Source of the DNA: Pontiella desulfatans
Lineage (GTDB): Bacteria > Verrucomicrobiota > Kiritimatiellia > Kiritimatiellales > Pontiellaceae
DNA: 64,000 nucleotides
Reading direction: 5' to 3'
NCBI RefSeq assembly: GCF_900890425.1
Contig: NZ_CAAHFG010000004.1
Coordinates: 552,798 to 616,797, forward strand
Shown: positions 1 to 64,000 of the stretch, piece after piece
How positions within the stretch are numbered: the stretch's first letter is position 1
Layout of the letters: the number at the start of each line of letters is the position of its first letter
Notes under the pieces: generated by a model
The model's database searches: none
Seen by the model: only the letters and a program-made list of their open reading frames with translations
What the model was told of the DNA's origin: nothing
Made by a program: the position numbers and the translations under genes

Positions 1-1
1 G

Positions 2-1351
2 GCGGATTTATTCATTGTTAAGGAGCGGCTTAAGCTTTCGTTGAAGTTGGCGGCAACCGGCGTTGCCCTCGGCGCACTGGCGACCTGGCATTTCTGGACG
101 CGGATCGAATTTGAAAGCGACCGGGCCAATTTCCTGCTTTCGGCCACCGTGACGGGGGCGTTGGCATTGGCCTGGCTGGGGTTGCTGGTGTCCTATCTGG
201 CCGCCCGGCGCGTGATGGATCCCGGCCACCATAATCCGGGCGCGCGGGGCCACTTTCCTTGGTGGGCGGTGAAACTACTGCTGTTTGCCGGGGTGCTTGT
301 GGCGGGGGGCATTGCCCTGAATAAATATGCGAAAGCCGTCGAAGGCGAATTTGCCCTGCTGCGCGGGAACGATCTCCCGATGCTGGAAGCACGAATCCTG
401 GCCGATCCGGCCCTGCTGGAAAAACCCGAAGGGAAAAACGGCGGAACGCTTTTGCAGGTGGCCTTCCGGGAAAACCACCCCGAAGCGGTCGCCCTGCTGC
501 TGGCCAACGGGGCATCCCGGGAGGGGCTGGAGCAGGACGGGATGAATATAGTCGTGGCCTCGCTCGAAAACCTTCCCATGCTCAATGCCCTGCTGAATGC
601 GGGCTTCGATCCGGACAAGCCGGATGCCAAGGGCGTTCCGCCCATCCACCATGCCGTGGCCAAGCGGCTGGTTGACGCCGTTAAGGTTTTGCTCGAGGCC
701 GGGGCCCAGGTGGATGCACGCGACCAAACCTTCCGCACCCCGCTCATGCGGGTGGTCGAGGCGGACGATCTGGAAATGGCCGCACTCCTGCTGGATCACC
801 GGGCCGATGTGAATGCCTTCGACCGGCGGGGCGAGTCGCCGCTCCACCGTTCGGTGCGCAAACGCAGCGCCGAGGGCAGCCGGCTGTTGCTCGAACGCGG
901 GGGCGACCCGCGCCAATTCAATTTTTTCCACATGACCCCGCTGCACATTGCCGTGAACGGTGGCCATACCAATCTGGTTTCCATCCTCCTCGAGCGGCCC
1001 AACATGGCCGGCCTGTACGATGAAGGCGGCCGGGTTCCGCTCGACCATGCGCTCAAGGGCCATTCGTTCGAGACCGCCGACCTGCTGATCGGGGCCGGCG
1101 CGGATGTCGATTTCATTTTGGCCAACGGCGAGACGCTGATGCACGAGACCATCCTTTCGCGCGACTACCAAACCGCCCGCTACCTCATCCGTGCCGGCGC
1201 CAGCGTGCACATCCCCAACGCCAAGGGCGAAACCGCCCACGCCATCATGCGCCGCAAGCAGCTTCACGGCCTGCTTGAGCTCGTTGAAATGCGCGACAAT
1301 CCCGAGGCGTTCACCAATGCGGTGGATTCGGCGGAACTGTCCGTGGAGTAG
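2..1351 (+). CDS. Membrane-anchored ankyrin-repeat protein (5' end probably outside the window)
   Basis: The reading frame is open to the window edge, so the true start may lie upstream. The first in-frame start inside is a TTG at 41 (436 residues); an AAGGAG at 20-25 sits 15 nt before it, which is far for a ribosome site. The N-terminal 100 residues hold about three hydrophobic segments (FLLSATVTGALALAWLGLL and VKLLLFAGVLVAGGIALN are clearest). The rest, to the C-terminus, is a run of ankyrin repeats with the usual helix-turn-helix signatures (for example ADDLEMAALLLDHRADVNAF, and TPLHIAVNGGHTNLVSILLE). Ankyrin repeats bind other proteins; the partner cannot be predicted. It is likely an inner-membrane protein with a repeat domain on one face. 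The next gene begins 92 bp downstream, after a hairpin. Confidence 0.8.
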   Translation, partial: ADLFIVKERLKLSLKLAATGVALGALATWHFWTRIEFESDRANFLLSATVTGALALAWLGLLVSYLAARRVMDPGHHNPGARGHFPWWAVKLLLFAGVLVAGGIALNKYAKAVEGEFALLRGNDLPMLEARILADPALLEKPEGKNGGTLLQVAFRENHPEAVALLLANGASREGLEQDGMNIVVASLENLPMLNALLNAGFDPDKPDAKGVPPIHHAVAKRLVDAVKVLLEAGAQVDARDQTFRTPLMRVVEADDLEMAALLLDHRADVNAFDRRGESPLHRSVRKRSAEGSRLLLERGGDPRQFNFFHMTPLHIAVNGGHTNLVSILLERPNMAGLYDEGGRVPLDHALKGHSFETADLLIGAGADVDFILANGETLMHETILSRDYQTARYLIRAGASVHIPNAKGETAHAIMRRKQLHGLLELVEMRDNPEAFTNAVDSAELSVE

Positions 1352-1386
1352 TATAAAATACTAATTTTATACCCCGGGTTTTTTTA
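1351..1386 (+). terminator. Hairpin plus T-run after the ankyrin gene
   Basis: A perfect 9-bp stem (GTATAAAAT at 1351-1359, ATTTTATAC at 1364-1372, 4-nt loop) begins on the last base of the TAG stop codon. CCCCGGG and then seven T follow. The stem is AT-rich and the T-run is about 6 nt away, so it is an imperfect intrinsic terminator. Confidence 0.5.
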
Positions 1387-1443
1387 TCGACGCATCATCT
1401 GTTCCCGTGCCATAAACTTTTCAAATTCTTTGTATATCAAACA

Positions 1444-4400
1444 ATGGGGGTTGTTATGGTGGGGAAATTCGGCGTTATGCCATCGCTTTGCGCGTTGGTC
1501 GTTTTCACGTTTTGTTCAGCAGGTTTTGCGCAGTCCAACCCGATTGAGAACCAGGGTATAGTGACGGTCTCGGGAGCCTGGAATGTTTCCACGAACCTTT
1601 GGGTTGGCCTATATACGGGCGGGAATGGCCTGGTCGTCACCAACGGCGGAGAGGTTTCGACGGCCTATTATACCTATGTGGGGCACGATGCCGCTTCCGA
1701 CAGCAACCGGGTTGTCATTGCCGGGGCGGGTTCCGAAATCAGGTGCAATGGAACCCGGGTGGGCCTTTACGGATCGAACAACTCCCTGAGAATCGAGGAC
1801 GGCGGCAAGTTCTACAGCTCCATATCCGGCTACTATTCAGCCGTCGGGGATTGGCAGGGGAGCGATCACAACACGCTCGTTGTCGATGGAGCCGGTTCGC
1901 TATGGGATGCGAACTATGTCGCGATTGGCAACAACAGCTCCTTCAACAGCCTCATTGTCACCAATGGCGGATATGTCTTTGCCGACGTTTCCATGCTGGT
2001 CGGGCGCAGGAGTGGCGCGGCGAACAACAAGGTAGTGGTTACCGGTGCGGGGTCGAAGGTTGATGTTGCTTGGCATCTGTACCTGGGTTGCCAGTGGTCC
2101 GACACCCATACGAACGTGACCGATTCCGGTGGTTCGGGCAATACGGTGCGGCTCGAAGACGGCGGGGTGATGGATGTGGTTGGGTTTATCTTCAACCGCA
2201 ACCAATCCAGGATTTTGCTGGGCGAGGAAGCGAAGCTCTATTGCGGAGGGAACTACACCCAGGTCTCAGGCGCGGATCTGCAGCTGACCTGTGCGCCCGA
2301 TCCTTTGAAGAGCAGCCAGTTGATTGTTTCGGGCATTGCGGAACTCGGTGGGGATCTGGCGCTGGAGCTTTCCGATGGTTTTGTTCCTGCCGATGGGTAT
2401 TCGGTGAAAATACTCTCAATTTCCGGCCAGGTATCCGGCCAGTTCGACTCGGTCGTGCTCCCGGAGCTGCCACCGGACTTGACTTGGGAACTTTCAAAAC
2501 TCTACACCGAGGGAACCGTGTCGGTTGCCGGCCCCGGGGAGCCTTCCGAAGTAAATGGTTACAAATGGCTGGACCTGAACACCAACGGCATCTGGGATGC
2601 CGAGGAGCCGCCCCTGGAAAACTGGACGATCTATGCGGACTTGAACACCAACCTGAGGCTGGATGACGAGGAACCATTCGACCTGACGGACGCTTCCGGC
2701 AGCTACTCGCTGCTGGTTCCCTCCGGCAACCGGATGATCGGGGAGGTTGTTCCCGCGGATTGGATGCAGACCTTTCCCGGAGGAACCGGGGAGGCCGACT
2801 ACAGCAATACGCTTTCCCGGTTGAACAGCTGCTATGCGCCCAACATTCTTAGTTTCGGTTTCACCAAACTTCCGCCCGCTTCCGGCGATGGCATGCTGTC
2901 GGTTTATGCCATCGCCGACCTGAATAGCAGTTCCGAATATCTGGGACTGGTTGCCGATGGCCAGTCGCTCGGAAATCTTTTTGTTAGCGGGGGGACCCAG
3001 ATGTCGGTTTCTACAACGGATGTGGTTTTGGAACAATCGATGTTGAATGGTTGGCTTGCGGATCAATCCATATCCTTCCAGGCAACCCCGTCGAGTTATG
3101 TGGCCAACTTGGGCTCGACGGTGCTGCGCCTAACCCTGAGCTATCCCACGGCGGGTGGCCTGCACTCGCTGGATCTGGATTCCGGTAGCATCGTAACCAA
3201 CCTTAATTTCGGCAACATGATTACGGGCTTGTACGTGCGGGTCGATCTGCCCGTAGCGGCGACCGAAGGCGATGGCGAGCTGATTGGGCAACTCCAGCTG
3301 CGCCATCCCGCCTATGTGGACACCCCCGTGGCTTTGTCGAGCGATGCCCCAACCGCACTGGCCGTTCCCACCAATGCCGTCGTTGTTCCTGCCGGGGAAT
3401 CGAACGCGGTGTTCAGCGCGTGGGTCCTCGACGATGCCCGATTGGACGGAACCCAGCCCATAACCGTGCGGGCGACGTCCCCCGGCTACCAGGCGGCCGT
3501 TCATCAGATGATCATACACGACAACGAGACGGCGGCGATGACCCTGTCGTTGCCCCAGACCACGTTCGAGGGAGCCGGCACCATTTCCGGCGTGCTCCAG
3601 CTCGATCGTGCCCCCGATACCAACATTGTGGTTGAACTGGTTTCCAACAACCCCGGCAAGATCGGCGGGGCAAGCATCGTGGTGCCGACCGGGCAAACGT
3701 TCGTTTCCTTTTCCCTGCCCGTGGTCGACAACGCCATAATCGACGGCGTGCAAACCGCGACCATTGAGGCGCGGGTGGAAAACTGGACCTCTGTCCAGGC
3801 CTTTGTCTTCGTGTTCGATAATGAAACAACGGGCATCGGCCTGCAGTTGCCGGCCTCGCTGAGCGAGGGCGACGGTATTGCCACCAACGCCGGAACCGTC
3901 ACCCTTACGGGAACCACGCCCGTCGATGTAAACGTCCTGCTCACCGCTTCCGATCCCTACGAAATCGGCGTCCCCATGTTCGTTACAGTGCCCGCCGGAA
4001 CCAATTCCGCGCCGTTCGATATCGTGGTGATCGACGATGCCGAAACCGACGGTACACAGCAGGTTTCGTTGTTGGCCGAGGCACCCGGTTATGTGCCGGC
4101 CCAAAAATCCCTCAACATTGCCGACAACGATGTGCACCATCTAGAAGTCGGTTTGCCGGAGGGAGACCTCGATGTGGCCACTCCGGTTGCTCTCAGCGTC
4201 ACGGCCAAGACCATCGATGGGTTCGTGGTTGTTGATTATGCCGAAACCCTCAACCTGACGGCATCCGGCGACGAAGGTGCGGTGCCCGTCGATCCATCGC
4301 TCGCAACCAATGCCGTTGGTGGAGTGATCAGTGCGGAAATCGCCTTTGGCCGCATCGCCAACAAGGTTCAACTGTTCGTCGAGGATGGCCTCGGCATGCG

Positions 4401-7400
4401 CGGAACCAGCACCGTCTTCAACGTCCTCGGTTCACTGGTTTCGATCACGCCGGCAGCCCTCACCAACACCTGGGTGGAGGTGGACGCAGCGGTTACCCGC
4501 ACCCTGGTCGTCTCCAACGCCGGCAACGCCGACCTCGAGTTCGAGATTCCTGGGGTACTGTCTGGCGGCGGAGCTGTGACCAATGCTCCGATCGAAGGCT
4601 TGGTTGCTGATTATCCGTTTAACGGAAATGCCCTCGATGAAACAGGCAATGGATTTAATGGAACCGTTGTTGGCGCAGCTTTGGCCGCGGATCGCAACGG
4701 TAATGCCGACAGCGCCTATGGTTTCGACGGAGTTGATGACTATATTGAGTTGGGCAATAGTCTGGGAACGGCAAGTACGACCTTTACTGTTTCGGCCTGG
4801 ATGAATTCTTCGAATCCCAGGTATCAAATTCTGGTCAGTAAAAAACCCAGCGGGATTTGGTTGCCGGGACAATGGCAGTTTTTTGTCAACGCATCGCAAG
4901 TAAGTTTTGGTTTCTGTAACCAGATTGACAGTCTTCAACAAGCGGTGGTCGATGTAAACCTCCATGATGGGGAATGGCACCATGTTTGCGGTATTTTGGA
5001 GGCGAATCGATCTCTACTTTACGTCGATGGGCAGGCCATGGCTACAAACACTTCTGTTGGGTTGGCAAGCCAATACAATATTCCCATTCGGATCGGAGAC
5101 CGGAATAACAGTTCCGGTAGGCAGTTCTTTGATGGATTGCTTGATGATGTGCAGATTTATGATCGGGCATTGAATGCATCTGAAGTTGCTCAACTCTACA
5201 ACGCACCGCAACCTTCTTCTATTGCTATTGATGCGAACCTGGTTGTCAATGGGGATTTCGAGGGAGGGAATGTCGGATTTAAATCCGCCTATGTCTATAC
5301 ACCGGCCAGCAATTCGGCGGCGAAAGGAATCTATACGGTGGCCGACGATTCGCTTGCCTGGAATGGAAGCTTTGCCACAACGATGAAGGATCACACCTCG
5401 GGAGCTGGCCAGATGCTGATGGCCACGGGAAGCTCTGCCGCAAATACGGTGGTTTGGCAGCAAGACGTTGCGGTGGTCGCCGGCGAGACCTACGATTTCT
5501 CCGCATGGACGGCTGGTTTGTCCGATCTATACCTGGCAACACTCGACTTCCGGATCGATGGGGCTTCCATCGGCTCGGTCGCCACGGAAAACCACACGTG
5601 GAAACCATTTGCTGCCGAATGGATGACTACGAACTCTGGAACGGTAACGCTCAGTGTTGTCGATACCATGGTAATCCCGCCGTTCCTCCCGTTCGGCAAC
5701 AGTTTCGCCCTCGACGATATTTCATTCGCGCTTGTCGGCGGAGGTGAAACCAATCCACCGGATGAAGGCCTCGTCGCTCACTATCCCTTCAACGGCAATG
5801 CCAGCGATGAATCGGGGAATGGGCATGATGGAGCGGTCAATGGCGCAACGTTGACTGCCGACCGCTTCGGTAATCCCAACAGTGCCTATTTGTTCGATGG
5901 GACGGATGACTACATTGCAGTGGCCGACCATGTTGATCTTCGGTTGAGCAATACCGATTTTTCCATAAGCGCATGGTTTAATGAATCGGCGAGTAATCCC
6001 TCCTCCCTTAATACGCTGCTGGCGAAGCGGAATCCCTATCCCACCCAACAGGAGGGATGGATGTATGGGATCACCGGTCAAACCTTTGGTGGGGGTATCC
6101 CTGGGAAATTAAGATACTTTGTATCCTCGGGGAGCGATCCGTATTGTACGGGGAATGCGATAATACCTCAATCGACCTGGCATCATTCGGTCATGACCTA
6201 CGAAGTTGCCTCTGGAACCATCAGCTTCTACGTGGATGGTGTCCTGGATTCCCAGCATCCAGGTATGCCGGTGCCGAATGCATCGACGAGCATGGAAATG
6301 AACATTGGAAGAGATAGCCGCGGCGCGGATAATCTCTTCCATGGAATCATCGACGATATCCAAATCTACAACCGGGCACTGTCCGCCACCGAGGTTGCCG
6401 ATCTCTATGAGGAAAAAGATGATGGCGGCGACGATCCTTGGCTCACGGTCGAGCCGGCTTCCGGAACCGTTCCGCCGGGTGGCAGTGTTGAGGTTGCGGT
6501 CACGTTCAATGCGAATGGTTTGAACGCGGGGGAGCATTTGGAGGATGTTTTGCAGATCATCTGCAACGATGCGTTCTCGCCGACCAATCCCGTTCCCGTT
6601 TCCATGGATGTGATTGGCGGCGGCATTACGCTGCTCCCGGGGCATTTGGACTTTGGATCGCTGGAGGTTGGACTCCTGGCAACCAACGCGCTGGCCGTGG
6701 TGAACAGCGCGACAAACGAGGTCGGGGTGCAGCTGGCGTGCGACAATCCCTACTTCGTGCTGCCCATCACCAACACGCTTGTCCAGGCGGGGCAGACCGT
6801 ACACCTCCCGGTCTGGTTCAATGCCCAGCGGATCGGGACGAATGCCGCCGTGCTGACCTGTGTGCCCGATGCCGACACGAACAAAACCGCGAGCGCAACC
6901 CTGGGCGCGAATGTCTACATCGTGAGTGCAACGAATGAGCAAAAGGTGATTACCTTCGATCCCGCTCCGGTTCCCAATGATGGGGCGACGATCCTGGGAT
7001 ACGGCGAAAAGGGCTATGGCTTCGCCATTCCGAACTACATGTACCACTACGATAGCGGTCGGTCTGGCGTGGCCGACAATGGAACCGGCTTCCTGCTTTT
7101 CAACACGGCGGGCGGTTCGCCGCTGGTGATTGCGCCGACCAACGGGGCAACGTTTAGCGTACTGCGGATTGACCTCTCGGAATACAGCATGTCGTTTGAC
7201 TATCCCGCCCCCGTAGCCTTCAAGGGCAACAAAGCGGATGGCGGCGAGGTCAGCGTGACCTTCTCGACCGATGGGGCCATGGATGGGCCGGGCGGAGACG
7301 CCGACTTTGAAACCTTCGTCTTTCCGGCCGAGTTCACGGATCTGGTATCGCTGGAGGTGGCGTCCGACTTCTATGGCATGGACAACCTCGAGGTGGTCGA

Positions 7401-7782
7401 GAATACGGTGATCATGCCGCTGGACGCCTATTTGGCGTGGCGCGGCGGATACCTGCCGCAGTCCGCCGCCGGCTCCGGTTTGTGGGAGGATTTCGATGGC
7501 GATGGGCAGAACAACTTTGCCGAATTCATCGCCGGGATGGATCCAACCAATCCGGCATCTTGTTTCATGGTCGATTCGGTCAACACATCGACCAATGGGG
7601 CATTTGTGCTCAACTGGGAATCGGTGACCGGTCGCGTTTATTCCGTCCAGTGGAAGGAAAGCATGACCAATGGATTCCAGCATGTGGAAAGCAACCTGCG
7701 CCATCCGCGGAACAGCTACACCGACACCGTGCATCGTGTGGAAGGCAGCGGTTTCTACTCCATTGAAGTCGAGCTGGACTAA
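1444..7782 (+). CDS. Giant secreted multi-domain protein with T5SS/PEP-CTERM repeats, Calx-beta-like and two LamG-like domains
   Basis: 2112 residues. A signal peptide (hydrophobic LCALVVFTFCSAGFAQ) ends near residue 29; ATG at 1456 is an alternative start. Domains in order: about 30-300, T5SS/PEP-CTERM-associated repeats (GAGS, LxVGxxGxxNxLxVxxGGxV); about 367-450, an SdrD-B-like segment (VNGYKWLDLNTNGIWDAEEP); about 595-900, three Calx-beta-like repeats each ending in a DNE or DND motif; about 1047-1260 and 1437-1655, two LamG/concanavalin-like domains (YPFNGNALDETGNGFNGTV, VDGVLDSQ); between them a CBM-like jelly-roll segment; about 1660-1725, an ASH/HYDIN-like domain; and a C-terminal 95-residue domain (DGDGQNNFAEFIAGMDPTNP to GFYSIEVELD). 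It has neither a PEP-CTERM tail nor a beta-barrel. It is probably a surface or matrix protein binding carbohydrate or protein. It is first of three adjacent repeat proteins. Confidence 0.85.
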   Translation: MGVVMVGKFGVMPSLCALVVFTFCSAGFAQSNPIENQGIVTVSGAWNVSTNLWVGLYTGGNGLVVTNGGEVSTAYYTYVGHDAASDSNRVVIAGAGSEIRCNGTRVGLYGSNNSLRIEDGGKFYSSISGYYSAVGDWQGSDHNTLVVDGAGSLWDANYVAIGNNSSFNSLIVTNGGYVFADVSMLVGRRSGAANNKVVVTGAGSKVDVAWHLYLGCQWSDTHTNVTDSGGSGNTVRLEDGGVMDVVGFIFNRNQSRILLGEEAKLYCGGNYTQVSGADLQLTCAPDPLKSSQLIVSGIAELGGDLALELSDGFVPADGYSVKILSISGQVSGQFDSVVLPELPPDLTWELSKLYTEGTVSVAGPGEPSEVNGYKWLDLNTNGIWDAEEPPLENWTIYADLNTNLRLDDEEPFDLTDASGSYSLLVPSGNRMIGEVVPADWMQTFPGGTGEADYSNTLSRLNSCYAPNILSFGFTKLPPASGDGMLSVYAIADLNSSSEYLGLVADGQSLGNLFVSGGTQMSVSTTDVVLEQSMLNGWLADQSISFQATPSSYVANLGSTVLRLTLSYPTAGGLHSLDLDSGSIVTNLNFGNMITGLYVRVDLPVAATEGDGELIGQLQLRHPAYVDTPVALSSDAPTALAVPTNAVVVPAGESNAVFSAWVLDDARLDGTQPITVRATSPGYQAAVHQMIIHDNETAAMTLSLPQTTFEGAGTISGVLQLDRAPDTNIVVELVSNNPGKIGGASIVVPTGQTFVSFSLPVVDNAIIDGVQTATIEARVENWTSVQAFVFVFDNETTGIGLQLPASLSEGDGIATNAGTVTLTGTTPVDVNVLLTASDPYEIGVPMFVTVPAGTNSAPFDIVVIDDAETDGTQQVSLLAEAPGYVPAQKSLNIADNDVHHLEVGLPEGDLDVATPVALSVTAKTIDGFVVVDYAETLNLTASGDEGAVPVDPSLATNAVGGVISAEIAFGRIANKVQLFVEDGLGMRGTSTVFNVLGSLVSITPAALTNTWVEVDAAVTRTLVVSNAGNADLEFEIPGVLSGGGAVTNAPIEGLVADYPFNGNALDETGNGFNGTVVGAALAADRNGNADSAYGFDGVDDYIELGNSLGTASTTFTVSAWMNSSNPRYQILVSKKPSGIWLPGQWQFFVNASQVSFGFCNQIDSLQQAVVDVNLHDGEWHHVCGILEANRSLLYVDGQAMATNTSVGLASQYNIPIRIGDRNNSSGRQFFDGLLDDVQIYDRALNASEVAQLYNAPQPSSIAIDANLVVNGDFEGGNVGFKSAYVYTPASNSAAKGIYTVADDSLAWNGSFATTMKDHTSGAGQMLMATGSSAANTVVWQQDVAVVAGETYDFSAWTAGLSDLYLATLDFRIDGASIGSVATENHTWKPFAAEWMTTNSGTVTLSVVDTMVIPPFLPFGNSFALDDISFALVGGGETNPPDEGLVAHYPFNGNASDESGNGHDGAVNGATLTADRFGNPNSAYLFDGTDDYIAVADHVDLRLSNTDFSISAWFNESASNPSSLNTLLAKRNPYPTQQEGWMYGITGQTFGGGIPGKLRYFVSSGSDPYCTGNAIIPQSTWHHSVMTYEVASGTISFYVDGVLDSQHPGMPVPNASTSMEMNIGRDSRGADNLFHGIIDDIQIYNRALSATEVADLYEEKDDGGDDPWLTVEPASGTVPPGGSVEVAVTFNANGLNAGEHLEDVLQIICNDAFSPTNPVPVSMDVIGGGITLLPGHLDFGSLEVGLLATNALAVVNSATNEVGVQLACDNPYFVLPITNTLVQAGQTVHLPVWFNAQRIGTNAAVLTCVPDADTNKTASATLGANVYIVSATNEQKVITFDPAPVPNDGATILGYGEKGYGFAIPNYMYHYDSGRSGVADNGTGFLLFNTAGGSPLVIAPTNGATFSVLRIDLSEYSMSFDYPAPVAFKGNKADGGEVSVTFSTDGAMDGPGGDADFETFVFPAEFTDLVSLEVASDFYGMDNLEVVENTVIMPLDAYLAWRGGYLPQSAAGSGLWEDFDGDGQNNFAEFIAGMDPTNPASCFMVDSVNTSTNGAFVLNWESVTGRVYSVQWKESMTNGFQHVESNLRHPRNSYTDTVHRVEGSGFYSIEVELD

Positions 7783-7792
7783 AAGGGAAATA

Positions 7793-7864
7793 GCCACGAA
7801 GAGGCACAAAAAACACAAAGGCAAAGCAGCCCGGGTCTTCGTGATTTTTGAGCCTCTTTGTGGC
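7793..7864. repeat. Intergenic imperfect palindrome
   Basis: Arms GCCACGAAGAGGC (7793-7805) and AGCCTCTTTGTGGC (7851-7864) pair with two mismatches. Internal A-rich and T-rich stretches extend the stem. It lies between two adhesin genes, 10 bp after the first one's stop codon, and codes for nothing. Confidence 0.7.
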
Positions 7865-7918
7865 AAATCAAGCCAGGTAAATTAGGGGCTTCAGGGGAAG
7901 CCATTTGGGGACGTTGAG

Positions 7919-10900
7919 ATGAAGAAAAGAATATCAGGTTCAGTTTGGTTCCGAGCGGTCGTGTCCCGCGCTAATGGAGGGCCCGGGTGTGCCGTGGGCT
8001 CGCTTCGCGTCACCCGGGCCGCGGTCGGGGTGGAACCCGACCCTCCAAATGGTCGAATAAAGTCCCGATGTATAGCACTGGCGGCGCTCGCGGCCTGCAT
8101 GGTGGCGCAGGGCTACGACAATCCAATCGAGGGCGGAACCACGCAGGTGGTCACCGACCAATGGAACGTGCCGGTGCCTTGGCTGATGGTCGGCTCCAAC
8201 ACCGGCAGCAACACGCTGTTTGTGTCGAGCGGCGGCGAGGTCAACAACCAGATCGGCACCATCGGCCACAACGCTTCCTCCATGGGCAACTCGGCATTCG
8301 TCAGCGGCTCCAATGCGGTATGGAATAGTGCCCTTGAGCTGTCCGTCGGCAACCTCGGAAGCGACAACGATCTGGGGATCTTTGGCGGTGGCCGTGTGAA
8401 TACCGCGAATGCCTACATTGGCAAGGCTTCCTCCAACAACTTCGTGGCCATAAGCGGTGAAGGCTCGGAGCTTTCGGCCACCACCTTGCACCTGGGGCAC
8501 ACGGGATCCGAAAACTCCATGGGCGTATTCGGCGGCGGACGCATCTCTTCCGCCAATGCAAGCATTGGCCATTGGATCGGCGCGAACGGCAACTATGCCC
8601 TTGTGTCCGGCACCAACTCGGTTTGGGATAATGCCGGCACCTTGAACGTTGGCGTGTATGGCGCGGACAGCATGCTGATGGTCACGGATGCCGGCACGGT
8701 TCGCAGCGCCGCGGTCAATGTGGGAGCCCAATTCTCCTCCTCGAACAACACCGTTTCGCTATGGGGCGACGGTGCCCTGCTGGATGCCGGCGAGTTGAAT
8801 ATTGGTGGAACCGCCACAACCACCGGCGGAACCGGCAACCGGGTTTCCGTCCGCGACGGCGCCACCGTCGCCACCACCGACCTCACCATCCACGCCGGAA
8901 ACAATTTCGATCTCAACGATGGCGGAACCTTTGCCATCAACAGTGATTTCAACGTACAGACTTCCGGCTTCAACTGGAACGATGGCGGGCACCTTTCAGT
9001 CTCTGGCTCTTTGACAGGCATGCCGGTCTCCGTCGCCTATACCTACAACTTCGAAATGCTGGATGGATCGAGGCGACAGCTGTCATTGGATGGCGGAAGC
9101 TGGGTTGCCTCCGGGGATAATTCAATGGGGGTTGGCCTACATGGAGATGGGAATAGTTTGAACCTTACGAACGGCGCAACTGCCCATACGGACAGGCACT
9201 TCATGATGGGGGTTAATGCTGGGGCAGATGACAATGGCGTTAGTGTTCACGGGACGGGATCATTGCTGGAAGTAGGGTGGGGCTTAATCGTTGGCCAGGA
9301 TTCGAAGAATAACTCACTTGCCGTATCCGATGGCGGGCGTGTCAGCAGCAGTAATGGAAATATCGGTACTTTAAGGAGTGCCGATAATAACCAGGCGACC
9401 GTTTCCGGCGATGGTTCCCGTTGGGACATGACCTCGGGTTTAATTGTGGGCTCATCTGGAAACCATAACTCCTTAAGTGTTGAAGATGGTGGTCAGCTAT
9501 CAAGTGACTACGCGTATATCGGATATGGTGATCAAGCAAATAGTTCCTATGGGTATGGTAACCAGGTGAAGGTTTCTGGCAATGGATCGGCTTGGTCTAA
9601 CAAGACTCACCTTACGGTTGGATACCGAGGATCTCGGAACTTGCTCCAAATTGAAGATGGCGGTTTTGTCGAGAGCCGTGAGGTTGTTCTGGGAAGCCAG
9701 TCTGGCGCAAATGGCAATTCCATTATTGTGGACGGAAACCAATCGGAGCTCTCGATTGGTAGTGGCCTTTATCTTGGAGGTCATAAGATCCGCACAAATT
9801 GGATTAATGGTGGTACCGGCAACTTGCTGACAGTTGAAAATGGTGGCCGAGTATTGGTCGGAGAGATGGATGAGTCGAACTTGTCGAAGATAGGAAGTCA
9901 TGCTTCGATAGTGGTTGGTGGAACCAACGGGGTGGCTGAAATTATTGTCGGGAATGGATCGGTCATCAACAGCGAACGTGCATACCTCGGTCTCGGCGAA
10001 GGCGAAACCGGTTCAATCTCCATCGGCAAGGATTCGGTCTGGACAAATTCCGACTGGCTGTATGTCGGCAAGGGCGGCGACGGCAACTCCCTGCTGATCC
10101 AGGATGGAAGCAAGGTGGATTCCGGTCTCACGCTGATTGGCTACGACGCTTCCGCATCGAACAACAGCATGGTGGTAACCGGAGCAGGTTCCGAACTGGA
10201 CGTCTCATCAATCCATGTCGGGCGCGAAGGTAGCGGCAACCAGTTGGAAATATTGAATGGCGCCTCGGCGTCGATCGGCGGGCTATACATGTCCAGCGAA
10301 GGGCGCTCCAGCAACAACGTCGCAATCATCGACGGGGTAGGCTCCACCATGGACGTTTCCGAATTGTACGTGGGCTACGAAGGGGACGGCAACCATGTGC
10401 AGATCACCGGCGGTGGCAAGGTGGTTGCCGACTATACCCAGTTGGGTCGGAGTTTTATTTCCGCCGACAACAGCATGCTGGTTTCCGGCGAAGGCTCGGT
10501 GCTGAGCAACAACAACTCCATGTATGTCGGCTACTGGGGCGACAACAACAGCCTGGTCATTGCGGATGGTGGCAAGGTCTACACCCGGTCGCAGTTCGCC
10601 ATGAGCGATTCGGCGGCCTCGACCGGCAACACCGTGGTGGTCACCGGCAATGGCTCCGTGCTTGAGAGTGCTTCGGGATCATTCATGGTCGGCATCTCCG
10701 GCGGCCAAAACACCATGCAGGTGCTCGACGGCGCGCAGGTGTCCAACACCGGCAATGCACTCGTTGGCTACCAATATCAATCCGACAACAACACCGTCCT
10801 GGTGTCCGGCACCAACTCCGCCTGGCGCAATACCGGCAAGCTCTCCGTCGGCTATTCCGGCGAAGACAACGCGCTGCTCGTTTCCGATGGCGGACTGCTC

Positions 10901-13900
10901 ACGAGCAAAGGCGCCGAAATCGGCCGCACCGATGCCGCGCACAACAACCTCGTGCTCGTCTCCGGCGAAGGTTCGAAATGGCATAACAATGGATCGCTCG
11001 CCATGGGCGGCTACGAATGGAACGGCTGGCGCAACGGTGGCACCAACAACACCCTCTCCGCACAGGATGGCGGATGGATTTTCGTTGGCGATGCCGACAC
11101 CAACCACCTGCCGGAATTCGCAACGACCGGCGCGCTGGTGGTCGGCGATGCCGCCGGCGACAAGGAACTGTTTGCCGCAAACAAATCCGTCGTCGATGCG
11201 GGCCATGCCTTCATTGGTTTGGGCACCAGCGAATCGGGTTCGGTCACGCTTGCCGGTGAATCGAGGATGGATGTCCGCGACGGCCTTTACGTCGGCTATG
11301 CCAGTTCCGGCAGCGAAATGAATGTAACCGATGGCTCGACGCTCAACACCGAATCCGCGTTCATCGGCTTCGACAACACTGCAACCGGAAACGTGGTCAA
11401 CATCGACGGCGCAACCTGGAACAACAACGACGACCTCTACATCGGCTATGCCGGCTCCGGCAACGAACTCAATATCCTGAACGGCGGGCAGGTCAACAAT
11501 CAGCGTTCCACCTACATCGGCCAGTGGGCGACCGCCAGCAACAACCTTATGACTGTTTCCGGCGAAGGCTCCGTAATGAGCAACGGCAACAGCATCTATG
11601 TCGGCTACGAAGGTTCGGGCAATGCGCTGGAAATCAACGATGGCGGTAGCGTTGAAAGCTATGCCGGCCATATCGGCTACATGGCGGGCGCCGACGGCAA
11701 CCGGGTTTCGGTTTCCGGCACCGGCTCCGTCTGGAGTACCCGTGGCGAGTACGCGGGCTATTTCAATGTGGGACGCGCTGGTGATTCGAACGCTCTTTCC
11801 ATTGCCGATGGAGGCATGGTGGATAGCGAAGGCATGCACATTGGCTGGCTTGATGGATCGGATGGAAACGCTGTTGAAGTGCAGGGCGCCGGTTCGGTTT
11901 TGAACAGCCGCGAGGACATCATTGTAGGCGTCAATGGGGCGGGCAACACGTTGTCGATTCTGGATGGGGGGCGCGTAGACAGTAAAGGGGGCGGCATCGG
12001 GTTGGATGCGGCCGCATCCGGCAACCGCGTACTGGTTTCCGGCAAAGGGTCGGAATGGAACAATAGCGACTATCTCTATGTCGGTAGCTTCGGCTCCAGC
12101 AACACCATGGTGATCGAAGATGGCGGGCAGGTGAACAACGGCAACGGCTTTATTGGCCTGTCGCCAAGCGGGAGCGGTAACTCGGTGCTCGTGACCGGAG
12201 CCGGTTCCGTGTGGAACAACCGCGAAGACCTCTACCTCGGCCGCGCCAGCGTTGGAAACAGCATGACGGTTTCCGATGGCGGGCACGTCTACAACAACGT
12301 GGGCTACCTCGGTCAATTCAGCGGCACCGACAGCAACTCGGTTCACGTGACCGGCTCCGGCTCCATCTGGCAAAACCGCGAAGCGCTCTACCTCGGCGGA
12401 TACCGCGTCGGCGACACTTGGAAAAACGGTGGCGTTGGAAATTCGTTGACCGTCGATGATGGCGGATGGGTGTTTGTGGGGGATGGCGGATCGGGTGAGC
12501 TCTTTGGGGTTAATGGTGTCGTTGTCGCGGATACTGCCGGTAATGCCGAGATGGTTGTTGCGAATGGCTCAAGCGTCCAGAATGCCTATGGAGTGATCGG
12601 GTCGGGCGATGGCTATGGCAGGGCAACCGTTGTGGGCGAAGGTTCGGTTTGGTCGAACAGCCACTCGCTTGTCGTTGGCCAAAACAGCTCCAGCAACTGC
12701 TTGGTGGTGTCGGATGGGGGGGCGGCTCAGGCTGAATACCTCTACGTAGGCAGGGAAGGGCATGGCAACTCCATGGTGGTGTCTGGTGGCGGACAGGTTC
12801 AAAGCGATATAAGCCACATTGGTTATGAAGACGGTGCAGACGGTAACCGCGTGGTTGTTTCCGGAGAGAATTCGGTATGGCGAAGTGGAGGCCTAAACGT
12901 GGGTTTGGGTGGGTCGGGCAACTCGATGTGGGTTGAGGATGGCGGCCGGGTGATCGGCTCATACGGTTCCATCGGGCACAGGGAGGGGTCGGATGGGAAC
13001 GCGGTGGTGGTAACCGGTGCCGGGTCGGTCTGGAGCAACCGAAACCTCCTTGCCGTGGGAGATTCCGGTGCAGGGAATGCGCTGATGATTTCCGCAGGCG
13101 GAAAGGTGTACAACGGCCTTGCGTTTATCGGAAAGGAATCGGGTGCCAGCAACAATGTCGTGCAGGTGACGGGTTCCGGCTCGGAATGGAAGAGCAGCGA
13201 CAAGCTTGCCGTGGGTTTCTATGGCTCGGGCAACGTGCTGGAGGTTGCCGATGGCGGGCGGGTTGAAGCCAGTTCCGTGGTGGTTGGAGAGATCGGTTCG
13301 GACGGAAACCGGGTGCTGGTTTCCGGCGAGGGATCGACGCTTAAGGTGCTTTCGACAGGCGGAAGCGGCTCCGCAGCAACCGTGGCAAACGGCTATCTCT
13401 ATGTCGGCATGGAAGGAAGCGGGAATTCCCTTGATGTGCTGGACGGCGCAACGGTTGAAAACTCATACGGTGTAATTGGTGGATCCTTTTCCGGTTCGAA
13501 CAACACCGTGCACATTTCCGGTACCGGGTCTCAATGGCGGAATTCGGAAGGGCTCTATCTGGGCGGCTGGAAACTGCCCCCGACTTCTTCAGAATATTCA
13601 TGGTGGGCTGGCGGAACTGGAAACTCCCTCACTGTTCAGGGCGGTGGCTGGGTGCTCGTTGGCGATGTGGATAAGGATGATCTTCCGGGTATTGGCTTCG
13701 AAGGCGGTATTGCTGTGGGCGATTCGGGGACTGAGTCGCCGGAAATGATTATTGCAAACGGATCGCTGGTCAGCAGCGGCGAGGGCTACATCGGCCTCGG
13801 TTCGAACGATACCGGTTCCGTCGTGGTGCAAGGCGAAGGCTCGCTCTGGAACAACCGTCGATCGCTTCGTGTTGGGGCCTATGGCTCGGGCAACCGCGTT

Positions 13901-16900
13901 GCCGTGCAGGATGGTGCGACGCTGGTGACGGGCGATCAGTATGCGAATGTCGATAGCGTCATCGGTATGGCCTCCACTGCCCACAGCAACAGTGTCGCCA
14001 TAACCGGCGAGGGCTCGGGCTGGAAAAACTGGGACAACCTCACCGTAGGCTACCAGGGTTCGGGCAATGCCCTGATGGTGACCAATGGCGGCTTCGTCGA
14101 AAACCTGGGCGATGTGCAGGTTGCCGAACGCGAAGGTTCGAGCAACAACCTGGTGCGCGTTGCAGGTAACGGTTCCGAACTGGATATCCGCAACAGCCTG
14201 TATCTGGGTGAGCGGGGTTCCGGCAATCAACTCGAGGTTCTGGATGGCGGCCAGGTTTCCGGCTATGCCGGCCATATTGGCTACCTTGCGCAGGCCGACG
14301 ACAACCGGGCCACCGTTTCCGGCGACGGTGCGGTTTGGACGAATCGAAACAATGTTTATGTCGGTCACGGAGGTTCCGGCAACACGTTGTCGATCCTGGA
14401 GGGCGGCCGCGTTTATAACCACAACGGTTACATCGGCAATGTGGAAGGCGCAAATGCTAACGCGGCCATCGTTGCCGGCGAAGGTTCGGTCTGGAGCAAC
14501 CGCAATGGATTGTATGTCGGGGATGAAGGCTACGGCAACGCGCTGGCGGTCTCCAATGGAGGCCACGTTTATGCCGAAGATGCGGTGGTCGGCTATGAGC
14601 TTGGTTCCAGTAACAATATCGTTGCCGTTTCGGAAAACGGTTCGGGATTGACCGTTTCGGATAGCCTCATTGTTGGGAACTATGGTTCTGGCAACAGCCT
14701 GTTGTTGGAAGATGGTGGTTCCGTCCAAGGCGGCTATATCTCCATTGGGGACAAATCCGGAGCAAGCCATAACAGCGTTGTGGTCGGCGGTTCGAATTCC
14801 CTTATGCAGAGCCATGGCGGTTTGGTTGTTGGTTATGACGGTGCAAACAATCAACTCTCCTTGGGCGACGGCGCAGTTGTTTCAGCTCAATACAGCATTG
14901 TGGGTAGGGATGTTTCTTCGAGTAGCAACCTGGTTGTCGTTTCCGATGCGGGATCGGAATGGCGCAGTCTGGATCTGCATATGGGTTATGGTGGTGCAAA
15001 CAACGCGCTGTACATCACCGACGAAGGAACGGTGTCGGCGTCGAACAGTTTCATCGGCACCTATTCCGACAACAACATTGCATCGATCCAGCACTATGGA
15101 TCGGTCTGGAGCAACAGCGCGGATTTCCATGTGGGCTACCAAGGGTCGTCCAACATGCTGACCATCCTCAACGAAGGCTGGATCGAGAACGAGGGCGATG
15201 CGTTTATTGGATACGACGCCATGGCCTCGGGCAACGCGGCGATGGTGTCCGGCAACTGGTCGACCTGGCGCAACTCTGGCGAACTGCACGTGGGGCATAA
15301 CGGTTCGGGCAACCGGCTGGATGTGCTCGATGGAGCGCACACCTACGCATGGGATGGCCTGACCATTGGCCACGGCGCGACGGCGCACAGCAACACCGTG
15401 TCGGTTTCCGGCAGTGGTTCATTCCTGAATGCCGGCGCGCCCTACATGATTGCCCGCATGCGGATGGTCACCAACCTGCCGCCGGTAATCATCACACCCA
15501 TCTACGGTACCATCGGCGGAAGTGGCAGTCTCATCAATCCAGGGGGAGGAACCATTACAATAGGCGGCGGCAACTTTTATGGCGGCAGCGGGGGGAGCGT
15601 CATCAATCCCGGCGGGGAATTGGTCATCGGAAACATTGGGGTCTCCAACCTTCTGCAAATCGGCGGTGGTGGCTCCTTGATCATTGCCACGAACAACCTG
15701 GTGGCGATTGGCGGCGGTTCCCTCGTAGGTTCAACCAACAATCTGGAGATTGGCGACGGCACCTTCACGGGCGGATCCGGCGGACTGGTGGTTGCGAGCG
15801 AAAGCAGCCGCGCCGGCGATCCGGTGACCAACTCCGTGATCCTGGTTCCGGGGACGTTCCCGGGCTATCCGTTGCTGACGGTCGACGACATGTTCAGCCA
15901 GCTGGTGGTGGGCGAGGGCGGATCGTTCAACACATTGGAGATTACCGATGGCGCAACGGTTGCCAGCGGCACGGGCGTGGTCGGCGGTTCGGAAGGCGCG
16001 TGGTACAACACGGCCTCGGTGGAGGGTTCCAACTCGCTTTGGAGCATTTGGGGCAACCTCTATATCGGTGGCCGTATGAAAAACGGCGCATGGCAGGACG
16101 GCGGACAAGGCAACTCGCTGGTGGTGAGCGACGGCGGCTTGGTCGATATCGACTACAGCCTGCATAACCGCAACCATTCGAGCATCGAGGTTGATCCCGG
16201 CAGCCGCATCAACGTGGGTGGCGACTATTATCAGGACGCAACCTCCTCCCTGCGGTTCGGCGTCGAGACCAACGCGGCAGGCGCTCCGCTGAACGCGTTG
16301 GTCAGCGTGGCCGGAACGGCCGAGTTCGAGGAAGGCGCGCGGATTGAATATGCCAGCAACATTGGGCAGCTGGAGTTCGAGACCTTCTACACCAACAAGA
16401 TTGTCGAAGCCGACAAGCTGATCGTGGCCGGCATCGAAGATCCCGACTCGCTCGATCTCGAAATGCTGGATGCCTCCGGTACGTTGGTCGATGTGCTCTT
16501 CTGGGAAAACGATGCGGACATCTACGGATTGGTGGGCCGCGTCTATCTGGCCGACAGCGCCGGCTTTGGCCAAGGCACGATGATGCGCGACCTCTCCCGC
16601 GAGATCGACGAGCTTTCGCTGCTCGACAACGAAAAGGCCGCCGCCATGATCGATCTGCTCAACGGCATGACCGCCGAGGAACAAAAGCAGCAACTCTCCC
16701 AGCAATACGAACGCGGTGTGCCGACCTACCTGCATACCCGCAGCATGACCGAGGGCATGGGCGAGGTGAAGAAGCATGTCGCCGTGGGGGCCAAGGCAAG
16801 GCGCGCAGCACCGAATGGCGCGGCCGGCCCGTATGCCGCCGACCAGGGAATGCAGGGCTGGGCAAAACCCTATGGCTCCTGGGCGGACTATTCGGCGCAG

Positions 16901-17656
16901 GGCGACTATTCCGCCTACGACCATACGGTCTATGGAACCGTCGTTGGATTTGATCTGGCGGTTGATGAAGCGTTGGTCGGCGTTGCGGGCGGCTACGGCC
17001 ACTCCCGCATCGACCAGGCCGACGGCGACCAAAGCGACGCCAACACCGGCTATTGCATACTCTATCTCAGCCATGGAACCACTGATTGGTTCGGCGACTT
17101 CAACCTGGCGTTCGGCCGCAGCAAGATCGAGCAGGAATCCGGCTCGGCGTTCGGCAACAAGGCCGACTACGATGCCAGCAACTTTGCCCTCTACTATGGC
17201 GGCGGCAAGGAGATGATGATTAACCGGCACCTCATTGTGACACCGAACGCCTCGCTGCTCTGGAGCTACTACTACCAGGAGGGCTACACCGAGGAGTCGG
17301 ACTATCTTGCCCGCGAAGTGGAGATGTACGAGCGCAACAGCTTCCTCTCCTCGGTCGGTGCCTCCGTGGGCTGGAAAATGGAATTCGGGACGGCCGTGCT
17401 TCAGCCGGAGCTGCGCCTGAACTGGCTGCACGAATTCAACAGCGATGCCGATGCCATGGACTACCAGATTGAGGGAGGCCGCGGAGGCCAATACCACTTC
17501 GGCATGCCGGCCCCGGTTGCCGATGCCATCGAGTTCGGCCTCGGCGTCAGCTGCCGCATGCGCGACCGCATCGACCTCGTGCTCGACCTCGATGGCCGCT
17601 ACGGCGAGGACTATTCCGCCTACACCCTCAGCGGCCGCGCCGTTGTTGAGTTTTAG
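7919..17656 (+). CDS. Giant autotransporter: T5SS/PEP-CTERM-repeat passenger with C-terminal beta-barrel
   Basis: 3245 residues. After an unusual 50-residue leader comes a hydrophobic signal core (CIALAALAACMVAQG), then NPIEGG, an N-terminal cap shared with the gene before it. Residues about 70-2700 are tandem T5SS/PEP-CTERM-associated repeats (VSGxGSxWxN, LYVGxxGSGNxLxVxDGGxV, xIG), expected to form a long beta-helix. A longer module with GGWVFVGD recurs four times, near 9841, 11065, 12457 and 13640. The repeats end in a cap (LHNRNHSSIEV). Residues about 2975-3245 match an autotransporter barrel (GWAKPYGSW, alternating aromatic strands, final Phe), so this is a type Va-like protein whose own barrel secretes or anchors the passenger. 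Its function is probably adhesion. A start at 7919 is supported by GGGGA upstream. Confidence 0.9.
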   Translation: MKKRISGSVWFRAVVSRANGGPGCAVGSLRVTRAAVGVEPDPPNGRIKSRCIALAALAACMVAQGYDNPIEGGTTQVVTDQWNVPVPWLMVGSNTGSNTLFVSSGGEVNNQIGTIGHNASSMGNSAFVSGSNAVWNSALELSVGNLGSDNDLGIFGGGRVNTANAYIGKASSNNFVAISGEGSELSATTLHLGHTGSENSMGVFGGGRISSANASIGHWIGANGNYALVSGTNSVWDNAGTLNVGVYGADSMLMVTDAGTVRSAAVNVGAQFSSSNNTVSLWGDGALLDAGELNIGGTATTTGGTGNRVSVRDGATVATTDLTIHAGNNFDLNDGGTFAINSDFNVQTSGFNWNDGGHLSVSGSLTGMPVSVAYTYNFEMLDGSRRQLSLDGGSWVASGDNSMGVGLHGDGNSLNLTNGATAHTDRHFMMGVNAGADDNGVSVHGTGSLLEVGWGLIVGQDSKNNSLAVSDGGRVSSSNGNIGTLRSADNNQATVSGDGSRWDMTSGLIVGSSGNHNSLSVEDGGQLSSDYAYIGYGDQANSSYGYGNQVKVSGNGSAWSNKTHLTVGYRGSRNLLQIEDGGFVESREVVLGSQSGANGNSIIVDGNQSELSIGSGLYLGGHKIRTNWINGGTGNLLTVENGGRVLVGEMDESNLSKIGSHASIVVGGTNGVAEIIVGNGSVINSERAYLGLGEGETGSISIGKDSVWTNSDWLYVGKGGDGNSLLIQDGSKVDSGLTLIGYDASASNNSMVVTGAGSELDVSSIHVGREGSGNQLEILNGASASIGGLYMSSEGRSSNNVAIIDGVGSTMDVSELYVGYEGDGNHVQITGGGKVVADYTQLGRSFISADNSMLVSGEGSVLSNNNSMYVGYWGDNNSLVIADGGKVYTRSQFAMSDSAASTGNTVVVTGNGSVLESASGSFMVGISGGQNTMQVLDGAQVSNTGNALVGYQYQSDNNTVLVSGTNSAWRNTGKLSVGYSGEDNALLVSDGGLLTSKGAEIGRTDAAHNNLVLVSGEGSKWHNNGSLAMGGYEWNGWRNGGTNNTLSAQDGGWIFVGDADTNHLPEFATTGALVVGDAAGDKELFAANKSVVDAGHAFIGLGTSESGSVTLAGESRMDVRDGLYVGYASSGSEMNVTDGSTLNTESAFIGFDNTATGNVVNIDGATWNNNDDLYIGYAGSGNELNILNGGQVNNQRSTYIGQWATASNNLMTVSGEGSVMSNGNSIYVGYEGSGNALEINDGGSVESYAGHIGYMAGADGNRVSVSGTGSVWSTRGEYAGYFNVGRAGDSNALSIADGGMVDSEGMHIGWLDGSDGNAVEVQGAGSVLNSREDIIVGVNGAGNTLSILDGGRVDSKGGGIGLDAAASGNRVLVSGKGSEWNNSDYLYVGSFGSSNTMVIEDGGQVNNGNGFIGLSPSGSGNSVLVTGAGSVWNNREDLYLGRASVGNSMTVSDGGHVYNNVGYLGQFSGTDSNSVHVTGSGSIWQNREALYLGGYRVGDTWKNGGVGNSLTVDDGGWVFVGDGGSGELFGVNGVVVADTAGNAEMVVANGSSVQNAYGVIGSGDGYGRATVVGEGSVWSNSHSLVVGQNSSSNCLVVSDGGAAQAEYLYVGREGHGNSMVVSGGGQVQSDISHIGYEDGADGNRVVVSGENSVWRSGGLNVGLGGSGNSMWVEDGGRVIGSYGSIGHREGSDGNAVVVTGAGSVWSNRNLLAVGDSGAGNALMISAGGKVYNGLAFIGKESGASNNVVQVTGSGSEWKSSDKLAVGFYGSGNVLEVADGGRVEASSVVVGEIGSDGNRVLVSGEGSTLKVLSTGGSGSAATVANGYLYVGMEGSGNSLDVLDGATVENSYGVIGGSFSGSNNTVHISGTGSQWRNSEGLYLGGWKLPPTSSEYSWWAGGTGNSLTVQGGGWVLVGDVDKDDLPGIGFEGGIAVGDSGTESPEMIIANGSLVSSGEGYIGLGSNDTGSVVVQGEGSLWNNRRSLRVGAYGSGNRVAVQDGATLVTGDQYANVDSVIGMASTAHSNSVAITGEGSGWKNWDNLTVGYQGSGNALMVTNGGFVENLGDVQVAEREGSSNNLVRVAGNGSELDIRNSLYLGERGSGNQLEVLDGGQVSGYAGHIGYLAQADDNRATVSGDGAVWTNRNNVYVGHGGSGNTLSILEGGRVYNHNGYIGNVEGANANAAIVAGEGSVWSNRNGLYVGDEGYGNALAVSNGGHVYAEDAVVGYELGSSNNIVAVSENGSGLTVSDSLIVGNYGSGNSLLLEDGGSVQGGYISIGDKSGASHNSVVVGGSNSLMQSHGGLVVGYDGANNQLSLGDGAVVSAQYSIVGRDVSSSSNLVVVSDAGSEWRSLDLHMGYGGANNALYITDEGTVSASNSFIGTYSDNNIASIQHYGSVWSNSADFHVGYQGSSNMLTILNEGWIENEGDAFIGYDAMASGNAAMVSGNWSTWRNSGELHVGHNGSGNRLDVLDGAHTYAWDGLTIGHGATAHSNTVSVSGSGSFLNAGAPYMIARMRMVTNLPPVIITPIYGTIGGSGSLINPGGGTITIGGGNFYGGSGGSVINPGGELVIGNIGVSNLLQIGGGGSLIIATNNLVAIGGGSLVGSTNNLEIGDGTFTGGSGGLVVASESSRAGDPVTNSVILVPGTFPGYPLLTVDDMFSQLVVGEGGSFNTLEITDGATVASGTGVVGGSEGAWYNTASVEGSNSLWSIWGNLYIGGRMKNGAWQDGGQGNSLVVSDGGLVDIDYSLHNRNHSSIEVDPGSRINVGGDYYQDATSSLRFGVETNAAGAPLNALVSVAGTAEFEEGARIEYASNIGQLEFETFYTNKIVEADKLIVAGIEDPDSLDLEMLDASGTLVDVLFWENDADIYGLVGRVYLADSAGFGQGTMMRDLSREIDELSLLDNEKAAAMIDLLNGMTAEEQKQQLSQQYERGVPTYLHTRSMTEGMGEVKKHVAVGAKARRAAPNGAAGPYAADQGMQGWAKPYGSWADYSAQGDYSAYDHTVYGTVVGFDLAVDEALVGVAGGYGHSRIDQADGDQSDANTGYCILYLSHGTTDWFGDFNLAFGRSKIEQESGSAFGNKADYDASNFALYYGGGKEMMINRHLIVTPNASLLWSYYYQEGYTEESDYLAREVEMYERNSFLSSVGASVGWKMEFGTAVLQPELRLNWLHEFNSDADAMDYQIEGGRGGQYHFGMPAPVADAIEFGLGVSCRMRDRIDLVLDLDGRYGEDYSAYTLSGRAVVEF
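7975..8047. repeat. Nested palindromic element inside the autotransporter leader coding sequence
   Basis: Outer arms TGGAGGG (7975-7981) and CCCTCCA (8041-8047), and inner arms CCCGGGTG (7982-7989) and CACCCGGG (8011-8018), are perfect complements. A third pair, GGTCGGG (8023-8029) and CCCGACC (8036-8042), lies within. The element is translated in frame and separates MKKRIS from the hydrophobic core of the signal peptide. Confidence 0.75.
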
Positions 17657-17674
17657 GATTATAGGGAGGATGGA

Positions 17675-19882
17675 ATGAAACAGGGATTGGTTGCGGGGTT
17701 GGTGGTTTGTTGCTGTGCGCTGCCTTTGTGCGGACATGCTGCGGCCCTTGATGGCGGCAGCCACACGGTTGTTTCCAATTCATCTTGGAATATTGGTTCC
17801 GCCGATCTGTGGGTGGGCGGAACAACCACGTCCAACTCGCTTTCCATCATCCAGGGCGGCGAGGTGTTTGACTGGCATGCATACCTCGGTTATTCCAGCA
17901 ACTCCACGCACAATGCTGTGCTGGTTTCCGGGGAGGGCTCCGTGTGGAGCAATACTTCTCACCTCTATATGGGGCACTACGGGGGAGATAACAGATTGAC
18001 GATTTCCGACGGTGCGCGTGTCTACAACTGGAACACGTATGTGGGCTACCGTAGAACCTCCGGAAACAATTCCATGGAAGTCGTGGGAGCGGATACCGTT
18101 TGGACGAACCGGGGAACACTTCAGGTGGGGCAATATGGCCCCGGGAATAGCTTGGCGATCTCTGGCGGAGGCCGGGTCTTTTCCGAGGTGGCATATATCG
18201 GGGTCGGCCATTCTTCGTCCAGCAACGTGGTGTCGGTGTCGGGAAGCGGCTCGGCCTGGAGTGTCGTCGATGACCTGAATGTTGGAGACTACGGGAGTGG
18301 CAATGTTCTGGAAGTCTCCGACGGCGGACGCCTGAACAGCGGAGAGGCCACCGTCGGCCTAGGTTCCGCCGGGGAAAACAATGTGGTTCGGGTGACCGGA
18401 GCCGGTTCGGTTTGGAGCAATGCCAACGATCTGGTTGTGGGTGGGGATGGTGAGGATAACGCGCTGGAAATTTCCAGTGGAGGGCAAGTCTATAGTGGCT
18501 CAGCCAATGTCGGAGCTACGTCCGGTTCGTTCTACGACACCGAGAACAATCATGTCCTTGTGACAGGGGACGGTTCGGTTTGGAGCAATCGTCAGGATTT
18601 GGCCATCGGCTTGAGGGGTTCGTCGGGCAACAGCCTGGATATTGCCGACGGCGGGCGGGTCTACAACCACCATGGCCTTGTTGGGTATTTCCGCTTTGGA
18701 ACGTCGATTCCGACAGAGGGCAACGCGGCTTCCGTATCGGGCGCCGGGTCGGAATGGAACAATGCCGGCGACCTGACGGTCGGCTCTGCCTACCCCGACT
18801 GCCGGCTGGATATTCTCGATGGCGGCTGTGTCACGAGTGTCAATGGATATATCGGAAGGGGATGGACAAACAATACCGCCCTCGTCTCTGGTGCAGGCTC
18901 GGTCTGGAGTTTGGCCGACCGGCTTCATGTCGGGTTCGATGGATCCGGAAATAGCCTGGTGGTTACAAATGGCGGCATTGTTGAAAGCTTGAATGGTTCG
19001 GTTGGATATGGCCAATACGCATACGACAATTCAGTGGTGCTGGTTGGCAGCAACTCCGTCTGGCGCAGTGCTGGAAGGCTTGGTCTGGGCGGCTACATGG
19101 CCGAGGAAGGTTGGGTGAACGGCGGAACCGGGAACGCGTTGCATGTCGGGGATCTGGCTTCGGTTGAGACGGGGGATTTGCACAACCGGAACCAATCGCG
19201 GATCTCGTTGGATGCGGACGGCCGCATTCTGGTTGCGGGCAACTATTTCCAGAGCGCGGATTCGGAGTTGGAATATGTCTGTGTTTCGAATGCGGCGGGT
19301 GCCGTGACCGTGGCTGGGGATGCGATTTTGGATGGCCGGCTTCGGGTTGAATTCCCGGCGGGCTTTGTGCCGGAGCTGGGCACCTTGCTTGATCTCTTCG
19401 ATTGGGGCGGAGCGGTCTCGGGCGGGTTTGCAACCAAGGAACTTCCCGACTTGCCGAATGCGTTGGGATGGGATGTCTCGGATCTCTATTCGAGTGGCCG
19501 GCTTGCCGTTGTTCCGAATCCAGACCAGGATGGCGATGGCCTACCGGACGAATGGGAGCAACGCTATTTCCAGTCCGACGTCTCACCCACGAACAATCCC
19601 GATGGGGATTGCCACAACAACCTGCAGGAATTTATCGCAGGTATGAACCCGACCAATGCAGCATCGTGCTTTGCAATCACGAATGCCGTGGCGGGCAGTA
19701 GCGGTTTCGAACTTTCATGGCCCGTGCAAAGCAATCGGCTCTATTCGGTGCTTTGGGGAACGTTGGATGGGGATTTTGAAACCATCGAAACCTATCTCGA
19801 GTTCCCGCAAAACAGCTTTACCGACACAATCCATTCCGTCGAGGCCAAGGGGTTCTATCGGGTGGATGTTCGGCTGAAATGA
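17675..19882 (+). CDS. Secreted T5SS/PEP-CTERM-repeat protein with C-terminal DGDGLPDEWE-type domain
   Basis: 735 residues. The signal peptide is clear (MKQGLVAGLVVCCCALPLCG, cleavage likely near HAAA). A GGAGG at 17666-17670 precedes the ATG. Residues about 27-480 are T5SS/PEP-CTERM-associated repeats of the same type as in the two genes upstream, ending in the shared cap (DLHNRNQSRISLDADGRI). A linker follows, then a calcium-loop-like segment (DQDGDGLPDEWE, near residue 611) and a 95-residue C-terminal domain (NNLQEFIAGMNPTN to GFYRVDVRLK) homologous to the end of the 2112-residue protein. With no barrel or PEP-CTERM tail, export beyond the inner membrane must use another route. It lies 18 bp after the autotransporter, so the two may be cotranscribed. 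Confidence 0.87.
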   Translation: MKQGLVAGLVVCCCALPLCGHAAALDGGSHTVVSNSSWNIGSADLWVGGTTTSNSLSIIQGGEVFDWHAYLGYSSNSTHNAVLVSGEGSVWSNTSHLYMGHYGGDNRLTISDGARVYNWNTYVGYRRTSGNNSMEVVGADTVWTNRGTLQVGQYGPGNSLAISGGGRVFSEVAYIGVGHSSSSNVVSVSGSGSAWSVVDDLNVGDYGSGNVLEVSDGGRLNSGEATVGLGSAGENNVVRVTGAGSVWSNANDLVVGGDGEDNALEISSGGQVYSGSANVGATSGSFYDTENNHVLVTGDGSVWSNRQDLAIGLRGSSGNSLDIADGGRVYNHHGLVGYFRFGTSIPTEGNAASVSGAGSEWNNAGDLTVGSAYPDCRLDILDGGCVTSVNGYIGRGWTNNTALVSGAGSVWSLADRLHVGFDGSGNSLVVTNGGIVESLNGSVGYGQYAYDNSVVLVGSNSVWRSAGRLGLGGYMAEEGWVNGGTGNALHVGDLASVETGDLHNRNQSRISLDADGRILVAGNYFQSADSELEYVCVSNAAGAVTVAGDAILDGRLRVEFPAGFVPELGTLLDLFDWGGAVSGGFATKELPDLPNALGWDVSDLYSSGRLAVVPNPDQDGDGLPDEWEQRYFQSDVSPTNNPDGDCHNNLQEFIAGMNPTNAASCFAITNAVAGSSGFELSWPVQSNRLYSVLWGTLDGDFETIETYLEFPQNSFTDTIHSVEAKGFYRVDVRLK

Positions 19883-19937
19883 TTTGTTTGGGCGGGGCTT
19901 CACATCGAATGGTGCTTTTTGGCATGATGCGCCCGAT

Positions 19938-20774
19938 ATGAACGATGTACCGGAATCACTGATCATAGTCGCCGGGCGCGATGCCTATCCGCGGATGCTG
20001 GCCAAGGCCGCGCGTGCGGCGGGGGTGACGCGCATTGTCGTGGTGGGGTTCAAGGGCGAGACCAACCGCGAAATGGTGGCGCTGGCCGACGAATACCATT
20101 CGTTGCCGCTGGGAAGTTTTCAGTTGTTTCTCGATACGTTGGCCGCCACCGGAATCAAGCATGCGGTTTTGGTGGGCCAGATTGGAATGCACAATGTGTT
20201 CCGCCTTCGCCTGGATAAGTTGGCAAAGGAATTGTATCGCTCGCTCGAAACACGCAATGCCCATACGATTTTCGGCACGGCGGCGGACGAGATTGAAAAG
20301 CTCGGCATCGAAGTGCTGCCGGGCAACTCGTTTATGGAATGCTATACGCCCAAGGTCGGGCAGCTCGGCCAACGCGCGCCGACCGAACGCGAACTGGCCG
20401 ACATTGAACTGGGCCTCAAGTTGGTGAAGGGCACCAGCGAATTCGAGATCGGCCAGACGGTCGCCATCAAGGACGGCATTATTATTGCGGTCGAGGCCTG
20501 GGAGGGCACCAACCAGACCATCAAGCGCGCGGGAAAAGTTGGCAAGGCCGGATGCGTCATCGTCAAGGTGCCGAAAGCCGGCCACGACATGCGCTTCGAT
20601 ATTCCAGTGGTCGGCGCCAAAACCTTCAAGGTGATGAAGAAGGCCAAGATTTCCTGCCTGGCGGTAGAGGCCGGCAAAACCATCCTGCTTGAAAAGGAAA
20701 AGCTCATCACCTTGGCCGACCAATACAACATCGCCTTTATTGCGGTGCGGACGGATGAAAAACAGAATAATTAG
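19938..20774 (+). CDS. lpxI: UDP-2,3-diacylglucosamine pyrophosphatase LpxI
   Basis: 278 residues, the usual LpxI length. LpxI hydrolyses UDP-2,3-diacylglucosamine to lipid X and UMP in lipid A synthesis, replacing LpxH in many bacteria. The N-terminal domain carries IIVAGRDAYPRMLAKAARAAG; the C-terminal catalytic domain has GQTVAIKDGIIIAVEAWEGT and KAGCVIVKVPKAGHDMRFDIP, both characteristic of the family. The frame is open upstream to 19884, but the ATG at 19938 gives the family N-terminus. lpxB follows 61 bp later, which fits, since LpxB uses lipid X. The stop codon lies within the left arm of a 22-bp inverted repeat. Confidence 0.93.
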   Translation: MNDVPESLIIVAGRDAYPRMLAKAARAAGVTRIVVVGFKGETNREMVALADEYHSLPLGSFQLFLDTLAATGIKHAVLVGQIGMHNVFRLRLDKLAKELYRSLETRNAHTIFGTAADEIEKLGIEVLPGNSFMECYTPKVGQLGQRAPTERELADIELGLKLVKGTSEFEIGQTVAIKDGIIIAVEAWEGTNQTIKRAGKVGKAGCVIVKVPKAGHDMRFDIPVVGAKTFKVMKKAKISCLAVEAGKTILLEKEKLITLADQYNIAFIAVRTDEKQNN

Positions 20775-20826
20775 GACAGAATAATTTGCGGAGGATCGGT
20801 AATCATTCTGTCCTAATTATTCTGTT
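20761..20826. repeat. Perfect 22-bp inverted repeat between lpxI and lpxB
   Basis: The arm at 20761-20782 (starting AACAGAATAATTAGG) is perfectly complementary to 20805-20826. The spacer is 22 nt. The left arm contains the lpxI TAG stop codon and the right arm ends 9 nt before the lpxB start, so transcripts would fold a long stem between the two genes. Confidence 0.9.
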
Positions 20827-20835
20827 AAATGAAAA

Positions 20836-21978
20836 ATGAAGAGATCGATTCTAGTGGTGGCGGGGGAGGTGTCGGGCGACCTGCATGCGGCGGGAGCCGT
20901 GCGGGCGGTCAAAGCCCGCTCGCCCGAGACCGTCTTCTGGGGCATCGGCGGCGACCACCTCAAGGCCGAAGGCGTCGAGCTGCTGCAGCATACCGACCGC
21001 ATGGGCGTGATGGGCATTGTCGAGGTCTTGAAACAATACTCCTTTTTCAAAGGTGTCCTGAAACAGGTGCTCGACGAAGTGGACCAGCGCAAACCCGATG
21101 CCGCGCTGTTGGTGGACTATCCCGGTTTTAACCTACGCCTCGCCGCCGAGTTGAAAAAGCGCGGTGTGAAGGTCTACTACTATATCTCGCCGAAAGTCTG
21201 GGCGTGGAACAAAAAGCGTATTCCGAAGATGGCGCAGGTGATCGACCGCCTGATGGTCATTTTCCCGTTCGAGGTGGAGCTGTTCGAGGGCACCGGCCTG
21301 CAGGTCGATTTTGTCGGCAACCCGCTGGTGGAGCAGATCGACGAATTCCTGGCATCGGAGCCAATGGCATTGCCGTGGCAATCCGAGCGACTGATCGCCT
21401 TGCTGCCCGGCAGCCGACGGCAGGAGATCGAGCGGATTCTGCCCTCCATTCTTTCCGCCGCGAAAAAGTTGGAAGCCCAGTTCCCCGATGTTTCGTTCCT
21501 GATTGCCTCGCCCAATGAACGAATCGAAAAACTCGTACATGAGGAAATTTCCCGTTGTTCCGAGAAGCCAGCCCGGCTGGATGTGGTTTGCGGCCATGCA
21601 CGCGAAGTGATGCGGCAGGCCGAGGCGGCCATCGTGACCTCCGGCACGGCCACCCTCGAGACCGCGCTGATCGGCACCCCGCACATCCTCGTCTATAAAA
21701 CCAGCGCCTTCACCTATTGGTTCGCCAAGTCGGTCGTAAAGATTTCCCATATTGGGCTGGTGAACATTATTGCCGGGAAAACCGTCTGCCCGGAGTTGAT
21801 CCAGGATGAGGCTTCGCCGGCAGCCATGGCGGAGCAATCCGCACGGCTCATGGCCGACACGCCGGAGCAGCAAGCGATGCTCGCAGGCTATGCCGAAGTC
21901 CGCCGACTCCTCGGAGCAGAAAGCGCCGCGGCGAATGTTGCCCGTATCATTTGCGCCGAAGCCCGGGACGGCGTTTGA
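20836..21978 (+). CDS. lpxB: Lipid-A-disaccharide synthase LpxB
   Basis: 380 residues, normal for this GT19 glycosyltransferase, which joins lipid X and UDP-2,3-diacylglucosamine to make the lipid A disaccharide at the inner membrane. Family motifs are plain: VAGEVSGDLHAAGAVRAVK at the N-terminus, DYPGFNLRLA, YYISPKVWAWNKKRI, VGNPLVE, LPGSRRQEIERILP, and the C-terminal VTSGTATLETALIGTPHIL. An ATG at 20829 is in a different frame; ATG at 20836 gives the standard start. The pairing with lpxI is typical. Confidence 0.95.
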   Translation: MKRSILVVAGEVSGDLHAAGAVRAVKARSPETVFWGIGGDHLKAEGVELLQHTDRMGVMGIVEVLKQYSFFKGVLKQVLDEVDQRKPDAALLVDYPGFNLRLAAELKKRGVKVYYYISPKVWAWNKKRIPKMAQVIDRLMVIFPFEVELFEGTGLQVDFVGNPLVEQIDEFLASEPMALPWQSERLIALLPGSRRQEIERILPSILSAAKKLEAQFPDVSFLIASPNERIEKLVHEEISRCSEKPARLDVVCGHAREVMRQAEAAIVTSGTATLETALIGTPHILVYKTSAFTYWFAKSVVKISHIGLVNIIAGKTVCPELIQDEASPAAMAEQSARLMADTPEQQAMLAGYAEVRRLLGAESAAANVARIICAEARDGV

Positions 21979-22079
21979 GAGGGAATGGAGGGCGCCGCTG
22001 GGAGGGGAAGATAATTCAGTCTAATCCTTTTCAGTGGTGTTTTTTTTGTTTACGATTTCAACACAGTCAGGGGGCTATC

Positions 22080-22763
22080 ATGAATGGAAATGCTTGGAGA
22101 ATAGGGATTGCTGTTGTTTGTGTTGCAGGGGGGGCTTTTGCCGATCTCGTGGAATATGATTTTTCCTCGGGGCTTCAGCCCTCGTCCTCGGGAGGGGGTG
22201 TTGTGGCAAGTCCGCTGGTACTAAATGGGGCGTGTTCCGTCACGATCACCAACGTTCCGGTGGGTTCGGCTTCGCCCTATGCCGACTCGGGTCTGGTCGG
22301 TCATTGCGACTTCAAGGCGGGGAGTTATATCCAGCTTTCAATCACGCCGCAGGCCGATTATTCGTTCGACCTCGAATCGCTGTCGTTCAAGGTGGCCGGC
22401 ATTGGCGGCAACAGAAGCTACCGGGTGGAATACAGTTTTGATGGCTTCACCACCCCGGGTATTCTCGTTGCAGGGGCATCAATCCCTGCCAAAACGGGAG
22501 AGGGTTTTAGTTTTCTGGAGGTTGACGCACCGCTCGCCGATCAGGATGCGTCCGCCAACCGGACGACGGACACGGTCTTCTTCCGGTTCTACGGCCAGGG
22601 TTCGTCCTGGGGCCCCGTGGATTATTTGGCCGACAACATCACGGTGCTGGGTACGGTTGTACCGGAGCCAGCGGTTGTCAGCCTGCTCGGTTTTTTTGGC
22701 GGAGGTATGGTTTTCGTGCACCGCTTCAACCGCCGCCGCAGGGAGCGCGCGGGACTGGAATAG
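22080..22763 (+). CDS. Secreted protein with PEP-CTERM-type sorting tail
   Basis: 227 residues. The frame is open from 21951, but ATG at 22080 is preceded by AGGGGG and gives a good signal peptide (WRIGIAVVCVAGGAFADLVEY). The middle is a predicted beta-sandwich of unknown function (DFSSGLQPSSSGGGVVASPL, YVEF-type strands, DNITVLGTV). The C-terminus has the PEP-CTERM layout: VPEP, a hydrophobic segment (VVSLLGFFGGGMVFV) and an Arg-rich tail (NRRRRERA). In known systems such proteins are processed by an exosortase and go to the surface or matrix; no exosortase is in the window. No relation to the flanking lipid A and folate genes is apparent. Confidence 0.85.
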   Translation: MNGNAWRIGIAVVCVAGGAFADLVEYDFSSGLQPSSSGGGVVASPLVLNGACSVTITNVPVGSASPYADSGLVGHCDFKAGSYIQLSITPQADYSFDLESLSFKVAGIGGNRSYRVEYSFDGFTTPGILVAGASIPAKTGEGFSFLEVDAPLADQDASANRTTDTVFFRFYGQGSSWGPVDYLADNITVLGTVVPEPAVVSLLGFFGGGMVFVHRFNRRRRERAGLE

Positions 22764-22951
22764 GCTACCAACACTCCACCTTGTTCGTAGAAGCGATGCC
22801 CTCACCGCTTGCCTGCGAACTCGGCAAGGCTTCGGCCGTCGAGCGGATACGGTCTGCCCCGCATTTCCCATGTTTGGAATTTTAAATCAGCGATCCGGCG
22901 TGCTAGCTTCATTCCCTTATTTGCAAATCCAAATGATGAAACCGCTGAAGC

Positions 22952-23824
22952 ATGAATATTGATCAGGTCTACAAACAGGTTGTTGAAAAAGTTCTCCGGG
23001 AGGGAAAAAAGAAAACCAACCGGACGGCCACGGATACCATTGCCGTGAGCGGCTGCATGATTGATTACGACATGGCCAACGGCTTCCCGCTGCTCACGAC
23101 CAAAAAAATGGCGTGGAAGACCATTCGGGTCGAACTGGAGGGATTCATCAAAGGTGTGACCGATAAATCGTGGTTCCAGGAGCGCGATTGCAAAATCTGG
23201 AACGAATGGTGCACACCGGCCAAAGTGCCCTACGGCCACGACGAGGCCACCTACCAAGCCATGGCCGAGGAAAAAGACCTCGGCCCGATCTACGGTTTCC
23301 AGTGGCGTAACTTTAACGGCCGGTATGAATTCGGAGCCGAAAAGTTGGATGGCGGCATCGATCAGCTGGCGAAGGCCATCGAAGCGCTCAAGACCAATCC
23401 CGACAGCCGCCGCATCCTCGTGAATGCCTGGAATCCGCAGCAACTCGACCAGATGGCGCTGGTTCCCTGCCATTATTCCTATCAGCTGCTCTGCAACGAC
23501 GGCGTGCTCGATCTGCTCTGGAACCAACGGTCGTGCGACATCTTTCTCGGCATCCCCTTCAACATAGCTTCGTACGGCCTGCTGCTGGAGCTGGTCGCCA
23601 AGGAGTGCGGCATGAAAGCCGGCAAACTGATCGGCTTCCTCGGCGATGCCCATGTCTATGTAAACCATCAGGCGCAGCTGGATGAGCAGCTGAAGCGCGA
23701 ACCCTATGCCCCGCCAAGGCTCATGCTTGACGGCTACAACTCGATCTTCGACTGGGAGTGGCAACACGCCACCCTAGACGGCTACGAATGCCATCCCTCC
23801 ATCAAAGGCGAGGTCGCGGTATAA
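22952..23824 (+). CDS. thyA: Thymidylate synthase ThyA
   Basis: 290 residues. It converts dUMP and methylene-tetrahydrofolate to dTMP and dihydrofolate. Visible features: the catalytic Cys in VPCHYSYQLL (about C173), the phosphate-binding SRR (152-154), NQRSCDIFLGIPFNIASY with the conserved RS and N contacts, and the terminal KGEVAV close to the family C-terminus. An insertion-containing front half (EWCTPAKVPYGHDEATYQ) makes it a little longer than E. coli ThyA. The stop overlaps the folA start by one base (TAATG), so the two are translationally coupled. The product dihydrofolate is the FolA substrate. Confidence 0.95.
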   Translation: MNIDQVYKQVVEKVLREGKKKTNRTATDTIAVSGCMIDYDMANGFPLLTTKKMAWKTIRVELEGFIKGVTDKSWFQERDCKIWNEWCTPAKVPYGHDEATYQAMAEEKDLGPIYGFQWRNFNGRYEFGAEKLDGGIDQLAKAIEALKTNPDSRRILVNAWNPQQLDQMALVPCHYSYQLLCNDGVLDLLWNQRSCDIFLGIPFNIASYGLLLELVAKECGMKAGKLIGFLGDAHVYVNHQAQLDEQLKREPYAPPRLMLDGYNSIFDWEWQHATLDGYECHPSIKGEVAV

Positions 23825-24267
23825 TGATTGCGATTGTTGCCCGGTCTGAAAACGGAGTTATTGGCAAAGACGGCGGTCTGCCGTGGCGTTGCAAAGGCGA
23901 CCTCCAGTTTTTCAAGCGCACCACCATGGATCGAAAGATTGTCGTCGGCCGCACCACCTTTGAAGGCCTTCCGCCGCTGAAAGGGCGCGATATCTACGTC
24001 CTGACCCGCAATCCGGATGCCCGATTTGAAAATGCCACCGCCGTTTCCAATCCCGCCGACGTCCCGGCCGATGCCATCATCTGCGGCGGCGCGGCGATCT
24101 ATGACCTGATGATTCCCCAGTGCGACCAGCTACTGGTGACCACCGTCAAGAAAGCGGTCGAGGGCGATACCTTTTTCAATTCCCAATGGCTGGACGGTTT
24201 TGAGCCGACGGAAACCATCGAAGAGACTGACGAATATTCGATTGTTTCATATAAGCGTAATCTGTAG
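23824..24267 (+). CDS. folA: Dihydrofolate reductase
   Basis: 147 residues, slightly short for a bacterial DHFR (about 160). It reduces dihydrofolate to tetrahydrofolate with NADPH. Motifs: MIAIVARSENGVIGKDGGLPWR (the IG-x-G-x-LPW loop), VVGRTTFEGLP (replacing the common GRKT-x-ES), the glycine loop IICGGAAIYDLMIPQCDQL and a C-terminal beta hairpin. The frame is open from 23758, but ATG at 23824 overlapping the thyA stop gives the exact family start. The TAG stop is formed by the first bases of a REP-like repeat, which may have trimmed or replaced the native C-terminus. Confidence 0.93.
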   Translation: MIAIVARSENGVIGKDGGLPWRCKGDLQFFKRTTMDRKIVVGRTTFEGLPPLKGRDIYVLTRNPDARFENATAVSNPADVPADAIICGGAAIYDLMIPQCDQLLVTTVKKAVEGDTFFNSQWLDGFEPTETIEETDEYSIVSYKRNL

Positions 24268-24324
24268 TGCGGATATCTGATCCGCGACCCTGCGCCTTCA
24301 ACTCGCATCGGATATGCGAGCTAC
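24264..24324. repeat. REP-like double-hairpin repeat, copy 1
   Basis: Two small palindromes in tandem: GCGGATATCTGATCCGC and CTCGCATCGGATATGCGAG, bounded by GTAG and CTAC. A second copy lies at 43586-43650 with the same architecture and near-identical arms. The opening GTAG provides the folA stop codon. Confidence 0.8.
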
Positions 24325-24345
24325 GACCAACAAAAAAGAGCTGCG

Positions 24346-25239
24346 TCACACCATTCCCGCGGGGACTTGACTGGAGTGGCTCCATTGCCGAGGAGACTGC
24401 CCGTACATGCGCTTGAACTCGCGGCTGAATTGGGAGGAGCTTGCGTAGCCCACATCCATCGCCGCTTCGTTCACAGTCGTTCCTCCAACAATTTTCATGG
24501 CGGCGCTGTTGAGTCGCATGGATTTCACGAACTGGATGGGCGACATCGTGGTCGCTTGCTTGAATTTGCGGTGGAACACGGCCCGGCTCATCCCCGCCTG
24601 TGTGGCCATATCCTCGATGGTGACCGATTTACCCAAGCTGGAAGACACATACTCGATTGCGCGGGCGATTTCATTGCCGACTCCGAAAGCACGCCGTGCG
24701 GCATCCCCCGCATCCCCCTTCAATACAGCATAATAGACCTCCCGCAGCCGACCGTTCCCAAGTACCGCCGTATCCGCCGGGCTATCCCCCAGCCGAAGCA
24801 GCCGCAACAGCGCTTCGGTGAATGCGTCGTCCCAGCGGGCGAGTGCAAACCCCTGCGGGAGTGGGCCGCCCCGAGGCGGCCGGATGGCACCGGCGGCACT
24901 TTCCATCTCAATGGCCAGTTCGGTCATCACGCGCGTATCGAGGGCAATCATCACGCCCAGGAGGGGATTGTCCGGCGAAGCGGAGGGCGTCCCCGCCTCG
25001 ACCGGCATCGACATGGGGCAGCACATGTATTGGCTGCTGTCGTACACATATCTTTTCCCATCCAACAGGGCTTCCTTGGCCCCGTTCACGATGGCCACCA
25101 CGGTGGGTTCGTACACCGCGGGGGCGCAGCGAAGCGGCTCGGTAACCCGGAAGAGCTGCACGCCCTTCACCCCGGTTTCCACCACGCCATCCTCGCCGAC
25201 CCTGTTTTCAATGAGTTGCTTTATTTGTTGTTTGCTCAT
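24346..25239 (-). CDS. AraC-family transcriptional regulator
   Basis: 297 residues from the ATG at 25239 (MSKQQIKQLIENRV); a longer form starting at 25287 is possible but unlike the family N-terminus. The first 190 residues match an AraC-type N-terminal ligand domain (FRVTEPLRCAPAVYEPTVVAIVNGAKEALLDGKRYVYDSSQYM). The C-terminal 100 residues hold two helix-turn-helix units (IEDMATQAGMSRAVFHRKFK and VNEAAMDVGYASSSQFSREF), with the canonical FSREFKRMYGQSPRQW end. It is transcribed away from a short-chain dehydrogenase 153 bp off, so it is likely the regulator of that gene; this is inference from layout. Confidence 0.9.
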   Translation of the reverse strand: MSKQQIKQLIENRVGEDGVVETGVKGVQLFRVTEPLRCAPAVYEPTVVAIVNGAKEALLDGKRYVYDSSQYMCCPMSMPVEAGTPSASPDNPLLGVMIALDTRVMTELAIEMESAAGAIRPPRGGPLPQGFALARWDDAFTEALLRLLRLGDSPADTAVLGNGRLREVYYAVLKGDAGDAARRAFGVGNEIARAIEYVSSSLGKSVTIEDMATQAGMSRAVFHRKFKQATTMSPIQFVKSMRLNSAAMKIVGGTTVNEAAMDVGYASSSQFSREFKRMYGQSPRQWSHSSQVPAGMV

Positions 25240-25392
25240 GCAGTCAACATGGCACTGCAGAGTGCATAATTCAACCAAATGATACAATTGGGCATGTATT
25301 AGCGATTATATAGCCTAGTTATGCCGGATATTGAGAGTTATGGTTTTTGTCGGACGGGAGGAAACCTGTCGCAAAAACAAGGAGCTTGAACC
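25240..25392. promoter_or_regulatory. Divergent promoter region between araC-type gene and SDR gene
   Basis: This 153-bp region, noticeably AT-richer in its middle (25260-25350), must hold both promoters and probably the AraC-type binding site. AAGGAG lies 8 nt before the SDR start. I could not identify a convincing operator by eye. Confidence 0.4.
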
Positions 25393-26340
25393 ATGACCAC
25401 CAAACAAAAATTTGGCCCCAAGGGCTGGACGCCGGAGCGGCTCGGCTCCCTCGATGGAAAAACCTATGTCATCACCGGCGCCAACACCGGTGCGGGATTT
25501 GAGGCAACACGGGTGCTCTTGTCCAAGGGCGCAAGCGTAGTGATGCTGAACCGCAACGCCGAGAAGTCATCCGCCGCGATCGCGACGCTTAAACAGGAAT
25601 TCGGCGTTGCCGCTGACGTGACGTTCGTGCGTATGGACCTGGCAGTGCTGGATTCCGTGCGCGAAGCGGCGGCGGAGGTACTGGAGAAGGTTCCCCAAAT
25701 CGACGCGCTTATCTGCAACGGCGCCATTGCGCAGGTGGCCAAGCAGGAGATCACCGTGGACGGCTTTGAAAGCCAACTCGGCGTGAACCACTTCGGTCAT
25801 TTCCTCCTGTGTGGCTTGCTCTTCGAGTGTATTGAAAAGTCGGAGGGGCGCATCGTGGTGGTCGGCAGCAACGCGTATAAAATGGGGCTGAAGAAGATTC
25901 AGTTCGAAGACCTCAACTTCGACAAGAAGTACACCGCCTGGAATTCCTATGCCCAGAGCAAGCTCGCGCAGATGATGTTCGCCTACGAATTACAGCGCCG
26001 GATCCAGGCTGCGGGCAAGAGCGTCCAGGTTCGGGTCTGCCATCCCGGCGCGTCACGAACGAATCTGTTGAAGGATACGGCCAGCGTCTTCAACAAGATC
26101 GTTTGGGCCATACTCTCCCGCATCATCGCACAATCCGCCGAGCGGGGCTCCTGGCCGGAAGTGATGTGCGCAACGGAGGAAGGGTTGAAGCCGGAAGCCT
26201 TGTATGGTCCGACCCAAAGAGCGGATACGGTCGGCCCCGTCGGCGAGTGCCCGCTGGATGGGGTGGCCCTGAGCCAGGAAATGGCCACCAAACTCTGGAC
26301 GCTCTCCGAGCAGAAAACGTCTCTGGGCTGGACGTTGTAG
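25393..26340 (+). CDS. Short-chain dehydrogenase/reductase (retinol-dehydrogenase-like)
   Basis: 315 residues. Classical SDR fold: cofactor motif TGANTGAGF near residue 28, DLAVLDSVREAA (nucleotide specificity segment), NGA motif in ICNGAI, catalytic Ser in VVVGSNAYK and the YAQSK Tyr-Lys pair. NRNAEK after the second strand suggests NADP(H). The substrate is unknown; similar proteins are annotated as retinol or protochlorophyllide-type reductases, which does not fix the reaction. AAGGAG precedes the ATG. Divergent from an AraC-family regulator, it probably acts in an inducible pathway. Confidence 0.88.
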   Translation: MTTKQKFGPKGWTPERLGSLDGKTYVITGANTGAGFEATRVLLSKGASVVMLNRNAEKSSAAIATLKQEFGVAADVTFVRMDLAVLDSVREAAAEVLEKVPQIDALICNGAIAQVAKQEITVDGFESQLGVNHFGHFLLCGLLFECIEKSEGRIVVVGSNAYKMGLKKIQFEDLNFDKKYTAWNSYAQSKLAQMMFAYELQRRIQAAGKSVQVRVCHPGASRTNLLKDTASVFNKIVWAILSRIIAQSAERGSWPEVMCATEEGLKPEALYGPTQRADTVGPVGECPLDGVALSQEMATKLWTLSEQKTSLGWTL

Positions 26341-26493
26341 TTCGACTGAAAAGAACTCTGATATGGTTGTTTAGGTTTTGCCGCAGGCGCGTTTCTCTTG
26401 CGGCGGCAGGCCCAGGCTCGCGCCCGCGCCGTGGTGGATCGATTTCAACTGCTTCAAGCTGAAGGTTGACATTTGATCGCAAAAGGCGCATCA

Positions 26494-26539
26494 ATGCGCA
26501 TCACATACGTAAAATATGATCATCGGGAGTGATGCGCAT
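26494..26539. repeat. 11-bp perfect inverted repeat around the integrase-remnant start
   Basis: ATGCGCATCAC (26494-26504) and GTGATGCGCAT (26529-26539) are exact complements with a 24-nt spacer. The right arm overlaps the possible GTG/ATG starts of the integrase-like remnant. It could be an operator or part of an old attachment region. Confidence 0.6.
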
Positions 26540-26726
26540 GTCGACATTCGAGGGAACAGGCATAAAGAATCTGAAGCTGCGGGGCGGTATCTACTACTGG
26601 CGGCAGCGGATTCGCGGTGTTCAATACTCGGAATCGCTTCAGACGGGTGATCGTGAAGAGGCGTTAAGGCGGATGGCTGGTAAGGTGGATGCCGCGCAAA
26701 AAGGAAAAGGCTTAAAGGAGAAAACA
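26529..26726 (+). pseudogene. Remnant of a tyrosine-recombinase N-terminal (arm-binding) domain
   Basis: From a GTG at 26529 the frame encodes about 66 residues (NLKLRGGIYYWRQRIRGVQY, then SESLQTGDREEALRRMAGKV). This is the typical N-terminal beta-sheet DNA-binding module of phage-type integrases, where a YYxR-x-RxxGxx pattern precedes an EA-rich helix. No core-binding or catalytic domain follows; the frame runs straight into the aldolase, whose own start and strong ribosome site are at 26727. I read it as the 5' stub of a lost integrase. A real integrase-aldolase fusion protein is less likely. Confidence 0.6.
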
Positions 26727-27719
26727 ATGACTCAAGCAAAGAATAGCAGCAGTGAAGCATCGGATAAAAGCGCCGGATGGGTCACGTTCGACCCCAATCT
26801 GAAAATCTTGGACTGCACGATACGAGACGGCGGGCTCTGCAACAACCACCAGTTTGAAGAAGGGTTTTTCCAGCGAATCTACGAGACCTGCGTCGCGGGC
26901 GGAATCGACTATATGGAAGTGGGCTACAAGGCCGACAAGAAGCTGTTTGCCGGAACCGGATGCGGCCCCTGGAAATATTCCGACGAGGAGGACATCCGCC
27001 GGGAAGTGGGGGAAAACGATACCGGGGTGAAGCTCAGCGTAATGGCCGATACCGGACGCACCAACCCTTCCGACATCCTGCCGAAGAGTGAAAGCGTGAT
27101 TGACCTCATCCGCGTGGCGACCTATATCCACCAGATTCCCGCCGCATTGGAAATCGTGAAGGATGCGAAGCAGAAGGGCTACGAAGTGGCCCTCAACCTG
27201 ATGGCGGTCTCCACCGTCCCCGACTACGAGCTCGACAACGGCCTCGACGTCATTGCCCAGGTCGATGAAATCGACTTCCTCTATGTGGTCGATAGCTTTG
27301 GCTCCCTCTACTACGAACAGGTTGGCGACCTGATCGAGCGCTACAAGAAAACCGGCAAAACCCTCGGCATCCATGCGCACAACAACCAGCAGTTGGCCTA
27401 TTCCAACACCATCTACGCGGCCATCAACGGCGTGAAGCTGCTCGATACCACCATGATGGGCATGGGACGTGGCGCGGGCAACTGCGCGACCGAACTGATG
27501 GTCGGGTTCCTCAAGAACCCCAAGTTCAGCCTGCGCCCCATCCTGCGGTTTGTCCAGGAAACCATGTACCCGCTCAGCCAGGAAATCGACTGGGGCTACA
27601 GCGTCCCCTACATGATCACCGGCCACTACAACGAGCATCCGCGTTCCGCCATCGCCCTGCGCGATGGCGACCGCAAGGACGACTATGTCGGGTTCTACGA
27701 CGAAATCGCAGCCATTTAG
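26727..27719 (+). CDS. HMGL-like aldolase (4-hydroxy-2-oxovalerate aldolase-type TIM barrel)
   Basis: 330 residues from ATG 26727, which has AAAGGAG 6 nt upstream. A DRE-TIM-type metal-dependent aldolase: the metal and catalytic motif DCTIRDGGLCNNHQF (compare D-x-T-L-RDG), YMEVGYKA on the second strand, DSFGSLYYEQV, the metal-binding HAHNN, and GMGRGAGNCATE. This set resembles 4-hydroxy-2-oxovalerate aldolase and related carbon-chain lyases/synthases; the substrate is not clear. No acylating aldehyde dehydrogenase partner is adjacent, so a catabolic meta-cleavage role is not supported. The frame stays open 198 nt upstream through an integrase remnant. Confidence 0.82.
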   Translation: MTQAKNSSSEASDKSAGWVTFDPNLKILDCTIRDGGLCNNHQFEEGFFQRIYETCVAGGIDYMEVGYKADKKLFAGTGCGPWKYSDEEDIRREVGENDTGVKLSVMADTGRTNPSDILPKSESVIDLIRVATYIHQIPAALEIVKDAKQKGYEVALNLMAVSTVPDYELDNGLDVIAQVDEIDFLYVVDSFGSLYYEQVGDLIERYKKTGKTLGIHAHNNQQLAYSNTIYAAINGVKLLDTTMMGMGRGAGNCATELMVGFLKNPKFSLRPILRFVQETMYPLSQEIDWGYSVPYMITGHYNEHPRSAIALRDGDRKDDYVGFYDEIAAI

Positions 27720-27815
27720 CGGATTTGTTTGTAAGCCGCTCGGTGATTAAGCTATAACCCATGATCGTTTTGTGAGAACCACCTCTGCATTGAGGACAGA
27801 TAAAGGAGTTTTGGA

Positions 27816-28487
27816 ATGAATGTTTTGCATGTTTGCGCCAACCCGAAGCCGACCGAAGAGTCGGTTTCCAAGCAGCTCGCCGCCGCCTTCTTTGGCAAGC
27901 TGATCGAGCTGAAGCCGGAAGTCGAGCTGGTCAATGTCAACCTATACGACGAAAAACCGCCGTTCTATTCCTACGAGCTTTACCGCGCCGTTTGGAATCC
28001 CGTCTTCGAGGAAGGCTACGAGCCGTCCAAGGTGGAAGAGATGGCCATGAACTATGCCTCCAAGCAGGCCGAACTCTTCAATGCCGCCGACGTACTCGTT
28101 CTCACCATGCCCATGTGGAACTTCTCGTCCCCGGCCATCATGAAAGCCTGGACCGACCAGATCCTCTGCCCCGGCCTTACCTTCGAAATGGCCGAAAACG
28201 GCGTCAAGCCCCTCCATAAGATCAAGAGCGTGGTGCTGCTGGTGGCTTCCGGCGGAATCTATAAGGAAGACGACGCCCGCGATGCCCTCACCCGCCAGGC
28301 CCTCACTGCCTTCGACTTCATCGGCATCGAAGATTTCGAAATCGTCTGGGCCGACGGCCAGAACCCCATGTTCAATGCAAACTGCGAAGAGCGCAAGGAA
28401 ATGGCCATCGAGGCCGCGATCGAAATCGCCGAAGACATCGCCGAACTCGACCTGGCGCCGGCCTCCGAAGAGGCTGACCCCGAATAA
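27816..28487 (+). CDS. Flavodoxin-fold NAD(P)H oxidoreductase, azoreductase-like
   Basis: 223 residues. The N-terminal flavodoxin motif LHVCANPKPTEESVSKQL (FMN phosphate loop), and LTMPMWNFSSPAIMKAWTDQI, which matches the FMN-binding P-MWNF segment of AzoR/AcpD enzymes, support an FMN-dependent NADH:quinone or azo reductase. ASGGIY supplies the third flavin loop. An acidic tail (AEDIAELDLAPASEEADPE) is extra to the family. AAAGGAG lies 7 nt before the ATG. trpF starts 5 bp after the stop, so the two may share a transcript, although no functional link is known. Confidence 0.85.
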   Translation: MNVLHVCANPKPTEESVSKQLAAAFFGKLIELKPEVELVNVNLYDEKPPFYSYELYRAVWNPVFEEGYEPSKVEEMAMNYASKQAELFNAADVLVLTMPMWNFSSPAIMKAWTDQILCPGLTFEMAENGVKPLHKIKSVVLLVASGGIYKEDDARDALTRQALTAFDFIGIEDFEIVWADGQNPMFNANCEERKEMAIEAAIEIAEDIAELDLAPASEEADPE

Positions 28488-28492
28488 GTCCC

Positions 28493-29110
28493 ATGGACCC
28501 GTTCATCAAGATCTGCGGAATCTGCTCGGAGGGCGACCTCGGGCAGATTTCTGCATTAAGGCCCAACGCGCTCGGTTTCATCCAATGGCCGAAATCCAAG
28601 CGCTATATCGCCCCCGAAACCGTTGGCCAATGGGAAACGCCCGAAGGCATCCGGCGCGTCGGCGTATTCGTGGCCCCCTCCGAGGCCGAACTCGCCCACG
28701 CCGCGCAGCACGCCCGGCTCGATGTCCTCCAGATCCACCGCATTTCCAGCGGATGGAAACTCGACCGCGAACTCTTCAAGGGACTCGAGGTCTGGTGCGC
28801 CCTCAAGCCCGACGAACTCTACTTTTCCGAAGCCGGATTCCCGTTCGACCGCTATCTGCTAGACTCCTACGACCCCAAAACCATCGGCGGAACCGGCGAA
28901 ACGTGCGACTGGGAAAAAGCCCAAACCCTCGTCCGCTCGCTTGAGATCCCGATCCTGCTCGCCGGCGGCCTCACCCCCCAAAACGTCGCAACGGCCATTC
29001 GCCAGGTTAAGCCGTGGGGCGTCGATGTCAGCTCCGGCGTCGAAATCGAACCCGGCGTAAAGGACATCGCCAAGGTCGAAGCCTTCATCGACGCCGCCCG
29101 GGAAGCCTGA
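28493..29110 (+). CDS. trpF: Phosphoribosylanthranilate isomerase TrpF
   Basis: 205 residues. It isomerises N-(5-phosphoribosyl)anthranilate in tryptophan synthesis. The family opening IKICGI carries the catalytic Cys (near residue 8). LLAGGLTPQNVATAI and GVDVSSGVEIEPGVKD form the C-terminal phosphate-binding half of the barrel with the catalytic Asp. LLDSY replaces the usual LLD-x-K/H segment. The stop overlaps the gluQ start by one base (TGATG). trpB lies 2 kb downstream, beyond gluQ and the paaX-like insertion, so an original trpF-gluQ-trpB order seems likely. Confidence 0.93.
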   Translation: MDPFIKICGICSEGDLGQISALRPNALGFIQWPKSKRYIAPETVGQWETPEGIRRVGVFVAPSEAELAHAAQHARLDVLQIHRISSGWKLDRELFKGLEVWCALKPDELYFSEAGFPFDRYLLDSYDPKTIGGTGETCDWEKAQTLVRSLEIPILLAGGLTPQNVATAIRQVKPWGVDVSSGVEIEPGVKDIAKVEAFIDAAREA

Positions 29111-30024
29111 TGCTCACGCGTTTCGCGCCCAGCCTAACCGGCTACCTCCACCTCGGCCACGTCCTGCACATGCTCTACGTCTGGGGCATCGCCAAGCTCA
29201 ACAGCGCAAAAGTCCTCTGCCGCATCGAAGACCACGACCTCGCCCGCGCCCGCCCCGAATACGAAGCCGCCATCCTCGAAAACCTCCAATGGCTCGGCTT
29301 TGTGCCCGACCTCGGCCTCCGTGCCGGAACGGAGGCCGCCCCGGACTCGGATTTCCGCCAAAGCGACTGCTCCGCCCACTACGAAACCGTCCTCCAAACC
29401 TTGCAGGATCGCAATCTCGTATACGGGTGCGACTGTAGCCGCAAGCAAATCCTCGAACGGGCCGGAGGGGCGGCATCGGCCTCTTCAGACGCCTCCCCCG
29501 AACTCCACTATCCCGGAACCTGCGCCGGCAAAAACCTTCCGCTCCAAGGAAACACCGTCCGCTTCAGGACCCACGATGGCGAAACCATCTTCCACGACCT
29601 CAAGCTCGGCGAACAACGCCAAACCCCGCGCAACCAATGCGGCGACTTTTCCCTCCGCGACCGCCAAGGTCAGTGGACATACCAATTCGCCTGCGTCTGC
29701 GACGACATCCGCCAAGGCGTTGGTCTCGTCATCCGCGGCGAAGACATCCTCTTCAGCACCGCCCGCCAGATCCAGCTGTTCAACACGCTCGAAGCTTCGG
29801 TTCCCCAATATTGCCACCATCCGCTCCTCCACGATGCCGCAGGAAAAAAACTAAGCAAACGCCAACGCTCAGATAGCATCAGCCGGATGCGCGAAGCCGG
29901 CGCCACCCCCGGGCAAATCATCGGCCAAGCCCTCTTCCAGGCCGGCCTGGCCCCGGATTCCTCCCCGCTTTCCCCGGCCTCCGCCATCGAAAAGTATATC
30001 ATCCAGCACCCACGATCGTGGTAG
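29110..30024 (+). CDS. gluQ: Glutamyl-Q tRNA(Asp) synthetase
   Basis: 304 residues, the length of GluQ rather than GltX, as the anticodon-binding domain is missing. It activates glutamate and attaches it to queuosine at the wobble position of tRNA(Asp). Motifs: RFAPSLTGYLHLGH (HIGH box), RIEDHDLARARPEY, Cys ligands CDCSRK and HYPGTCAG of the zinc site, and KKLSKRQRSD (KMSKS box). The start at 29110 overlaps the trpF stop. The last 11 residues (EKYIIQHPRSW) and the TAG stop come from a 44-bp palindromic repeat; the paaX-like gene has the same ending. Confidence 0.92.
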   Translation: MLTRFAPSLTGYLHLGHVLHMLYVWGIAKLNSAKVLCRIEDHDLARARPEYEAAILENLQWLGFVPDLGLRAGTEAAPDSDFRQSDCSAHYETVLQTLQDRNLVYGCDCSRKQILERAGGAASASSDASPELHYPGTCAGKNLPLQGNTVRFRTHDGETIFHDLKLGEQRQTPRNQCGDFSLRDRQGQWTYQFACVCDDIRQGVGLVIRGEDILFSTARQIQLFNTLEASVPQYCHHPLLHDAAGKKLSKRQRSDSISRMREAGATPGQIIGQALFQAGLAPDSSPLSPASAIEKYIIQHPRSW

Positions 30025-30037
30025 TTGGATGATATAC
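29994..30037. repeat. 44-bp palindromic element, copy R1
   Basis: Layout: 12-bp arms GTATATCATCCA and TGGATGATATAC, a central palindrome CCACGATCGTGG, and two 4-nt asymmetric linkers. It overlaps the 3' end of gluQ and supplies its stop. R1 and the reverse complement of R2 are identical for the first 26 nt of the element, and the identity reaches 5 nt further outside it (GAAAA). Confidence 0.93.
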
Positions 30038-30136
30038 CTTTTCCTTGGACACCATGCCTTCTGAAGAAAACCGACCGTTTCCCGCACCGCCCAGCGGCTC
30101 CCCGGGGCGGCCTCCATCCGGCAATCCCCTTGAGAG

Positions 30137-30180
30137 GTATATCATCCGATGGCTACGATCGTGGGTGCTGGATGATATAC
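30137..30180. repeat. 44-bp palindromic element, copy R2
   Basis: Same architecture: arms GTATATCATCC and GGATGATATAC, core ACGATCGT. It is inverted relative to R1 and lies 99 bp from it. It contains the stop codon of the paaX-like gene on the minus strand. Confidence 0.93.
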
Positions 30181-31007
30181 TTTTCCAGTTGCCGGCCGAT
30201 GGCGGACCGCACGGTTTTGTGCAGTTCATAAACCGCTTTTCCCCGATAGCCCTTGGGCAGGAGTTCGGAGGGAAGCAGGGGATCCGGGCGCATGCATTGG
30301 AGATAGGCCTCCGATTCCTGGCGAAGAAGGTGCAGCAACGCGGCTTCATCGTGGTCGGTTTCCTCGAGCACCCGGAGGTTTCCGGAAAACACCGACAGAT
30401 AACGTTCGTGCAGCTCCTTGAGCCAGTCGAAATTCCAGCTGTTTTCCACCATTTCGATGGCCTCGTGATGCAGGACGGTGCGGGATTCGAGCAGGTAGGA
30501 GACGGCATTCACATTGGCGGCGCGTTCAAGGTCGTCGTACTCGGGGCGAATGTCGCGCGGGGAAATCCAGACGCTTTTTTGCAGGCAACCCATCCGCATC
30601 CGTTTCAGGAATTTGCGGAGGGTGTCGCGGTAGTGCCGCTCCTTTTCCGGAACATCGAACACCAGGGTGTACCAGATTCCGTTCCATTTGGTGTTCCAGA
30701 GCTTTTCCGGGAAGTGGTATTCCGGAAGAGCGGCCTGGCCCAGGGCGGTGAGCTTTAGATGGGGGAGTTTCCCGTCGTTTTCGTGCCGTACCAGCAAGCC
30801 GGCACCGCGAAGCCGGGACATGGAGTTGTGGTAGGCCCGCAGGTTCGGGTAGGTGCTTTTCCAAAAGTGCACCCTGCCGCCGGTCGTCAGGATTTCTGCG
30901 AGATCCTCGACCAAATCCAGCCATTCCTCCTGCGCCCGACGCCGTACAACGGGTAGCGACCAGTCCGGGTGATGGAAACTTATCCAGTCCATAGGTATAT
31001 CATCCAT
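30153..31007 (-). CDS. PaaX-like protein: winged helix plus Cas2-like domain, bounded by palindromes
   Basis: 284 residues from the ATG at 31007; Met6 at 30992 is an alternative start. Residues about 20-95 form a winged-helix-like N-terminus (NLRAYHNSMSRLRGAGLL). Residues about 110-175 resemble the Cas2-like ferredoxin-fold middle domain of PaaX (WYTLVFDVPEKERHYRDTLR, then MGCLQKSVWISPRD), with Asp118 at the position of the Cas2 Asp. A helical C-terminal domain follows. PaaX itself represses phenylacetate catabolism; no paa genes are here. The start lies inside palindrome R3 and the stop inside R2, so the gene and its repeats form one unit of about 900 bp dropped between gluQ and trpB. It may bind its own repeats (autoregulation) or take part in their movement; both are inference. 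Confidence 0.78.
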   Translation of the reverse strand: MDDIPMDWISFHHPDWSLPVVRRRAQEEWLDLVEDLAEILTTGGRVHFWKSTYPNLRAYHNSMSRLRGAGLLVRHENDGKLPHLKLTALGQAALPEYHFPEKLWNTKWNGIWYTLVFDVPEKERHYRDTLRKFLKRMRMGCLQKSVWISPRDIRPEYDDLERAANVNAVSYLLESRTVLHHEAIEMVENSWNFDWLKELHERYLSVFSGNLRVLEETDHDEAALLHLLRQESEAYLQCMRPDPLLPSELLPKGYRGKAVYELHKTVRSAIGRQLEKYIIQHPRS

Positions 31008-31038
31008 TAACCACGATCGTGGTACTTAGATGATATAC
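30995..31038. repeat. 44-bp palindromic element, copy R3
   Basis: Arms GTATATCATC and GATGATATAC, with the core CCACGATCGTGG identical to R1. It covers the 5' end of the paaX-like gene: the possible ATG at 31007 lies inside it. Its position is that of an operator over promoter and start. Confidence 0.93.
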
Positions 31039-31145
31039 TTCGGGGTTGGCAAGGGAAAAGTGGAGCGGTGGGGTGGGGATTAGCCTTGAAATGACGGGGC
31101 GGGGCGGGGATTATCCGGATTCCATTTTTTACAAAGGATTTTGCG

Positions 31146-32345
31146 ATGAAACCGACCCAACCTGATAGTCACGGCCATTTTGGCGCCTATGGCGGAATGT
31201 TTGTTCCGGAAACGCTGATGGAGCCGTTGAATGAATTGACGCGCGTCTACAAGATGGTGCGCAAGGATCCGGAGTTCAAAAAGGAGCTTCAGTATTATTT
31301 GCGCGAGTATGTTGGCCGTCCGACGCCGCTCTATTTCGCGGAGCGCATGACGGAGCAGCTGGGCACCGCCAAGATCTACCTGAAACGCGAAGACCTCTGC
31401 CATACGGGCGCGCATAAGATCAACAACTCGATGGGGCAGATCCTGCTGGCGAAGCGGATGGGCAAGAAGCGCATCATTGCGGAAACGGGGGCGGGGCAGC
31501 ATGGCGTTGCCACGGCAACCGTCTGTGCCATGTTCGGCCTCGAGTGCGTGGTCTACATGGGCAAGGTCGATATGGAACGGCAGGCGCTGAATGTTTTCCG
31601 CATGGAGAGCCTGGGCGCCACGGTGGTGCCGGTAACCGTTGGCCAGCAGACGCTGAAGGAAGCAGTGAACGAGGCGATGCGCGACTGGGTGACCAACATC
31701 CGCTCCACCCACTACATTCTCGGTTCCGCCCTCGGCTCGCATCCCTATCCCATGATGGTGCGCGATTTCCAGAGCGTGATCGGCGTCGAGGCCCGCAAGC
31801 AGATTTTGAAGGCGGAAGGCCGTTTGCCCAACGCCATCATCGCCTGTGTCGGTGGCGGCAGCAATGCGATCGGCCTGTTCCACCCGTTCATCGAGGACGA
31901 GGATGTCCGCATGATTGGCGTGGAAGCCGGCGGCTTCGGGATTGATGGCGGCATGCACGCCGCGCGTTTTGCCCAGGACAAGATCGGTATTTTGCAGGGC
32001 ACCAAAACCTATGTACTGCAGGATGGCGACGGCCAGATTGCGCTGACCCATTCCATCAGCGCCGGCTTGGACTATGCCGCCGTCGGCCCCGAGCACAGCT
32101 TGCTGCGCGACCTCGGCCGCGCCGAATATTCCTTTGTCACCGACGAAGAGGCGGTGGATGGCTTCGACAAGCTTTCGCAGTGGGAGGGGATTCTCCCGGC
32201 ACTCGAAAGCTCGCATGCAGTTGCCTGGATCATCAAGAATGCCGGGCAGTTCGCCAAGGACGAGCTCCTGATCGTCAACGTCTCCGGTCGCGGCGACAAG
32301 GATGTGATGCAGCTTGCCGAGTGGAAGGCCAAGCAGAACAGCTAA
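31146..32345 (+). CDS. trpB: Tryptophan synthase beta chain
   Basis: 399 residues, the TrpB1 type. It condenses indole with serine using PLP. Visible: [15 protein letters not shown] at the N-terminus, the PLP lysine in [13 protein letters not shown] (K91), [12 protein letters not shown] (catalytic Glu loop), the phosphate loop VGGGSNAIG, and the C-terminal [14 protein letters not shown] lies 9 nt before the ATG. No trpA follows in the window; the next locus is the pilus operon. It is now separated from trpF by gluQ and the paaX-like unit. Confidence 0.96.
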
Positions 32346-32376
32346 CGCCTAACCCTGCGGAGCCGGCAAAATTTTA

Positions 32377-32444
32377 ACAGAAGGACGCAAAGTACGCGAA
32401 GAGTGGAATCTCCTCCTCCCTTTGCGTACTTTGCGAGCTTCTGT
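32377..32444. repeat. Long imperfect inverted repeat after trpB
   Basis: A 25-nt arm (ACAGAAGGACGCAAAGTACG..., 32377-32401) pairs with 32420-32444 with about three mismatches. An 18-nt pyrimidine-rich loop lies between. It is 31 bp after the trpB stop. A T-run is lacking on the plus strand, so it is a repeat first and only possibly a terminator. Confidence 0.85.
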
Positions 32445-32536
32445 GAAAAAACCTTCGCAAGCATGACAGGATTGTCATTTGATCGAACTCGCCTTTGTAA
32501 TGTGGGTCTAATAGAACGTGTTTTAGATTCCAAAGA

Positions 32537-32755
32537 ATGGTGAAAAAGGTACAATTTCCGGTCATTGAAAACCGTTATGTCGAGGTGGAGCAAGTGAGGC
32601 TGAGAGGGAACAAGGATGGGAAGCGCGGCCAGGTGATGCTGGAATATGTCGTTGCCCTGGGTGTTTTTCTTGCGCTGGTGGGCGTGAGTGCGACGCTGAT
32701 CTATGTCTTCCGGGCCTACGGCAACCGGGTGCTCGACATCATTGCGGTTTCGTGA
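32537..32755 (+). CDS. Small pilin-like / TadE-like protein
   Basis: 72 residues from ATG 32537; a GTG at 32594 with GGTGGAG just upstream would give 53 residues. The core GKRGQVMLEYVVALGVFLALVGVSATLIY is a type IV-like signal: basic stretch, cleavage after Gly, Glu at +5, then one hydrophobic helix. It is followed after 37 bp by a clearer Flp-type pilin gene, so it is probably the first gene of the Tad pilus locus. It may be a minor pilin. A prepilin peptidase would have to process it, and none is in the window. Confidence 0.7.
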   Translation: MVKKVQFPVIENRYVEVEQVRLRGNKDGKRGQVMLEYVVALGVFLALVGVSATLIYVFRAYGNRVLDIIAVS

Positions 32756-32792
32756 ACGGAATCAATAACCAAGGATTACAAGGAGTGTGGAA

Positions 32793-33020
32793 ATGAAGAT
32801 GGTGCCCAAAAGAAAAGAAGGCCAGGCCATGACGGAATACCTGATCATCGTGGTGTTGGTGGCCATGGCGGCCCTGGTGATCTTCGGCCTGTTCGGCGAC
32901 ACGATCCAGAAAAAGCTGGGCGGCGCGGTCGATGAGCTGGAAGGCGACTCCACCGGAAGCGAATCCGTTCGGTCATCCAAGAGCTATCTCCAAGACCTCG
33001 GCTCTTCCGAAGACGACTAA
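32793..33020 (+). CDS. Flp-type pilin
   Basis: 75 residues. AAGGAG lies 7 nt before the ATG. The sequence KRKEGQAMTEYLIIVVLVAMAALVIFGLFG shows the Flp prepilin pattern: Gly at the cleavage site, Glu and Tyr at +5 and +6, and a single hydrophobic helix that packs in the pilus core. A short polar tail with several Ser and acidic residues follows (EGDSTGSESVRSSKSYLQDL). It is the likely major pilin subunit of the locus, being closest to the classical Flp length of 50-80 residues. Confidence 0.85.
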   Translation: MKMVPKRKEGQAMTEYLIIVVLVAMAALVIFGLFGDTIQKKLGGAVDELEGDSTGSESVRSSKSYLQDLGSSEDD

Positions 33021-33030
33021 GCGGTTTCCC

Positions 33031-33705
33031 GTGCACTTGCGCTTCGGCCCAAAAGAAGGCTCCGCAATCGTGGAGTCGTGCCTTGTGATGGCGGTGCTGT
33101 GCCTGATCCTGTTCGGGATCCTGCAGGTATCGTATCTGGTTGCGGCGCGCAACGTCATTAACTATTCCGCCGTGGCCACCGCCCGCGCGGCCGCGGTGGG
33201 CATGAACGATTTCATGCTCCACAAGGTGAGCCACTATGCCGCCATTCCCGCGGCCGGCCCCATCTACACGCCCCAGGGGTTCGGGCGCGAGCGCCCCGCC
33301 GGGGAGTCGACCGGGGCGGTGTGGGACAACGCGATTTCGCGCAAGCGCAATCCGCGCTCGCAGCTTGGGGACTACGAAGTCGGCGTCAAGGAGGCCTACC
33401 ACCTCGCCGGGGTCACCCGTTTCTTCAACATCCTCGACTATGAAAACTGGCAGCGCGACGAATCCACCGTGCACGGCGACTACATCCGCGACGAAGACGA
33501 CCTGCTCACCGTCCGTGTCCGGCAGCGGGTTCCGCTGGCCATGCCGTTCTCCAAGTTGTTCTTTGCGCGCAACCGCACGGTCAAGGCGCACCGCAACGGG
33601 GAGATGGATATCTATCCCGCCGCCCAGCTCGAAGCCACCGTGGTGATCGAAGACCATTCCGCCTTCTACCTGCACACCGACGAACGCTTGCTGATGGAGT
33701 TTTAA
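33031..33705 (+). CDS. TadE-like pseudopilin
   Basis: 224 residues from GTG 33031; the frame is open to an ATG at 32932, but that would overlap the Flp pilin gene by 89 nt. The N-terminal KEGSAIVESCLVMAVLCLILFGILQVSYLVAARNVINYSA is the TadE pattern: Gly-Ser cleavage site, Glu at +5, hydrophobic helix, then the ARNVINYSAVATARAAAVG segment typical of TadE proteins. The remaining 150 residues are a periplasmic domain rich in beta strands. Its stop overlaps the next start (TAATG). Expected role: minor pilin of the Tad apparatus. Confidence 0.8.
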   Translation: MHLRFGPKEGSAIVESCLVMAVLCLILFGILQVSYLVAARNVINYSAVATARAAAVGMNDFMLHKVSHYAAIPAAGPIYTPQGFGRERPAGESTGAVWDNAISRKRNPRSQLGDYEVGVKEAYHLAGVTRFFNILDYENWQRDESTVHGDYIRDEDDLLTVRVRQRVPLAMPFSKLFFARNRTVKAHRNGEMDIYPAAQLEATVVIEDHSAFYLHTDERLLMEF

Positions 33706-35261
33706 TGCCGACCCCCCCGCCACGTAAATCCGGGCAGGCCATCATATTCCTGATGGTGGTGCTGGTGATCGGTATCCTGGCCGTGGTCTGGAACTTTGAT
33801 CTGCACCGGGTGGTCTCCGCCAAGCTGCGCATGCGCAACGCCGGTGACGCCGCCGCGATGGCCGGCGCCCGTTGGCAGGGCCACACCCTCAACATGATCG
33901 GCGACCTCAACCTGATCCAGGTCGCGATTCTTTCTGAAGCGTATGCTCTATATGATCAGGAATATCAGGCATGGCTAGCTGCCGGTGGTGATGAGAGCGA
34001 CGAACCGGAACCCGTTTTCGAGGATTACTACGATCCCGCCGAGATGGAAACCCTGCACGAGTTGCGCCTGCGCCTGGAGCTGGTCGGCCCGCTGGGGGCC
34101 TTTGCCGTTGCGCAGCAAACCGCGTTCAACAACGGCGCGATGCACGATCCCGCCCTCGCTGACAATCTGCTGATGCTGGCTTCGGATCTCCGGGAGGAAA
34201 TTGCCGAAACCCCCTACGACAATGCGTGGGAGGAATATGCCGACCTGCTCGAAGACCTCGCCGTGCGCGGCGTTTGTGTCGGTTCCTATGCGTTGATGCT
34301 TCCACAGCGCCCCCACCCGCTATTGAGCGAAGGGTTCTATGGCGCAATCGCCCAGGCGCTGGCCGACTGGTGGTGCCCGATGTATAGCTACCGCTACTAT
34401 CTCGAAAACTACGAGGATTTCGAAAGTTGGCCCAAGTTTCCCTCCAAATTCCGCTACCGTCTGATGTTCGACCTCCAGCTCGACGAGTTCGAAGTCGAAA
34501 TTCTGGACGACACGATTTCCATTCCGGAATCCGCCATGCTCGACGGGGAAGAGTATCTGGATCAGCTTGAAGGTTATCTAACAAACCAGACGGATGTTAT
34601 TGACGAAGATTTTACTGATTATGTTACTAATGCGGTTTTCGAGGCTGATCTTGCTTACTGGCATGTCTACCATAGAGAGACATGGACTAGGCCTTGGCCG
34701 CGCCCAGCGAAATACAATGATGAAACTGATCTCTCGAAGCCTAGGCCTCTGTTTGCCATTCGCGATTCTGTCAAACCCAAATTTAATTATCTTGGTGCAG
34801 TTGCCGGTATTTCCATGTCGGCTCCGGTGTCCCGTGGTATCCTTTCGAGTTCAAAGAACCAGACGGTTGATCTTTCCTACAAGGCTAAGGCAAAGCCATT
34901 TGGTTTGCTTAACACGGAGGAAGGGATAGAGCCTCCCCACTATTTTGGCTTTGTCTTCCCCTGTTTCGACGACGTGCGCCTGATCCATTCCGACATCGGG
35001 CAAAAGGTGATGAGCGGCGAGTTCTATGAGCATGCCTCCCGCCACGTTCGCCCCTATCTCGAAAACGGTCCGTCCGCGCTGCACCCGGACTGTCCCTACT
35101 GCCGCCTGCTGAACGCATGGGAAAACCTCGACCGCCAGGCCGGGCTCGAATGGATCGACCGCGCCTATAGCGACGACGACGACAACCCCTGCGATCCGGA
35201 GATCGACAACGACGACCTGCCGTGGGGCGATGCCGGAGGAGGTGCCACCGGTGGCTCGTAG
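33705..35261 (+). CDS. TadG-like pilus-associated protein
   Basis: 518 residues. N-terminal KSGQAIIFLMVVLVIGILAVVWNFDLHRVVSAKLRMRNAGDAAAMAGA matches TadG/TadE-like proteins (hydrophobic helix, then RNAGDAAAMAGA), so it is membrane-anchored with a large external domain. The external part is acidic and aromatic (YYDPAEMETLHEL, WWCPMYSYRYYLENYEDF) and ends in a DDDDNPCDPEIDNDD stretch that could bind calcium, then a Gly tail. Cys pairs (CPYCRLL) suggest a disulfide. No von Willebrand A domain is evident, unlike classical TadG. Its segment about 34570-34935 uses AT-rich codons unlike its neighbours. Coupled to the TadE-like gene by a one-base overlap. Confidence 0.72.
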   Translation: MPTPPPRKSGQAIIFLMVVLVIGILAVVWNFDLHRVVSAKLRMRNAGDAAAMAGARWQGHTLNMIGDLNLIQVAILSEAYALYDQEYQAWLAAGGDESDEPEPVFEDYYDPAEMETLHELRLRLELVGPLGAFAVAQQTAFNNGAMHDPALADNLLMLASDLREEIAETPYDNAWEEYADLLEDLAVRGVCVGSYALMLPQRPHPLLSEGFYGAIAQALADWWCPMYSYRYYLENYEDFESWPKFPSKFRYRLMFDLQLDEFEVEILDDTISIPESAMLDGEEYLDQLEGYLTNQTDVIDEDFTDYVTNAVFEADLAYWHVYHRETWTRPWPRPAKYNDETDLSKPRPLFAIRDSVKPKFNYLGAVAGISMSAPVSRGILSSSKNQTVDLSYKAKAKPFGLLNTEEGIEPPHYFGFVFPCFDDVRLIHSDIGQKVMSGEFYEHASRHVRPYLENGPSALHPDCPYCRLLNAWENLDRQAGLEWIDRAYSDDDDNPCDPEIDNDDLPWGDAGGGATGGS

Positions 35262-35805
35262 AACTAAATGCGGAAAGTCCGGCCAGGCGATGGCCGAGCT
35301 CCTGGTGGGGCTGGTGGCCATCATGCTATTGGTGGTGGGCCTCCAGCAGATTTCGCTGGTGTCGCGCAAGAGCTTCCTGGCCTACACCAACAGCCGGATG
35401 ATGCTGGCCCAGCAGCTGGTGGATCCGAACTCCGACTTCACCGAAGGCTTCGTTTTCACCGACCGGGCCGATCCGGGATCCGACCAGAAAAACTATACCG
35501 GCGACGACCGGGTTACGGTGGGCGACGACAGTTTCTACACCGAAGGGAAGGGCTTCCTGCACATGGTCGACTATGCCATTCTCAACGGATATCTCTGGGA
35601 CTACGAACGCGAGGATCCCTACTACCGCCTCTCCGATTCCGCCTTCTCCCAGATATCGGAAAGCTTCGCCATGCAGTATGGCGTCGATTACCAGGCGGTG
35701 GACATTGTGCCGTTCCTCAACAAGGTGATGGGGCGCGACACCATCAACCTTAAACGCGAAATCTGGATGCCGTCATGGAGCGGGCTGAGGGAATATGAGG
35801 ATTAG
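35251..35805 (+). CDS. TadE-like minor pilin
   Basis: 184 residues from GTG 35251, chosen because GGAGGAGGT ends 7 nt upstream; an ATG at 35230 in the same frame lacks such a site. It overlaps the preceding stop by 11 nt. N-terminal KCGKSGQAMAELLVGLVAIMLLVVGLQQISLVSRKS has the Gly-Gln cleavage site, Glu at +5 and a hydrophobic helix, again the pilin-like pattern. The external part is short, acidic and Tyr-rich. It is the fifth prepilin-type signal in 3 kb. Confidence 0.75.
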   Translation: MARRTKCGKSGQAMAELLVGLVAIMLLVVGLQQISLVSRKSFLAYTNSRMMLAQQLVDPNSDFTEGFVFTDRADPGSDQKNYTGDDRVTVGDDSFYTEGKGFLHMVDYAILNGYLWDYEREDPYYRLSDSAFSQISESFAMQYGVDYQAVDIVPFLNKVMGRDTINLKREIWMPSWSGLREYED

Positions 35806-36487
35806 GAAAATACATCTTTTCTTGGCCTTGCTCCTCTGTTGCGCATGGGGCGCGAAGGGCCGCGTCTTCCGGGCGCGCGAGGTGGGCGAAGGGCGGCTCA
35901 ACGCGGCGGGGCTCCCGTGGCAGTCGGCCTACAAGACCTCCATGGAGATCAACGGCCAGCAAAACGATCTGCGTGTCTATTCCGCGCACCGCGACGAGCC
36001 GATGATCGACCAGCTCAAGGATCAGTTCGAGCGGCAGGGCGCCAAGGTTGCCCTCCACGAAACGCGCGACGGCGCCCAGGGCATCGCCAAATTCGGCAAC
36101 CGCACCGTGCGGATTCTTGTGCTGGCGCCGGCCCGGCAAGCCAACCAACTCGCTTTCCTCTTTTATCCGGAGCCGGGCCGGGCCGCCGCGCCGTCGCGTC
36201 TGCCGGTGCCCGAATTCCCGGGGGCGCTGGGCGGAAACACCGTGGTGAACGAGGCCACCGGTTCCATCTGCCGATCCGCGAAAACGGAGGTGGCCCCCGA
36301 CCAGGTGCAGGCCTTCTATGCCGGCGTGCTTTCGGCCGACGGATGGTCGACCCTCATCCCGCCCGCGCGGGGCGATTCGCGCATGGCGGTCTACCGCAAG
36401 GGCGAGCGGATTTGCACCATTATGGCTTCCCGGCGGCGGGATGGCTCGAACCGGGTGACTGTGCTTGTGAAAGGTGGCAGGCTTTGA
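35795..36487 (+). CDS. Exported protein of unknown function in the Tad locus
   Basis: 230 residues. The signal peptide is clear (MRIRKIHLFLALLLCCAWGA, cleavage near KG-R). I recognise no family. The mature part contains an apparent duplication of a small alpha/beta unit (RDEPMIDQLKDQFERQGAKVALH, later VAPDQVQAFYAGVLSADGWST), with KFGNRTVRILVLAPA and ERICTIMASRRR strands. Similar short periplasmic proteins occur in Tad clusters. It overlaps the preceding gene by 11 nt and precedes cpaB by 28 bp, so it is probably made with the pilus machinery. Confidence 0.65.
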   Translation: MRIRKIHLFLALLLCCAWGAKGRVFRAREVGEGRLNAAGLPWQSAYKTSMEINGQQNDLRVYSAHRDEPMIDQLKDQFERQGAKVALHETRDGAQGIAKFGNRTVRILVLAPARQANQLAFLFYPEPGRAAAPSRLPVPEFPGALGGNTVVNEATGSICRSAKTEVAPDQVQAFYAGVLSADGWSTLIPPARGDSRMAVYRKGERICTIMASRRRDGSNRVTVLVKGGRL

Positions 36488-36515
36488 TACTTTTTCCCAA
36501 TACTGTGAGGTCTGA

Positions 36516-37313
36516 ATGAAGAATAAACTGATAATGGCGGTGGCCATACTCGTGGCCGTCCTGGCTTTCCTGATGAACTGGAACTATCTGCGCAAGGAGC
36601 GCGACGCACTCTATGAAGGGGCCGTGAAGGTCAAGGTCATTGTTGCCAAGCGCGACCTGCCGGCCATGACGATGCTCGCCATCGAGGATCTGGCCCTGCG
36701 CGAGGAATTCAAGTCGGCGGTCGGACGCAACGCGTTCTACGAAGACGATCTCGATGCCCTGCTCGGCAAGAAACTGCTCTATCCCGTCAAGCGCTCCGAC
36801 CCGCTGCTGTGGTCGCAGGTCGATATGCCGCGCAAGCTCAAGAGCGGCCTTTCGCCGGTCATCGAAAAGGGCAAGCGCGCCATCTCGCTCTCCATCGCCG
36901 GGGCGCAGGCCGTCTCCGGCCTGGTGCAGCCGAACGACAACGTCGACATCATCGGCACCTTCACCTTCCCGTCGCGCACGAATCCGAAGGCGGTCGAGTC
37001 GGTCACGCTGACGCTGATGCAGAATGTTTCGGTCATCGCGACCGGCGCGCAGATCGCCGGGCAGGACAACCGGAACCGGCAGGGCGGGGGCGGCTACAGC
37101 ACCGTCACCTTCGCCGTCACGCCGCGCGAGGCCGAGCTGCTCGTCTTCGCCCAGCAGACCCGCGGACAGCTCTACCTCTCGCTGCGCAACCCCGAAGACC
37201 GCAACTATGAAACGGAGCTGCCCTCCGTCAACTTCGACTACATCGAATCCGTCCTCCAGGAGCTCAACGAAAAGCGCCAGAAGGAAATTTTAATGACCGA
37301 CCCAACCATCTGA
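36516..37313 (+). CDS. cpaB: Flp pilus assembly protein CpaB/RcpC
   Basis: 265 residues. One N-terminal membrane helix (LIMAVAILVAVLAFLMNWNYL) is followed by a SAF domain (VKVIVAKRDLPAMTMLAIEDLALRE, VGRNAF, LLYPVKRSDPLLWSQVD) and the CpaB C-terminal domain (GKRAISLSIAGAQAVSGLVQPNDNVDIIGTF, the standard CpaB signature). It works in the periplasm beside the secretin during pilus assembly. No secretin gene (cpaC/rcpA) follows; cpaF comes next after a palindromic repeat. Confidence 0.88.
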   Translation: MKNKLIMAVAILVAVLAFLMNWNYLRKERDALYEGAVKVKVIVAKRDLPAMTMLAIEDLALREEFKSAVGRNAFYEDDLDALLGKKLLYPVKRSDPLLWSQVDMPRKLKSGLSPVIEKGKRAISLSIAGAQAVSGLVQPNDNVDIIGTFTFPSRTNPKAVESVTLTLMQNVSVIATGAQIAGQDNRNRQGGGGYSTVTFAVTPREAELLVFAQQTRGQLYLSLRNPEDRNYETELPSVNFDYIESVLQELNEKRQKEILMTDPTI

Positions 37314-37314
37314 G

Positions 37315-37419
37315 GAATTAAGAATGAAGAATTCAGCATGTAGAATGAGGGGTCTGCCACAGCTTTCTGTTGCAAGGTCAGACGATTCATTCTTAATTCT
37401 GAAATCTTAATTCTTCATT
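37315..37419. repeat. AT-rich inverted repeat between cpaB and cpaF
   Basis: GAATTAAGAATGAA (37315-37328) is perfectly complementary to 37386-37399. A second partial copy of the right arm (TCTTAATTCTTCATT, 37405-37419) follows directly. Within the loop GTCTG and CAGAC also pair. It starts 2 nt after the cpaB stop and interrupts an otherwise tightly packed operon. Confidence 0.8.
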
Positions 37420-37428
37420 AACGAAACC

Positions 37429-39075
37429 ATGCTCCAGATCCATATTACCCACCCGCAGCGCGACTTTGAATCGATGGACGCCCCGTTCGGGGTCTACCTG
37501 ATCGGTTCCGATGCTTCGTGCCGCATTGTGCTCGACGACGGCAGCGTCGAAGAGGCGCACGCCGTGTTGACGCTGATGGAGGACGAGTCCTACATCGAAG
37601 ACCTGGTCTCGGCCGGGGTGTTCGTGGCCGGCGAGCAGGTGGGCACGCGCCAGCAAATCTTTGCCGGCATGCCGATCCAGATCGGGAACTATACCCTGAT
37701 GTTCGGCACCGAGGAGGAGCTGGCGGGCGCGGAGTCCACCCTCGATTCCAGCGCGGTTCCGGAAGTCTTCCGGCCCATGGTGGTGCCGCGCAAGGTTTCG
37801 CGCACGCAGGCCGTCAAGCAGCAGATCCATACCGAGCTGGTCGGCCGCCTCGACCTGAAGCGGCTGAGCATGAGCAAGCTGCAGAACAGCGAGCTGCAAG
37901 CCAAGATCGAGAAAACCCTCGGCGAGATCATCGAGGAAATCCGCGAGCGACTTCCGGAGGGCATCGATCCCAAGCGCCTCTCCAAGGAAATCTTCGACGA
38001 AGCCGTCGGCCTCGGGCCGCTGGAGGATCTGCTCGAAGACGAAACGATCACCGAAATCATGGTCAACGGCCCGGGGCAGGTCTATGTGGAGCGCGCCGGC
38101 AAGCTGATCCTGACCAACTGCAACTTCATCAACGACGCCTCCGTCAACTCGATCATCGAGCGTATTGTTTCGCCCATCGGCCGTCGCATCGACGAGAGCC
38201 AACCCTATGTGGACGCCCGCCTGGCCGACGGCTCGCGTGTGAACGCCGTCATCCATCCGCTGTCGCTCATCGGCCCATGCATCACCATCCGCAAGTTTTC
38301 CAAGGATCCGTTCTCGGTCGAGGACTTGATCGGCTTCGGGACGATGTCGCGCGCGACGGCCGATTTCCTGCGCTCGTGCGTGCTGTTGCGCAAGAACATC
38401 ATTGTTTCGGGCGGTACCGGTTCCGGTAAAACCACCCTGCTCAACGTGCTTTCGAGCTACCTGCCCGACGACGAGCGCATCCTCACGATCGAGGATGCCG
38501 CCGAGCTGCGGCTCACCCAGGACCACATCGTACGCCTCGAGGCGCGCCCCGCCAACATCGAGGGACGCGGCGCGGTGACCATCCGCGACCTCGTGCGCAA
38601 CGCGCTGCGCATGCGGCCCGACCGCATCGTGGTCGGCGAGTGCCGCGGCGCCGAGGCGCTCGACATGCTGCAAGCCATGAACACCGGCCACGAAGGCTCG
38701 CTCACCACCATCCACGCCAACTCGCCGCGCGATACGCTCGCGCGTCTCGAAACCATGGTGCTGATGGCCGGGATGGATCTGCCGGTGCGCGCCATCCGCG
38801 AGCAGGTCGGTTCGGCCGTGCATATCATTTGCCAGATTTCGCGCTTCAGCGACGGCACCCGCAAGGTCAGCAAGATCACCGAGGTTTCCGGGATGGAGCA
38901 GGACCGCATCACGCTGCAGGACCTGTTCGAGTTCAAGCAGTCCGGGGTCGATACCAAGGGCAAGGTGCTGGGCGAACTGGTGCCGACCGGTGCGGTGCCG
39001 ACCTTCATCGAGGATATCGGCAAGCACGGCATCACGTTCGACCGTTCCATCTTCAACACGAATGTGGGGGGCTAA
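37429..39075 (+). CDS. cpaF: CpaF/TadA secretion ATPase with N-terminal FHA-like domain
   Basis: 548 residues. Residues about 1-105 are FHA-like ([27 protein letters not shown], then [15 protein letters not shown]), a phosphothreonine-binding fold not found in classical CpaF. From about 130 on it is the CpaF ATPase: [16 protein letters not shown], Walker [10 protein letters not shown] (Lys334), the Asp box, Walker B region [43 protein letters not shown]. It powers Flp pilin polymerisation at the inner membrane. FHA fusion suggests control by Ser/Thr phosphorylation, a feature also hinted by the FHA protein downstream. tadB starts 3 nt after the stop. Confidence 0.93.
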
Positions 39076-39078
39076 CCG

Positions 39079-39954
39079 ATGTTCTGGCTGGTTCCAACCC
39101 TCTTCGCCCTCTGCACCTTCCTGCTGGTCTATGCCCTGCTCAATTCGTTGCGCGAGGCCGAGGAGTCGTATGTCAGTGAATACACGGCCGACACCGCCCG
39201 CCAGTTCGAGGATCTCTTCCTTTTCATTCCGCCGGAGCAGATCCTGCGGCTCACGCACATTGCGGCGTCGATCGCCTTCCTGATGGTGTTCATGATGGCC
39301 GGCAACCTGGCCTCGCTCCTGGGCGTTGTCCGCGGTGGATTCGCCGGGCTCATGGCCGGCGGATTGGTCTACCTGGTTCCGCGCTTCATCCTGCGCATCA
39401 TGAAGCGCCGCCGCGTCGAGCGCTTCAACCTGCAGCTGGCCGGCGCGATGGACGGCATGAGCAACGCGCTCAAGGCCGGCTTCAGCATCCAGCAGGCGTT
39501 CGACACCGTGGTGGAAGAGGGCGAAAACCCGATTGCGCAGGAGTTCGCCATGTTCCTCCAGCAGCTGCGCGTCGGCATGACCTTCGAAGAGGCGCTGGCC
39601 GACATGGACAAGCGCATGGGCTCCGAAGACCTCACGCTCATGATCCAGTCGATCGAGATTGCCCGCCAGACCGGCGGCAACCTGACCGAGGTGTTCGACC
39701 GTATTTCCGAAACCATCCGCGAGCGCCGTCGCATCGAAGGCAAGATCAAGTCGCTCACCGCGCAGGGCCGCATCCAGGGCCGCGTCGTCAGCGCCATGCC
39801 GCTGGTGCTGGGCATCGGCCTCTATTTTATCGACCAGCAAATGATGATGGCCTTCTTCCGTTCAACGGCGGGTATCATGGTGTTGGGCATTGTTGTGATT
39901 CTTGAAATTCTGGGAGCCGTTTTCATCCACAAGATCGTGGATATCGACGTTTAG
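39079..39954 (+). CDS. tadB: Tad pilus inner-membrane platform protein TadB
   Basis: 291 residues. Two N-terminal membrane segments (39079-39140; IAASIAFLMVFMMAGNLASLLGVV), then the type II secretion F domain: FNLQLAGAMDGMSNALKAGFSIQQAFDTVVEEGENPIAQEF and RQTGGNLTEVFDRISETIRERRRIEGKIKSLTAQGRIQG, then two C-terminal helices. TadB and TadC form the platform on which the ATPase acts. It follows cpaF by 3 nt and precedes tadC by 6 nt, so all are cotranscribed. Confidence 0.9.
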   Translation: MFWLVPTLFALCTFLLVYALLNSLREAEESYVSEYTADTARQFEDLFLFIPPEQILRLTHIAASIAFLMVFMMAGNLASLLGVVRGGFAGLMAGGLVYLVPRFILRIMKRRRVERFNLQLAGAMDGMSNALKAGFSIQQAFDTVVEEGENPIAQEFAMFLQQLRVGMTFEEALADMDKRMGSEDLTLMIQSIEIARQTGGNLTEVFDRISETIRERRRIEGKIKSLTAQGRIQGRVVSAMPLVLGIGLYFIDQQMMMAFFRSTAGIMVLGIVVILEILGAVFIHKIVDIDV

Positions 39955-39960
39955 GGAACT

Positions 39961-40890
39961 ATGGATTGGGAAATCATACTCAGTAGTTTAATGCTGTTCA
40001 TCGCGGCGATGGTCTTCATGGCCGCGGTGGCGCGCGCCGCCAAGCACGTGAGCTACGTCACGCTGGCCGATGGCCGCCGGCAGGAGCGCAGCCTGCCGAT
40101 GTCGATCCGCATGATGCTGCCGTTCTGCATCTTCATCCCGCGCGCCTTCACCGACCTGCATGCGTTCGAGGATAGCCGCCAGCGCATCAACCGCCGCCTG
40201 GTTTCGGGCGGCTACGAGGGGCTCATCCAACCGCATGAAATCATTGCGATGCGGTTGCTGATGCCGTTGGGGCTGGGCCTGCTGGTTTGCGTGTTGCTCC
40301 ACTTTTCGTTCCCCCACATGCCCGCCACCATCGGGCAGGGGCTGGCCGAGCGCCAATACATCCTCTTCGCGATCATCCTCATCCTGTTCGGTTTCCTGCC
40401 CGACACCTGGCTGAAGAAATCCGTTCGGCGCCGGCATAGGAGCATCGAGCGTTCCCTGCCGTTCGTGCTCGACCTGCTGACCCTCTCCGTCGAATCCGGC
40501 CTCGACTTCATGAGCGGCATCCACCGCATCATCGAGCATCGCGAAATCGATCCGCTCGGCGAGGAGCTCATCCGCGTCTTCCGCGAAATCCAGGTGGGCC
40601 GCACCCGCAAGGAGGCGCTCAAAAACCTGGCGACCCGCGTCGACCACGTTGATATCCGCGCGGTCACCAGCGCCCTGCTGCAGGCCGACGAGCTGGGCAC
40701 CGGCATTGGCCACGCCCTGCGCATCCAGGCCGACCAAATTCGCACAAAGCGCTTCCAGCGCGCGGAAAAAGCGGGCAACGAGGCTCCGGTCAAACTGCTG
40801 TTCCCGCTCACGGCTTTCATTTTTCCGGCGGTGTTCCTCGTCTTGCTCGGACCCGTTATTTTACAGATGCTGCAGCGCGGTGGATTTTAG
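39961..40890 (+). CDS. tadC: Tad pilus inner-membrane platform protein TadC
   Basis: 309 residues. An N-terminal membrane helix, two more near residues 90-140, an F domain (RSIERSLPFVLDLLTLSVESGLDFMSGIHRIIE, EIQVGRTRKEALKNLATRVDHVDIRAVTSALLQADELGTGIG) and a C-terminal helix (LFPLTAFIFPAVFLVLLGPVIL). The pattern LDLLTLSVESGLDF and ALLQADELGTGIG identifies TadC rather than TadB. Start ATG follows tadB by 6 nt. Confidence 0.9.
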   Translation: MDWEIILSSLMLFIAAMVFMAAVARAAKHVSYVTLADGRRQERSLPMSIRMMLPFCIFIPRAFTDLHAFEDSRQRINRRLVSGGYEGLIQPHEIIAMRLLMPLGLGLLVCVLLHFSFPHMPATIGQGLAERQYILFAIILILFGFLPDTWLKKSVRRRHRSIERSLPFVLDLLTLSVESGLDFMSGIHRIIEHREIDPLGEELIRVFREIQVGRTRKEALKNLATRVDHVDIRAVTSALLQADELGTGIGHALRIQADQIRTKRFQRAEKAGNEAPVKLLFPLTAFIFPAVFLVLLGPVILQMLQRGGF

Positions 40891-40922
40891 GCACCACCAA
40901 AAATTCGAAAATAGGACAAGCT

Positions 40923-42227
40923 ATGTCACATCTAATCATCGAACAAGGCAAGGAGGTCGGCAGGGAAATCACCGTGCCTCCTTCCGGTATGAAGTTTGGC
41001 CGGTCTCCGGCCAACGACCTCGTACTTGACGACGAAGCCGTCATGCTGTTCCAGGGGCGCTTCTTCTTCAAGTCCGACGGGACGCTCTGGGTCACCGACT
41101 TCAGCGCGGCGGAAAAGACGACGGTCGGCGGCGAGCCGATCGACGAGTATGCCCTGAGCGTGGGCGAGCTGGTCGAGGTGGGCGCCACCGCCTTCCGGAT
41201 CATCGCAACGAACCAGGAAGCCGAACCCGCCGCGAAGCCGGCCGCGCCGGAGCCGGCCGACGACGAAATCGATCTGGGGTTCAAGCCCGCCTCCAAGCCC
41301 AAGGGCGGGGGGGGCAAGGCCGAGCGCACGAAAAAGCAGTCGCTCATCCACCGCGTGCTCCAGGTTTTGATCGTGATGCTGGTGCTGCTGGTGATCGCGG
41401 TTGCCGCGCCGGAGCTGATGAAGCTCAACAGCAAGGCCGCCCCGGCCGAGGAACAGCAAAAATCGCTCTCCTTCACCTACGAGTGCGTGCGCGGAAGCTA
41501 TAAGAATATTTTCCGCTACTACCTCGAGCTGACGCCGGATGGAATGGCCTCCGTTCAGATCGACGACCTGCGCAACCGCCATATTGAAAAGTTCGTCGAG
41601 GTGTCGCCCGAGGCGCTCGAAACCCTCTCCCGCCGGCTGGCCGGCAGCGGATTCTTCGATATCGAACGCGACTACGTGATCGATGCGCCGAACGCCTACG
41701 AATACTACGATGTCGCCATCTACCGCAACGGGCGCTTCAACCAGGTGCGTGTGCTGAACAAGGAACGCCCGAAGGATTTCGACCATACGGTCACCATCCT
41801 CGAAGATTTCGTTTTCAGCGAACTCGACGTCCCGTTCACGCTGCTGGAGGACGAAGAGACGCTGATGCGCCTGGCGGCCGAGGCCTACAAGCTTGGCGAG
41901 GCGCGCTTTACCGAGCGCGATGTCCGGCCGGGCAACCTGGCGCAGGCGGTCAAGCACTACAAGGAATCGATGGTCTATCTCGAAACCCTCGAACCCAAGC
42001 CCGAACTCTACACCCGGGCCAAGCAGGGCATGGAACAGGCGGCCGCCGAGCAGGACGGCCGATATAAGGATTATAAATTCAACGCCGACCGCGCCATGCG
42101 GCTGGGCGACTGGCGCGAGGCCGAAAAGCAGCTCCGCATGCTCGCCGAGCTGATTCCCGACCGCAACGACGAGCGCTATGAAACCATCAGCTCCAAGCAG
42201 CTGGAAGTGGAGGAACACCTGCGATGA
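40923..42227 (+). CDS. FHA-domain membrane protein of the Tad locus
   Basis: 434 residues. Residues about 15-95: FHA domain (MKFGRSPANDLVLDDEAVMLFQGRFFF, with Gly-Arg-Ser as the phosphopeptide-binding signature). Residues 100-145: Ala/Pro/Lys linker. Residues about 148-165: one membrane helix (VLQVLIVMLVLLVIAVAAP). The external part has a beta-rich domain (YYLELTPDGMASVQIDDLRN) and C-terminal TPR-like helices (LAQAVKHYKESMVYLETLEP, DWREAEKQLRMLAELIPD). Thus a cytoplasmic phosphothreonine reader is joined to a periplasmic repeat domain. It may link phosphorylation to pilus assembly; inference. It overlaps the next gene by 4 nt (ATGA). Confidence 0.8.
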   Translation: MSHLIIEQGKEVGREITVPPSGMKFGRSPANDLVLDDEAVMLFQGRFFFKSDGTLWVTDFSAAEKTTVGGEPIDEYALSVGELVEVGATAFRIIATNQEAEPAAKPAAPEPADDEIDLGFKPASKPKGGGGKAERTKKQSLIHRVLQVLIVMLVLLVIAVAAPELMKLNSKAAPAEEQQKSLSFTYECVRGSYKNIFRYYLELTPDGMASVQIDDLRNRHIEKFVEVSPEALETLSRRLAGSGFFDIERDYVIDAPNAYEYYDVAIYRNGRFNQVRVLNKERPKDFDHTVTILEDFVFSELDVPFTLLEDEETLMRLAAEAYKLGEARFTERDVRPGNLAQAVKHYKESMVYLETLEPKPELYTRAKQGMEQAAAEQDGRYKDYKFNADRAMRLGDWREAEKQLRMLAELIPDRNDERYETISSKQLEVEEHLR

Positions 42228-43402
42228 GGGCTTTAATGAATCTACTACGGAACGGACTGTTCGCGGCGCTGGCCGCACTGCTGTTGGCCGGGTGCGACCT
42301 GGGCGCCGGCAAGGGCGGCGAAATCCATGTGGGCTCGGCCCCGGAAGGCGCCGAGATCTATCTGAACGGAACCAAGGCCGGGGAAACCCCGAAGCGGATC
42401 GTCCATCTCGCGCCCGGCGCCTATACCGTCGAGCTGCGCAAGCAAGGCTATGAACGCGCCTACCAAACCATCGCCCTGCTCGAAGGCCGCGAAGTCGATA
42501 TGGACCTGGAGCTGAAGCAGATCGTTGGTCTTTTGCTGGTCACCTCCGATCCCGCCGGTTCCGAGGTCGTCATCGACCACGAGGTCAAGGGCACCACGCC
42601 GGCGCTGATCACCGAGCTGCCGCTGGGGGAATACCCGGTGGTGGTGCGTACCGCCGGGTTGCCGGAGCGCAAGGCGACCGTCGTCCTGGCGGATCGCAAG
42701 CCGGTCAAGCTCGAGGTTAAGCATGCGCCGCGCGTGGCCGTCAACAGCTATCCGCCCGGTGCGGAAATCCTGGTGGATGGCGAGCTGAAGGGCATTGCGC
42801 CGCTGGTGCTTGAAGATGTTCCGACCGGATCGCACCAGCTACTGGCCCAGCTCGACCAGTACGATAGCCAGGAGCAATCCATCCTGTTGATGCCGGGCCT
42901 GAACGACGCCGTTGAGTTCAACCTCGAAAAGAACAGCGGCACGTTGCTGATCGACACGGAACCGGCGCAGGTGCAGGTGTATGTGAACGGAACCCTGTTC
43001 GCCACCACCCAGCCGAAGGAAGGGGCCGACTCGATTTCCCAGCCGCTGCGCATCGCGCTCAAAGCCGGCATCGACCACAAGATCCAGCTGGTGCGCGAGG
43101 GCTACACCTCCACCTCGCTCACGGTGCAGACCGCCGTCGACCAGGTGGTTACGCAGCACAAGATGCTGCGCCGCATCTTTGTCTACGACACGCGCATCAC
43201 GACCAAGGAGGAAGTGATCGACTGCCGCCTGGAATACAAGCTGCCGAACGGGAACTATTATTACGAGCGCTATCCCGGCGTCTACAACACCGCCAAGGCC
43301 GCCAACATCCTCAATGTCGAAAAGATCACGCTGGACGACGACCGCAACGAAGCGGCCCGCCGCCTGATCGAGCAGAGCAAGCAGTCGATGGAAGGGTTGT
43401 AG
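42224..43402 (+). CDS. PEGA-domain lipoprotein
   Basis: 392 residues. A lipobox (ALLLAGCDLG) predicts a lipoprotein. At least four PEGA repeats follow (VGSAPEGAEIYLNGTKAGETP, SDPAGSEVVIDHEVKGTTP, SYPPGAEILVDGELKGIAP, TEPAQVQVYVNGTLFATTQ). PEGA modules are beta-sandwich surface domains of unclear binding. A C-terminal 100-residue segment (YKLPNGNYYYERYPGVYNTAKAAN) is not PEGA. It is translationally coupled to the FHA protein and ends the locus before a strong terminator, so it probably takes part in pilus anchoring or assembly outside the inner membrane. Confidence 0.85.
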   Translation: MRALMNLLRNGLFAALAALLLAGCDLGAGKGGEIHVGSAPEGAEIYLNGTKAGETPKRIVHLAPGAYTVELRKQGYERAYQTIALLEGREVDMDLELKQIVGLLLVTSDPAGSEVVIDHEVKGTTPALITELPLGEYPVVVRTAGLPERKATVVLADRKPVKLEVKHAPRVAVNSYPPGAEILVDGELKGIAPLVLEDVPTGSHQLLAQLDQYDSQEQSILLMPGLNDAVEFNLEKNSGTLLIDTEPAQVQVYVNGTLFATTQPKEGADSISQPLRIALKAGIDHKIQLVREGYTSTSLTVQTAVDQVVTQHKMLRRIFVYDTRITTKEEVIDCRLEYKLPNGNYYYERYPGVYNTAKAANILNVEKITLDDDRNEAARRLIEQSKQSMEGL

Positions 43403-43413
43403 CCACTTCAAGG

Positions 43414-43439
43414 GGGCAGGCGGGTCGCCTGCCCTTTTT
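43414..43439 (+). terminator. Strong intrinsic terminator of the Tad locus
   Basis: A perfect GC-rich 9-bp stem (GGGCAGGCG and CGCCTGCCC) with a 3-nt loop, directly followed by TTTTT, lies 11 nt after the PEGA lipoprotein stop. Confidence 0.93.
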
Positions 43440-43585
43440 GCTTTAAAGAATACTTGCGGGGAGTTGGATGATGTTGTCGGTCAGCATGCGTACATCGTCG
43501 GCGTACATAGCAATCAACTGACACGGAGAATACCCGACAGGGAATAGGCCCTTCCCCGAAGGGCAGGAACAACATGTTGTTCGGC

Positions 43586-43650
43586 GTAGCGCGGATATCC
43601 GATCCGCGTTTCCGGGGCAGCGGGAACTCGCATCGGATATGCGAGCTACG
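43586..43650. repeat. REP-like double-hairpin repeat, copy 2
   Basis: GTAGC, hairpin GCGGATATCCGATCCGC, an 18-nt spacer, hairpin CTCGCATCGGATATGCGAG, and GCTAC overlapping the last hairpin. The outer arms are also complementary to each other with a few mismatches, so the whole can fold as one long stem or two short ones. It matches the copy at 24264-24324. The surrounding 43440-43666 holds no gene I can support. Confidence 0.82.
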
Positions 43651-43666
43651 GGTTGGCATCCCTGCC

Positions 43667-44020
43667 CTAGTCGGAGTCCGTTTCCAGCCGGAGGCGGTTG
43701 CCTTCCCGAATGGTTTCGAGCACCCCGCTGGCGGTTTCGAGCACGCAGTGGGTTTTGCGCGGCGCAAACGCGAGCTGCCAGGGGCGCAGGTTGCGCGCAA
43801 CCTTGAGCACCCGCATTTCCTGGTCCAGGAAGGCGGCATCGATCGGGAAGCGCATGAACCACATGTGGATGCTGCGGCAGGGGCGCAGCAGCATACCGGT
43901 ATCCGCCGGCAACGAAGCCCGTCCCAGCAGACCGCGCATCAAGGCGGGGGTTGATTCCGCAAGAATCAGCTTTTCCACCAGAATGGCATCGCTCCCATCG
44001 TTTATCAAAATGCGTGACAT
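43667..44020 (-). CDS. DUF192 family protein
   Basis: 117 residues from ATG 44020 (MSRILINDGSDAILVEKLIL); the frame is open further upstream but would run into yicC. DUF192 motif: A-x-T-x-x-x-MRGLLGRASLPADTGMLLRPCRSIHMWFMRFPIDAAFLDQEMRVLKV, then RPWQLAFAPRKTHCVLETASGVLE. The family is a small beta-barrel of unknown role, often exported; here no signal peptide is visible. It is divergent from yicC, 51 bp apart. Confidence 0.85.
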   Translation of the reverse strand: MSRILINDGSDAILVEKLILAESTPALMRGLLGRASLPADTGMLLRPCRSIHMWFMRFPIDAAFLDQEMRVLKVARNLRPWQLAFAPRKTHCVLETASGVLETIREGNRLRLETDSD

Positions 44021-44071
44021 GGCCCATAAAATCCTAAATTCTGCCCATTCATTCAAGTTTAAGGAACAATT

Positions 44072-44953
44072 ATGGCATTGAAGAGCATGACAGGTTTTGG
44101 CGAAGGGCAGGCTTCGGCGTCCGGTATCCGCGTGACGGTCGAGGTGAGCTCCGTCAACCGCAAGCAGCTGGACATCAACGTCAACCTGCCGCGCAACCTC
44201 GTCACGCTCGATGCGCAGGTGCAAAAGCTGGTGCGCGCCGAATTTTCGCGCGGGCGGGTCTCCGGCATTGTCCGGGTGGAGGCCGCCGACGGTTCGACCG
44301 GCGCGGTGAAGATCGACGCCAAGCTGGCCAGCCAATATGTGGAAGGCATCCGCAAGACCGCCAGCAAGCTCAAGCTTTCCGACGATCTCGGCGCCGAAAC
44401 CATTGCGCGGTTGCCGGGGGTGGTTTCGGTCGAGCAGGAAAACCTCGATGCCGACCACGCGTCGGCCGTGCTCGATCTGGCCATGGCCCAGGCGCTCAAG
44501 GGCCTGGCCAAAATGCGCGCCACCGAAGGCAAGGCGCTCGAGAAGGATTTACGCGATCGCCTCGCCATGTTGGAGGAGATGAAGAAGGCCATCGGCAAGC
44601 TGTCGCCGACCGTGGTCGCCGCCTATCGCGAAAAACTCTTCCAGCGCCTGGAGGAGGCCGGGCTGGAGGAGATCGCCTCCGACGAGCGGATCGTCAAGGA
44701 GATCGCCCTTTTCGCCGACCGCTGCGACATCAGCGAAGAACTCACCCGTTTGAAAAGCCACCTGGCGCAGGCGCGCAAGCTGTTGCGCTCCACCGAGCCG
44801 GTCGGGCGCACGCTTGACTTCCTTTGCCAGGAACTGTTCCGCGAAATCAACACCGTGGGCTCCAAGGCCAACGAAGTGGAGATCACCCGCCTGGTGGTGA
44901 ACTTCAAGACCGAACTTGAGCGGATCCGCGAGCAAGTTCAGAACATCGAGTAG
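44072..44953 (+). CDS. yicC: YicC family endoribonuclease
   Basis: 293 residues, the full family length. N-terminal LKSMTGFGEGQASASGIRVTVEVSSVNRKQLDINVNLPRNL and C-terminal EIALFADRCDISEELTRLKSHLAQARKLL, GRTLDFLCQELFREINTVGSKANEVEITRLVVNFKTELERIREQVQNIE are diagnostic. E. coli YicC has been shown to act in RNA turnover. The gene sits directly before gmk, an arrangement very common in bacteria. Confidence 0.95.
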   Translation: MALKSMTGFGEGQASASGIRVTVEVSSVNRKQLDINVNLPRNLVTLDAQVQKLVRAEFSRGRVSGIVRVEAADGSTGAVKIDAKLASQYVEGIRKTASKLKLSDDLGAETIARLPGVVSVEQENLDADHASAVLDLAMAQALKGLAKMRATEGKALEKDLRDRLAMLEEMKKAIGKLSPTVVAAYREKLFQRLEEAGLEEIASDERIVKEIALFADRCDISEELTRLKSHLAQARKLLRSTEPVGRTLDFLCQELFREINTVGSKANEVEITRLVVNFKTELERIREQVQNIE

Positions 44954-45009
44954 GAAAGAAGATCGAAGTGGAAAACTCCCAGCATCATTTAATTGAAGAA
45001 AATCCCGCC

Positions 45010-45615
45010 ATGCCCCGTCCATCGCGCCCCCTGATGATTGTGGTTTCCGCCCCGTCGGGGGCCGGCAAGAGCACGCTTTGCAACCGGTTGGTGGATGAAT
45101 TCCCCTCGGTCAAATATTCCGTCTCCTGCACCACCCGCGAGCCTCGCGGCGAGGAAAAGGATGGCGAACACTATTATTTCCTGTCGAAGAAGGAATTCAA
45201 GGAGCGCATCAAGAACGGCGAGTTCCTGGAATATGCCAAGGTGCACGGCAATTATTACGGTACGCTCGAAGACACCGTGCTCTATGCCATGGAAGAGGGG
45301 AGCCATGTGCTGCTCGACATCGATGTGCAGGGGGCCAAGCAGATCCGCGAATCGCTCGTGCGCCTCGACCTGCGTCATCCCATCCGCCGCGGCTTCACCG
45401 ATATTTTCATCTCCCCGCCTTCCATGGAAGAGCTCGAAAAACGCCTGCGCGGTCGCGGGACCGACGAGGAAAAGGTGATCCAGAAACGGCTGGAAAACGC
45501 GGCGGCCGAGCTGGCCTGCCGCACCGAGTATTCCTTCCAGATCGTCAACGACGATCTCGAAAAGGCCTACCGCGAACTCAAGACCGTCATCCTCTCCGGC
45601 ATCGGGCTTGGATAG
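45010..45615 (+). CDS. gmk: Guanylate kinase
   Basis: 201 residues from ATG 45010 (MPRPSRPLMIVVSAPSGAGKST); a GTG at 44968, 15 nt after yicC, would add 14 residues not found in the family. It phosphorylates GMP to GDP. P-loop SAPSGAGKST; GMP-binding SCTTREPRGEEKDGEHYYFLSKKEF and FLEYAKVHGNYYGT; VLLDIDVQGAKQIR; lid RLRGRGTDEEKVIQKRLENA. It belongs to the yicC operon. Confidence 0.94.
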   Translation: MPRPSRPLMIVVSAPSGAGKSTLCNRLVDEFPSVKYSVSCTTREPRGEEKDGEHYYFLSKKEFKERIKNGEFLEYAKVHGNYYGTLEDTVLYAMEEGSHVLLDIDVQGAKQIRESLVRLDLRHPIRRGFTDIFISPPSMEELEKRLRGRGTDEEKVIQKRLENAAAELACRTEYSFQIVNDDLEKAYRELKTVILSGIGLG

Positions 45616-45955
45616 GAATGAACTTCGAACGCTGAACGTTTAATAGGCAATTAACCTGAAGAGTCTCACCACAGAGCGCACGGAGTCACAGAGCAACCAA
45701 TATATCTGCCACCCTCTGCGTCTCTGTATTACTATCCGTCAATTTCTTGTTTTCCTGACAAGTTTTCACCACCCGTTGCGCTAGAGGACACAGAGGCTCA
45801 GAGGATTAGGATGCTCTGTGTCTCTGAGTTCTCAGTGGTAAAAAAAATCGTGTCTTCGGTGTTAATCTGTGGTTCTAAACCATTTGGTTGCGGCTATGCC
45901 GCGCCAGGAACTCTGTGGTAAAAAATTCAAATCAGTTTAATTTGGTGTAACTTCC
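45616..45955. repeat. Non-coding gap filled with stacked imperfect repeats
   Basis: No supported gene. It holds degenerate segments of CACAGAG and CTCTGTG type. One imperfect hairpin runs from about 45767 (CACCAC, then CACAGAGGCTCAGAG) to about 45839 (CTCTGTGTCTCTGAG, then GTGGT) and is followed by eight A. A related partial hairpin lies at about 45668-45730 (CCACAGAGCGCACGGAG against CTCTGCGTCTCTG). It appears to be two or more repeat insertions between convergent genes. Confidence 0.6.
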
Positions 45956-45993
45956 AACTTCGAAGCGATATCGGAAAATCGAGGTTCGAAGTT
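45956..45993. repeat. Inverted repeat abutting the permease stop codon
   Basis: AACTTCGAA (45956-45964) and TTCGAAGTT (45985-45993) are exact complements with a 20-nt spacer. The right arm runs into the minus-strand TAA stop (45992-45994) of the transporter gene. Confidence 0.7.
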
Positions 45994-48229
45994 AAACTCG
46001 TTCCGAAATCCCGATCACCTTGCGGAACTCGATGTTTTCGGCGGCGAGCACGAAGGCGAGCGGCGGCATCTCCTTGGTGGCTTCCATCAGGTTGCCGTAG
46101 TATTCGGCATACGCGTCGTCCGTCTCGTCTTCATACGGTGCGCGCATGCCCATGAAGACCAGGCCGGCGTTGTGGGAGGCGTTGCGGATAATGTCGTAGA
46201 AGCTCGGAAGGTCCTTGATCAACACCTTGGCCTCCGCGGGGATCCGCTGCTCCTCAATGAAGCTTTCGAGCCGGCTGCATGCCGCGTCGCGTTCGTCCTC
46301 GGTTTTGACGATGGTCTTGATGATGAGCTTGGACTGTTTCCAGATCGGGCTCTTCTGGATCTGGTAGGCGAGGGTGATGATGAGGCCGATGTTATCCATG
46401 TTGCCCCCCCACCAGACGTGGATCTCGTCGGCATCCTCGGGGGGTTCGACCTCGCTTTCGCGCAACATGATCAGGTTGCGTTTGACGCGGTAGACCAGCC
46501 GGATCAGTTCGGCGAACTCGTCGAAGTTGTCCCGCTTTTCAGTATCGCCCAGCAGGATGGTGTTCGGGATCAAGGGCCCGTAGCCGTAGGCGCGCACCAG
46601 CGCGCGCGCGCCTGAAATCATGTCGGGCGAGGGGAAGATCTTGACCATGGCTTCGACCTCGCGCTTTTCGAGGTAGTCGCGCATCGACCGTTCCATGCTT
46701 TGGACTTTTTCCGCCGACCAATCCTCCACCGGAAGGATGCTGGAGACGGTGAGTGCGCTGCTGTGCTGGGTGAGCGCGTGCGCCATTTCGACCAGGTGCC
46801 AGCGCGACTTGGGCGATCCGCTCAACGCCAGGATGTTCGGGCGCCAGGTGCGTTCGTCGGGCTTGAGCCGGTTGAGCCGGTGGATGGCGAAGCGCACGAG
46901 CAGGTAGAGGATGCCGTAGCGCATGTCCGCCCAGTGCGCATTCAGCTGGCGGCGCTTGACCAGGTAGAAGACCAGCGCCGTCACCAGGATGGCGAGGATC
47001 GTGGCGCCGGCGTCGATCATCAGCATGGCCGCGAAACAGGCCGCCGCCCCCAGCAGCGAGATGCCGTAGTGCACGTTGAACTTGGGGCGCCACGACGGGC
47101 TTTCAATCAACCCCTCAAGCCCGGCGGAAAGGTTCAGCAAACCGTAGGAAAGCAGGAAGAACATCGAGAGGATCGGGGCAATCAGGTTGAGGTCGCCCAG
47201 CAGGACGGCACCGAGCGCAACGGCGAACGAGATGGCGGTGGCGATGCGCGGATCGGCCTTGTCCTTGCCGAAGCCCTTTCCGATGAAGCGGGGGATGACG
47301 CGGTCGAGCGCCAGCGCCTGCAACGTGCGCGGCGCCCCCAGCAGCGAGCCCAGTGCGCTTGAAAGCGAGGCGGCGAAGACGCCGACCACGATCGGGATGC
47401 TCCAGCGCGCCACGGTGGTCATGATGTTCGAGTCGATCAGGAGCAGGTTGGAATCGTGCACCTTGTAGGCCAGGAAGATGGGCATGACCATGTAGACCAG
47501 ATAGCCGGTGCCGATGGCGAGCAGGGTGCCGAGCGGCAACGACTTGGCCGGGTCCTTCAGGTCGCCCGAAAGGCCGAGCCCCGCCTCGATGCCGGTCACC
47601 GCCGGGAAGAATACGGCGAACACCACCCAGAAACTGGCTTTGGGGGGAATGAGGGTTTCCGGCGGAATGGCCAGCGCTTCGGGGGTCGGGTTGCCCATGA
47701 AGAACGAGACCAGCGACACCCCGATGGCGGCGAAGATGGCGAACTGCACCTTCAACGCGAGGTCGGCCGAAAAATAGGCCAGTGCCGTCAGCAGCACCAG
47801 GGTGCCGGAGGAAATGATGCGCGAGGCCAGCTCCGGCCCGATCCCCAGCGAGGCCAGCGGATTGCCCAGCGCCATCAGCGCCTCGGTGAAACCGGCGATG
47901 TAGAAGGCAATGCCGAAGGCGCGCGCAAAGAAGAGCGGAAGGCCGATCGCCGCGCCGGCCTCGATCCCGAGCGAGCGGGAGATGATGTAGTAGGCCCCAC
48001 CGCCGCCCACCTTCATGTTGGTGGCCATGGCCGAGATCGATAGGCCCGTCAGGAAGGTGATCGCCGTTGCCATCGTTACAATGAGCAGCGTGCCCGCCAG
48101 CCCGACATTGCCCAGCACCCACCCGAAGCGCAGGTACATGATGACGCCGAAGATCGTCAGTACACTCGGGGTATAGACCCCCTTGAACATTCCGAACGAG
48201 TAGCCGTTCTTTTCCTTGGTTTCACCCAT
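45992..48229 (-). CDS. APC-superfamily transporter, SLC12 (cation-chloride cotransporter)-like
   Basis: 745 residues: about 12 membrane helices in the first 450, then a 290-residue cytoplasmic domain. The start FKGVYTPSVLTIFGVIMYLRFGWVLGNVGLAG and the motif GGGGAYYIISRSLGIEAGAAIGLPLF are hallmarks of SLC12-type Na-K-Cl transporters and their bacterial homologues. The C-terminal domain (WRPNILALSGSPKSRWHLVEMAHALTQ, LIRLVYRVKRNLIMLRES) matches the SLC12 regulatory domain. The ion or amino acid carried is not decided by sequence. It is the last gene of the minus-strand cluster. Confidence 0.85.
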   Translation of the reverse strand: MGETKEKNGYSFGMFKGVYTPSVLTIFGVIMYLRFGWVLGNVGLAGTLLIVTMATAITFLTGLSISAMATNMKVGGGGAYYIISRSLGIEAGAAIGLPLFFARAFGIAFYIAGFTEALMALGNPLASLGIGPELASRIISSGTLVLLTALAYFSADLALKVQFAIFAAIGVSLVSFFMGNPTPEALAIPPETLIPPKASFWVVFAVFFPAVTGIEAGLGLSGDLKDPAKSLPLGTLLAIGTGYLVYMVMPIFLAYKVHDSNLLLIDSNIMTTVARWSIPIVVGVFAASLSSALGSLLGAPRTLQALALDRVIPRFIGKGFGKDKADPRIATAISFAVALGAVLLGDLNLIAPILSMFFLLSYGLLNLSAGLEGLIESPSWRPKFNVHYGISLLGAAACFAAMLMIDAGATILAILVTALVFYLVKRRQLNAHWADMRYGILYLLVRFAIHRLNRLKPDERTWRPNILALSGSPKSRWHLVEMAHALTQHSSALTVSSILPVEDWSAEKVQSMERSMRDYLEKREVEAMVKIFPSPDMISGARALVRAYGYGPLIPNTILLGDTEKRDNFDEFAELIRLVYRVKRNLIMLRESEVEPPEDADEIHVWWGGNMDNIGLIITLAYQIQKSPIWKQSKLIIKTIVKTEDERDAACSRLESFIEEQRIPAEAKVLIKDLPSFYDIIRNASHNAGLVFMGMRAPYEDETDDAYAEYYGNLMEATKEMPPLAFVLAAENIEFRKVIGISERV

Positions 48230-48317
48230 AGCTCATATTCCCGTGGCGTTGATTGCGGCAGAGTGTTCCAGACCGGCGCAGAAAAAGGAAGCATTCAGTT
48301 TTTTGAAGAAACAGGGC

Positions 48318-49115
48318 CTATTCCGGTGTGCCGGGCGTTGCAATATCCTCGGGCGCGAAGGGGAAACACGACGAGCGAATGTGGAGATCGCGTTGCGGGA
48401 AGGCGATCTCGATGCCGGCCTTGCGGAAGGCGTCGTCGACGGCCATCCGGTAGTTTTTCGCAATCTCGAGCAGGATCCGCTGGGCCTTCTTGGTGTCCGA
48501 CCCATAGGCGATGCCGAAGGGCACCACGATGCGCAGGACGGAGTTGGTCAGCGTCCAGTTGACGAGTTCGCCGGTGACGAACTGCTTGTTGGGAATGAGC
48601 AGTTCCTTGCGTAGCGCGGATGCGGCCGCAAGCAGTCCGGGCAGTTCGCTGCGGCGCACGGTGCGCTTGTTGTTCTCTGCGTCGAGTTCGGCGAATTGCT
48701 GACGGACGGTGGCCAGGTCGGCCGTGGCTTGCTGTAGTTCCTGCTCCCACGCCGTCAGCGGCTTGGCGGAACCGGGGGCGAGTTCGACCGGGGCGGCGGG
48801 GGTCTCCAGCTCCTGCTTGATGGCGGCCAGGGAGGAGGGGGCCTGCTGGATCTGGCGCTCGAACTCGGCCGTCGAGTCGGCGAATGCGGTTGCGCGCTTG
48901 AGGCTGTCGGTGGCCTGTTGCAGGTTCTGCACAATGGCCTGCCGCAGGGTCTCCTCCAGCGAGGCATCGTTTCTGATCGCTTCGCTCTGCTTTTCAACCT
49001 GCTCAAGCGAAGGGGGCTCCGCCGGCATGGCGTCCTGTCCGGATGCGGCGGCCGGGTGCAGCAGCAACAGGGTTGCCAGCAAGCCGCCGGCGATCCGCGC
49101 GCTCTGTTTCTTCAT
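48318..49115 (-). pseudogene. Internally deleted MscK/MscM-type mechanosensitive channel gene (in frame)
   Basis: 265 residues with an intact frame. Residues 1-26: signal peptide. Residues 30-170: coiled-coil periplasmic segment as in MscK-type channels (SLEQVEKQSEAIRNDASLEE, TADLATVRQQFAELDAENNK). At about residue 171 (nt near 48600) it jumps to the end of the MscS domain: IPNKQFVTGELVNWTLTNSV, RIVVPFGIAYGSDTKKAQRI. A second gap at about residue 222 (nt near 48449) removes the segment between LLEIAKNY and MAVDDAFRKAGIEIAFPQRD. All membrane helices and the pore are absent, so it cannot be a channel; family members usually exceed 700 residues. It is a decayed gene, a soluble remnant, or an assembly collapse. 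Confidence 0.7.
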
Positions 49116-49197
49116 TCATCTATCCATTGGTCCTGCCTGCCCGGGGGGGGATCGGTTGATTCAATGTCGGGGTTATAGCATACGCGGCGGGATGATG

Positions 49198-50556
49198 TCA
49201 CTTGGTGTTTGTTTCGCCGGCCTCCGGCAACGGCTGGAGCAGCTGCTTGCGGGTGGTGGAATAGGCGTGGGTTCCGGAGAGGAGGTTGCCGAGCGCCAGG
49301 CCGGCAACCAGGCCGGCGAAGCCGAAAAAGCGGCTCCCGAGCAGGCTGAGCGGAATGATGAAGGCGAAAACGCGGACGAGGTTGATGGCCATGACCGGGC
49401 GGGGCCTGCCGATAACGTTGAGCAGCTGGCTCATCCACATGCTGACCAAACCGCCCACCATGCCGAGGACGCTGACCAGAAGATAGGTGGTGCTGAGTTG
49501 GACAACGGTTGGGTCGCTGCTGAACCAGCCGGAGGCCACCCGGGCCATCGGAAGCAGCAGCAAAACGGTGATGCCGGCATAGAGAAACGCAAAACGAATG
49601 CTGATGTGCCGCGCTTCCTCGACGCGGTGGTGCGCTTCGGCGCCATAGTTCTGGCCAACGAAGGGAACAATGGCGATGCCGTAGGCCATGGCAACCAGCA
49701 GCAGAAATGCCTCGATGCGCGTCCCGGTGGCCATGGCGGCCACGGCCTGCACCCCGCCAACGCCCGCGGCAAGGCGGATGTAGAACCCCTGCGCAACCGG
49801 GTTGAGCGCCTGCGTCAGCGCCGCCGGAATGCCCAGGCGGATAATCTCTTTCCAGGAATGCAGGGTATCCCGCAGGCGCGGCCGGCTCCAGTCGATCAGC
49901 CCATGGCGGAAGTGGAGAAAGCTGAGCGAAGCCAACATGGCGATGATCCGGGCGATGATGGTGGCGAGCGCCGCCCCGCGCATGCCCATGGCGGGAAAGG
50001 GGCCCCAGCCGAAGATCAGGATGGGATCGAGAACGACGTTCAGTACGGCAACGGTGCACATCACCAGCAGCGGCCGCACCACGTCGCCGGCGGCGCGCAG
50101 GCAGCCGTCGGAGACCGGCGGCATGATGGCGGCGACCGCCCCGATGAACCAGAGCTGCATATATTCGCGCGTCAGTTCGAGCACCCGCCCTTCGGCGCCG
50201 AGCAGGGTGAAGAGGGGATCGATGGAAAGGTAGCCCGCAATGCTGACCACCGCCGTTCCCGCGATGGTCAGGAAGATCCCGTCCGAAACGGTGCGGGCCG
50301 CCAGCGCCTTGTTCCGCGCGCCGAGCGCCCGGGAAATAATCGAGGCCGCGCCGGACGAAAAGCCCATTGCCAGCGCGCCGACGATCATCACGACGGCGAA
50401 GGTGAAGCCCATCGCCGCCAGCTCGTCGGTGCCGAGGCGGGAGACGAACCAGGTGTCGGTCAGGTTGAACACCATGATTGCCAGCATGCCCCCGATGCTC
50501 GGGAGCGTGAGGCGAACCAGATGGGAAACAACGCTGCCTTTAAGAAGCTTGCTCAT
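49198..50556 (-). CDS. MATE family efflux transporter
   Basis: 452 residues from ATG 50556 (MSKLLKGSVVSHLVRLTLPS); the frame extends 16 codons upstream but into an intergenic palindrome. Twelve membrane helices in two pseudo-symmetric halves. Typical MATE/NorM segments: IMVFNLTDTWFVSRLGTDELAAMGFTF, DGCLRAAGDVVRPLL, VLNVVLDPILIFGWGPFPAMGMRGAALATI, and in the second half VPFVGQNYGA. It exports drugs or metabolites by Na or H antiport. It follows the RND pump on the same strand, 73 bp downstream, and may be under the same TetR control. Confidence 0.9.
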   Translation of the reverse strand: MSKLLKGSVVSHLVRLTLPSIGGMLAIMVFNLTDTWFVSRLGTDELAAMGFTFAVVMIVGALAMGFSSGAASIISRALGARNKALAARTVSDGIFLTIAGTAVVSIAGYLSIDPLFTLLGAEGRVLELTREYMQLWFIGAVAAIMPPVSDGCLRAAGDVVRPLLVMCTVAVLNVVLDPILIFGWGPFPAMGMRGAALATIIARIIAMLASLSFLHFRHGLIDWSRPRLRDTLHSWKEIIRLGIPAALTQALNPVAQGFYIRLAAGVGGVQAVAAMATGTRIEAFLLLVAMAYGIAIVPFVGQNYGAEAHHRVEEARHISIRFAFLYAGITVLLLLPMARVASGWFSSDPTVVQLSTTYLLVSVLGMVGGLVSMWMSQLLNVIGRPRPVMAINLVRVFAFIIPLSLLGSRFFGFAGLVAGLALGNLLSGTHAYSTTRKQLLQPLPEAGETNTK

Positions 50557-50564
50557 GGATTTGC

Positions 50565-50625
50565 GTGATGAGTGAAACGTGAGGCGTGATTGGGATCCTG
50601 TCACGCATCACGGCTCAAACGTCAC
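50565..50625. repeat. Imperfect intergenic palindrome between RND and MATE genes
   Basis: 25-nt arms (50565-50589, starting GTGATGAGTGAAACG; 50601-50625) pair with roughly seven mismatches around an 11-nt loop. It fills almost the whole gap between the two transporter genes. Confidence 0.7.
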
Positions 50626-50629
50626 TTTT

Positions 50630-53600
50630 TTAATGGTTCAGCAACCAGCTCTTGAGGCGGCCGCAGTCGTCGATCACCATGTAGAGGCAGGGGACGAGCA
50701 GCAGGGCGATGAAGGTGGCGAACAGGATGCCGAAGCCGAGCGAGATGGCCATCGGGATCAGGAACTTGGCCTGCCGCGAGGTTTCGAGAATCATCGGCAT
50801 CAGTCCACCGAAGGTGGTCATGGTGGTGAGCAGGATCGGGCGGAAGCGCTGAATGCCGGCCGAGACCACGGCGTCGTGCGCGTTGTCGTGGTCGGCGCGC
50901 CGTTCGTTGGCAAAGCTGATCAGCACGAGTGCGTCGTTCACCACCACGCCCGAGAGCGCGATCATGCCGATGATGCCGATCATGGTCATCGAATAACCCA
51001 TAATCAGATGGCCGACAACGGCGCCGATGATCCCGAACGGAATCGAGACCATCACGATCAGCGGCTGGGAATAGCTGCGGAACGGGATGGCGAGCAGGGC
51101 ATAGATGCAGAGCAGCACGAGCGGGATCGTGACCTTCATGCTACCGAAGCTTTCACGCTGGTCGGCGGTGCGGCCTTCATAGCTGTAGTCCAACCCCGGG
51201 AACTGGTCGGTCAACCGGGGGAAATATTCGGCATTGAGCTTGGCCATCACTTCCCCCGCCTTGGATTTGGGGCGGACGTCGGCCACGACGGTGATGGTGC
51301 GCATGCCGTTGCGGCGGTTGATGGTGGTGTAGGATTTACCGATTTCGATATCAACCGCATCGGAGAGCATCACCTCGCCGCCGTCGGGCGTGCGCAGGAC
51401 AAAGCTTTCGAAGTGGTGCATTTTCGTGCGCTCGTCTTTAGGCAGGCGCACCTTGACCTTCACCTCGTTGCGGCCGCGCTGCTGGCGCAGCACCTCGGTG
51501 CCCTCGAACGCGGCGCGTACCTGGCGGCCGACGTCATTGGCGGAGAGGCCGAGGCTGATGGCCTCGGGTTTCAGGGTGAAGTCGAACTGGGTCTTGCCTT
51601 CCTGCACGCCGTCATCGACATCCTGCACGAGCGGATAGTTCTCGAGTTCGGCGGCGAGGGTGCGGGCGGCTTCTTCGAGGGTACGAATGTTCTGGTGGCG
51701 CAGCTCGACTTCGAGGGCCGGGCCGCGGCCGGGGCCGCCTTCGTCGGAGGCGTAGCGGATGAAGCGGACGCCGGGCACATCGCCGACCTTCTTGCGCCAG
51801 GCCTGGACGAACGCTTCGGTGCCCATGATCTTGTCGCGGACTTCGGGATCGGCCAGATAGACGCGCACCTGGCAGGTGTGCGCGCCGCCGCGGCCGACAT
51901 TGGCAAAGATACCTTCAACGAGTTCCGGGTGGCCGGTTTCGGCCAGCACGGCCTGGGCGCCCTTGACCAGCCGGTCGGCCACGGCTTCGGTCTTTTCCAC
52001 CGGGGAGCCGAACGGCAGGGTGGCCGAGGCGGCTGCATAGTCGGATTCGACCGTGGTGAACATGGAGAAGCCCAGGCGCCCGCTGGCCCAATAGCCGCCC
52101 ACGAGCATCAGGATGGCCAGGGCCACAGAGATGACGACATAGCGGTGGGACAGGCAGAAGTCGAGGAACGGCCCGTACTTGGTGCGCACCCATTCGCGGA
52201 AGGCGTTGCTGAACTTTTGCTGGAAGCGGTGGAGGATGCCGAACAGGCCGGTCGGCTCCTTCTTGCGGACGTGGCTGAGGTGGGCGGGGAGGATGTAGAG
52301 GCTTTCCAGCCACGAGATGAGGAACACCGAAATCACCACGACCGGCAGCATGCCCATGATCCGGCCCATGGAGCCCGGCATGACCATCAGCGGAACGAAG
52401 GCAACGACGTTCGTCAGAATACTGAAGCCGACCGGGGAGCAGACCTGGCGCGCGCCCAGGATCGAGGCCTTGCTGCCTTCCAGCCCGTCCTGCAGGTTGT
52501 GGTAGACGTTTTCACCGACCACGATGGCGTCGTCGACCACGATACCGAGCGAGATGATGAAGGCAAACATCGTGATCATGTTGATCGAGAGTCCCGTCAG
52601 CGGCATGATCAGCATGGCGCCCAAAAACGAGATTGGAATCCCCATCGCCACCCAGAACGCCAGACGGATTTCCAGGAAGAGGCCGAGCACGAAGAGCACG
52701 AGAAGCAGGCCGAGCCCGCCGTTGCGCAACAGCAGGTCGGCGCGTTGGAAAAAGATTTCGGTGCGGTCCGACAGAATATCGATGCCGATGCCCTCGGGCA
52801 GCTGCTCCTCGATCTGCGGAAGCAGCTCGTTCACCGATTCGGAAACCTGGGACGGGGTCTGATCGCCGACACGGTAGATCTCCAGCATGATCGAGGGTTT
52901 GCCGTTGTAGTTCGCAAAGATATCGGAGTCTTCGAAGCCATCCACCACGGTTCCGATATCATTGAGTGTGAGGGGCGTTCCATCTTCGGTGGCCAGTACG
53001 GGGGTCTGGGCGAACTCCGTGCCGTAGTTGCGCCGTTCCTGCATGCGCAGCAACGTTTCGCCGCTATCGGTCTTGATGCCGCCGCCGGAGATTTCGCGCG
53101 ACTGCGAGTTGATGGTCGCTGCCAGCGACTGATGGGTGAGGCCATACTCGCGCAACTTGTCCTGCGAAACCTCCACGCTGATTTCCAGGTCGCGGGTTCC
53201 CGAAAGCTCCACCTGGGTGATGTTTTCGCTTTGCAGGAGGCGATCGCGCACCTGTTCGGCAATGTTGCGCAGGGTCATGTCGGACGCGTCGCCATACAAG
53301 ACGAGCGTCATGGCTTCGCGCAGGCGGGCGGCGAGCGAAACGACGGGCCGTTCGGCCCCGTCGGGGAAGGTGGTTACGCGGTCGATTTCGCTCTTGATGT
53401 CCTGATAGATCTTGATGCTGTCGACGCCTTCGAGCAGCTCGGCACTCACGGTGGCCGAACCTTCCCGGGCCACGGAGGTGACTTCGAAAACACCCTCGAT
53501 GCCGCGCACGGCCTCTTCGGCCACCAGGCAGACGCTCTGCTCCATCTCTTCGGGCGTGCCGCCCGGATAGGAGACGCGGATGGTGACCATGTCGGCACTG

Positions 53601-53743
53601 ATGTCGGGGAAAACCTCCTGCTTGATCTGCTTGAAGGAGGCGTAGCCGCCGACGAGGCAGAGAATCATCAACAGGTTCGCCGCCACCGGGTTCTTGACCA
53701 TCCACGCGATCGGCCCCTTGAATTTATCCATTAAGTTGTCCAT
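50630..53743 (-). CDS. RND efflux pump inner-membrane transporter (AcrB/HAE1-like)
   Basis: 1037 residues, full length. Start FKGPIAWMVKNPVAANLLMIL and KQEVFPDISADMVTIRVSYPGGTPEEMEQSV are standard for the family. The proton-relay Asp pair lies in SLGIVVDDAIVVGENVYHNL (about residue 405). VRYASDEGGPGRGPALEVELR and the second half's GVVVNDALVLISFANERR repeat the fold. It takes substrates from the periplasm or inner membrane and passes them to the outer-membrane channel using proton flow. The start is 3 nt after the adaptor gene stop. Substrates unknown. Confidence 0.94.
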   Translation of the reverse strand: MDNLMDKFKGPIAWMVKNPVAANLLMILCLVGGYASFKQIKQEVFPDISADMVTIRVSYPGGTPEEMEQSVCLVAEEAVRGIEGVFEVTSVAREGSATVSAELLEGVDSIKIYQDIKSEIDRVTTFPDGAERPVVSLAARLREAMTLVLYGDASDMTLRNIAEQVRDRLLQSENITQVELSGTRDLEISVEVSQDKLREYGLTHQSLAATINSQSREISGGGIKTDSGETLLRMQERRNYGTEFAQTPVLATEDGTPLTLNDIGTVVDGFEDSDIFANYNGKPSIMLEIYRVGDQTPSQVSESVNELLPQIEEQLPEGIGIDILSDRTEIFFQRADLLLRNGGLGLLLVLFVLGLFLEIRLAFWVAMGIPISFLGAMLIMPLTGLSINMITMFAFIISLGIVVDDAIVVGENVYHNLQDGLEGSKASILGARQVCSPVGFSILTNVVAFVPLMVMPGSMGRIMGMLPVVVISVFLISWLESLYILPAHLSHVRKKEPTGLFGILHRFQQKFSNAFREWVRTKYGPFLDFCLSHRYVVISVALAILMLVGGYWASGRLGFSMFTTVESDYAAASATLPFGSPVEKTEAVADRLVKGAQAVLAETGHPELVEGIFANVGRGGAHTCQVRVYLADPEVRDKIMGTEAFVQAWRKKVGDVPGVRFIRYASDEGGPGRGPALEVELRHQNIRTLEEAARTLAAELENYPLVQDVDDGVQEGKTQFDFTLKPEAISLGLSANDVGRQVRAAFEGTEVLRQQRGRNEVKVKVRLPKDERTKMHHFESFVLRTPDGGEVMLSDAVDIEIGKSYTTINRRNGMRTITVVADVRPKSKAGEVMAKLNAEYFPRLTDQFPGLDYSYEGRTADQRESFGSMKVTIPLVLLCIYALLAIPFRSYSQPLIVMVSIPFGIIGAVVGHLIMGYSMTMIGIIGMIALSGVVVNDALVLISFANERRADHDNAHDAVVSAGIQRFRPILLTTMTTFGGLMPMILETSRQAKFLIPMAISLGFGILFATFIALLLVPCLYMVIDDCGRLKSWLLNH

Positions 53744-53746
53744 GGC

Positions 53747-54979
53747 TTATGCTTCCTTTTTCGCCTGGCCTTGGCCTTCGGGTTTTTTCATGCCCGGTTT
53801 GCCCTTTCCGTTTCCGCCGGGCTTGCCCTGGGGGGCGGCTTCGCCGACGCGGCGCAATTCCATGCCATCGACCGCGGCGGGCAGGCCGGAGGTGACGATT
53901 TCGAGCTGGGCCGGGCCGTCGATGCGCACGAGCACATCGTCGGCATAGCCCTGGAGCACTTCGGCGGCCAGGATGCGTAGCTTGTTTTCGCCGTCGATTG
54001 TCCAGACCACGTTGCCATCGCGCAGGTAGACGCGTGGCAGCAGCAGCGCATCGTTGATGGTTTCGCCTTCGATGCGGATGCGGACATATTCATCGATCAG
54101 CATCGGGCGGCCTTCGCCGGAATAGGGCAGGTCGGCGGTCAACAGGAGGCGCGCCATGCGCCCCTTGGTAGATAGGCCGGGCAACAGCCGATGGGTTTGC
54201 GCGGCGCGGGTGGTGCCATCGGAAAGCGTGAGGGTGGCGGCGTAGGGCTGCCGGCCGAGCTGCGGAAGGGGGCCGAGGGCGCTGAGCGGGATCGAGGCGC
54301 GGACGAAAAAGCGGTCGGTCGCGGCCAGCTCGACGAGCACCTTGGAGGACTGCGCATAGTCGCCGACGTCGGCGGTTTCCGAAACCACCACGGCGTCGAA
54401 CGGCGCGCGGATCTTGGTGCGCGCAAGGTTGAGCTTCGCGGATTCAACGGCGAGTTCGGCGCTCTTGACGTTGGCCTCGGCTGATTTGAGCTGGGGTTCG
54501 CGCAGCATGAGGTCGCGGTAGCTTCCTTCCTGCTCTTCGTCCATGAGTTCGAGCTCGTGGCGAACGACGTCCTGCTGGCCTTCCTCGATGCGGTAGTTGC
54601 TTCTGGCGGTGAGCAGGGCGGCCTCGGCCTTGGCGAGCGCAAGTTCGTAGTCGGTCGGTTCAATCTCGACCAGCACGTCGCCTTTCTTCACGAGCCCGCC
54701 TTCGACCAGGCCGGGGGCGACCGCCACGATGCGGCCGCTCACTTCCGGCTGCAGGGCGGCGCTTTGGTCGGCCGCAACGGTGCCGAGACATTCGACGGCG
54801 TGGGTCTGGTCGGTGGTTTTCATTTTCTGTGTTTCGACCACGGGCACCATCGACGACATGGCCCGGCGGCGCTGGGCCTCGGGCTTGTTCTTAACGAAAT
54901 AGCGCGCGGCCAGGAAGCCTCCGGCAATGAAGGCGAGGCCGATGATTATGGATACGATACGGCGGGTTGCGTTGTTCAT
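53747..54979 (-). CDS. RND efflux periplasmic adaptor (membrane fusion protein)
   Basis: 410 residues. One N-terminal anchor (IVSIIIGLAFIAGGFLAARYF), lipoyl half-motifs (AALQPEVSGRIVAVAPGLVEGGLVKKGDVLVEI and TKIRAPFDAVVVSETADVGDYAQ) flanking an alpha-hairpin, then a beta-barrel domain. It links the RND pump to the outer-membrane factor. Unusual: a C-terminal Gly/Lys/Pro-rich basic tail (GKPGGNGKGKPGMKKPEGQG) not typical of the family. It overlaps the outer-membrane gene by 4 nt. Confidence 0.92.
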   Translation of the reverse strand: MNNATRRIVSIIIGLAFIAGGFLAARYFVKNKPEAQRRRAMSSMVPVVETQKMKTTDQTHAVECLGTVAADQSAALQPEVSGRIVAVAPGLVEGGLVKKGDVLVEIEPTDYELALAKAEAALLTARSNYRIEEGQQDVVRHELELMDEEQEGSYRDLMLREPQLKSAEANVKSAELAVESAKLNLARTKIRAPFDAVVVSETADVGDYAQSSKVLVELAATDRFFVRASIPLSALGPLPQLGRQPYAATLTLSDGTTRAAQTHRLLPGLSTKGRMARLLLTADLPYSGEGRPMLIDEYVRIRIEGETINDALLLPRVYLRDGNVVWTIDGENKLRILAAEVLQGYADDVLVRIDGPAQLEIVTSGLPAAVDGMELRRVGEAAPQGKPGGNGKGKPGMKKPEGQGQAKKEA

Positions 54980-56376
54980 TTTTCTTCCTCCAGCATGAAT
55001 GTCCAGTCGCCCCCGAGGGAACGGTAAAGTTGAATACGGTCGCCGAGCAGGTCGGCCTTGGCTTGCACATGGGTGATCTCGAGCGACTCGCGCGCGACGA
55101 TGGCGGTGAGCGCGTCGAGGAACGGCAGGGCGCCGCGCTGGTAGCGGCGGATCGATTCCGACTCGCTGTTTTGCGCGGCTTCGTACTGCTTGGCGACCGC
55201 CTCGACATATTCGGTCTGGTGGCGTTCGCTGTTGAGTGCGTCCTCGGTTTCCTGGATGGCTTCGAGCACGGCCAGGCGGTAGGCCGCGATGCGCTCGCGA
55301 GAGACGGCGTAGGTTCGGTCGACCTCGGCCTTGCGTGCGCCGCCGTCGAGCAGCGGGGCGAGCAGGCTGGCGGCGAGGTTGGAGGCCCAGTCGTCGAAGA
55401 GTTCGTCGATCTCCTCACCGCTGGTGGTGATGTTGCCCGTCAGCGAAATGGAGGGCAGGCGCGCGGCACGCGCGACGCCGACACTCCAGTCGGCCGACTC
55501 GAGCCTAAGGCGGGCGGCCTGCAGATCGGGGCGGTTTGCAAGAAGATCGACTGGAAGCCCGGCCGCCGGCTGGGGTGGGGGGGAAGGCAGCGGTTCGGGT
55601 TCCAGTCGAAGATCGGTTCCGGGAATCTTGCCGATGAGGACGGCAAGGGCGTTTTCGGTTTCCTTGATGCGGGCGCGCACGGGCGGCATGCGCGCTTCGG
55701 TCGCCGCCACCTGCTGGCGCTGCTGGAGCACGGCGAGCGAAGTGGCCTGCCCGGATTTGTAGCGGCGCTCGATGGCGGTGAGCTTGTTGCGGTTGGAGTC
55801 GAGCTGGCTTTCGTAGATGCGCAGCGCCTCGGTCTGCGCCTGCCAGGTGAAGTAGGAGACGGCCAGCTGGGCGGAGAGGCTCATGCCGGCGGTCTGCAGA
55901 TCGAACCGGGTTGCTTCGTAGGTCGCGAGCGCGGCGCGTTCGCCGGACTTGAGCTTGCCCCACAAGTCCAGCTCATAGCTGGCGTAGAGGCCGAGCGTAA
56001 AATCGGGGGTGGTGGAGCTGTTGCCGGTGTTGTTTAGGTTGGATTGGTAGCGGGATGAGGCGGAGGCCTTGCCATCGAGCTGCACCTTTCCGGCGGCGCC
56101 GCTTTTGCGGGCGGTGGCTTCGGCTTGCTCGAGGCGGGCGTAGGCCTGCTCCAGCGAGAGGCTGCCCGCGAAGGCTTCGGCCATCAGCCGGTCGAGCTGG
56201 GCCGAGCCGAAGGCGTTCCACCATTCGGTTTGCAGCGCGGCGCTGCCGGATTGGGCCTTGAACTGTTCGGGGGTTTGTTCCTTCAGCAGGTCGTCCTCGC
56301 GCCCGGGTTCGAGCGTGGTGCAGGAGGCGACAAGCAATGTGGCGGATAGGGTGAGGAGGGGTTGGGTGAGTTTCAT
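54976..56376 (-). CDS. Outer-membrane efflux lipoprotein (NodT/OprM family)
   Basis: 466 residues. A lipobox (LLVASCTTLEPG) marks a lipoprotein. Two outer-membrane-factor repeats: WWNAFGSAQLDRLMAEAF and SLEQAYARLEQAEATAR in the first, LPVDLLANRPDLQAARLRLESADWSVGVARAARLPSISL at the centre (the NodT signature), and YQRGALPFLDALTAIVARE near the end. It makes the TolC-like trimeric channel for the pump encoded by the next two genes. It overlaps tetR by 4 nt. Confidence 0.93.
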   Translation of the reverse strand: MKLTQPLLTLSATLLVASCTTLEPGREDDLLKEQTPEQFKAQSGSAALQTEWWNAFGSAQLDRLMAEAFAGSLSLEQAYARLEQAEATARKSGAAGKVQLDGKASASSRYQSNLNNTGNSSTTPDFTLGLYASYELDLWGKLKSGERAALATYEATRFDLQTAGMSLSAQLAVSYFTWQAQTEALRIYESQLDSNRNKLTAIERRYKSGQATSLAVLQQRQQVAATEARMPPVRARIKETENALAVLIGKIPGTDLRLEPEPLPSPPPQPAAGLPVDLLANRPDLQAARLRLESADWSVGVARAARLPSISLTGNITTSGEEIDELFDDWASNLAASLLAPLLDGGARKAEVDRTYAVSRERIAAYRLAVLEAIQETEDALNSERHQTEYVEAVAKQYEAAQNSESESIRRYQRGALPFLDALTAIVARESLEITHVQAKADLLGDRIQLYRSLGGDWTFMLEEEK

Positions 56377-57011
56377 TGTCTTAAACCTTTTTTTACTTCC
56401 CGGAGTCCGCCAATGGCGAACGCTTCCACCTGTTGGATCACCTGTTCGGAATCGAGATCCGTTGGAAATTTTTTTCTGAGCGTTGGATTGTCGCGGTGTT
56501 TCTGATATCCGGCGTTCATGGAAATATGCACGCCCATGAAGTTGACCGTGGCGACGCTGAGCTGGGCCTCGCTGACGGGGTGTTCGAGGAAATCGGCGAT
56601 GGCGGCCCGCACGCGCAGGCGGTTGGGGCGGAGGTAGGTGATGAAGAGTTCTTCGTGGAACGGGGTGAGCTCATTCATTTCGCGGTGGATGAGCTGGGGA
56701 AAGAGGCCGGCGGGGCCTTTGGCCATGATGCGCTCGATCCGCGAGCGCAAGAACTGCCGGAGCCAGGTCTCGGCACCGGTTTCCTCGTGCGATTCCGGCA
56801 CCGGGAACCGTTCGTTGGCCGCCCGGGAAAGATAGGCCCAGACTTCCTTGTAGAGGTTGCCCTTGTCGCCAAAGTGGTAGTTGACCGCTGCAATGTTGGC
56901 ATCGGCCTGTTCGCAGATTTCGGCGACGGTGGTTTTATGGAATCCCTTTTCAGCAAACATGGAGCTGGCCGCCTCGATCAATCGTTCTTTTGTTGTTTGG
57001 TTTTCCGCCAT
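56373..57011 (-). CDS. TetR-family regulator of the efflux operon
   Basis: 212 residues. N-terminal TetR helix-turn-helix (TKERLIEAASSMFAEKGFHKTTVAEICEQADANIAAVNYHFGDKGNLYKEV). The C-terminal ligand domain (LRQFLRSRIERIMAKGPAGLFPQLIHREMNELTP) resembles the CecR/YbiH group. It is the first gene of the operon tetR, outer-membrane factor, adaptor, pump, with 4-nt overlaps at the first two joints. Two matching operator-like boxes lie upstream, so self-repression is likely. Confidence 0.92.
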   Translation of the reverse strand: MAENQTTKERLIEAASSMFAEKGFHKTTVAEICEQADANIAAVNYHFGDKGNLYKEVWAYLSRAANERFPVPESHEETGAETWLRQFLRSRIERIMAKGPAGLFPQLIHREMNELTPFHEELFITYLRPNRLRVRAAIADFLEHPVSEAQLSVATVNFMGVHISMNAGYQKHRDNPTLRKKFPTDLDSEQVIQQVEAFAIGGLREVKKGLRQ

Positions 57012-57033
57012 GTTTCAAATGTCCGTTTGAATT
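57012..57033. promoter_or_regulatory. TetR operator-like box 1
   Basis: The 22-nt box contains the perfect inverted repeat TTCAAA-TGTCCG-TTTGAA and lies directly upstream of the tetR start. The reverse complement of box 2 matches it at 18 of 22 positions or better (shared core AAATGTCC, then TTTGAA). Confidence 0.72.
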
Positions 57034-57087
57034 AAGGATGGAAAACGTAGGGGGTTCGTGATTTATTGTCAACCGGTTCAAAGAAAT

Positions 57088-57109
57088 ATTTCAAATGGAC
57101 ATTTTAAAC
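57088..57109. promoter_or_regulatory. TetR operator-like box 2
   Basis: A second copy of the box in opposite orientation (ATTTCAAATGGACATTTTAA), 76 bp away from box 1. Paired boxes of this form are typical targets of a TetR-type dimer; binding is inferred. Confidence 0.7.
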
Positions 57110-57111
57110 GG

Positions 57112-57147
57112 GGTGAAAAAGAAAGCCCCGCCCGGTGGGGAGGGGCT
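57112..57147 (-). terminator. Intrinsic terminator after Cys-rich peptide A
   Basis: On the minus strand AGCCCC, CCC / GGG and GGGGCT pair as a GC-rich stem with one internal mismatch (57124-57147), followed by TTTCTTTTT. It begins 17 nt after the stop of the Cys-rich peptide gene and separates it from tetR. Confidence 0.88.
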
Positions 57148-57164
57148 ATGGGCGAAGGCCTCGG

Positions 57165-57377
57165 CTATTTCTTCGTGCAGCTCGGGCACGCGGTTTTCTT
57201 GGCGGCTTCGGCTTTCTTGGCTTCGCAGGCCTTGCAGGCTTTTCCATCCTTGCAGGCGGTGCATTCGGTTTTGGCTTTGTCGCCCTTCTTGGCTTTGCAT
57301 CCGCAAGTATCGCAAGCAAATGCGGAACTTCCGGCCATCATCAGTGCGATTGCAACGATGCTCATTGTTCTCTTCAT
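57165..57377 (-). CDS. Small exported Cys-rich peptide A
   Basis: 70 residues. A signal peptide (MKRTMSIVAIALMMAGSSAFA) is followed by CDTCGCKAKKGDKAKTEC and more Cys pairs (TAC, CKAC, CPSC): nine Cys, all in the mature part, with many Lys and no aromatic residues. It looks like a periplasmic metallothionein-type metal or thiol-redox peptide. AAGGAG lies 7 nt before the ATG. Peptide B at 58750-58947 is a paralogue. It sits 62 bp downstream of the anti-sigma gene and may be its target. I know no characterised function. Confidence 0.85.
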   Translation of the reverse strand: MKRTMSIVAIALMMAGSSAFACDTCGCKAKKGDKAKTECTACKDGKACKACEAKKAEAAKKTACPSCTKK

Positions 57378-57439
57378 GGTGCTACTCCTTATGGGTTGGG
57401 TTTCTACTACCTATTGCCGCGGGTGTTACCGGTGTGACG

Positions 57440-58093
57440 TTATGAATCCACTTTATGCTCCAAATCGAAGGAGGTGGCCGCCAGCATGCGGCGTCCGTCC
57501 TGCTCAACCAAGTCGCCTTCCACCAAAACCGGGGTCGGCCCACGGCAAAAGTGCCGCATTTTCATGTCCATTTCCGGATTGTCGACGAGATAAACGATTT
57601 CGGTACGGCCTTTATTGTCCACATACCGGATGGCCCTGAGGTGTTTTTCGGTTTGGTGCAGTGTGCAATGGGTGCAGACGCATTCCCCGTGGACGTGCAG
57701 GTGGACGTGGTCGGCCATGGCGACCGGTTGCGGATCGGACGAGGGTTTCATCAATACGCTCAGGGAGAGCAGGATAACCAGTATTGCCGCGATGGCGAAA
57801 ACCGGTTGCCACAGGAACGGGTTTTTCCGCTCCTTCAATTGTTTGGTCATGGAGAGTTCGAAATCGGAGGCATCTTCCTCCGCCCGCTGCCGGGTGTGGA
57901 AGGCCGCAAGGAAGGCATCCGCCGAGCGTTCCGGCGCATTTTCCTGCGACCAGACTTCCCAGATCAGCAACTGCTCGCGGAAATCCATCGCCAGGGTTTC
58001 GTCGGAACGGAGCAGATCCGCGAGTTCGGTCAGCTCGGCTTCGCTTGGCTCTCCATCGAAGTATAGCGAAAGCAGTTCGTCGTAACGCATCAT
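57440..58093 (-). CDS. Anti-sigma factor with His/Cys-rich external domain
   Basis: 217 residues from ATG 58093, which overlaps the sigma gene stop by 4 nt (ATGA); the frame is open further upstream but inside the sigma gene. Residues 1-50 resemble anti-sigma N-termini (MRYDELLSLYFDGEPSEAELTELADLL). Membrane helix about 93-115. The outer domain opens with a His run and Cys cluster (H129, H131, H133, H135, C138, C140, C143), continuing LHQTEKHLRAIRYVDNKGRT, IVYLVDNPE, MRHFCRGPTPVLVEGDLVEQ. This resembles small periplasmic Cys-containing domains seen alone in related bacteria. It probably senses a metal or redox state and releases the sigma factor; inference. Confidence 0.78.
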   Translation of the reverse strand: MMRYDELLSLYFDGEPSEAELTELADLLRSDETLAMDFREQLLIWEVWSQENAPERSADAFLAAFHTRQRAEEDASDFELSMTKQLKERKNPFLWQPVFAIAAILVILLSLSVLMKPSSDPQPVAMADHVHLHVHGECVCTHCTLHQTEKHLRAIRYVDNKGRTEIVYLVDNPEMDMKMRHFCRGPTPVLVEGDLVEQDGRRMLAATSFDLEHKVDS

Positions 58094-58620
58094 GACGCCG
58101 CCTCCCCGAACTGGCTTTCCATGCACTGTCGGACGGCCATGCGAATACGCTGGAGTTGCTTGCGAACGGCCGCGGCGGTGGATTGCAGCTCGGTCGCCAG
58201 ATCCTTGGCCTGCCGCCCTTGCTGGTAGCGGCAGCGCAGCAGCTCGCGCTGGGGCTCCGGCAACTTTTCCACACAGCACTTCATGGTTTCGACCGCGCGC
58301 TCACGACCGGGGTCGGGTTCATGCTTTTCAATGCCCAGGCTCAGCAGGACATCGGAAATGCCATCGTGCAGGATCCGGTAGCGCCGGGCTGATTTGGAGC
58401 GCTCGCCCATCACCTGGCGCCGGGCGATTCCCCGGAGCCATTTGCCGAAATCCTCGTCCGGCCGGAACTGGTTCTGCTTGCGGTAGGCGACCAGGAAAAC
58501 CTCCTGCGCCAGATCGTCCACCCACGCCTCGTCCGCGCCCAGCGCCCGGATAAAGGCGCGCAGCCCGGCTTGATGCTCCCGCACCAGCGCATCGAAATCC
58601 AACATATGAATCACGCTCAT
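58090..58620 (-). CDS. ECF RNA polymerase sigma factor
   Basis: 176 residues from ATG 58620 (Met6 at 58605 is an alternative). Region 2: FDALVREHQAGLRAFIRALGADEAWVDDLAQEVFLVAYRK, region 2.4 FGKWLRGIARRQVM. Region 4: CCVEKLPEPQRELLRCRYQQGRQAKDLATELQSTAAAVRKQLQRIRMAVRQCM. The pattern matches the Rhodopirellula/Verrucomicrobium-type ECF sigma factors that usually pair with a membrane anti-sigma, as here. Confidence 0.93.
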   Translation of the reverse strand: MSVIHMLDFDALVREHQAGLRAFIRALGADEAWVDDLAQEVFLVAYRKQNQFRPDEDFGKWLRGIARRQVMGERSKSARRYRILHDGISDVLLSLGIEKHEPDPGRERAVETMKCCVEKLPEPQRELLRCRYQQGRQAKDLATELQSTAAAVRKQLQRIRMAVRQCMESQFGEAAS

Positions 58621-58692
58621 ACCCTATATTGGCGCGGGACTTTATTATGTGACAGCTAAAAAACCTGCCATGCAGACATTTCCATGCTCACT

Positions 58693-58720
58693 AAAAACGC
58701 CTCCCCCTCGAGGGGAAGCG
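58693..58720 (-). terminator. Intrinsic terminator between Cys-rich peptide B and the sigma gene
   Basis: On the minus strand CGCTTCCCC-TCGA-GGGG-AGGCG forms a stem with a minor bulge, followed by TTTTT. It lies about 30 nt after the stop of the peptide B gene, so that gene is transcribed separately from the sigma operon. Confidence 0.88.
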
Positions 58721-58749
58721 CTTTTCAAGAGAACGATGAACAACAGCTA

Positions 58750-58947
58750 TTACGCGGTTTTCGATCCACCATCATCTTTTTTCGATCCACCGCAAGCGGT
58801 TTGGGATTTCTCGCCCTTGCAGGATGAGCCGCACTCGGTCTTATCCTTGTCTGATTTCTTCGACTCGCATCCGCAACCGCTGCATGCATACGCCACGCCG
58901 CCTGCCATTATTAATGCCACTGCCACGATTCTCATTGTTTTTTTCAT
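58750..58947 (-). CDS. Small exported Cys-rich peptide B
   Basis: 65 residues, a paralogue of peptide A: signal MKKTMRIVAVALIMAGGVAYA, then CSGCGCESKK, ECGSSC and a last Cys, ending in Gly/Ser/Lys/Asp. The two share MK-x-TM-x-IVA-x-AL-x-MAG and the C-x-x-CGC start of the mature peptide. AAGGAG precedes the ATG. Flanking the sigma/anti-sigma pair on both sides suggests that both peptides belong to that regulon. Confidence 0.83.
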   Translation of the reverse strand: MKKTMRIVAVALIMAGGVAYACSGCGCESKKSDKDKTECGSSCKGEKSQTACGGSKKDDGGSKTA

Positions 58948-59235
58948 TTTGGTACTCCTTATGGTTTATATTCGTGAATAACAACGAGCCTTGTTCGTGC
59001 AGGGAGGTTTAACCTTTCATCATTTCCACTTTTTTTTTTGCGGCGATCTTTCATCGACCGAAAACTACATGGGAATCCATTCCTGCCAAGGCGTAGAACC
59101 CAGTCGAGAGAAGTGCGTGCCGCCCTAAATACAGACGGCGGCGAGCAGCGTCTTGCCGTACCCCGGCTACAGCACGTGCCAGCAGGCAAACAGATACAAT
59201 GTCCAAAGTTGATGTAGTTCCATAATGGAACCGAA
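58948..59235. other. Non-coding gap with one hairpin
   Basis: No gene is supported. It holds the promoter side of peptide B, a T/A homopolymer run at 59030-59038, and a small hairpin GCCGCC/GGCGGC at 59119-59142 downstream of the YibE/F gene. The stretch 59045-59200 has codon-like composition on the minus strand and may be a degenerate dispersed element. Confidence 0.4.
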
Positions 59236-60387
59236 CTAGGCATTTCCCGAGCCCGCATGGCGCTTCCTCCGCATCACCAGTCCGCCAATGACGGCGGTGA
59301 ACGGGGCGACGGTGACGAGGCCGAAGCTGCCCACCATCGTGTTGAGCACCTCGGCGGCGACATAGTTCATGTTGAAGACCTGGACGGGCGGGATGTCCTG
59401 GCTGGTGAAAACCATGAACATGAATACATAGGAGCTGGAGTAGGCGAGCAGCAGGGTGGTGGTCATGGTGCCGATGACGGAGCGTCCGACGCGCAAGCCG
59501 GAGCGGATATGCTCCATGAAATGGATGTCGGGGTGCTTCAGCTTCACCTCCTCCATCGAGGCGGCGATGTCCATGGCCAGATCCATGACGGCGCCGGATG
59601 CGGCGAGGAAGATGCTGGCAATGAAGATGGGGGTGAGCTGGAGGTGGGCGTAGCCGCCATACATGAGGACTTCCGCGAAGGGGCGCACCGCTCCGTGAAT
59701 GTGGAACAGGTGCGTGAATAAAACAGCGAGCAGGGCGGTGAGGGCGAGCCCCATGAAGGCGCCGGCAAAGGTGACGAAGCCCTTTTGCGACACGCCGCCG
59801 ACCAGGAAGCTGATGGATGCGGTGAGGGCGGCCACCACGCCGAGCGCCGTCCAGACCGGGTTGTGGCCGTTGAGGAACATGGGAATCATGACCTTCCAGA
59901 TCATGAGCACGGCGAAGGCGAAGGAGAGAATGGCCTTGAGGCCGGTCACGCCGGCAACGGCGACAAGGGCGAGTGCAAAGAGTGCGAAAAGGATCAGTTC
60001 CAAATGGATGCGGTAGTGCCCGAGCGTTGCGCCCATGTCCGGCCTCCCTCCGGAGGTCAGTCGATATTTCACGAGGGCTTTTTCGCCGGGCGCGTAAAGC
60101 TCGTCGATTTCGAGGCGCCCCTGGAGGTGGTTGTTCACGGTGATCGGTTCGCCTTTGCACGGCCCCGAGAGAAGGCGCCCCTTAAGCTGCTGCGTGCCGA
60201 CCTTGGTGATTCCGATGGTCTGGAGTCCGGAGCTGTTCACTTCAAGGATCCGCACCGGATGGCGGAGGGCTTTCTTGTTGGCGCCGTTGTTTTCGAATCC
60301 GGTGGGGATGAACAAAAGGATGCAGCAAAGGAGCGCAAAGACAAGGGTGAGGATGAGATCGCGGGACTTTTTGAAGCATAGGGCCAT
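59236..60387 (-). CDS. YibE/F family membrane protein
   Basis: 383 residues. One N-terminal helix (LILTLVFALLCCILLFIPTGF), a 110-residue outer domain, then about seven helices. The family core is clear: GVTGLKAILSFAFAVLMIWKVMIPMFLNGHNP, VTFAGAFMGLALTALLAVLFTHLFHIHG, SGAVMDLAMDIAASMEEVKLKHP, GRSVIGTMTTTLLLAYSSSYVFMFMVF. The function of YibE/F proteins is not established. It lies between the Cys-rich peptide cluster and alkaline phosphatase, both on the same strand. Confidence 0.9.
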   Translation of the reverse strand: MALCFKKSRDLILTLVFALLCCILLFIPTGFENNGANKKALRHPVRILEVNSSGLQTIGITKVGTQQLKGRLLSGPCKGEPITVNNHLQGRLEIDELYAPGEKALVKYRLTSGGRPDMGATLGHYRIHLELILFALFALALVAVAGVTGLKAILSFAFAVLMIWKVMIPMFLNGHNPVWTALGVVAALTASISFLVGGVSQKGFVTFAGAFMGLALTALLAVLFTHLFHIHGAVRPFAEVLMYGGYAHLQLTPIFIASIFLAASGAVMDLAMDIAASMEEVKLKHPDIHFMEHIRSGLRVGRSVIGTMTTTLLLAYSSSYVFMFMVFTSQDIPPVQVFNMNYVAAEVLNTMVGSFGLVTVAPFTAVIGGLVMRRKRHAGSGNA

Positions 60388-60420
60388 CGTGAAAAATTTC
60401 CGGTTGATGAATAAGCAGAC

Positions 60421-60443
60421 AGGGAGCCTATGGAAGGCTCCCT
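60421..60443. terminator. Hairpin downstream of alkaline phosphatase
   Basis: Perfect 9-bp stem AGGGAGCCT and AGGCTCCCT with a 5-nt loop, about 30 nt after the phosphatase stop. No proper T-run follows on the minus strand, so termination is uncertain. Confidence 0.55.
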
Positions 60444-60475
60444 GCGAATACGTCGAATAAAGGATTAGAATCGCA

Positions 60476-62065
60476 TTAGTAGTTCAGCTCGCCGTCATAA
60501 TCTTTATCGACGGCCGGCAGACTGCGTGCACGCATGGCTTTGGCCAAGCGCTTGGCAATGTCGGTGTTGTCGTAGCTGCCGGTGAAGCGCCAGCCTTCGA
60601 GGCCGACGGCCATAACCGGTACCGGAACGCAGGTGTGGCTGTAGGACGTCCAGCCGAGGCCGGCTTCCTGGTTGATGATGTGCGTCAGGGTCATGACGAT
60701 CGGGTTGTAGGATCCCCCATAGTTTTCATAGTCGATGGTGGTCGGGCCCTGCAGGTCGTAGCCGGTGATGGTCTGGTTGCCTTTGGATCCGCCCATGAAG
60801 CGGTCGAATGCCTCTTCGAGCAGGCTCTTCTGGTAGTCGCTCAGATAGTTTGCCGGGCTGTCCTTCGTCCACTCTTCATCGCTCCAAACCATGCCGGAGA
60901 GGGATTCGATCAGCTCGATCATTCCTGCATCGATGTCGGAGGAGGCATCCACATAGTTGGAGTCTGCCGCCTTGTACTGATACATGCCGCCGGTCATCAG
61001 TTCATAGGAGACCAGCTGGCCGTCGAGCACCTCGAAGGCGGTCTGGTATTTGGTGCCGGCGTAGCCGAGGGTCATGCCGCCGGTTTCATGGTCGCCGGTC
61101 ACAGCGATCAGGGTTTCCCACGGATGCTTTTTCATGAAGTCCATCGCAACACCGACGGCTTCGTCGAATGCGAGGGTGTCCAGGATGTTGGCTTTGGCAT
61201 CGTTGGCGTGGCCGGCCCAGTCGATCTTGCCGCCTTCGACGAAAATGAAGAAGCCGTCGCGGTCGCACTTCAGGCGCTCAATGGCGCATCCGGTGACTTC
61301 CGCCAGGGAAAAGTTTTCTTCCGGGTTGTCGATGGCGTAGGGCATGGCGTCGGAACCGTAGGAAACCGGAACGGAACAGATGACCTTCTGTTCCTGTGGC
61401 TGCGCCAGTGCATCTTCGACGGTGTTGACGGTTACGTAACCAGCATTGGAGAATGCGTTGCTCACTGCGATCCCGCCGGCGTTGTCGGTCTTGTCGAGCT
61501 TGCGGAAGCATCCGCCGCCGAAAAACTCGAATCCGCTCAAGGAGGCCTGGTAGCCGATTTCCGTATAGCTGTTGCGGCTGTTGACTCGTGCATAGCAGCC
61601 AGCCGGAGTGGCGTGCGGCAGCGATACGCTGGAGATGATGCCGATGGCTTTGCCTTTTTCCTGCGCAACTTCGGCGATGCTCAGGTAGGAGGTGTCGAGG
61701 TCGGTGTTGCGGCCGATTACGCCCGGAGCGGTTTTTATGCCACAGCAGAAGGCGGTGGCCGCAGCGGCAGAGTCGGTGATGAACTGCGTGTCGGCAAAGG
61801 TGGTGGAAACACCTGCAATCGGCAACTGGCTCATGTTCAGGCGATTCTCCGTTTTCATCAGGTCAGCCGGGTTGTCCGGGTTATCGCCGTTCATGTGGGT
61901 CTTGTAGGCTTCGGCGGCCTGGATCTGGACGCTGGCCATGCCGTCGCCGACGAAGAAGAACACATACTTCGGCCCATTGCGGAACCGGGCTTCGGCGGAA
62001 CCCGCTGCGAAAAGTGCCGCAACGGCACAGGATGCGGCAACGCCGCGCGTAATCATCGATTTCAT
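60476..62065 (-). CDS. Alkaline phosphatase (PhoA family)
   Basis: 529 residues with a signal peptide (ASCAVAALFAAGSAEA). Metal ligand Asp in FFFVGDGMASVQ (about D41); catalytic serine in TQFITDSAAAATAF (about S99), matching the PhoA DSA motif. VEGGKIDWAGHANDAK and TGDHETGGMTLGYAG carry the Asp/His ligands; SYSHTCVPVPVMAVGLEG supplies the late His. It hydrolyses phosphomonoesters in the periplasm or outside the cell and probably serves phosphate acquisition. GGGAGA lies about 8 nt before the ATG. I see no clear Pho box. The C-terminus DKDYDGELNY resembles a calcium loop. Confidence 0.94.
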   Translation of the reverse strand: MKSMITRGVAASCAVAALFAAGSAEARFRNGPKYVFFFVGDGMASVQIQAAEAYKTHMNGDNPDNPADLMKTENRLNMSQLPIAGVSTTFADTQFITDSAAAATAFCCGIKTAPGVIGRNTDLDTSYLSIAEVAQEKGKAIGIISSVSLPHATPAGCYARVNSRNSYTEIGYQASLSGFEFFGGGCFRKLDKTDNAGGIAVSNAFSNAGYVTVNTVEDALAQPQEQKVICSVPVSYGSDAMPYAIDNPEENFSLAEVTGCAIERLKCDRDGFFIFVEGGKIDWAGHANDAKANILDTLAFDEAVGVAMDFMKKHPWETLIAVTGDHETGGMTLGYAGTKYQTAFEVLDGQLVSYELMTGGMYQYKAADSNYVDASSDIDAGMIELIESLSGMVWSDEEWTKDSPANYLSDYQKSLLEEAFDRFMGGSKGNQTITGYDLQGPTTIDYENYGGSYNPIVMTLTHIINQEAGLGWTSYSHTCVPVPVMAVGLEGWRFTGSYDNTDIAKRLAKAMRARSLPAVDKDYDGELNY

Positions 62066-62290
62066 TTTATTTCTCCCTTGGTTGGTTCGTCGCTTGTTAT
62101 ACCAGCCTTTGGCATTCGGTTGCCTCCGGCGGTTCTTCCATACAGGCCCCTACCCTTGGTTCCTGTAGGTGTCTGCGAGATCCGGGGCTCCCTATGCGGA
62201 GCCTCTCCCCGTCACTCGTGGTAAACCATCAGCACGTTGTGTTAATGGCGGGTAAGCAATATGCGTAAAGATAGAGAGGAATTTGTACGC

Positions 62291-62315
62291 GTTGCCTCAA
62301 AAATAAATGACACCG
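62291..62315. repeat. Left terminal inverted repeat of the IS
   Basis: 25 nt beginning GTTGCCTCAA and ending ATGACACCG; complementary to 63652-63675 except for one extra A and one substitution. Confidence 0.9.
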
Positions 62316-62347
62316 TAGAGGTGCGGATGAGGAGTCGTTTGACTGCA

Positions 62348-63580
62348 TTAATGGGTACCCTCTAATTCGGGGGTTGTCAAGGTGGGGAGGCAGTCGGGGA
62401 ACCCGGGTTCCCCGACTGCGGCGGACTCGCCGGTTTTCTTCATTTTTTCGATCTTGCGACGTCGGCGCTGGATGCGATTGCCCAGCTCGAAAGGGTCGAG
62501 CGTTTCGTATTCGCGTTGCAGAGCAGCCTCCTGTTGTTCGCCAAGGATGCCGCTGACCTTCAGGCGGTCAAAGGGCGTGGCGGGGGCATCGTATTTCTTT
62601 TTGTACCGGCTTTTGACGCGAACCTTGCTTTTTAGCTTGAACGAGGGTTTGAAGAAGTTGTTGAGCCGTTCCCAGTCGCGGTAGAGTGCGTTGAGCTCTC
62701 TGATCATGGCCGGGTTGTCGAGCCGGTCGTAGCCGAGCAACTCGCGCACGTGCGTCCAGTTCTTTTGTTCGACATGGGCGTTGTCGTTCTTGTGGTACGG
62801 TCTGCTGCGTGTAAAACAGACGGGCTGTTTGCGTTGCAGGAAGTAGCGCGTGAGATGGTGGTTGAGGAACTCGCTGCCGTTGTCGCAGTCGAAGCCCAGG
62901 ATGGCGAAGGGCAGCTTGTTTTCCACGTCGTGGGTTTGGTGCATCACGCCTTCAGCGCCTTTGTTCCAGACCGCGCGGGTTACCGTCCAGGTGCTTATGA
63001 TGTCCGTATAGGTGATCGACCAGATGAAGTCCCCGCTCATCGATCCGCCACAGTGGGCTACTGTGTCGGCTTCGAGATAGCCGGGCCGGTCGATGTCCTC
63101 GGTGGAGGTGCGGATTGGGATCTGATTCTTGAGCAGCGAGCCGGGCTTGGTACCGGTATTGCGCCTTCGCTGGTACTGCGCTTTGAAGGGTTTGAGCACC
63201 CGGTCGATGCTTGCCGGGCTGATTCTCAGTAGCTTTTCACGGCATTCGGTCGATAGCGGTTCGTAATGTTTTTCATAGTGCTTCAGCCAATGTGGCATAG
63301 CAGGCTTGAGGCGCTTCCCGCACAGTTGTCCAGAACGAAGCCACAGAGTTTTGAGGGTCTTGCGCAATTCAGCAGAGTCGTACTCGCCTTTGCGGCCGCG
63401 TTTGCCCCTGGAGGGCGTAAACGAGTCGTTGAGCAGCTTGGTGGCATGCTTGCGATCATAGCCGCATACCGCGCATACTTCATCGAGCAACCGGGTCTTG
63501 TAGGCCTTTTCCGCGCGCCTATAGCGGCGTTTTTGTACCGCGATGTATTCCATTCTGGTTTCGCAACTCATCTCTTTCAT
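62348..63580 (-). CDS. DDE (rve-type integrase core) transposase
   Basis: 410 residues, apparently intact. N-terminal helix-turn-helix region (RLLDEVCAVCGYDRKHATKLL) and the integrase core: D172 in YLEADTVAHCGG, D233 in FDCDNGSEFLNHH and E271 in KNDNAHVEQKNW, a D-60-D-37-E spacing. SRPYHKNDNAHVEQKNW and DNGSEF are typical of rve-core transposases. I do not assign a named IS family. The single frame contrasts with the two-frame arrangement of IS3. Confidence 0.9.
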   Translation of the reverse strand: MKEMSCETRMEYIAVQKRRYRRAEKAYKTRLLDEVCAVCGYDRKHATKLLNDSFTPSRGKRGRKGEYDSAELRKTLKTLWLRSGQLCGKRLKPAMPHWLKHYEKHYEPLSTECREKLLRISPASIDRVLKPFKAQYQRRRNTGTKPGSLLKNQIPIRTSTEDIDRPGYLEADTVAHCGGSMSGDFIWSITYTDIISTWTVTRAVWNKGAEGVMHQTHDVENKLPFAILGFDCDNGSEFLNHHLTRYFLQRKQPVCFTRSRPYHKNDNAHVEQKNWTHVRELLGYDRLDNPAMIRELNALYRDWERLNNFFKPSFKLKSKVRVKSRYKKKYDAPATPFDRLKVSGILGEQQEAALQREYETLDPFELGNRIQRRRRKIEKMKKTGESAAVGEPGFPDCLPTLTTPELEGTH

Positions 63581-63651
63581 CCTCCCTGTATACAGGGTGT
63601 GATTTTTTGTGAGTCAACGAATCCTTTCCGCCCGCATCCTATCGGATGCTT

Positions 63652-63675
63652 CGGTGTCATTTAATTTGAGGCAAC
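63652..63675. repeat. Right terminal inverted repeat of the IS
   Basis: 24 nt, CGGTGTCATTTAATTTGAGG then CAAC, pairing with the left end at 62291-62315. Confidence 0.9.
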
Positions 63676-63839
63676 TCGTGTAAGCGGTGTTGGTCTGGTG
63701 TTAGTTCAATATTTCCGGGTAAATAGGTATGTTAATACGAGTTTTGTTTTTTTAGGAAATGCGCACGTTGTCGCTAACCCTTGTTTTATATCCGAAACGG
63801 TTTTTAAAGCGTGAGGAATCGGCGTAGGGTTCGCGCCCT

Positions 63840-64000
63840 ATGCAACCCGATGGAACAGAGTCCCGCCCGTTTGGCGGCTGGCGCGAGCTGATGCGGATCG
63901 CCTGGCCGCTGATCATTAATTCCGGCACCTTCGCCGTGCTGAACTTTTGCGACCGGCTGTTTCTTTCGTGGTACGGCGAGGCGGAGTTCCGCGCGTCGTT
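63840..64000 (+). CDS. MATE family transporter, N-terminal part (cut by window end)
   Basis: ATG at 63840 opens a frame that runs to the window edge (53 codons). The translation (ELMRIAWPLIINSGTFAVLN, then FCDRLFLSWYGEAEFRAS) matches the first helix and the D-R-x-FLS-x-YG segment of MATE/NorM exporters, where the usual form is VD-x-x-F-V-G-x-LG. It is the second MATE-like gene of the window and stands on the opposite strand from the first. Confidence 0.75.
   Translation, partial: MQPDGTESRPFGGWRELMRIAWPLIINSGTFAVLNFCDRLFLSWYGEAEFRAS

Follow-up and report, generated by a model that had tools for sequence, protein, structure and literature searches.

The window analyzed here, a 64,000-nucleotide stretch of the Pontiella desulfatans genome, contains a paaX-like gene lying between gluQ and trpB together with three 44-bp palindromes, at 29994-30037, 30137-30180, and 30995-31038, which have exact 10-bp GTATATCATC/GATGATATAC arms and a CGATCG center. 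The features of the locus are as follows.

29110..30024, + strand: gluQ (tRNA-synt_1c family), a conserved neighbor
29994..30037, no strand: extra palindrome at the gluQ end, coding for the GluQ C terminus (...EKYIIQHPRSW) and the stop codon
30038..30136, no strand: spacer between two palindromes, 99 bp, occurring once in the genome
30137..30180, no strand: stop-side palindrome, coding for the PaaX C terminus (...EKYIIQHPRS) and the stop codon
30153..30992, - strand: paaX-like gene, 279 amino acids from the inner ATG, the open reading frame being open to 31007; the protein has an N-terminal helical/winged-helix part, a Cas2-like domain with D113-x-P-E, and PaaX_C
30995..31038, no strand: start-side palindrome, 44 bp with imperfect arms, recurrent in relatives
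31146..32345, + strand: trpB, a conserved neighbor on the start side of paaX

The three palindromes and their CGATCG centers were thus found as a previous sequence-only reading of this DNA had described them. Matches to the arms numbered six in the window, against 1.1 +/- 1.0 expected, and none of 100 shuffles gave six. As single strands, the palindromes were predicted to fold into strong hairpins. A known structured RNA was ruled out, as no Rfam family was found at its gathering score, and so were terminators, since a consensus terminator scan did not list the palindromes of the gluQ-paaX-trpB locus. The previous reading had also placed palindromes over both ends of the gene. This holds for the stop codon, which lies within 30137-30180, but the more likely start, judged from the genes of relatives, is the second ATG (30990-30992), which would leave it, like theirs, 2 bp outside the palindrome 30995-31038.

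The palindromes starting at 29994 and 30137 are mutually 90% reverse-complementary across 51 bp and 99 bp separates them, in agreement with the inverted element proposed to lie beyond the stop-side palindrome. In relatives, gluQ and paaX converge onto one common palindrome, and in close relatives gluQ ends with ...EKYII-stop within the stop-side palindrome, which also codes for the PaaX C terminus. The extra palindrome of P. desulfatans is the counterpart of this single gluQ/paaX palindrome. The element at the gluQ end, which the sequence-only reading had singled out, is explained by a doubling of the common palindrome in the P. desulfatans genome, around a spacer that is unique. That the spacer is a captured piece of another locus was ruled out, as a second copy is absent from the genome.

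The open reading frame at 30153-31007 (minus strand) matched PF20803 (PaaX_M, "central Cas2-like") at 2e-24 with 85.8 bits and PF08223 (PaaX_C) at 2e-6 with 28.6 bits. Both were above their gathering scores and were the only two domains given by Pfam, bearing out the earlier description of a Cas2-like product. On the other hand, the protein scored 55 bits with the PaaX equivalog TIGR02277, far below the cutoff of 265. An AF2 model (pLDDT 86) had E. coli PaaX (8a39) as its nearest PDB entry, with a Z score of 15.6 over 239 residues, and its residues 104-183 matched many Cas2 chains with Z scores of about 7-8. In this model, D113 directly follows strand 107-112, the first strand of the Cas2-like domain. 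Residues D113, R122, G135, Q138, S140, W186, D237, and P238 were invariant in 38 aligned relatives. D113 was present in 38/38 proteins of the bracketed type versus 1/15 canonical PaaX proteins, as was Q138 (38/38 versus 1/15), with S140 behaving alike; the residue at the D113 position is E in E. coli PaaX and T in Rv0674. A previous study of the X. albilineans Cas2 (XaCas2) showed the corresponding aspartate to be required for dsDNA cleavage, glutamate being no substitute (PMC5438308). By its model, the PaaX-like protein appears to have what marks a Cas2 nuclease, an aspartate ending beta-1 of a ferredoxin fold. The neighbors of the gene are trpF, gluQ, and trpB, not phenylacetate catabolic genes as in the case of E. 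coli paaX, so that the stated lack of such genes nearby stands. A reading of the neighboring open reading frames noted no Cas1 or CRISPR beside it. The TIGR02277 cutoff, the neighbors, the active-site residues, and the unbracketed state of all 15 canonical controls ruled out a canonical PaaX regulator.

An exact-arm search of the 8.66-Mb genome found the GTATATCATC family at 20 places, 3 at the locus and 17 away from it, while a reversed control pattern gave 0 matches in the same genome. The repeats are therefore not restricted to one locus; solitary copies are common, as had been anticipated, and autoregulation alone does not account for the 17 dispersed ones. Most of the distant copies are perfect 44-bp palindromes, lacking the asymmetric linkers by which the sequence-only reading had characterized the element. 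A search with PF20803 found nine full-length genes and one short Cas2-type hit in the genome. By inspection, all nine full-length genes have a palindrome at each end, with a CGATCG or CGGCCG center and arms of their own; the question raised earlier, whether paaX-like genes are always bracketed, thus has a positive answer within this genome. The GCGTCTAATT family was found at 7 places and the GGTGACATCC family at 10, each with 2 at the gene. The exact-arm copies per family are accordingly modest in number (7-20), under typical REP numbers.

As an unbiased sample for palindromes, contig C4 (1.17 Mb) was scanned in full. It has 53 long palindromes, of which 31 have a CGATCG or CGGCCG center (p 7e-22), the two together making up 7% of palindromic hexamer centers. 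When a cognate match was defined as at least 12 of 16 outer arm bases in common with one of the nine genes, 22 of the 29 center-matching palindromes away from paaX had one, against a null of 0.7%. By extrapolation from this contig, the whole genome may hold roughly 200 such palindromes.

Several palindromes stood apart. Two of the 31 center-matching ones on C4 (856340 and 886468) are inside genes and look like chance, and three (C4:657439, 943475, and 1038417) are built in the same way, although no gene of the genome is clearly cognate to them; the one at C4:657439 is similar to palindrome families seen in congeners (ATCCAGATTGACGATCG) and may be a relic. Among the nine paaX-like genes, one (L008/L279, G000:C1:4199478-4199723) has an in-frame TAG together with near-perfect palindromes and a solitary cognate copy at C4:481763. 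An unrelated second pair of long palindromes with other centers (GGCGGTCCTGTGAAATAATG.../GGTCGGTCCTATG...) was seen at G000:C4:1080527-1080582 and 1097181-1097242. The perfect palindrome CAAGCACACTTGCGCAAGTGTGCTTG recurs in the P. desulfatans genome (L010:2791-2816 and G000:C4:1102285-1102312), its C4 copy lying within a large predicted gene, and a shorter form, TCACACTTGCGCAAGTGTGA, occurs in another genome (L134:3965-3984).

Of the 31 center-matching palindromes on C4, 28 are intergenic by gene calls from a simple hexamer gene model that takes 79% of the contig as coding. With a limit of 20 bp, a gene 3′ end adjoined 15 of the 26 away from paaX (9% expected, p 1e-9), and a gene 5′ end only 2; 7 of the 26 lay between convergent genes (14% expected). 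This intergenic placement at 3′ ends is unlike that of operators and like that of REP elements. Perfect palindromes made up about 16/30 of the solitary copies versus 0/7 of the gene-flanking ones among the copies found by pattern (p 0.011), and the solitary copies look as if one half of a mixed gene-flanking element had been duplicated to form each of them. The common edge of the palindromes is AAR|arm...arm|YTT. In three families, the solitary copies of G000 (L009-L022, L239-L255) mostly have AA/AG to the left and TT/CT to the right of the arms, and some lie inside longer symmetric flanks, as though inserted into existing palindromes. The flanks have this AA/TT edge in common without a clear target-site duplication, in a comparison of species whose divergence would hide exact target sites or duplications. 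A GGTGACATCC-family palindrome is in frame inside a GH2 glycosidase gene at G000:C4:1145429-1145472 (L255, L256). GH2 homologues align gap-free across this copy, as if coding sequence had been replaced rather than interrupted, a pattern that simple insertion does not predict.

Nine species preserve the order trpF-gluQ-paaX-trpB, with PaaX identities of 59-78%, and the paaX-like gene, for this reason, does not look actively mobile but inherited in place. The palindromes, not the gene, look dispersed. Mobility of the gene is the one part of the sequence-only reading that found no support, its own tests having otherwise come out in its favor. The absence of the unit from some relatives, a further point it had raised, was observed in two congeners (G004 and G018), where gluQ directly precedes trpB without a paaX-like gene or a palindrome. 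Among 28 genomes of the genus, GTATATCATC palindromes were found in 4 only (G000, G001, G013, and G024) and GGTAACATC palindromes only in G021 and G023; these are the species whose gluQ-trpB paaX bears those arms. In G027, diverged arms are present at its paaX gene only. When the genes flanking four C4 sites, as well as trpB, were sought in six congeners, the yggS-proC, thiF-lysE, bioB, and rng junctions, which have a palindrome in P. desulfatans, had none in the orthologous junctions examined.

A scan of GTDB gave 45 loci from Pontiella and other Kiritimatiellota, Lentisphaerota, other Verrucomicrobiota, and Patescibacteria, and many distant members (23-33% identity) are still bracketed by palindromes, e.g., Wolfebacteria L155. 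With one threshold for all sets, strong palindromes were found on both flanks of 22/27 Kiritimatiellae genes, 5/12 genes of a phylum-wide sample, and 7/16 distant GTDB members, versus 0/15 canonical PaaX genes, 0/11 Cas2 genes, and 6/634 ordinary C4 genes. About half of the distant homologues have a palindrome on one side only, or none, at this threshold, and the association is thus weaker in the distant sets. The paaX genes without repeats, which the earlier reading had regarded as evidence against a mobile unit, do exist, but they are canonical regulators lacking the Cas2-type aspartate. The palindrome centers cluster on the protein tree, with 5 changes versus 12.9 in shuffles (0/500 as low). 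Spread by phages was ruled out, as a tblastn search of the phage collection had no match and IMG/VR gave one weak fragment without palindromes. This fragment, the putative viral contig L281 (IMGVR_UViG_3300031949_000100), encodes a partial PaaX/Cas2-like protein with an FDIPE motif, palindromes being absent nearby. The hits on plasmids were distant PaaX family members only.

To our knowledge, the HuH tyrosine transposases are the only enzyme class associated until now with REP-like palindromes that have a cognate protein of their own. The system of P. desulfatans resembles REP/RAYT (TnpA-REP, REPtrons; REPINs) in having two palindromes that bracket the gene, dispersed and mostly intergenic cognate palindromes, co-occurrence and coevolution of repeat and gene, and a gene kept vertically; repeat-gene co-occurrence, coevolution, a bracketed gene, and dispersed palindromes are the RAYT features used for this comparison (PMC2817692). 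It differs in its PaaX/Cas2-fold protein, where REP/RAYT has a HuH Y1 (IS200/IS605-type) transposase, and in its palindromes of 36-62 bp with a CGATCG/CGGCCG center and their lower copy number. A direct reading of the flanks and arms found no GTAG/GTRG head beside the palindromes. The paaX/palindrome system works like REP/RAYT, yet it is not a member, lacking both a HuH transposase and, on inspection, a GTAG head. None of the 19 Y1 transposase (Y1_Tnp) genes of the genome is flanked by paaX-type palindromes, by which RAYT-driven palindromes were ruled out.

CGTC-tagged REPs and Rickettsia palindromic elements, which have an unpaired CGTC end and no known dedicated gene or transposase (PMC3733652), are likewise dispersed short palindromes without a HuH transposase whose ends are occasionally within coding sequence, but the P. 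desulfatans system has a dedicated gene. The PaaX phenylacetate repressors (E. coli 8a39, Mtb Rv0674 3kfw) share the overall fold and the C-terminal motif DPLLP, whereas they are without the aspartate and the palindromic brackets, and paa genes are absent beside the P. desulfatans gene. CRISPR Cas2 and VapD nucleases share a ferredoxin-type domain with an aspartate ending strand 1; here, however, this domain is fused between the N-terminal helical/winged-helix part and PaaX_C, and the free-standing Cas2 genes of the same phylum are without bracketing palindromes. MITEs of classical insertion sequences are also short nonautonomous repeats matching the ends of a gene-bearing element, but no DDE/HuH transposase is present in the unit described here, and its dispersed element is the whole palindrome, not a terminal repeat.

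We think it rather probable that the gluQ-trpB locus serves as a "master" copy in a REP/RAYT-like system whose palindromes are spread by a PaaX/Cas2-fold protein. In the best reading of the sequences, the cognate protein would be a PaaX/Cas2 nuclease instead of a HuH transposase, and we infer that it is this protein that moves the palindromes. A PaaX-fold protein with an intact Cas2-type aspartate would recognize the palindromes bracketing its own gene, presumably binding them as a dimer, and its Cas2-like domain would cut them, either as dsDNA or as an extruded hairpin. Such cutting may drive copying via repair or fold-back, and the protein, or cleavage by it, would enable palindromes of matching sequence to reach new intergenic positions close to gene 3′ ends. 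The gene itself would stay put and be inherited vertically. Several independent gene/palindrome pairs are possible per genome, with nine seen in P. desulfatans. That many solitary copies are perfectly symmetrical points to a hairpin or fold-back step, although ordinary quasipalindrome correction could be an alternative source of this symmetry. Binding at the gene-flanking copies probably also autoregulates the paaX-like gene. An unrelated transposase acting in trans could conceivably be the mover of the palindromes instead.

If PaaX-like proteins were transcription factors, with the palindromes as operators at their own genes and at dispersed targets, the PaaX repressor fold would be explained, and palindromes that overlap the start side of the gene would fit autoregulation. 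Such a regulon is unlikely, however, given that the distant copies favor gene 3′ ends (15/26 no more than 20 bp away, 9% expected) over 5′ ends, which they avoid (2/26), that palindrome sites turn over between congeners, that the start-side copy is paired with a stop-side copy, and that the Cas2-type aspartate, invariant here, is absent from the canonical repressor. The same 3′-end positions, along with those between convergent genes (7/26, 14% expected) and the stable hairpins, would suit a protein that acts, by binding the palindromes, in nucleoid architecture, transcript termination, or mRNA stabilization, the palindromes spreading by another route. This appears improbable, as the locus palindromes were not among the terminator-like sites found and every family belongs to a single gene and turns over together with it from species to species, which would be needless for a general host function.

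Full palindromes on both sides could also supply homologous arms for homing, in which the protein would cut solitary palindromes and repair of the double-strand breaks, templated by the bracketed locus, would copy the whole gene in, and several paralogous units are indeed present per genome. But the aligned P. desulfatans paralogues are only 45-49% identical to the locus protein and hence not recent copies, nine species have the gluQ-paaX-trpB unit in an identical position, and solitary sites are far more numerous than units, all of which makes homing very improbable. A local autoregulatory operator with chance similarity elsewhere has nothing in its favor beyond the position of the palindromes over the gene ends, and we rule it out as hardly conceivable in view of the 17 further exact-arm copies and the lack of matches to the reversed control.

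Returning to the spread of palindromes by the PaaX/Cas2-fold protein, its wider form is evenly poised in our judgment: a Cas1-free Cas2-fold protein, joined within a PaaX scaffold to an N-terminal part that binds DNA, may be a new type of mobilizer. It would replicate short perfect palindromes via a hairpin intermediate, and throughout Verrucomicrobiota and Patescibacteria a genome could have several such families working in parallel and orthogonally. Searches of an open-access library, which takes in neither preprints nor subscription journals, turned up no earlier link between PaaX genes and dispersed palindromes, and the novelty of the association carries that reservation.

The P. desulfatans system looks like an unrecognized counterpart of REP/RAYT, built on an unrelated protein. 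If true, a second, unrelated protein class would be associated with dispersed palindromes, meaning that the palindrome-spreading lifestyle evolved more than once, and Cas2-fold proteins would gain a role beyond CRISPR and toxin-antitoxin systems. The up to nine natural protein/palindrome pairs in one genome would be usable for specificity tests. In that case, many proteins of Verrucomicrobiota and Patescibacteria now called "PaaX family transcriptional regulators" would also seem due for reannotation as likely enzymes of DNA processing.

Follow-up and report, generated by a model that had tools for sequence, protein, structure and literature searches.

The described systems nearest in logic to the locus presented here are SigF/NrsF with its bufferins and rpoQ-rsqA with gigPABT. 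SigF and NrsF of Caulobacter crescentus are an ECF sigma factor and an anti-sigma factor; the system is copper-induced and includes a DUF2282/DUF692 (bufferin) operon (PMC8224329, PMC12452194). In Cupriavidus metallidurans, rpoQ-rsqA adjoins gigPABT, with induction by copper and gold; GigP is a putative periplasmic protein with four cysteines, and the control of gig by RpoQ is only assumed (PMC10304878). CorE senses by means of a C-terminal Cys-rich extension of the sigma factor itself (PMC10141476).

The locus compared with these systems stems from Pontiella desulfatans, whose strain F1 was obtained from anoxic Black Sea sediment and has a genome of 8.6 Mbp (PMC7356697). It is part of a stretch of 64,000 nucleotides, which was analysed as a whole and is called the window in the following. 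On the minus strand, positions 57165-58947 contain in this order the genes of peptide 2, an ECF sigma factor, an anti-sigma factor, and peptide 1 (Table 1). A preliminary description of this DNA had seen here a sigma/anti-sigma pair with paralogous exported Cys-rich peptides on either side, and these genes were confirmed at their places. With SigF/NrsF, the locus shares the ECF sigma factor with a (here predicted) anti-sigma factor, and a regulon to which small exported Cys-containing peptides belong, in the window as the proposed output. However, no DUF692/MNIO enzyme was found in the window's genome, its peptide is unrelated to bufferins by sequence and far richer in cysteine and lysine, and the anti-sigma factor, unlike NrsF, has one hydrophobic segment and a predicted OB-fold outer domain. 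A search for the MNIO enzyme (PF05114; bufferin/oxazolin maturase) found it in none of seven genomes (the window's and six related ones), while a Caulobacter control was positive; membership in the bufferin/oxazolin group was rejected for this reason. The signature of bufferin precursors (DUF2282, 6/12-Cys, EGKCG) was found in neither peptide.

The likeness to rpoQ-rsqA consists in an ECF sigma factor and a predicted membrane anti-sigma factor encoded beside the gene of a small, putatively periplasmic peptide. GigP, however, is co-transcribed with gigA, gigB, and gigT, which are absent from the window locus, and no sequence relationship between the two loci was seen. CorE likewise combines ECF sigma signalling with Cys ligands, whereas the cysteines of the window are located on a separate membrane anti-sigma factor. 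Because MNIO and the bufferin signature are missing and the anti-sigma factor is not NrsF-like, the circuit would work like SigF/NrsF and rpoQ-rsqA without being a member of either system. PADLOC reported nothing relevant, and in the literature searched there was no mention of DUF6370, nor of Pontiella together with "sigma factor".

Table 1. Features of the locus and of the neighbouring operon (positions in the window)
Feature	Position	Strand	Basis
ECF sigma factor, 176 aa, TIGR02989 (Rhodopirellula/Verrucomicrobium family)	58090..58620	-	profile match, conservation
Membrane anti-sigma factor (predicted), 217 aa	57440..58093	-	position, weak zf-HC2-like N-terminus, single hydrophobic segment, synteny
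Outer (periplasmic) sensor domain (predicted), residues 128-217, DUF6370-like OB fold	57443..57712	-	
Proposed autoregulatory ECF promoter TGTCAC-N17-CAAT, 7 bases 5' of sigma start codon	58628..58654	-	
Proposed ECF promoter CGTCAC-N17-CAAT, 35 bases 5' of peptide 1	57413..57439	-	
Peptide 1, 70-aa exported Cys/Lys-rich peptide, putative circuit output	57165..57377	-	
Terminator-like hairpin and T-run 3' of peptide 1, between peptide 1 and TetR-RND operon	57110..57147	-	
Peptide 2, 65-aa paralogue upstream of sigma	58750..58947	-	
Element AAGGTT-N10-GCACGAAC upstream of peptide 2	58993..59016	-	
Strong intrinsic terminator 3' of peptide 2	58693..58725	-	
TetR/CecR-type regulator, first gene of adjoining RND efflux operon	56373..57011	-	
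Outer-membrane factor, adaptor, RND pump; neighbouring operon	50630..56376	-	

The sigma factor reached 147.6 bits with TIGR02989 (cutoff 124.55), which places it in this subfamily; Sigma70_r2 (PF04542) and Sigma70_r4_2 (PF08281) both scored above their cutoffs, i.e. regions 2 and 4 are present. Its gene is kept in four congeneric genomes and in three genomes of another family. A comparison of upstream regions, in which the motif was first spotted by eye ([CT]GTCAC, exactly 17 bases, CAA[TA]), gave YGTCAC-N17-CAAW 5' of the sigma gene in five of five related genomes that have retained the pair and likewise 5' of the downstream peptide in all five. The 64-kb window contains two matches, exactly before sigma and peptide 1, where 0.57 were expected. 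For a held-out test, the motif was fixed in Pontiellaceae and then sought in those genomes of another family (f48) that encode a full anti-sigma homologue: It precedes the sigma gene in three of three (G143, G488, G433), and in dinucleotide shuffles of these three regions it occurred in 0, 1, and 5 of 4000 trials. The promoter motif that had been expected in common was thus located before sigma and the downstream peptide, but is absent before the upstream peptide 2. We propose that it is the promoter from which sigma factors of this group transcribe their own gene and their targets, and regard the wiring read from these sequences, i.e. the sigma factor, its own promoter, and the downstream peptide, as very probable.

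The conservation of the arrangement was determined in 58 genomes, the window's own among them. An intact anti-sigma factor is encoded in four congeners besides the window; in each of the four, sigma, anti-sigma, one Cys-rich peptide, TetR, and efflux genes follow each other in order (the gene of an outer-membrane factor and, where the contigs of the partly draft genomes extend far enough, those of adaptor and RND pump). The four-gene layout that had been anticipated for other genomes is not kept: A second peptide upstream of sigma occurs in the window only, which is one of five layouts. In G024 and G027 (L013:6622-7101, L014:8172-8651), the position of peptide 2 is occupied by a second copy of the anti-sigma factor that lacks the sigma-binding part and retains membrane segment and sensor domain, and this truncated paralogue is possibly a co-sensor or decoy. 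G025 has disrupted genes for sigma and anti-sigma and no longer has the peptide, while its efflux operon is intact; this pattern of decay indicates that sigma, anti-sigma, and peptide were lost as a unit. The idea of an envelope stress circuit with a Cys-rich peptide as output therefore stands in so far as pair and peptide occur together in five genomes, have a motif in common, and decayed jointly in a sixth, but it does not extend to the upstream peptide. As a separate observation, L015:6010-6600 carries decaying sigma/anti-sigma pseudogenes, in which the promoter half-sites are still visible (TGTCAC-N17-CAAC).

The anti-sigma gene overlaps the sigma gene by 4 bases. Its product has no Pfam or NCBIfam match above cutoff; the N-terminus is weakly zf-HC2-like, with a match below cutoff, and one hydrophobic segment comprises about residues 97-116. 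From position, architecture, and synteny we infer the role of a membrane anti-sigma factor, with sigma binding predicted. The outer domain starts DHVHLHVHGECVCTHC, and the preliminary description had emphasized four alternating histidines and a C-x-C-x-x-C cluster at this site. Both are present here, but in a comparison of 12 sequences only this genome's protein has the four histidines, and the tract was rejected as a conserved sensor feature since it is confined to this genome. The first cysteine of the cluster, C138, is likewise specific to the Pontiella lineage; invariant are C140-x-x-C143 and C183. In the alignment, all 12 relatives, stand-alone exported proteins included, have CxxC, a distal [FY]-C, and glycines.

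In the f48 family, there are small exported proteins of DUF6370-like type that resemble this outer domain. The small exported proteins of DUF6370 (PF19897; gathering cutoff 25 bits) agree with it in CxxC, distal [FY]C, size, and strand pattern; the relatives found are free-standing, whereas in the window the domain forms part of a membrane anti-sigma factor. The window domain itself gives no match to PF19897, one of its relatives matches at E 0.0044, and the free-standing relatives score 25.2 and 23.7 bits, values which straddle the cutoff. We call the domain DUF6370-like only, and not a member of DUF6370. Modelled alone, it adopts an OB fold (pLDDT 83, pTM 0.73), whereas the model of the full-length anti-sigma factor is poor (pLDDT 58). 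An envelope-stress OB fold like that of the sensor model is the C-terminal domain of NlpE, the activator of the Cpx pathway, and VIA-align gave Z 8.0 for 78 residues with an rmsd of 3.0. NlpE, however, belongs to a different signalling pathway and has only the fold in common with the sensor; as OB folds without any relationship, SSB and PriB among them, reach the same Z value, nothing was concluded from the match, and the modelled fold carries no functional inference. Foldseek searches with the structure models gave no match at E < 0.001, and the best hit of the sensor profile in a PDB sequence search was an unconvincing fimbrial subunit (E 0.004).

Both peptides have a signal peptide of 21 residues that ends in AxA and is followed by Cys (AFA|C, AYA|C). 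The mature part of peptide 1 consists of 49 aa with 9 Cys and 14 Lys, that of peptide 2 of 44 aa with 6 Cys and 9 Lys; 98% of the mature residues are Cys, Lys, Ala, Gly, Ser, Thr, Asp, or Glu. The two align as paralogues with 56% identity. Neither has a meaningful Pfam or NCBIfam match, DUF2282 included, EGKCG repeats do not occur in them, and a PDB sequence search with the peptide yielded unconvincing zinc fingers (E 0.3). By its composition, peptide 1 may be a metallothionein-like chelator.

In the mechanism that we propose, the cytoplasmic N-terminal domain of the anti-sigma factor would keep sigma at the inner membrane in the resting state. The cysteines of the periplasmic OB domain (CxxC and the distal Cys) would bind a thiophilic metal or change their redox state, and this event would release sigma, by proteolysis or by a conformational change. 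The freed sigma factor would then transcribe its own operon (sigma and anti-sigma) and, from the second copy of YGTCAC-N17-CAAW, the downstream peptide 1. This peptide would be exported by Sec and, in unmodified form, either chelate metal in the periplasm like a metallothionein or buffer thiols there. The genes, the common motif, co-conservation, co-decay, and the invariant cysteines are observed; topology, signal, mode of sigma release, and peptide function are predictions from them. For the statement as a whole, an autoregulated envelope thiol/soft-metal switch with an unmodified metallothionein-like exported output, our confidence is moderate.

The alternative that survives best keeps the same wiring and replaces the metal by thiol oxidation or a change in oxygen or redox conditions: The CxxC + Cys sensor would make or break a disulfide, and the peptide would be a sacrificial periplasmic thiol pool. 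An invariant core of only CxxC and one further Cys is typical of redox switches too, conservation does not extend to the additional His and Cys residues, which would speak for a metal, and P. desulfatans is an anaerobe that has been studied for its response to oxygen and redox potential (PMC7356697). However, peptides of such high Cys and Lys content, with cysteines spaced as CxxCxC and CxxC, look like thiolate chelators, and the described ECF-controlled Cys-peptide systems are copper-linked. We consider a redox-driven circuit rather unlikely and a metal about twice as probable a signal as a redox change. The f48 genomes bear on the same question. Each of their three full anti-sigma homologues has as partner a sigma gene that is of the TIGR02989 type or clearly homologous, and behind the pair lies, instead of a Cys peptide, an exported protein resembling SnoaL; in G143 (L079:7072-9320), this SnoaL-like protein precedes a DUF6144-like exported protein, and a radical-SAM-like protein is also present. 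This indicates that the output of the circuit changed between lineages, and the signal need not be metal-specific.

To our knowledge, many ECF pairs of the Verrucomicrobiota are without a known signal. Our broadest proposal, that a DUF6370-like OB domain is the periplasmic thiol/metal sensor in a family of ECF anti-sigma factors across the Verrucomicrobiota and that the Pontiella lineage recruited an enzyme-free, genetically encoded exported metallothionein to such a switch, is tentative. If it is true, MNIO-modified bufferins would not be the only way to buffer metals in the periplasm, and this lineage would have a second one. The locus supplies a short exported peptide rich in Cys and Lys for which metal buffering in the absence of a modifying enzyme is conceivable. 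It also assigns a plausible role, that of an outer-domain thiol sensor, to the uncharacterised DUF6370-like domain, and yields a concrete, testable wiring diagram with a promoter motif for one Verrucomicrobiota ECF group.

A different reading of the conserved gene order sigma-anti-sigma-peptide-TetR-efflux is that the circuit mainly controls the neighbouring TetR-RND efflux operon, the peptide being incidental; the TetR regulator is indeed found beside the circuit in all five genomes. We give this reading little credence, since the motif is missing before the TetR gene in all four genomes tested, a terminator-like hairpin lies behind the peptide gene, the operon starts with its own TetR regulator, and in G025 it outlives the decayed sigma pair. 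The RND operon was rejected as a direct sigma target, as its TetR gene is not preceded by the motif. By NCBIfam score, the pump is multidrug-like rather than CusA-like: It reached 316 bits with the CusA/CzcA model TIGR00914 (cutoff 701), and its best score was obtained with a multidrug RND model, also under cutoff. The preliminary description had assigned a strong terminator to each peptide, and this holds for peptide 2 (hairpin and T-run, -23.4 kcal/mol, z -3.5); the hairpin of peptide 1 is not significant by energy alone (z -1.4), although a G+C stem with a T-run lies 3' of the circuit peptide in all five genomes.

Equally improbable in our opinion is that the motif is common for other reasons, for instance as the binding site of another regulator, and that sigma controls unrelated genes. 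The motif is a predicted promoter, assigned from sequence. It is also short, which explains why a scan of the 8.66-Mb genome with a slightly stricter form (CAAT) gave 19 matches, a number near background (9 in the reversed control). The scan used the consensus pattern rather than a weight matrix; the remaining 17 matches all lie inside ORFs of at least 174 aa, and consequently any regulon visible with the consensus is very small. On the other hand, the motif occupies the classic autoregulatory position before sigma in eight of eight genomes from two families with a fixed spacing of 17 bases, counts which are not independent, as five of the eight genomes are congeners and close relatives. Least probable is that the peptide is a precursor of a bufferin/oxazolin-type RiPP metallophore and the pair a SigF/NrsF-like regulator: ECF sigma factor, membrane anti-sigma factor, and small exported Cys peptide are arranged in the same way and bufferin precursors are frequently encoded apart from their enzyme (PMC12452194), but the seven genomes are without a PF05114 gene, the peptides match neither DUF2282 nor another Pfam model, and the anti-sigma factor matches no model of the NrsF/DUF1109 type in Pfam or NCBIfam.

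The proposed sigma-controlled peptide belongs to a wider family, which occurs in 24 of the 58 genomes; only five of these 58 have an intact sigma pair. Most copies adjoin gcvPB, often near folD, and are not linked to sigma; the five genomes with the sigma factor each have such a gcvPB-side copy as well (L002, L052, L062, L063, L112). The upstream sequence of the gcvPB-side copies is different and resembles, by eye, a sigma-70 promoter, and the motif precedes none of 20 other family copies. Peptides that occur independently of the pair in most genomes had been named beforehand as evidence against the circuit, and this is literally what we found. That the peptides are mostly outside the circuit counts against our main reading, but the finding indicates recruitment from a wider family and not the absence of a circuit. 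The simplest history would be the duplication of a widespread exported Cys-rich peptide, of which one copy came under sigma control. L002:1520-1729 and most other peptide loci show the Cys-rich exported peptide beside gcvPB across the genus, independent of the sigma pair.

Peptide 2 was rejected as a second sigma target, because the motif is missing and a different conserved element is found instead. This element, AAGGYT-N10-GCACGAAC, is common to peptide 2 and two orphan genes of the peptide-2 type (G021, G023), with one match per genome in these three and none in four others. Of the two flanking peptides that had been assigned to one circuit, only the downstream one thus fits; the upstream one, with its own element, without the motif, and present in a single layout, is probably a paralogue under other control and outside the sigma regulon. 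On its far side, the window contains at 59236-62065 a YibE/F-family membrane protein and an alkaline phosphatase, both of which G024 and G027 have at the same place. At the other end of the locus, paired TTTCAAATG/CATTTGAA-like repeats are located 5' of TetR (57015-57110), similar repeats precede TetR in relatives, and they are probable operators of the efflux operon.
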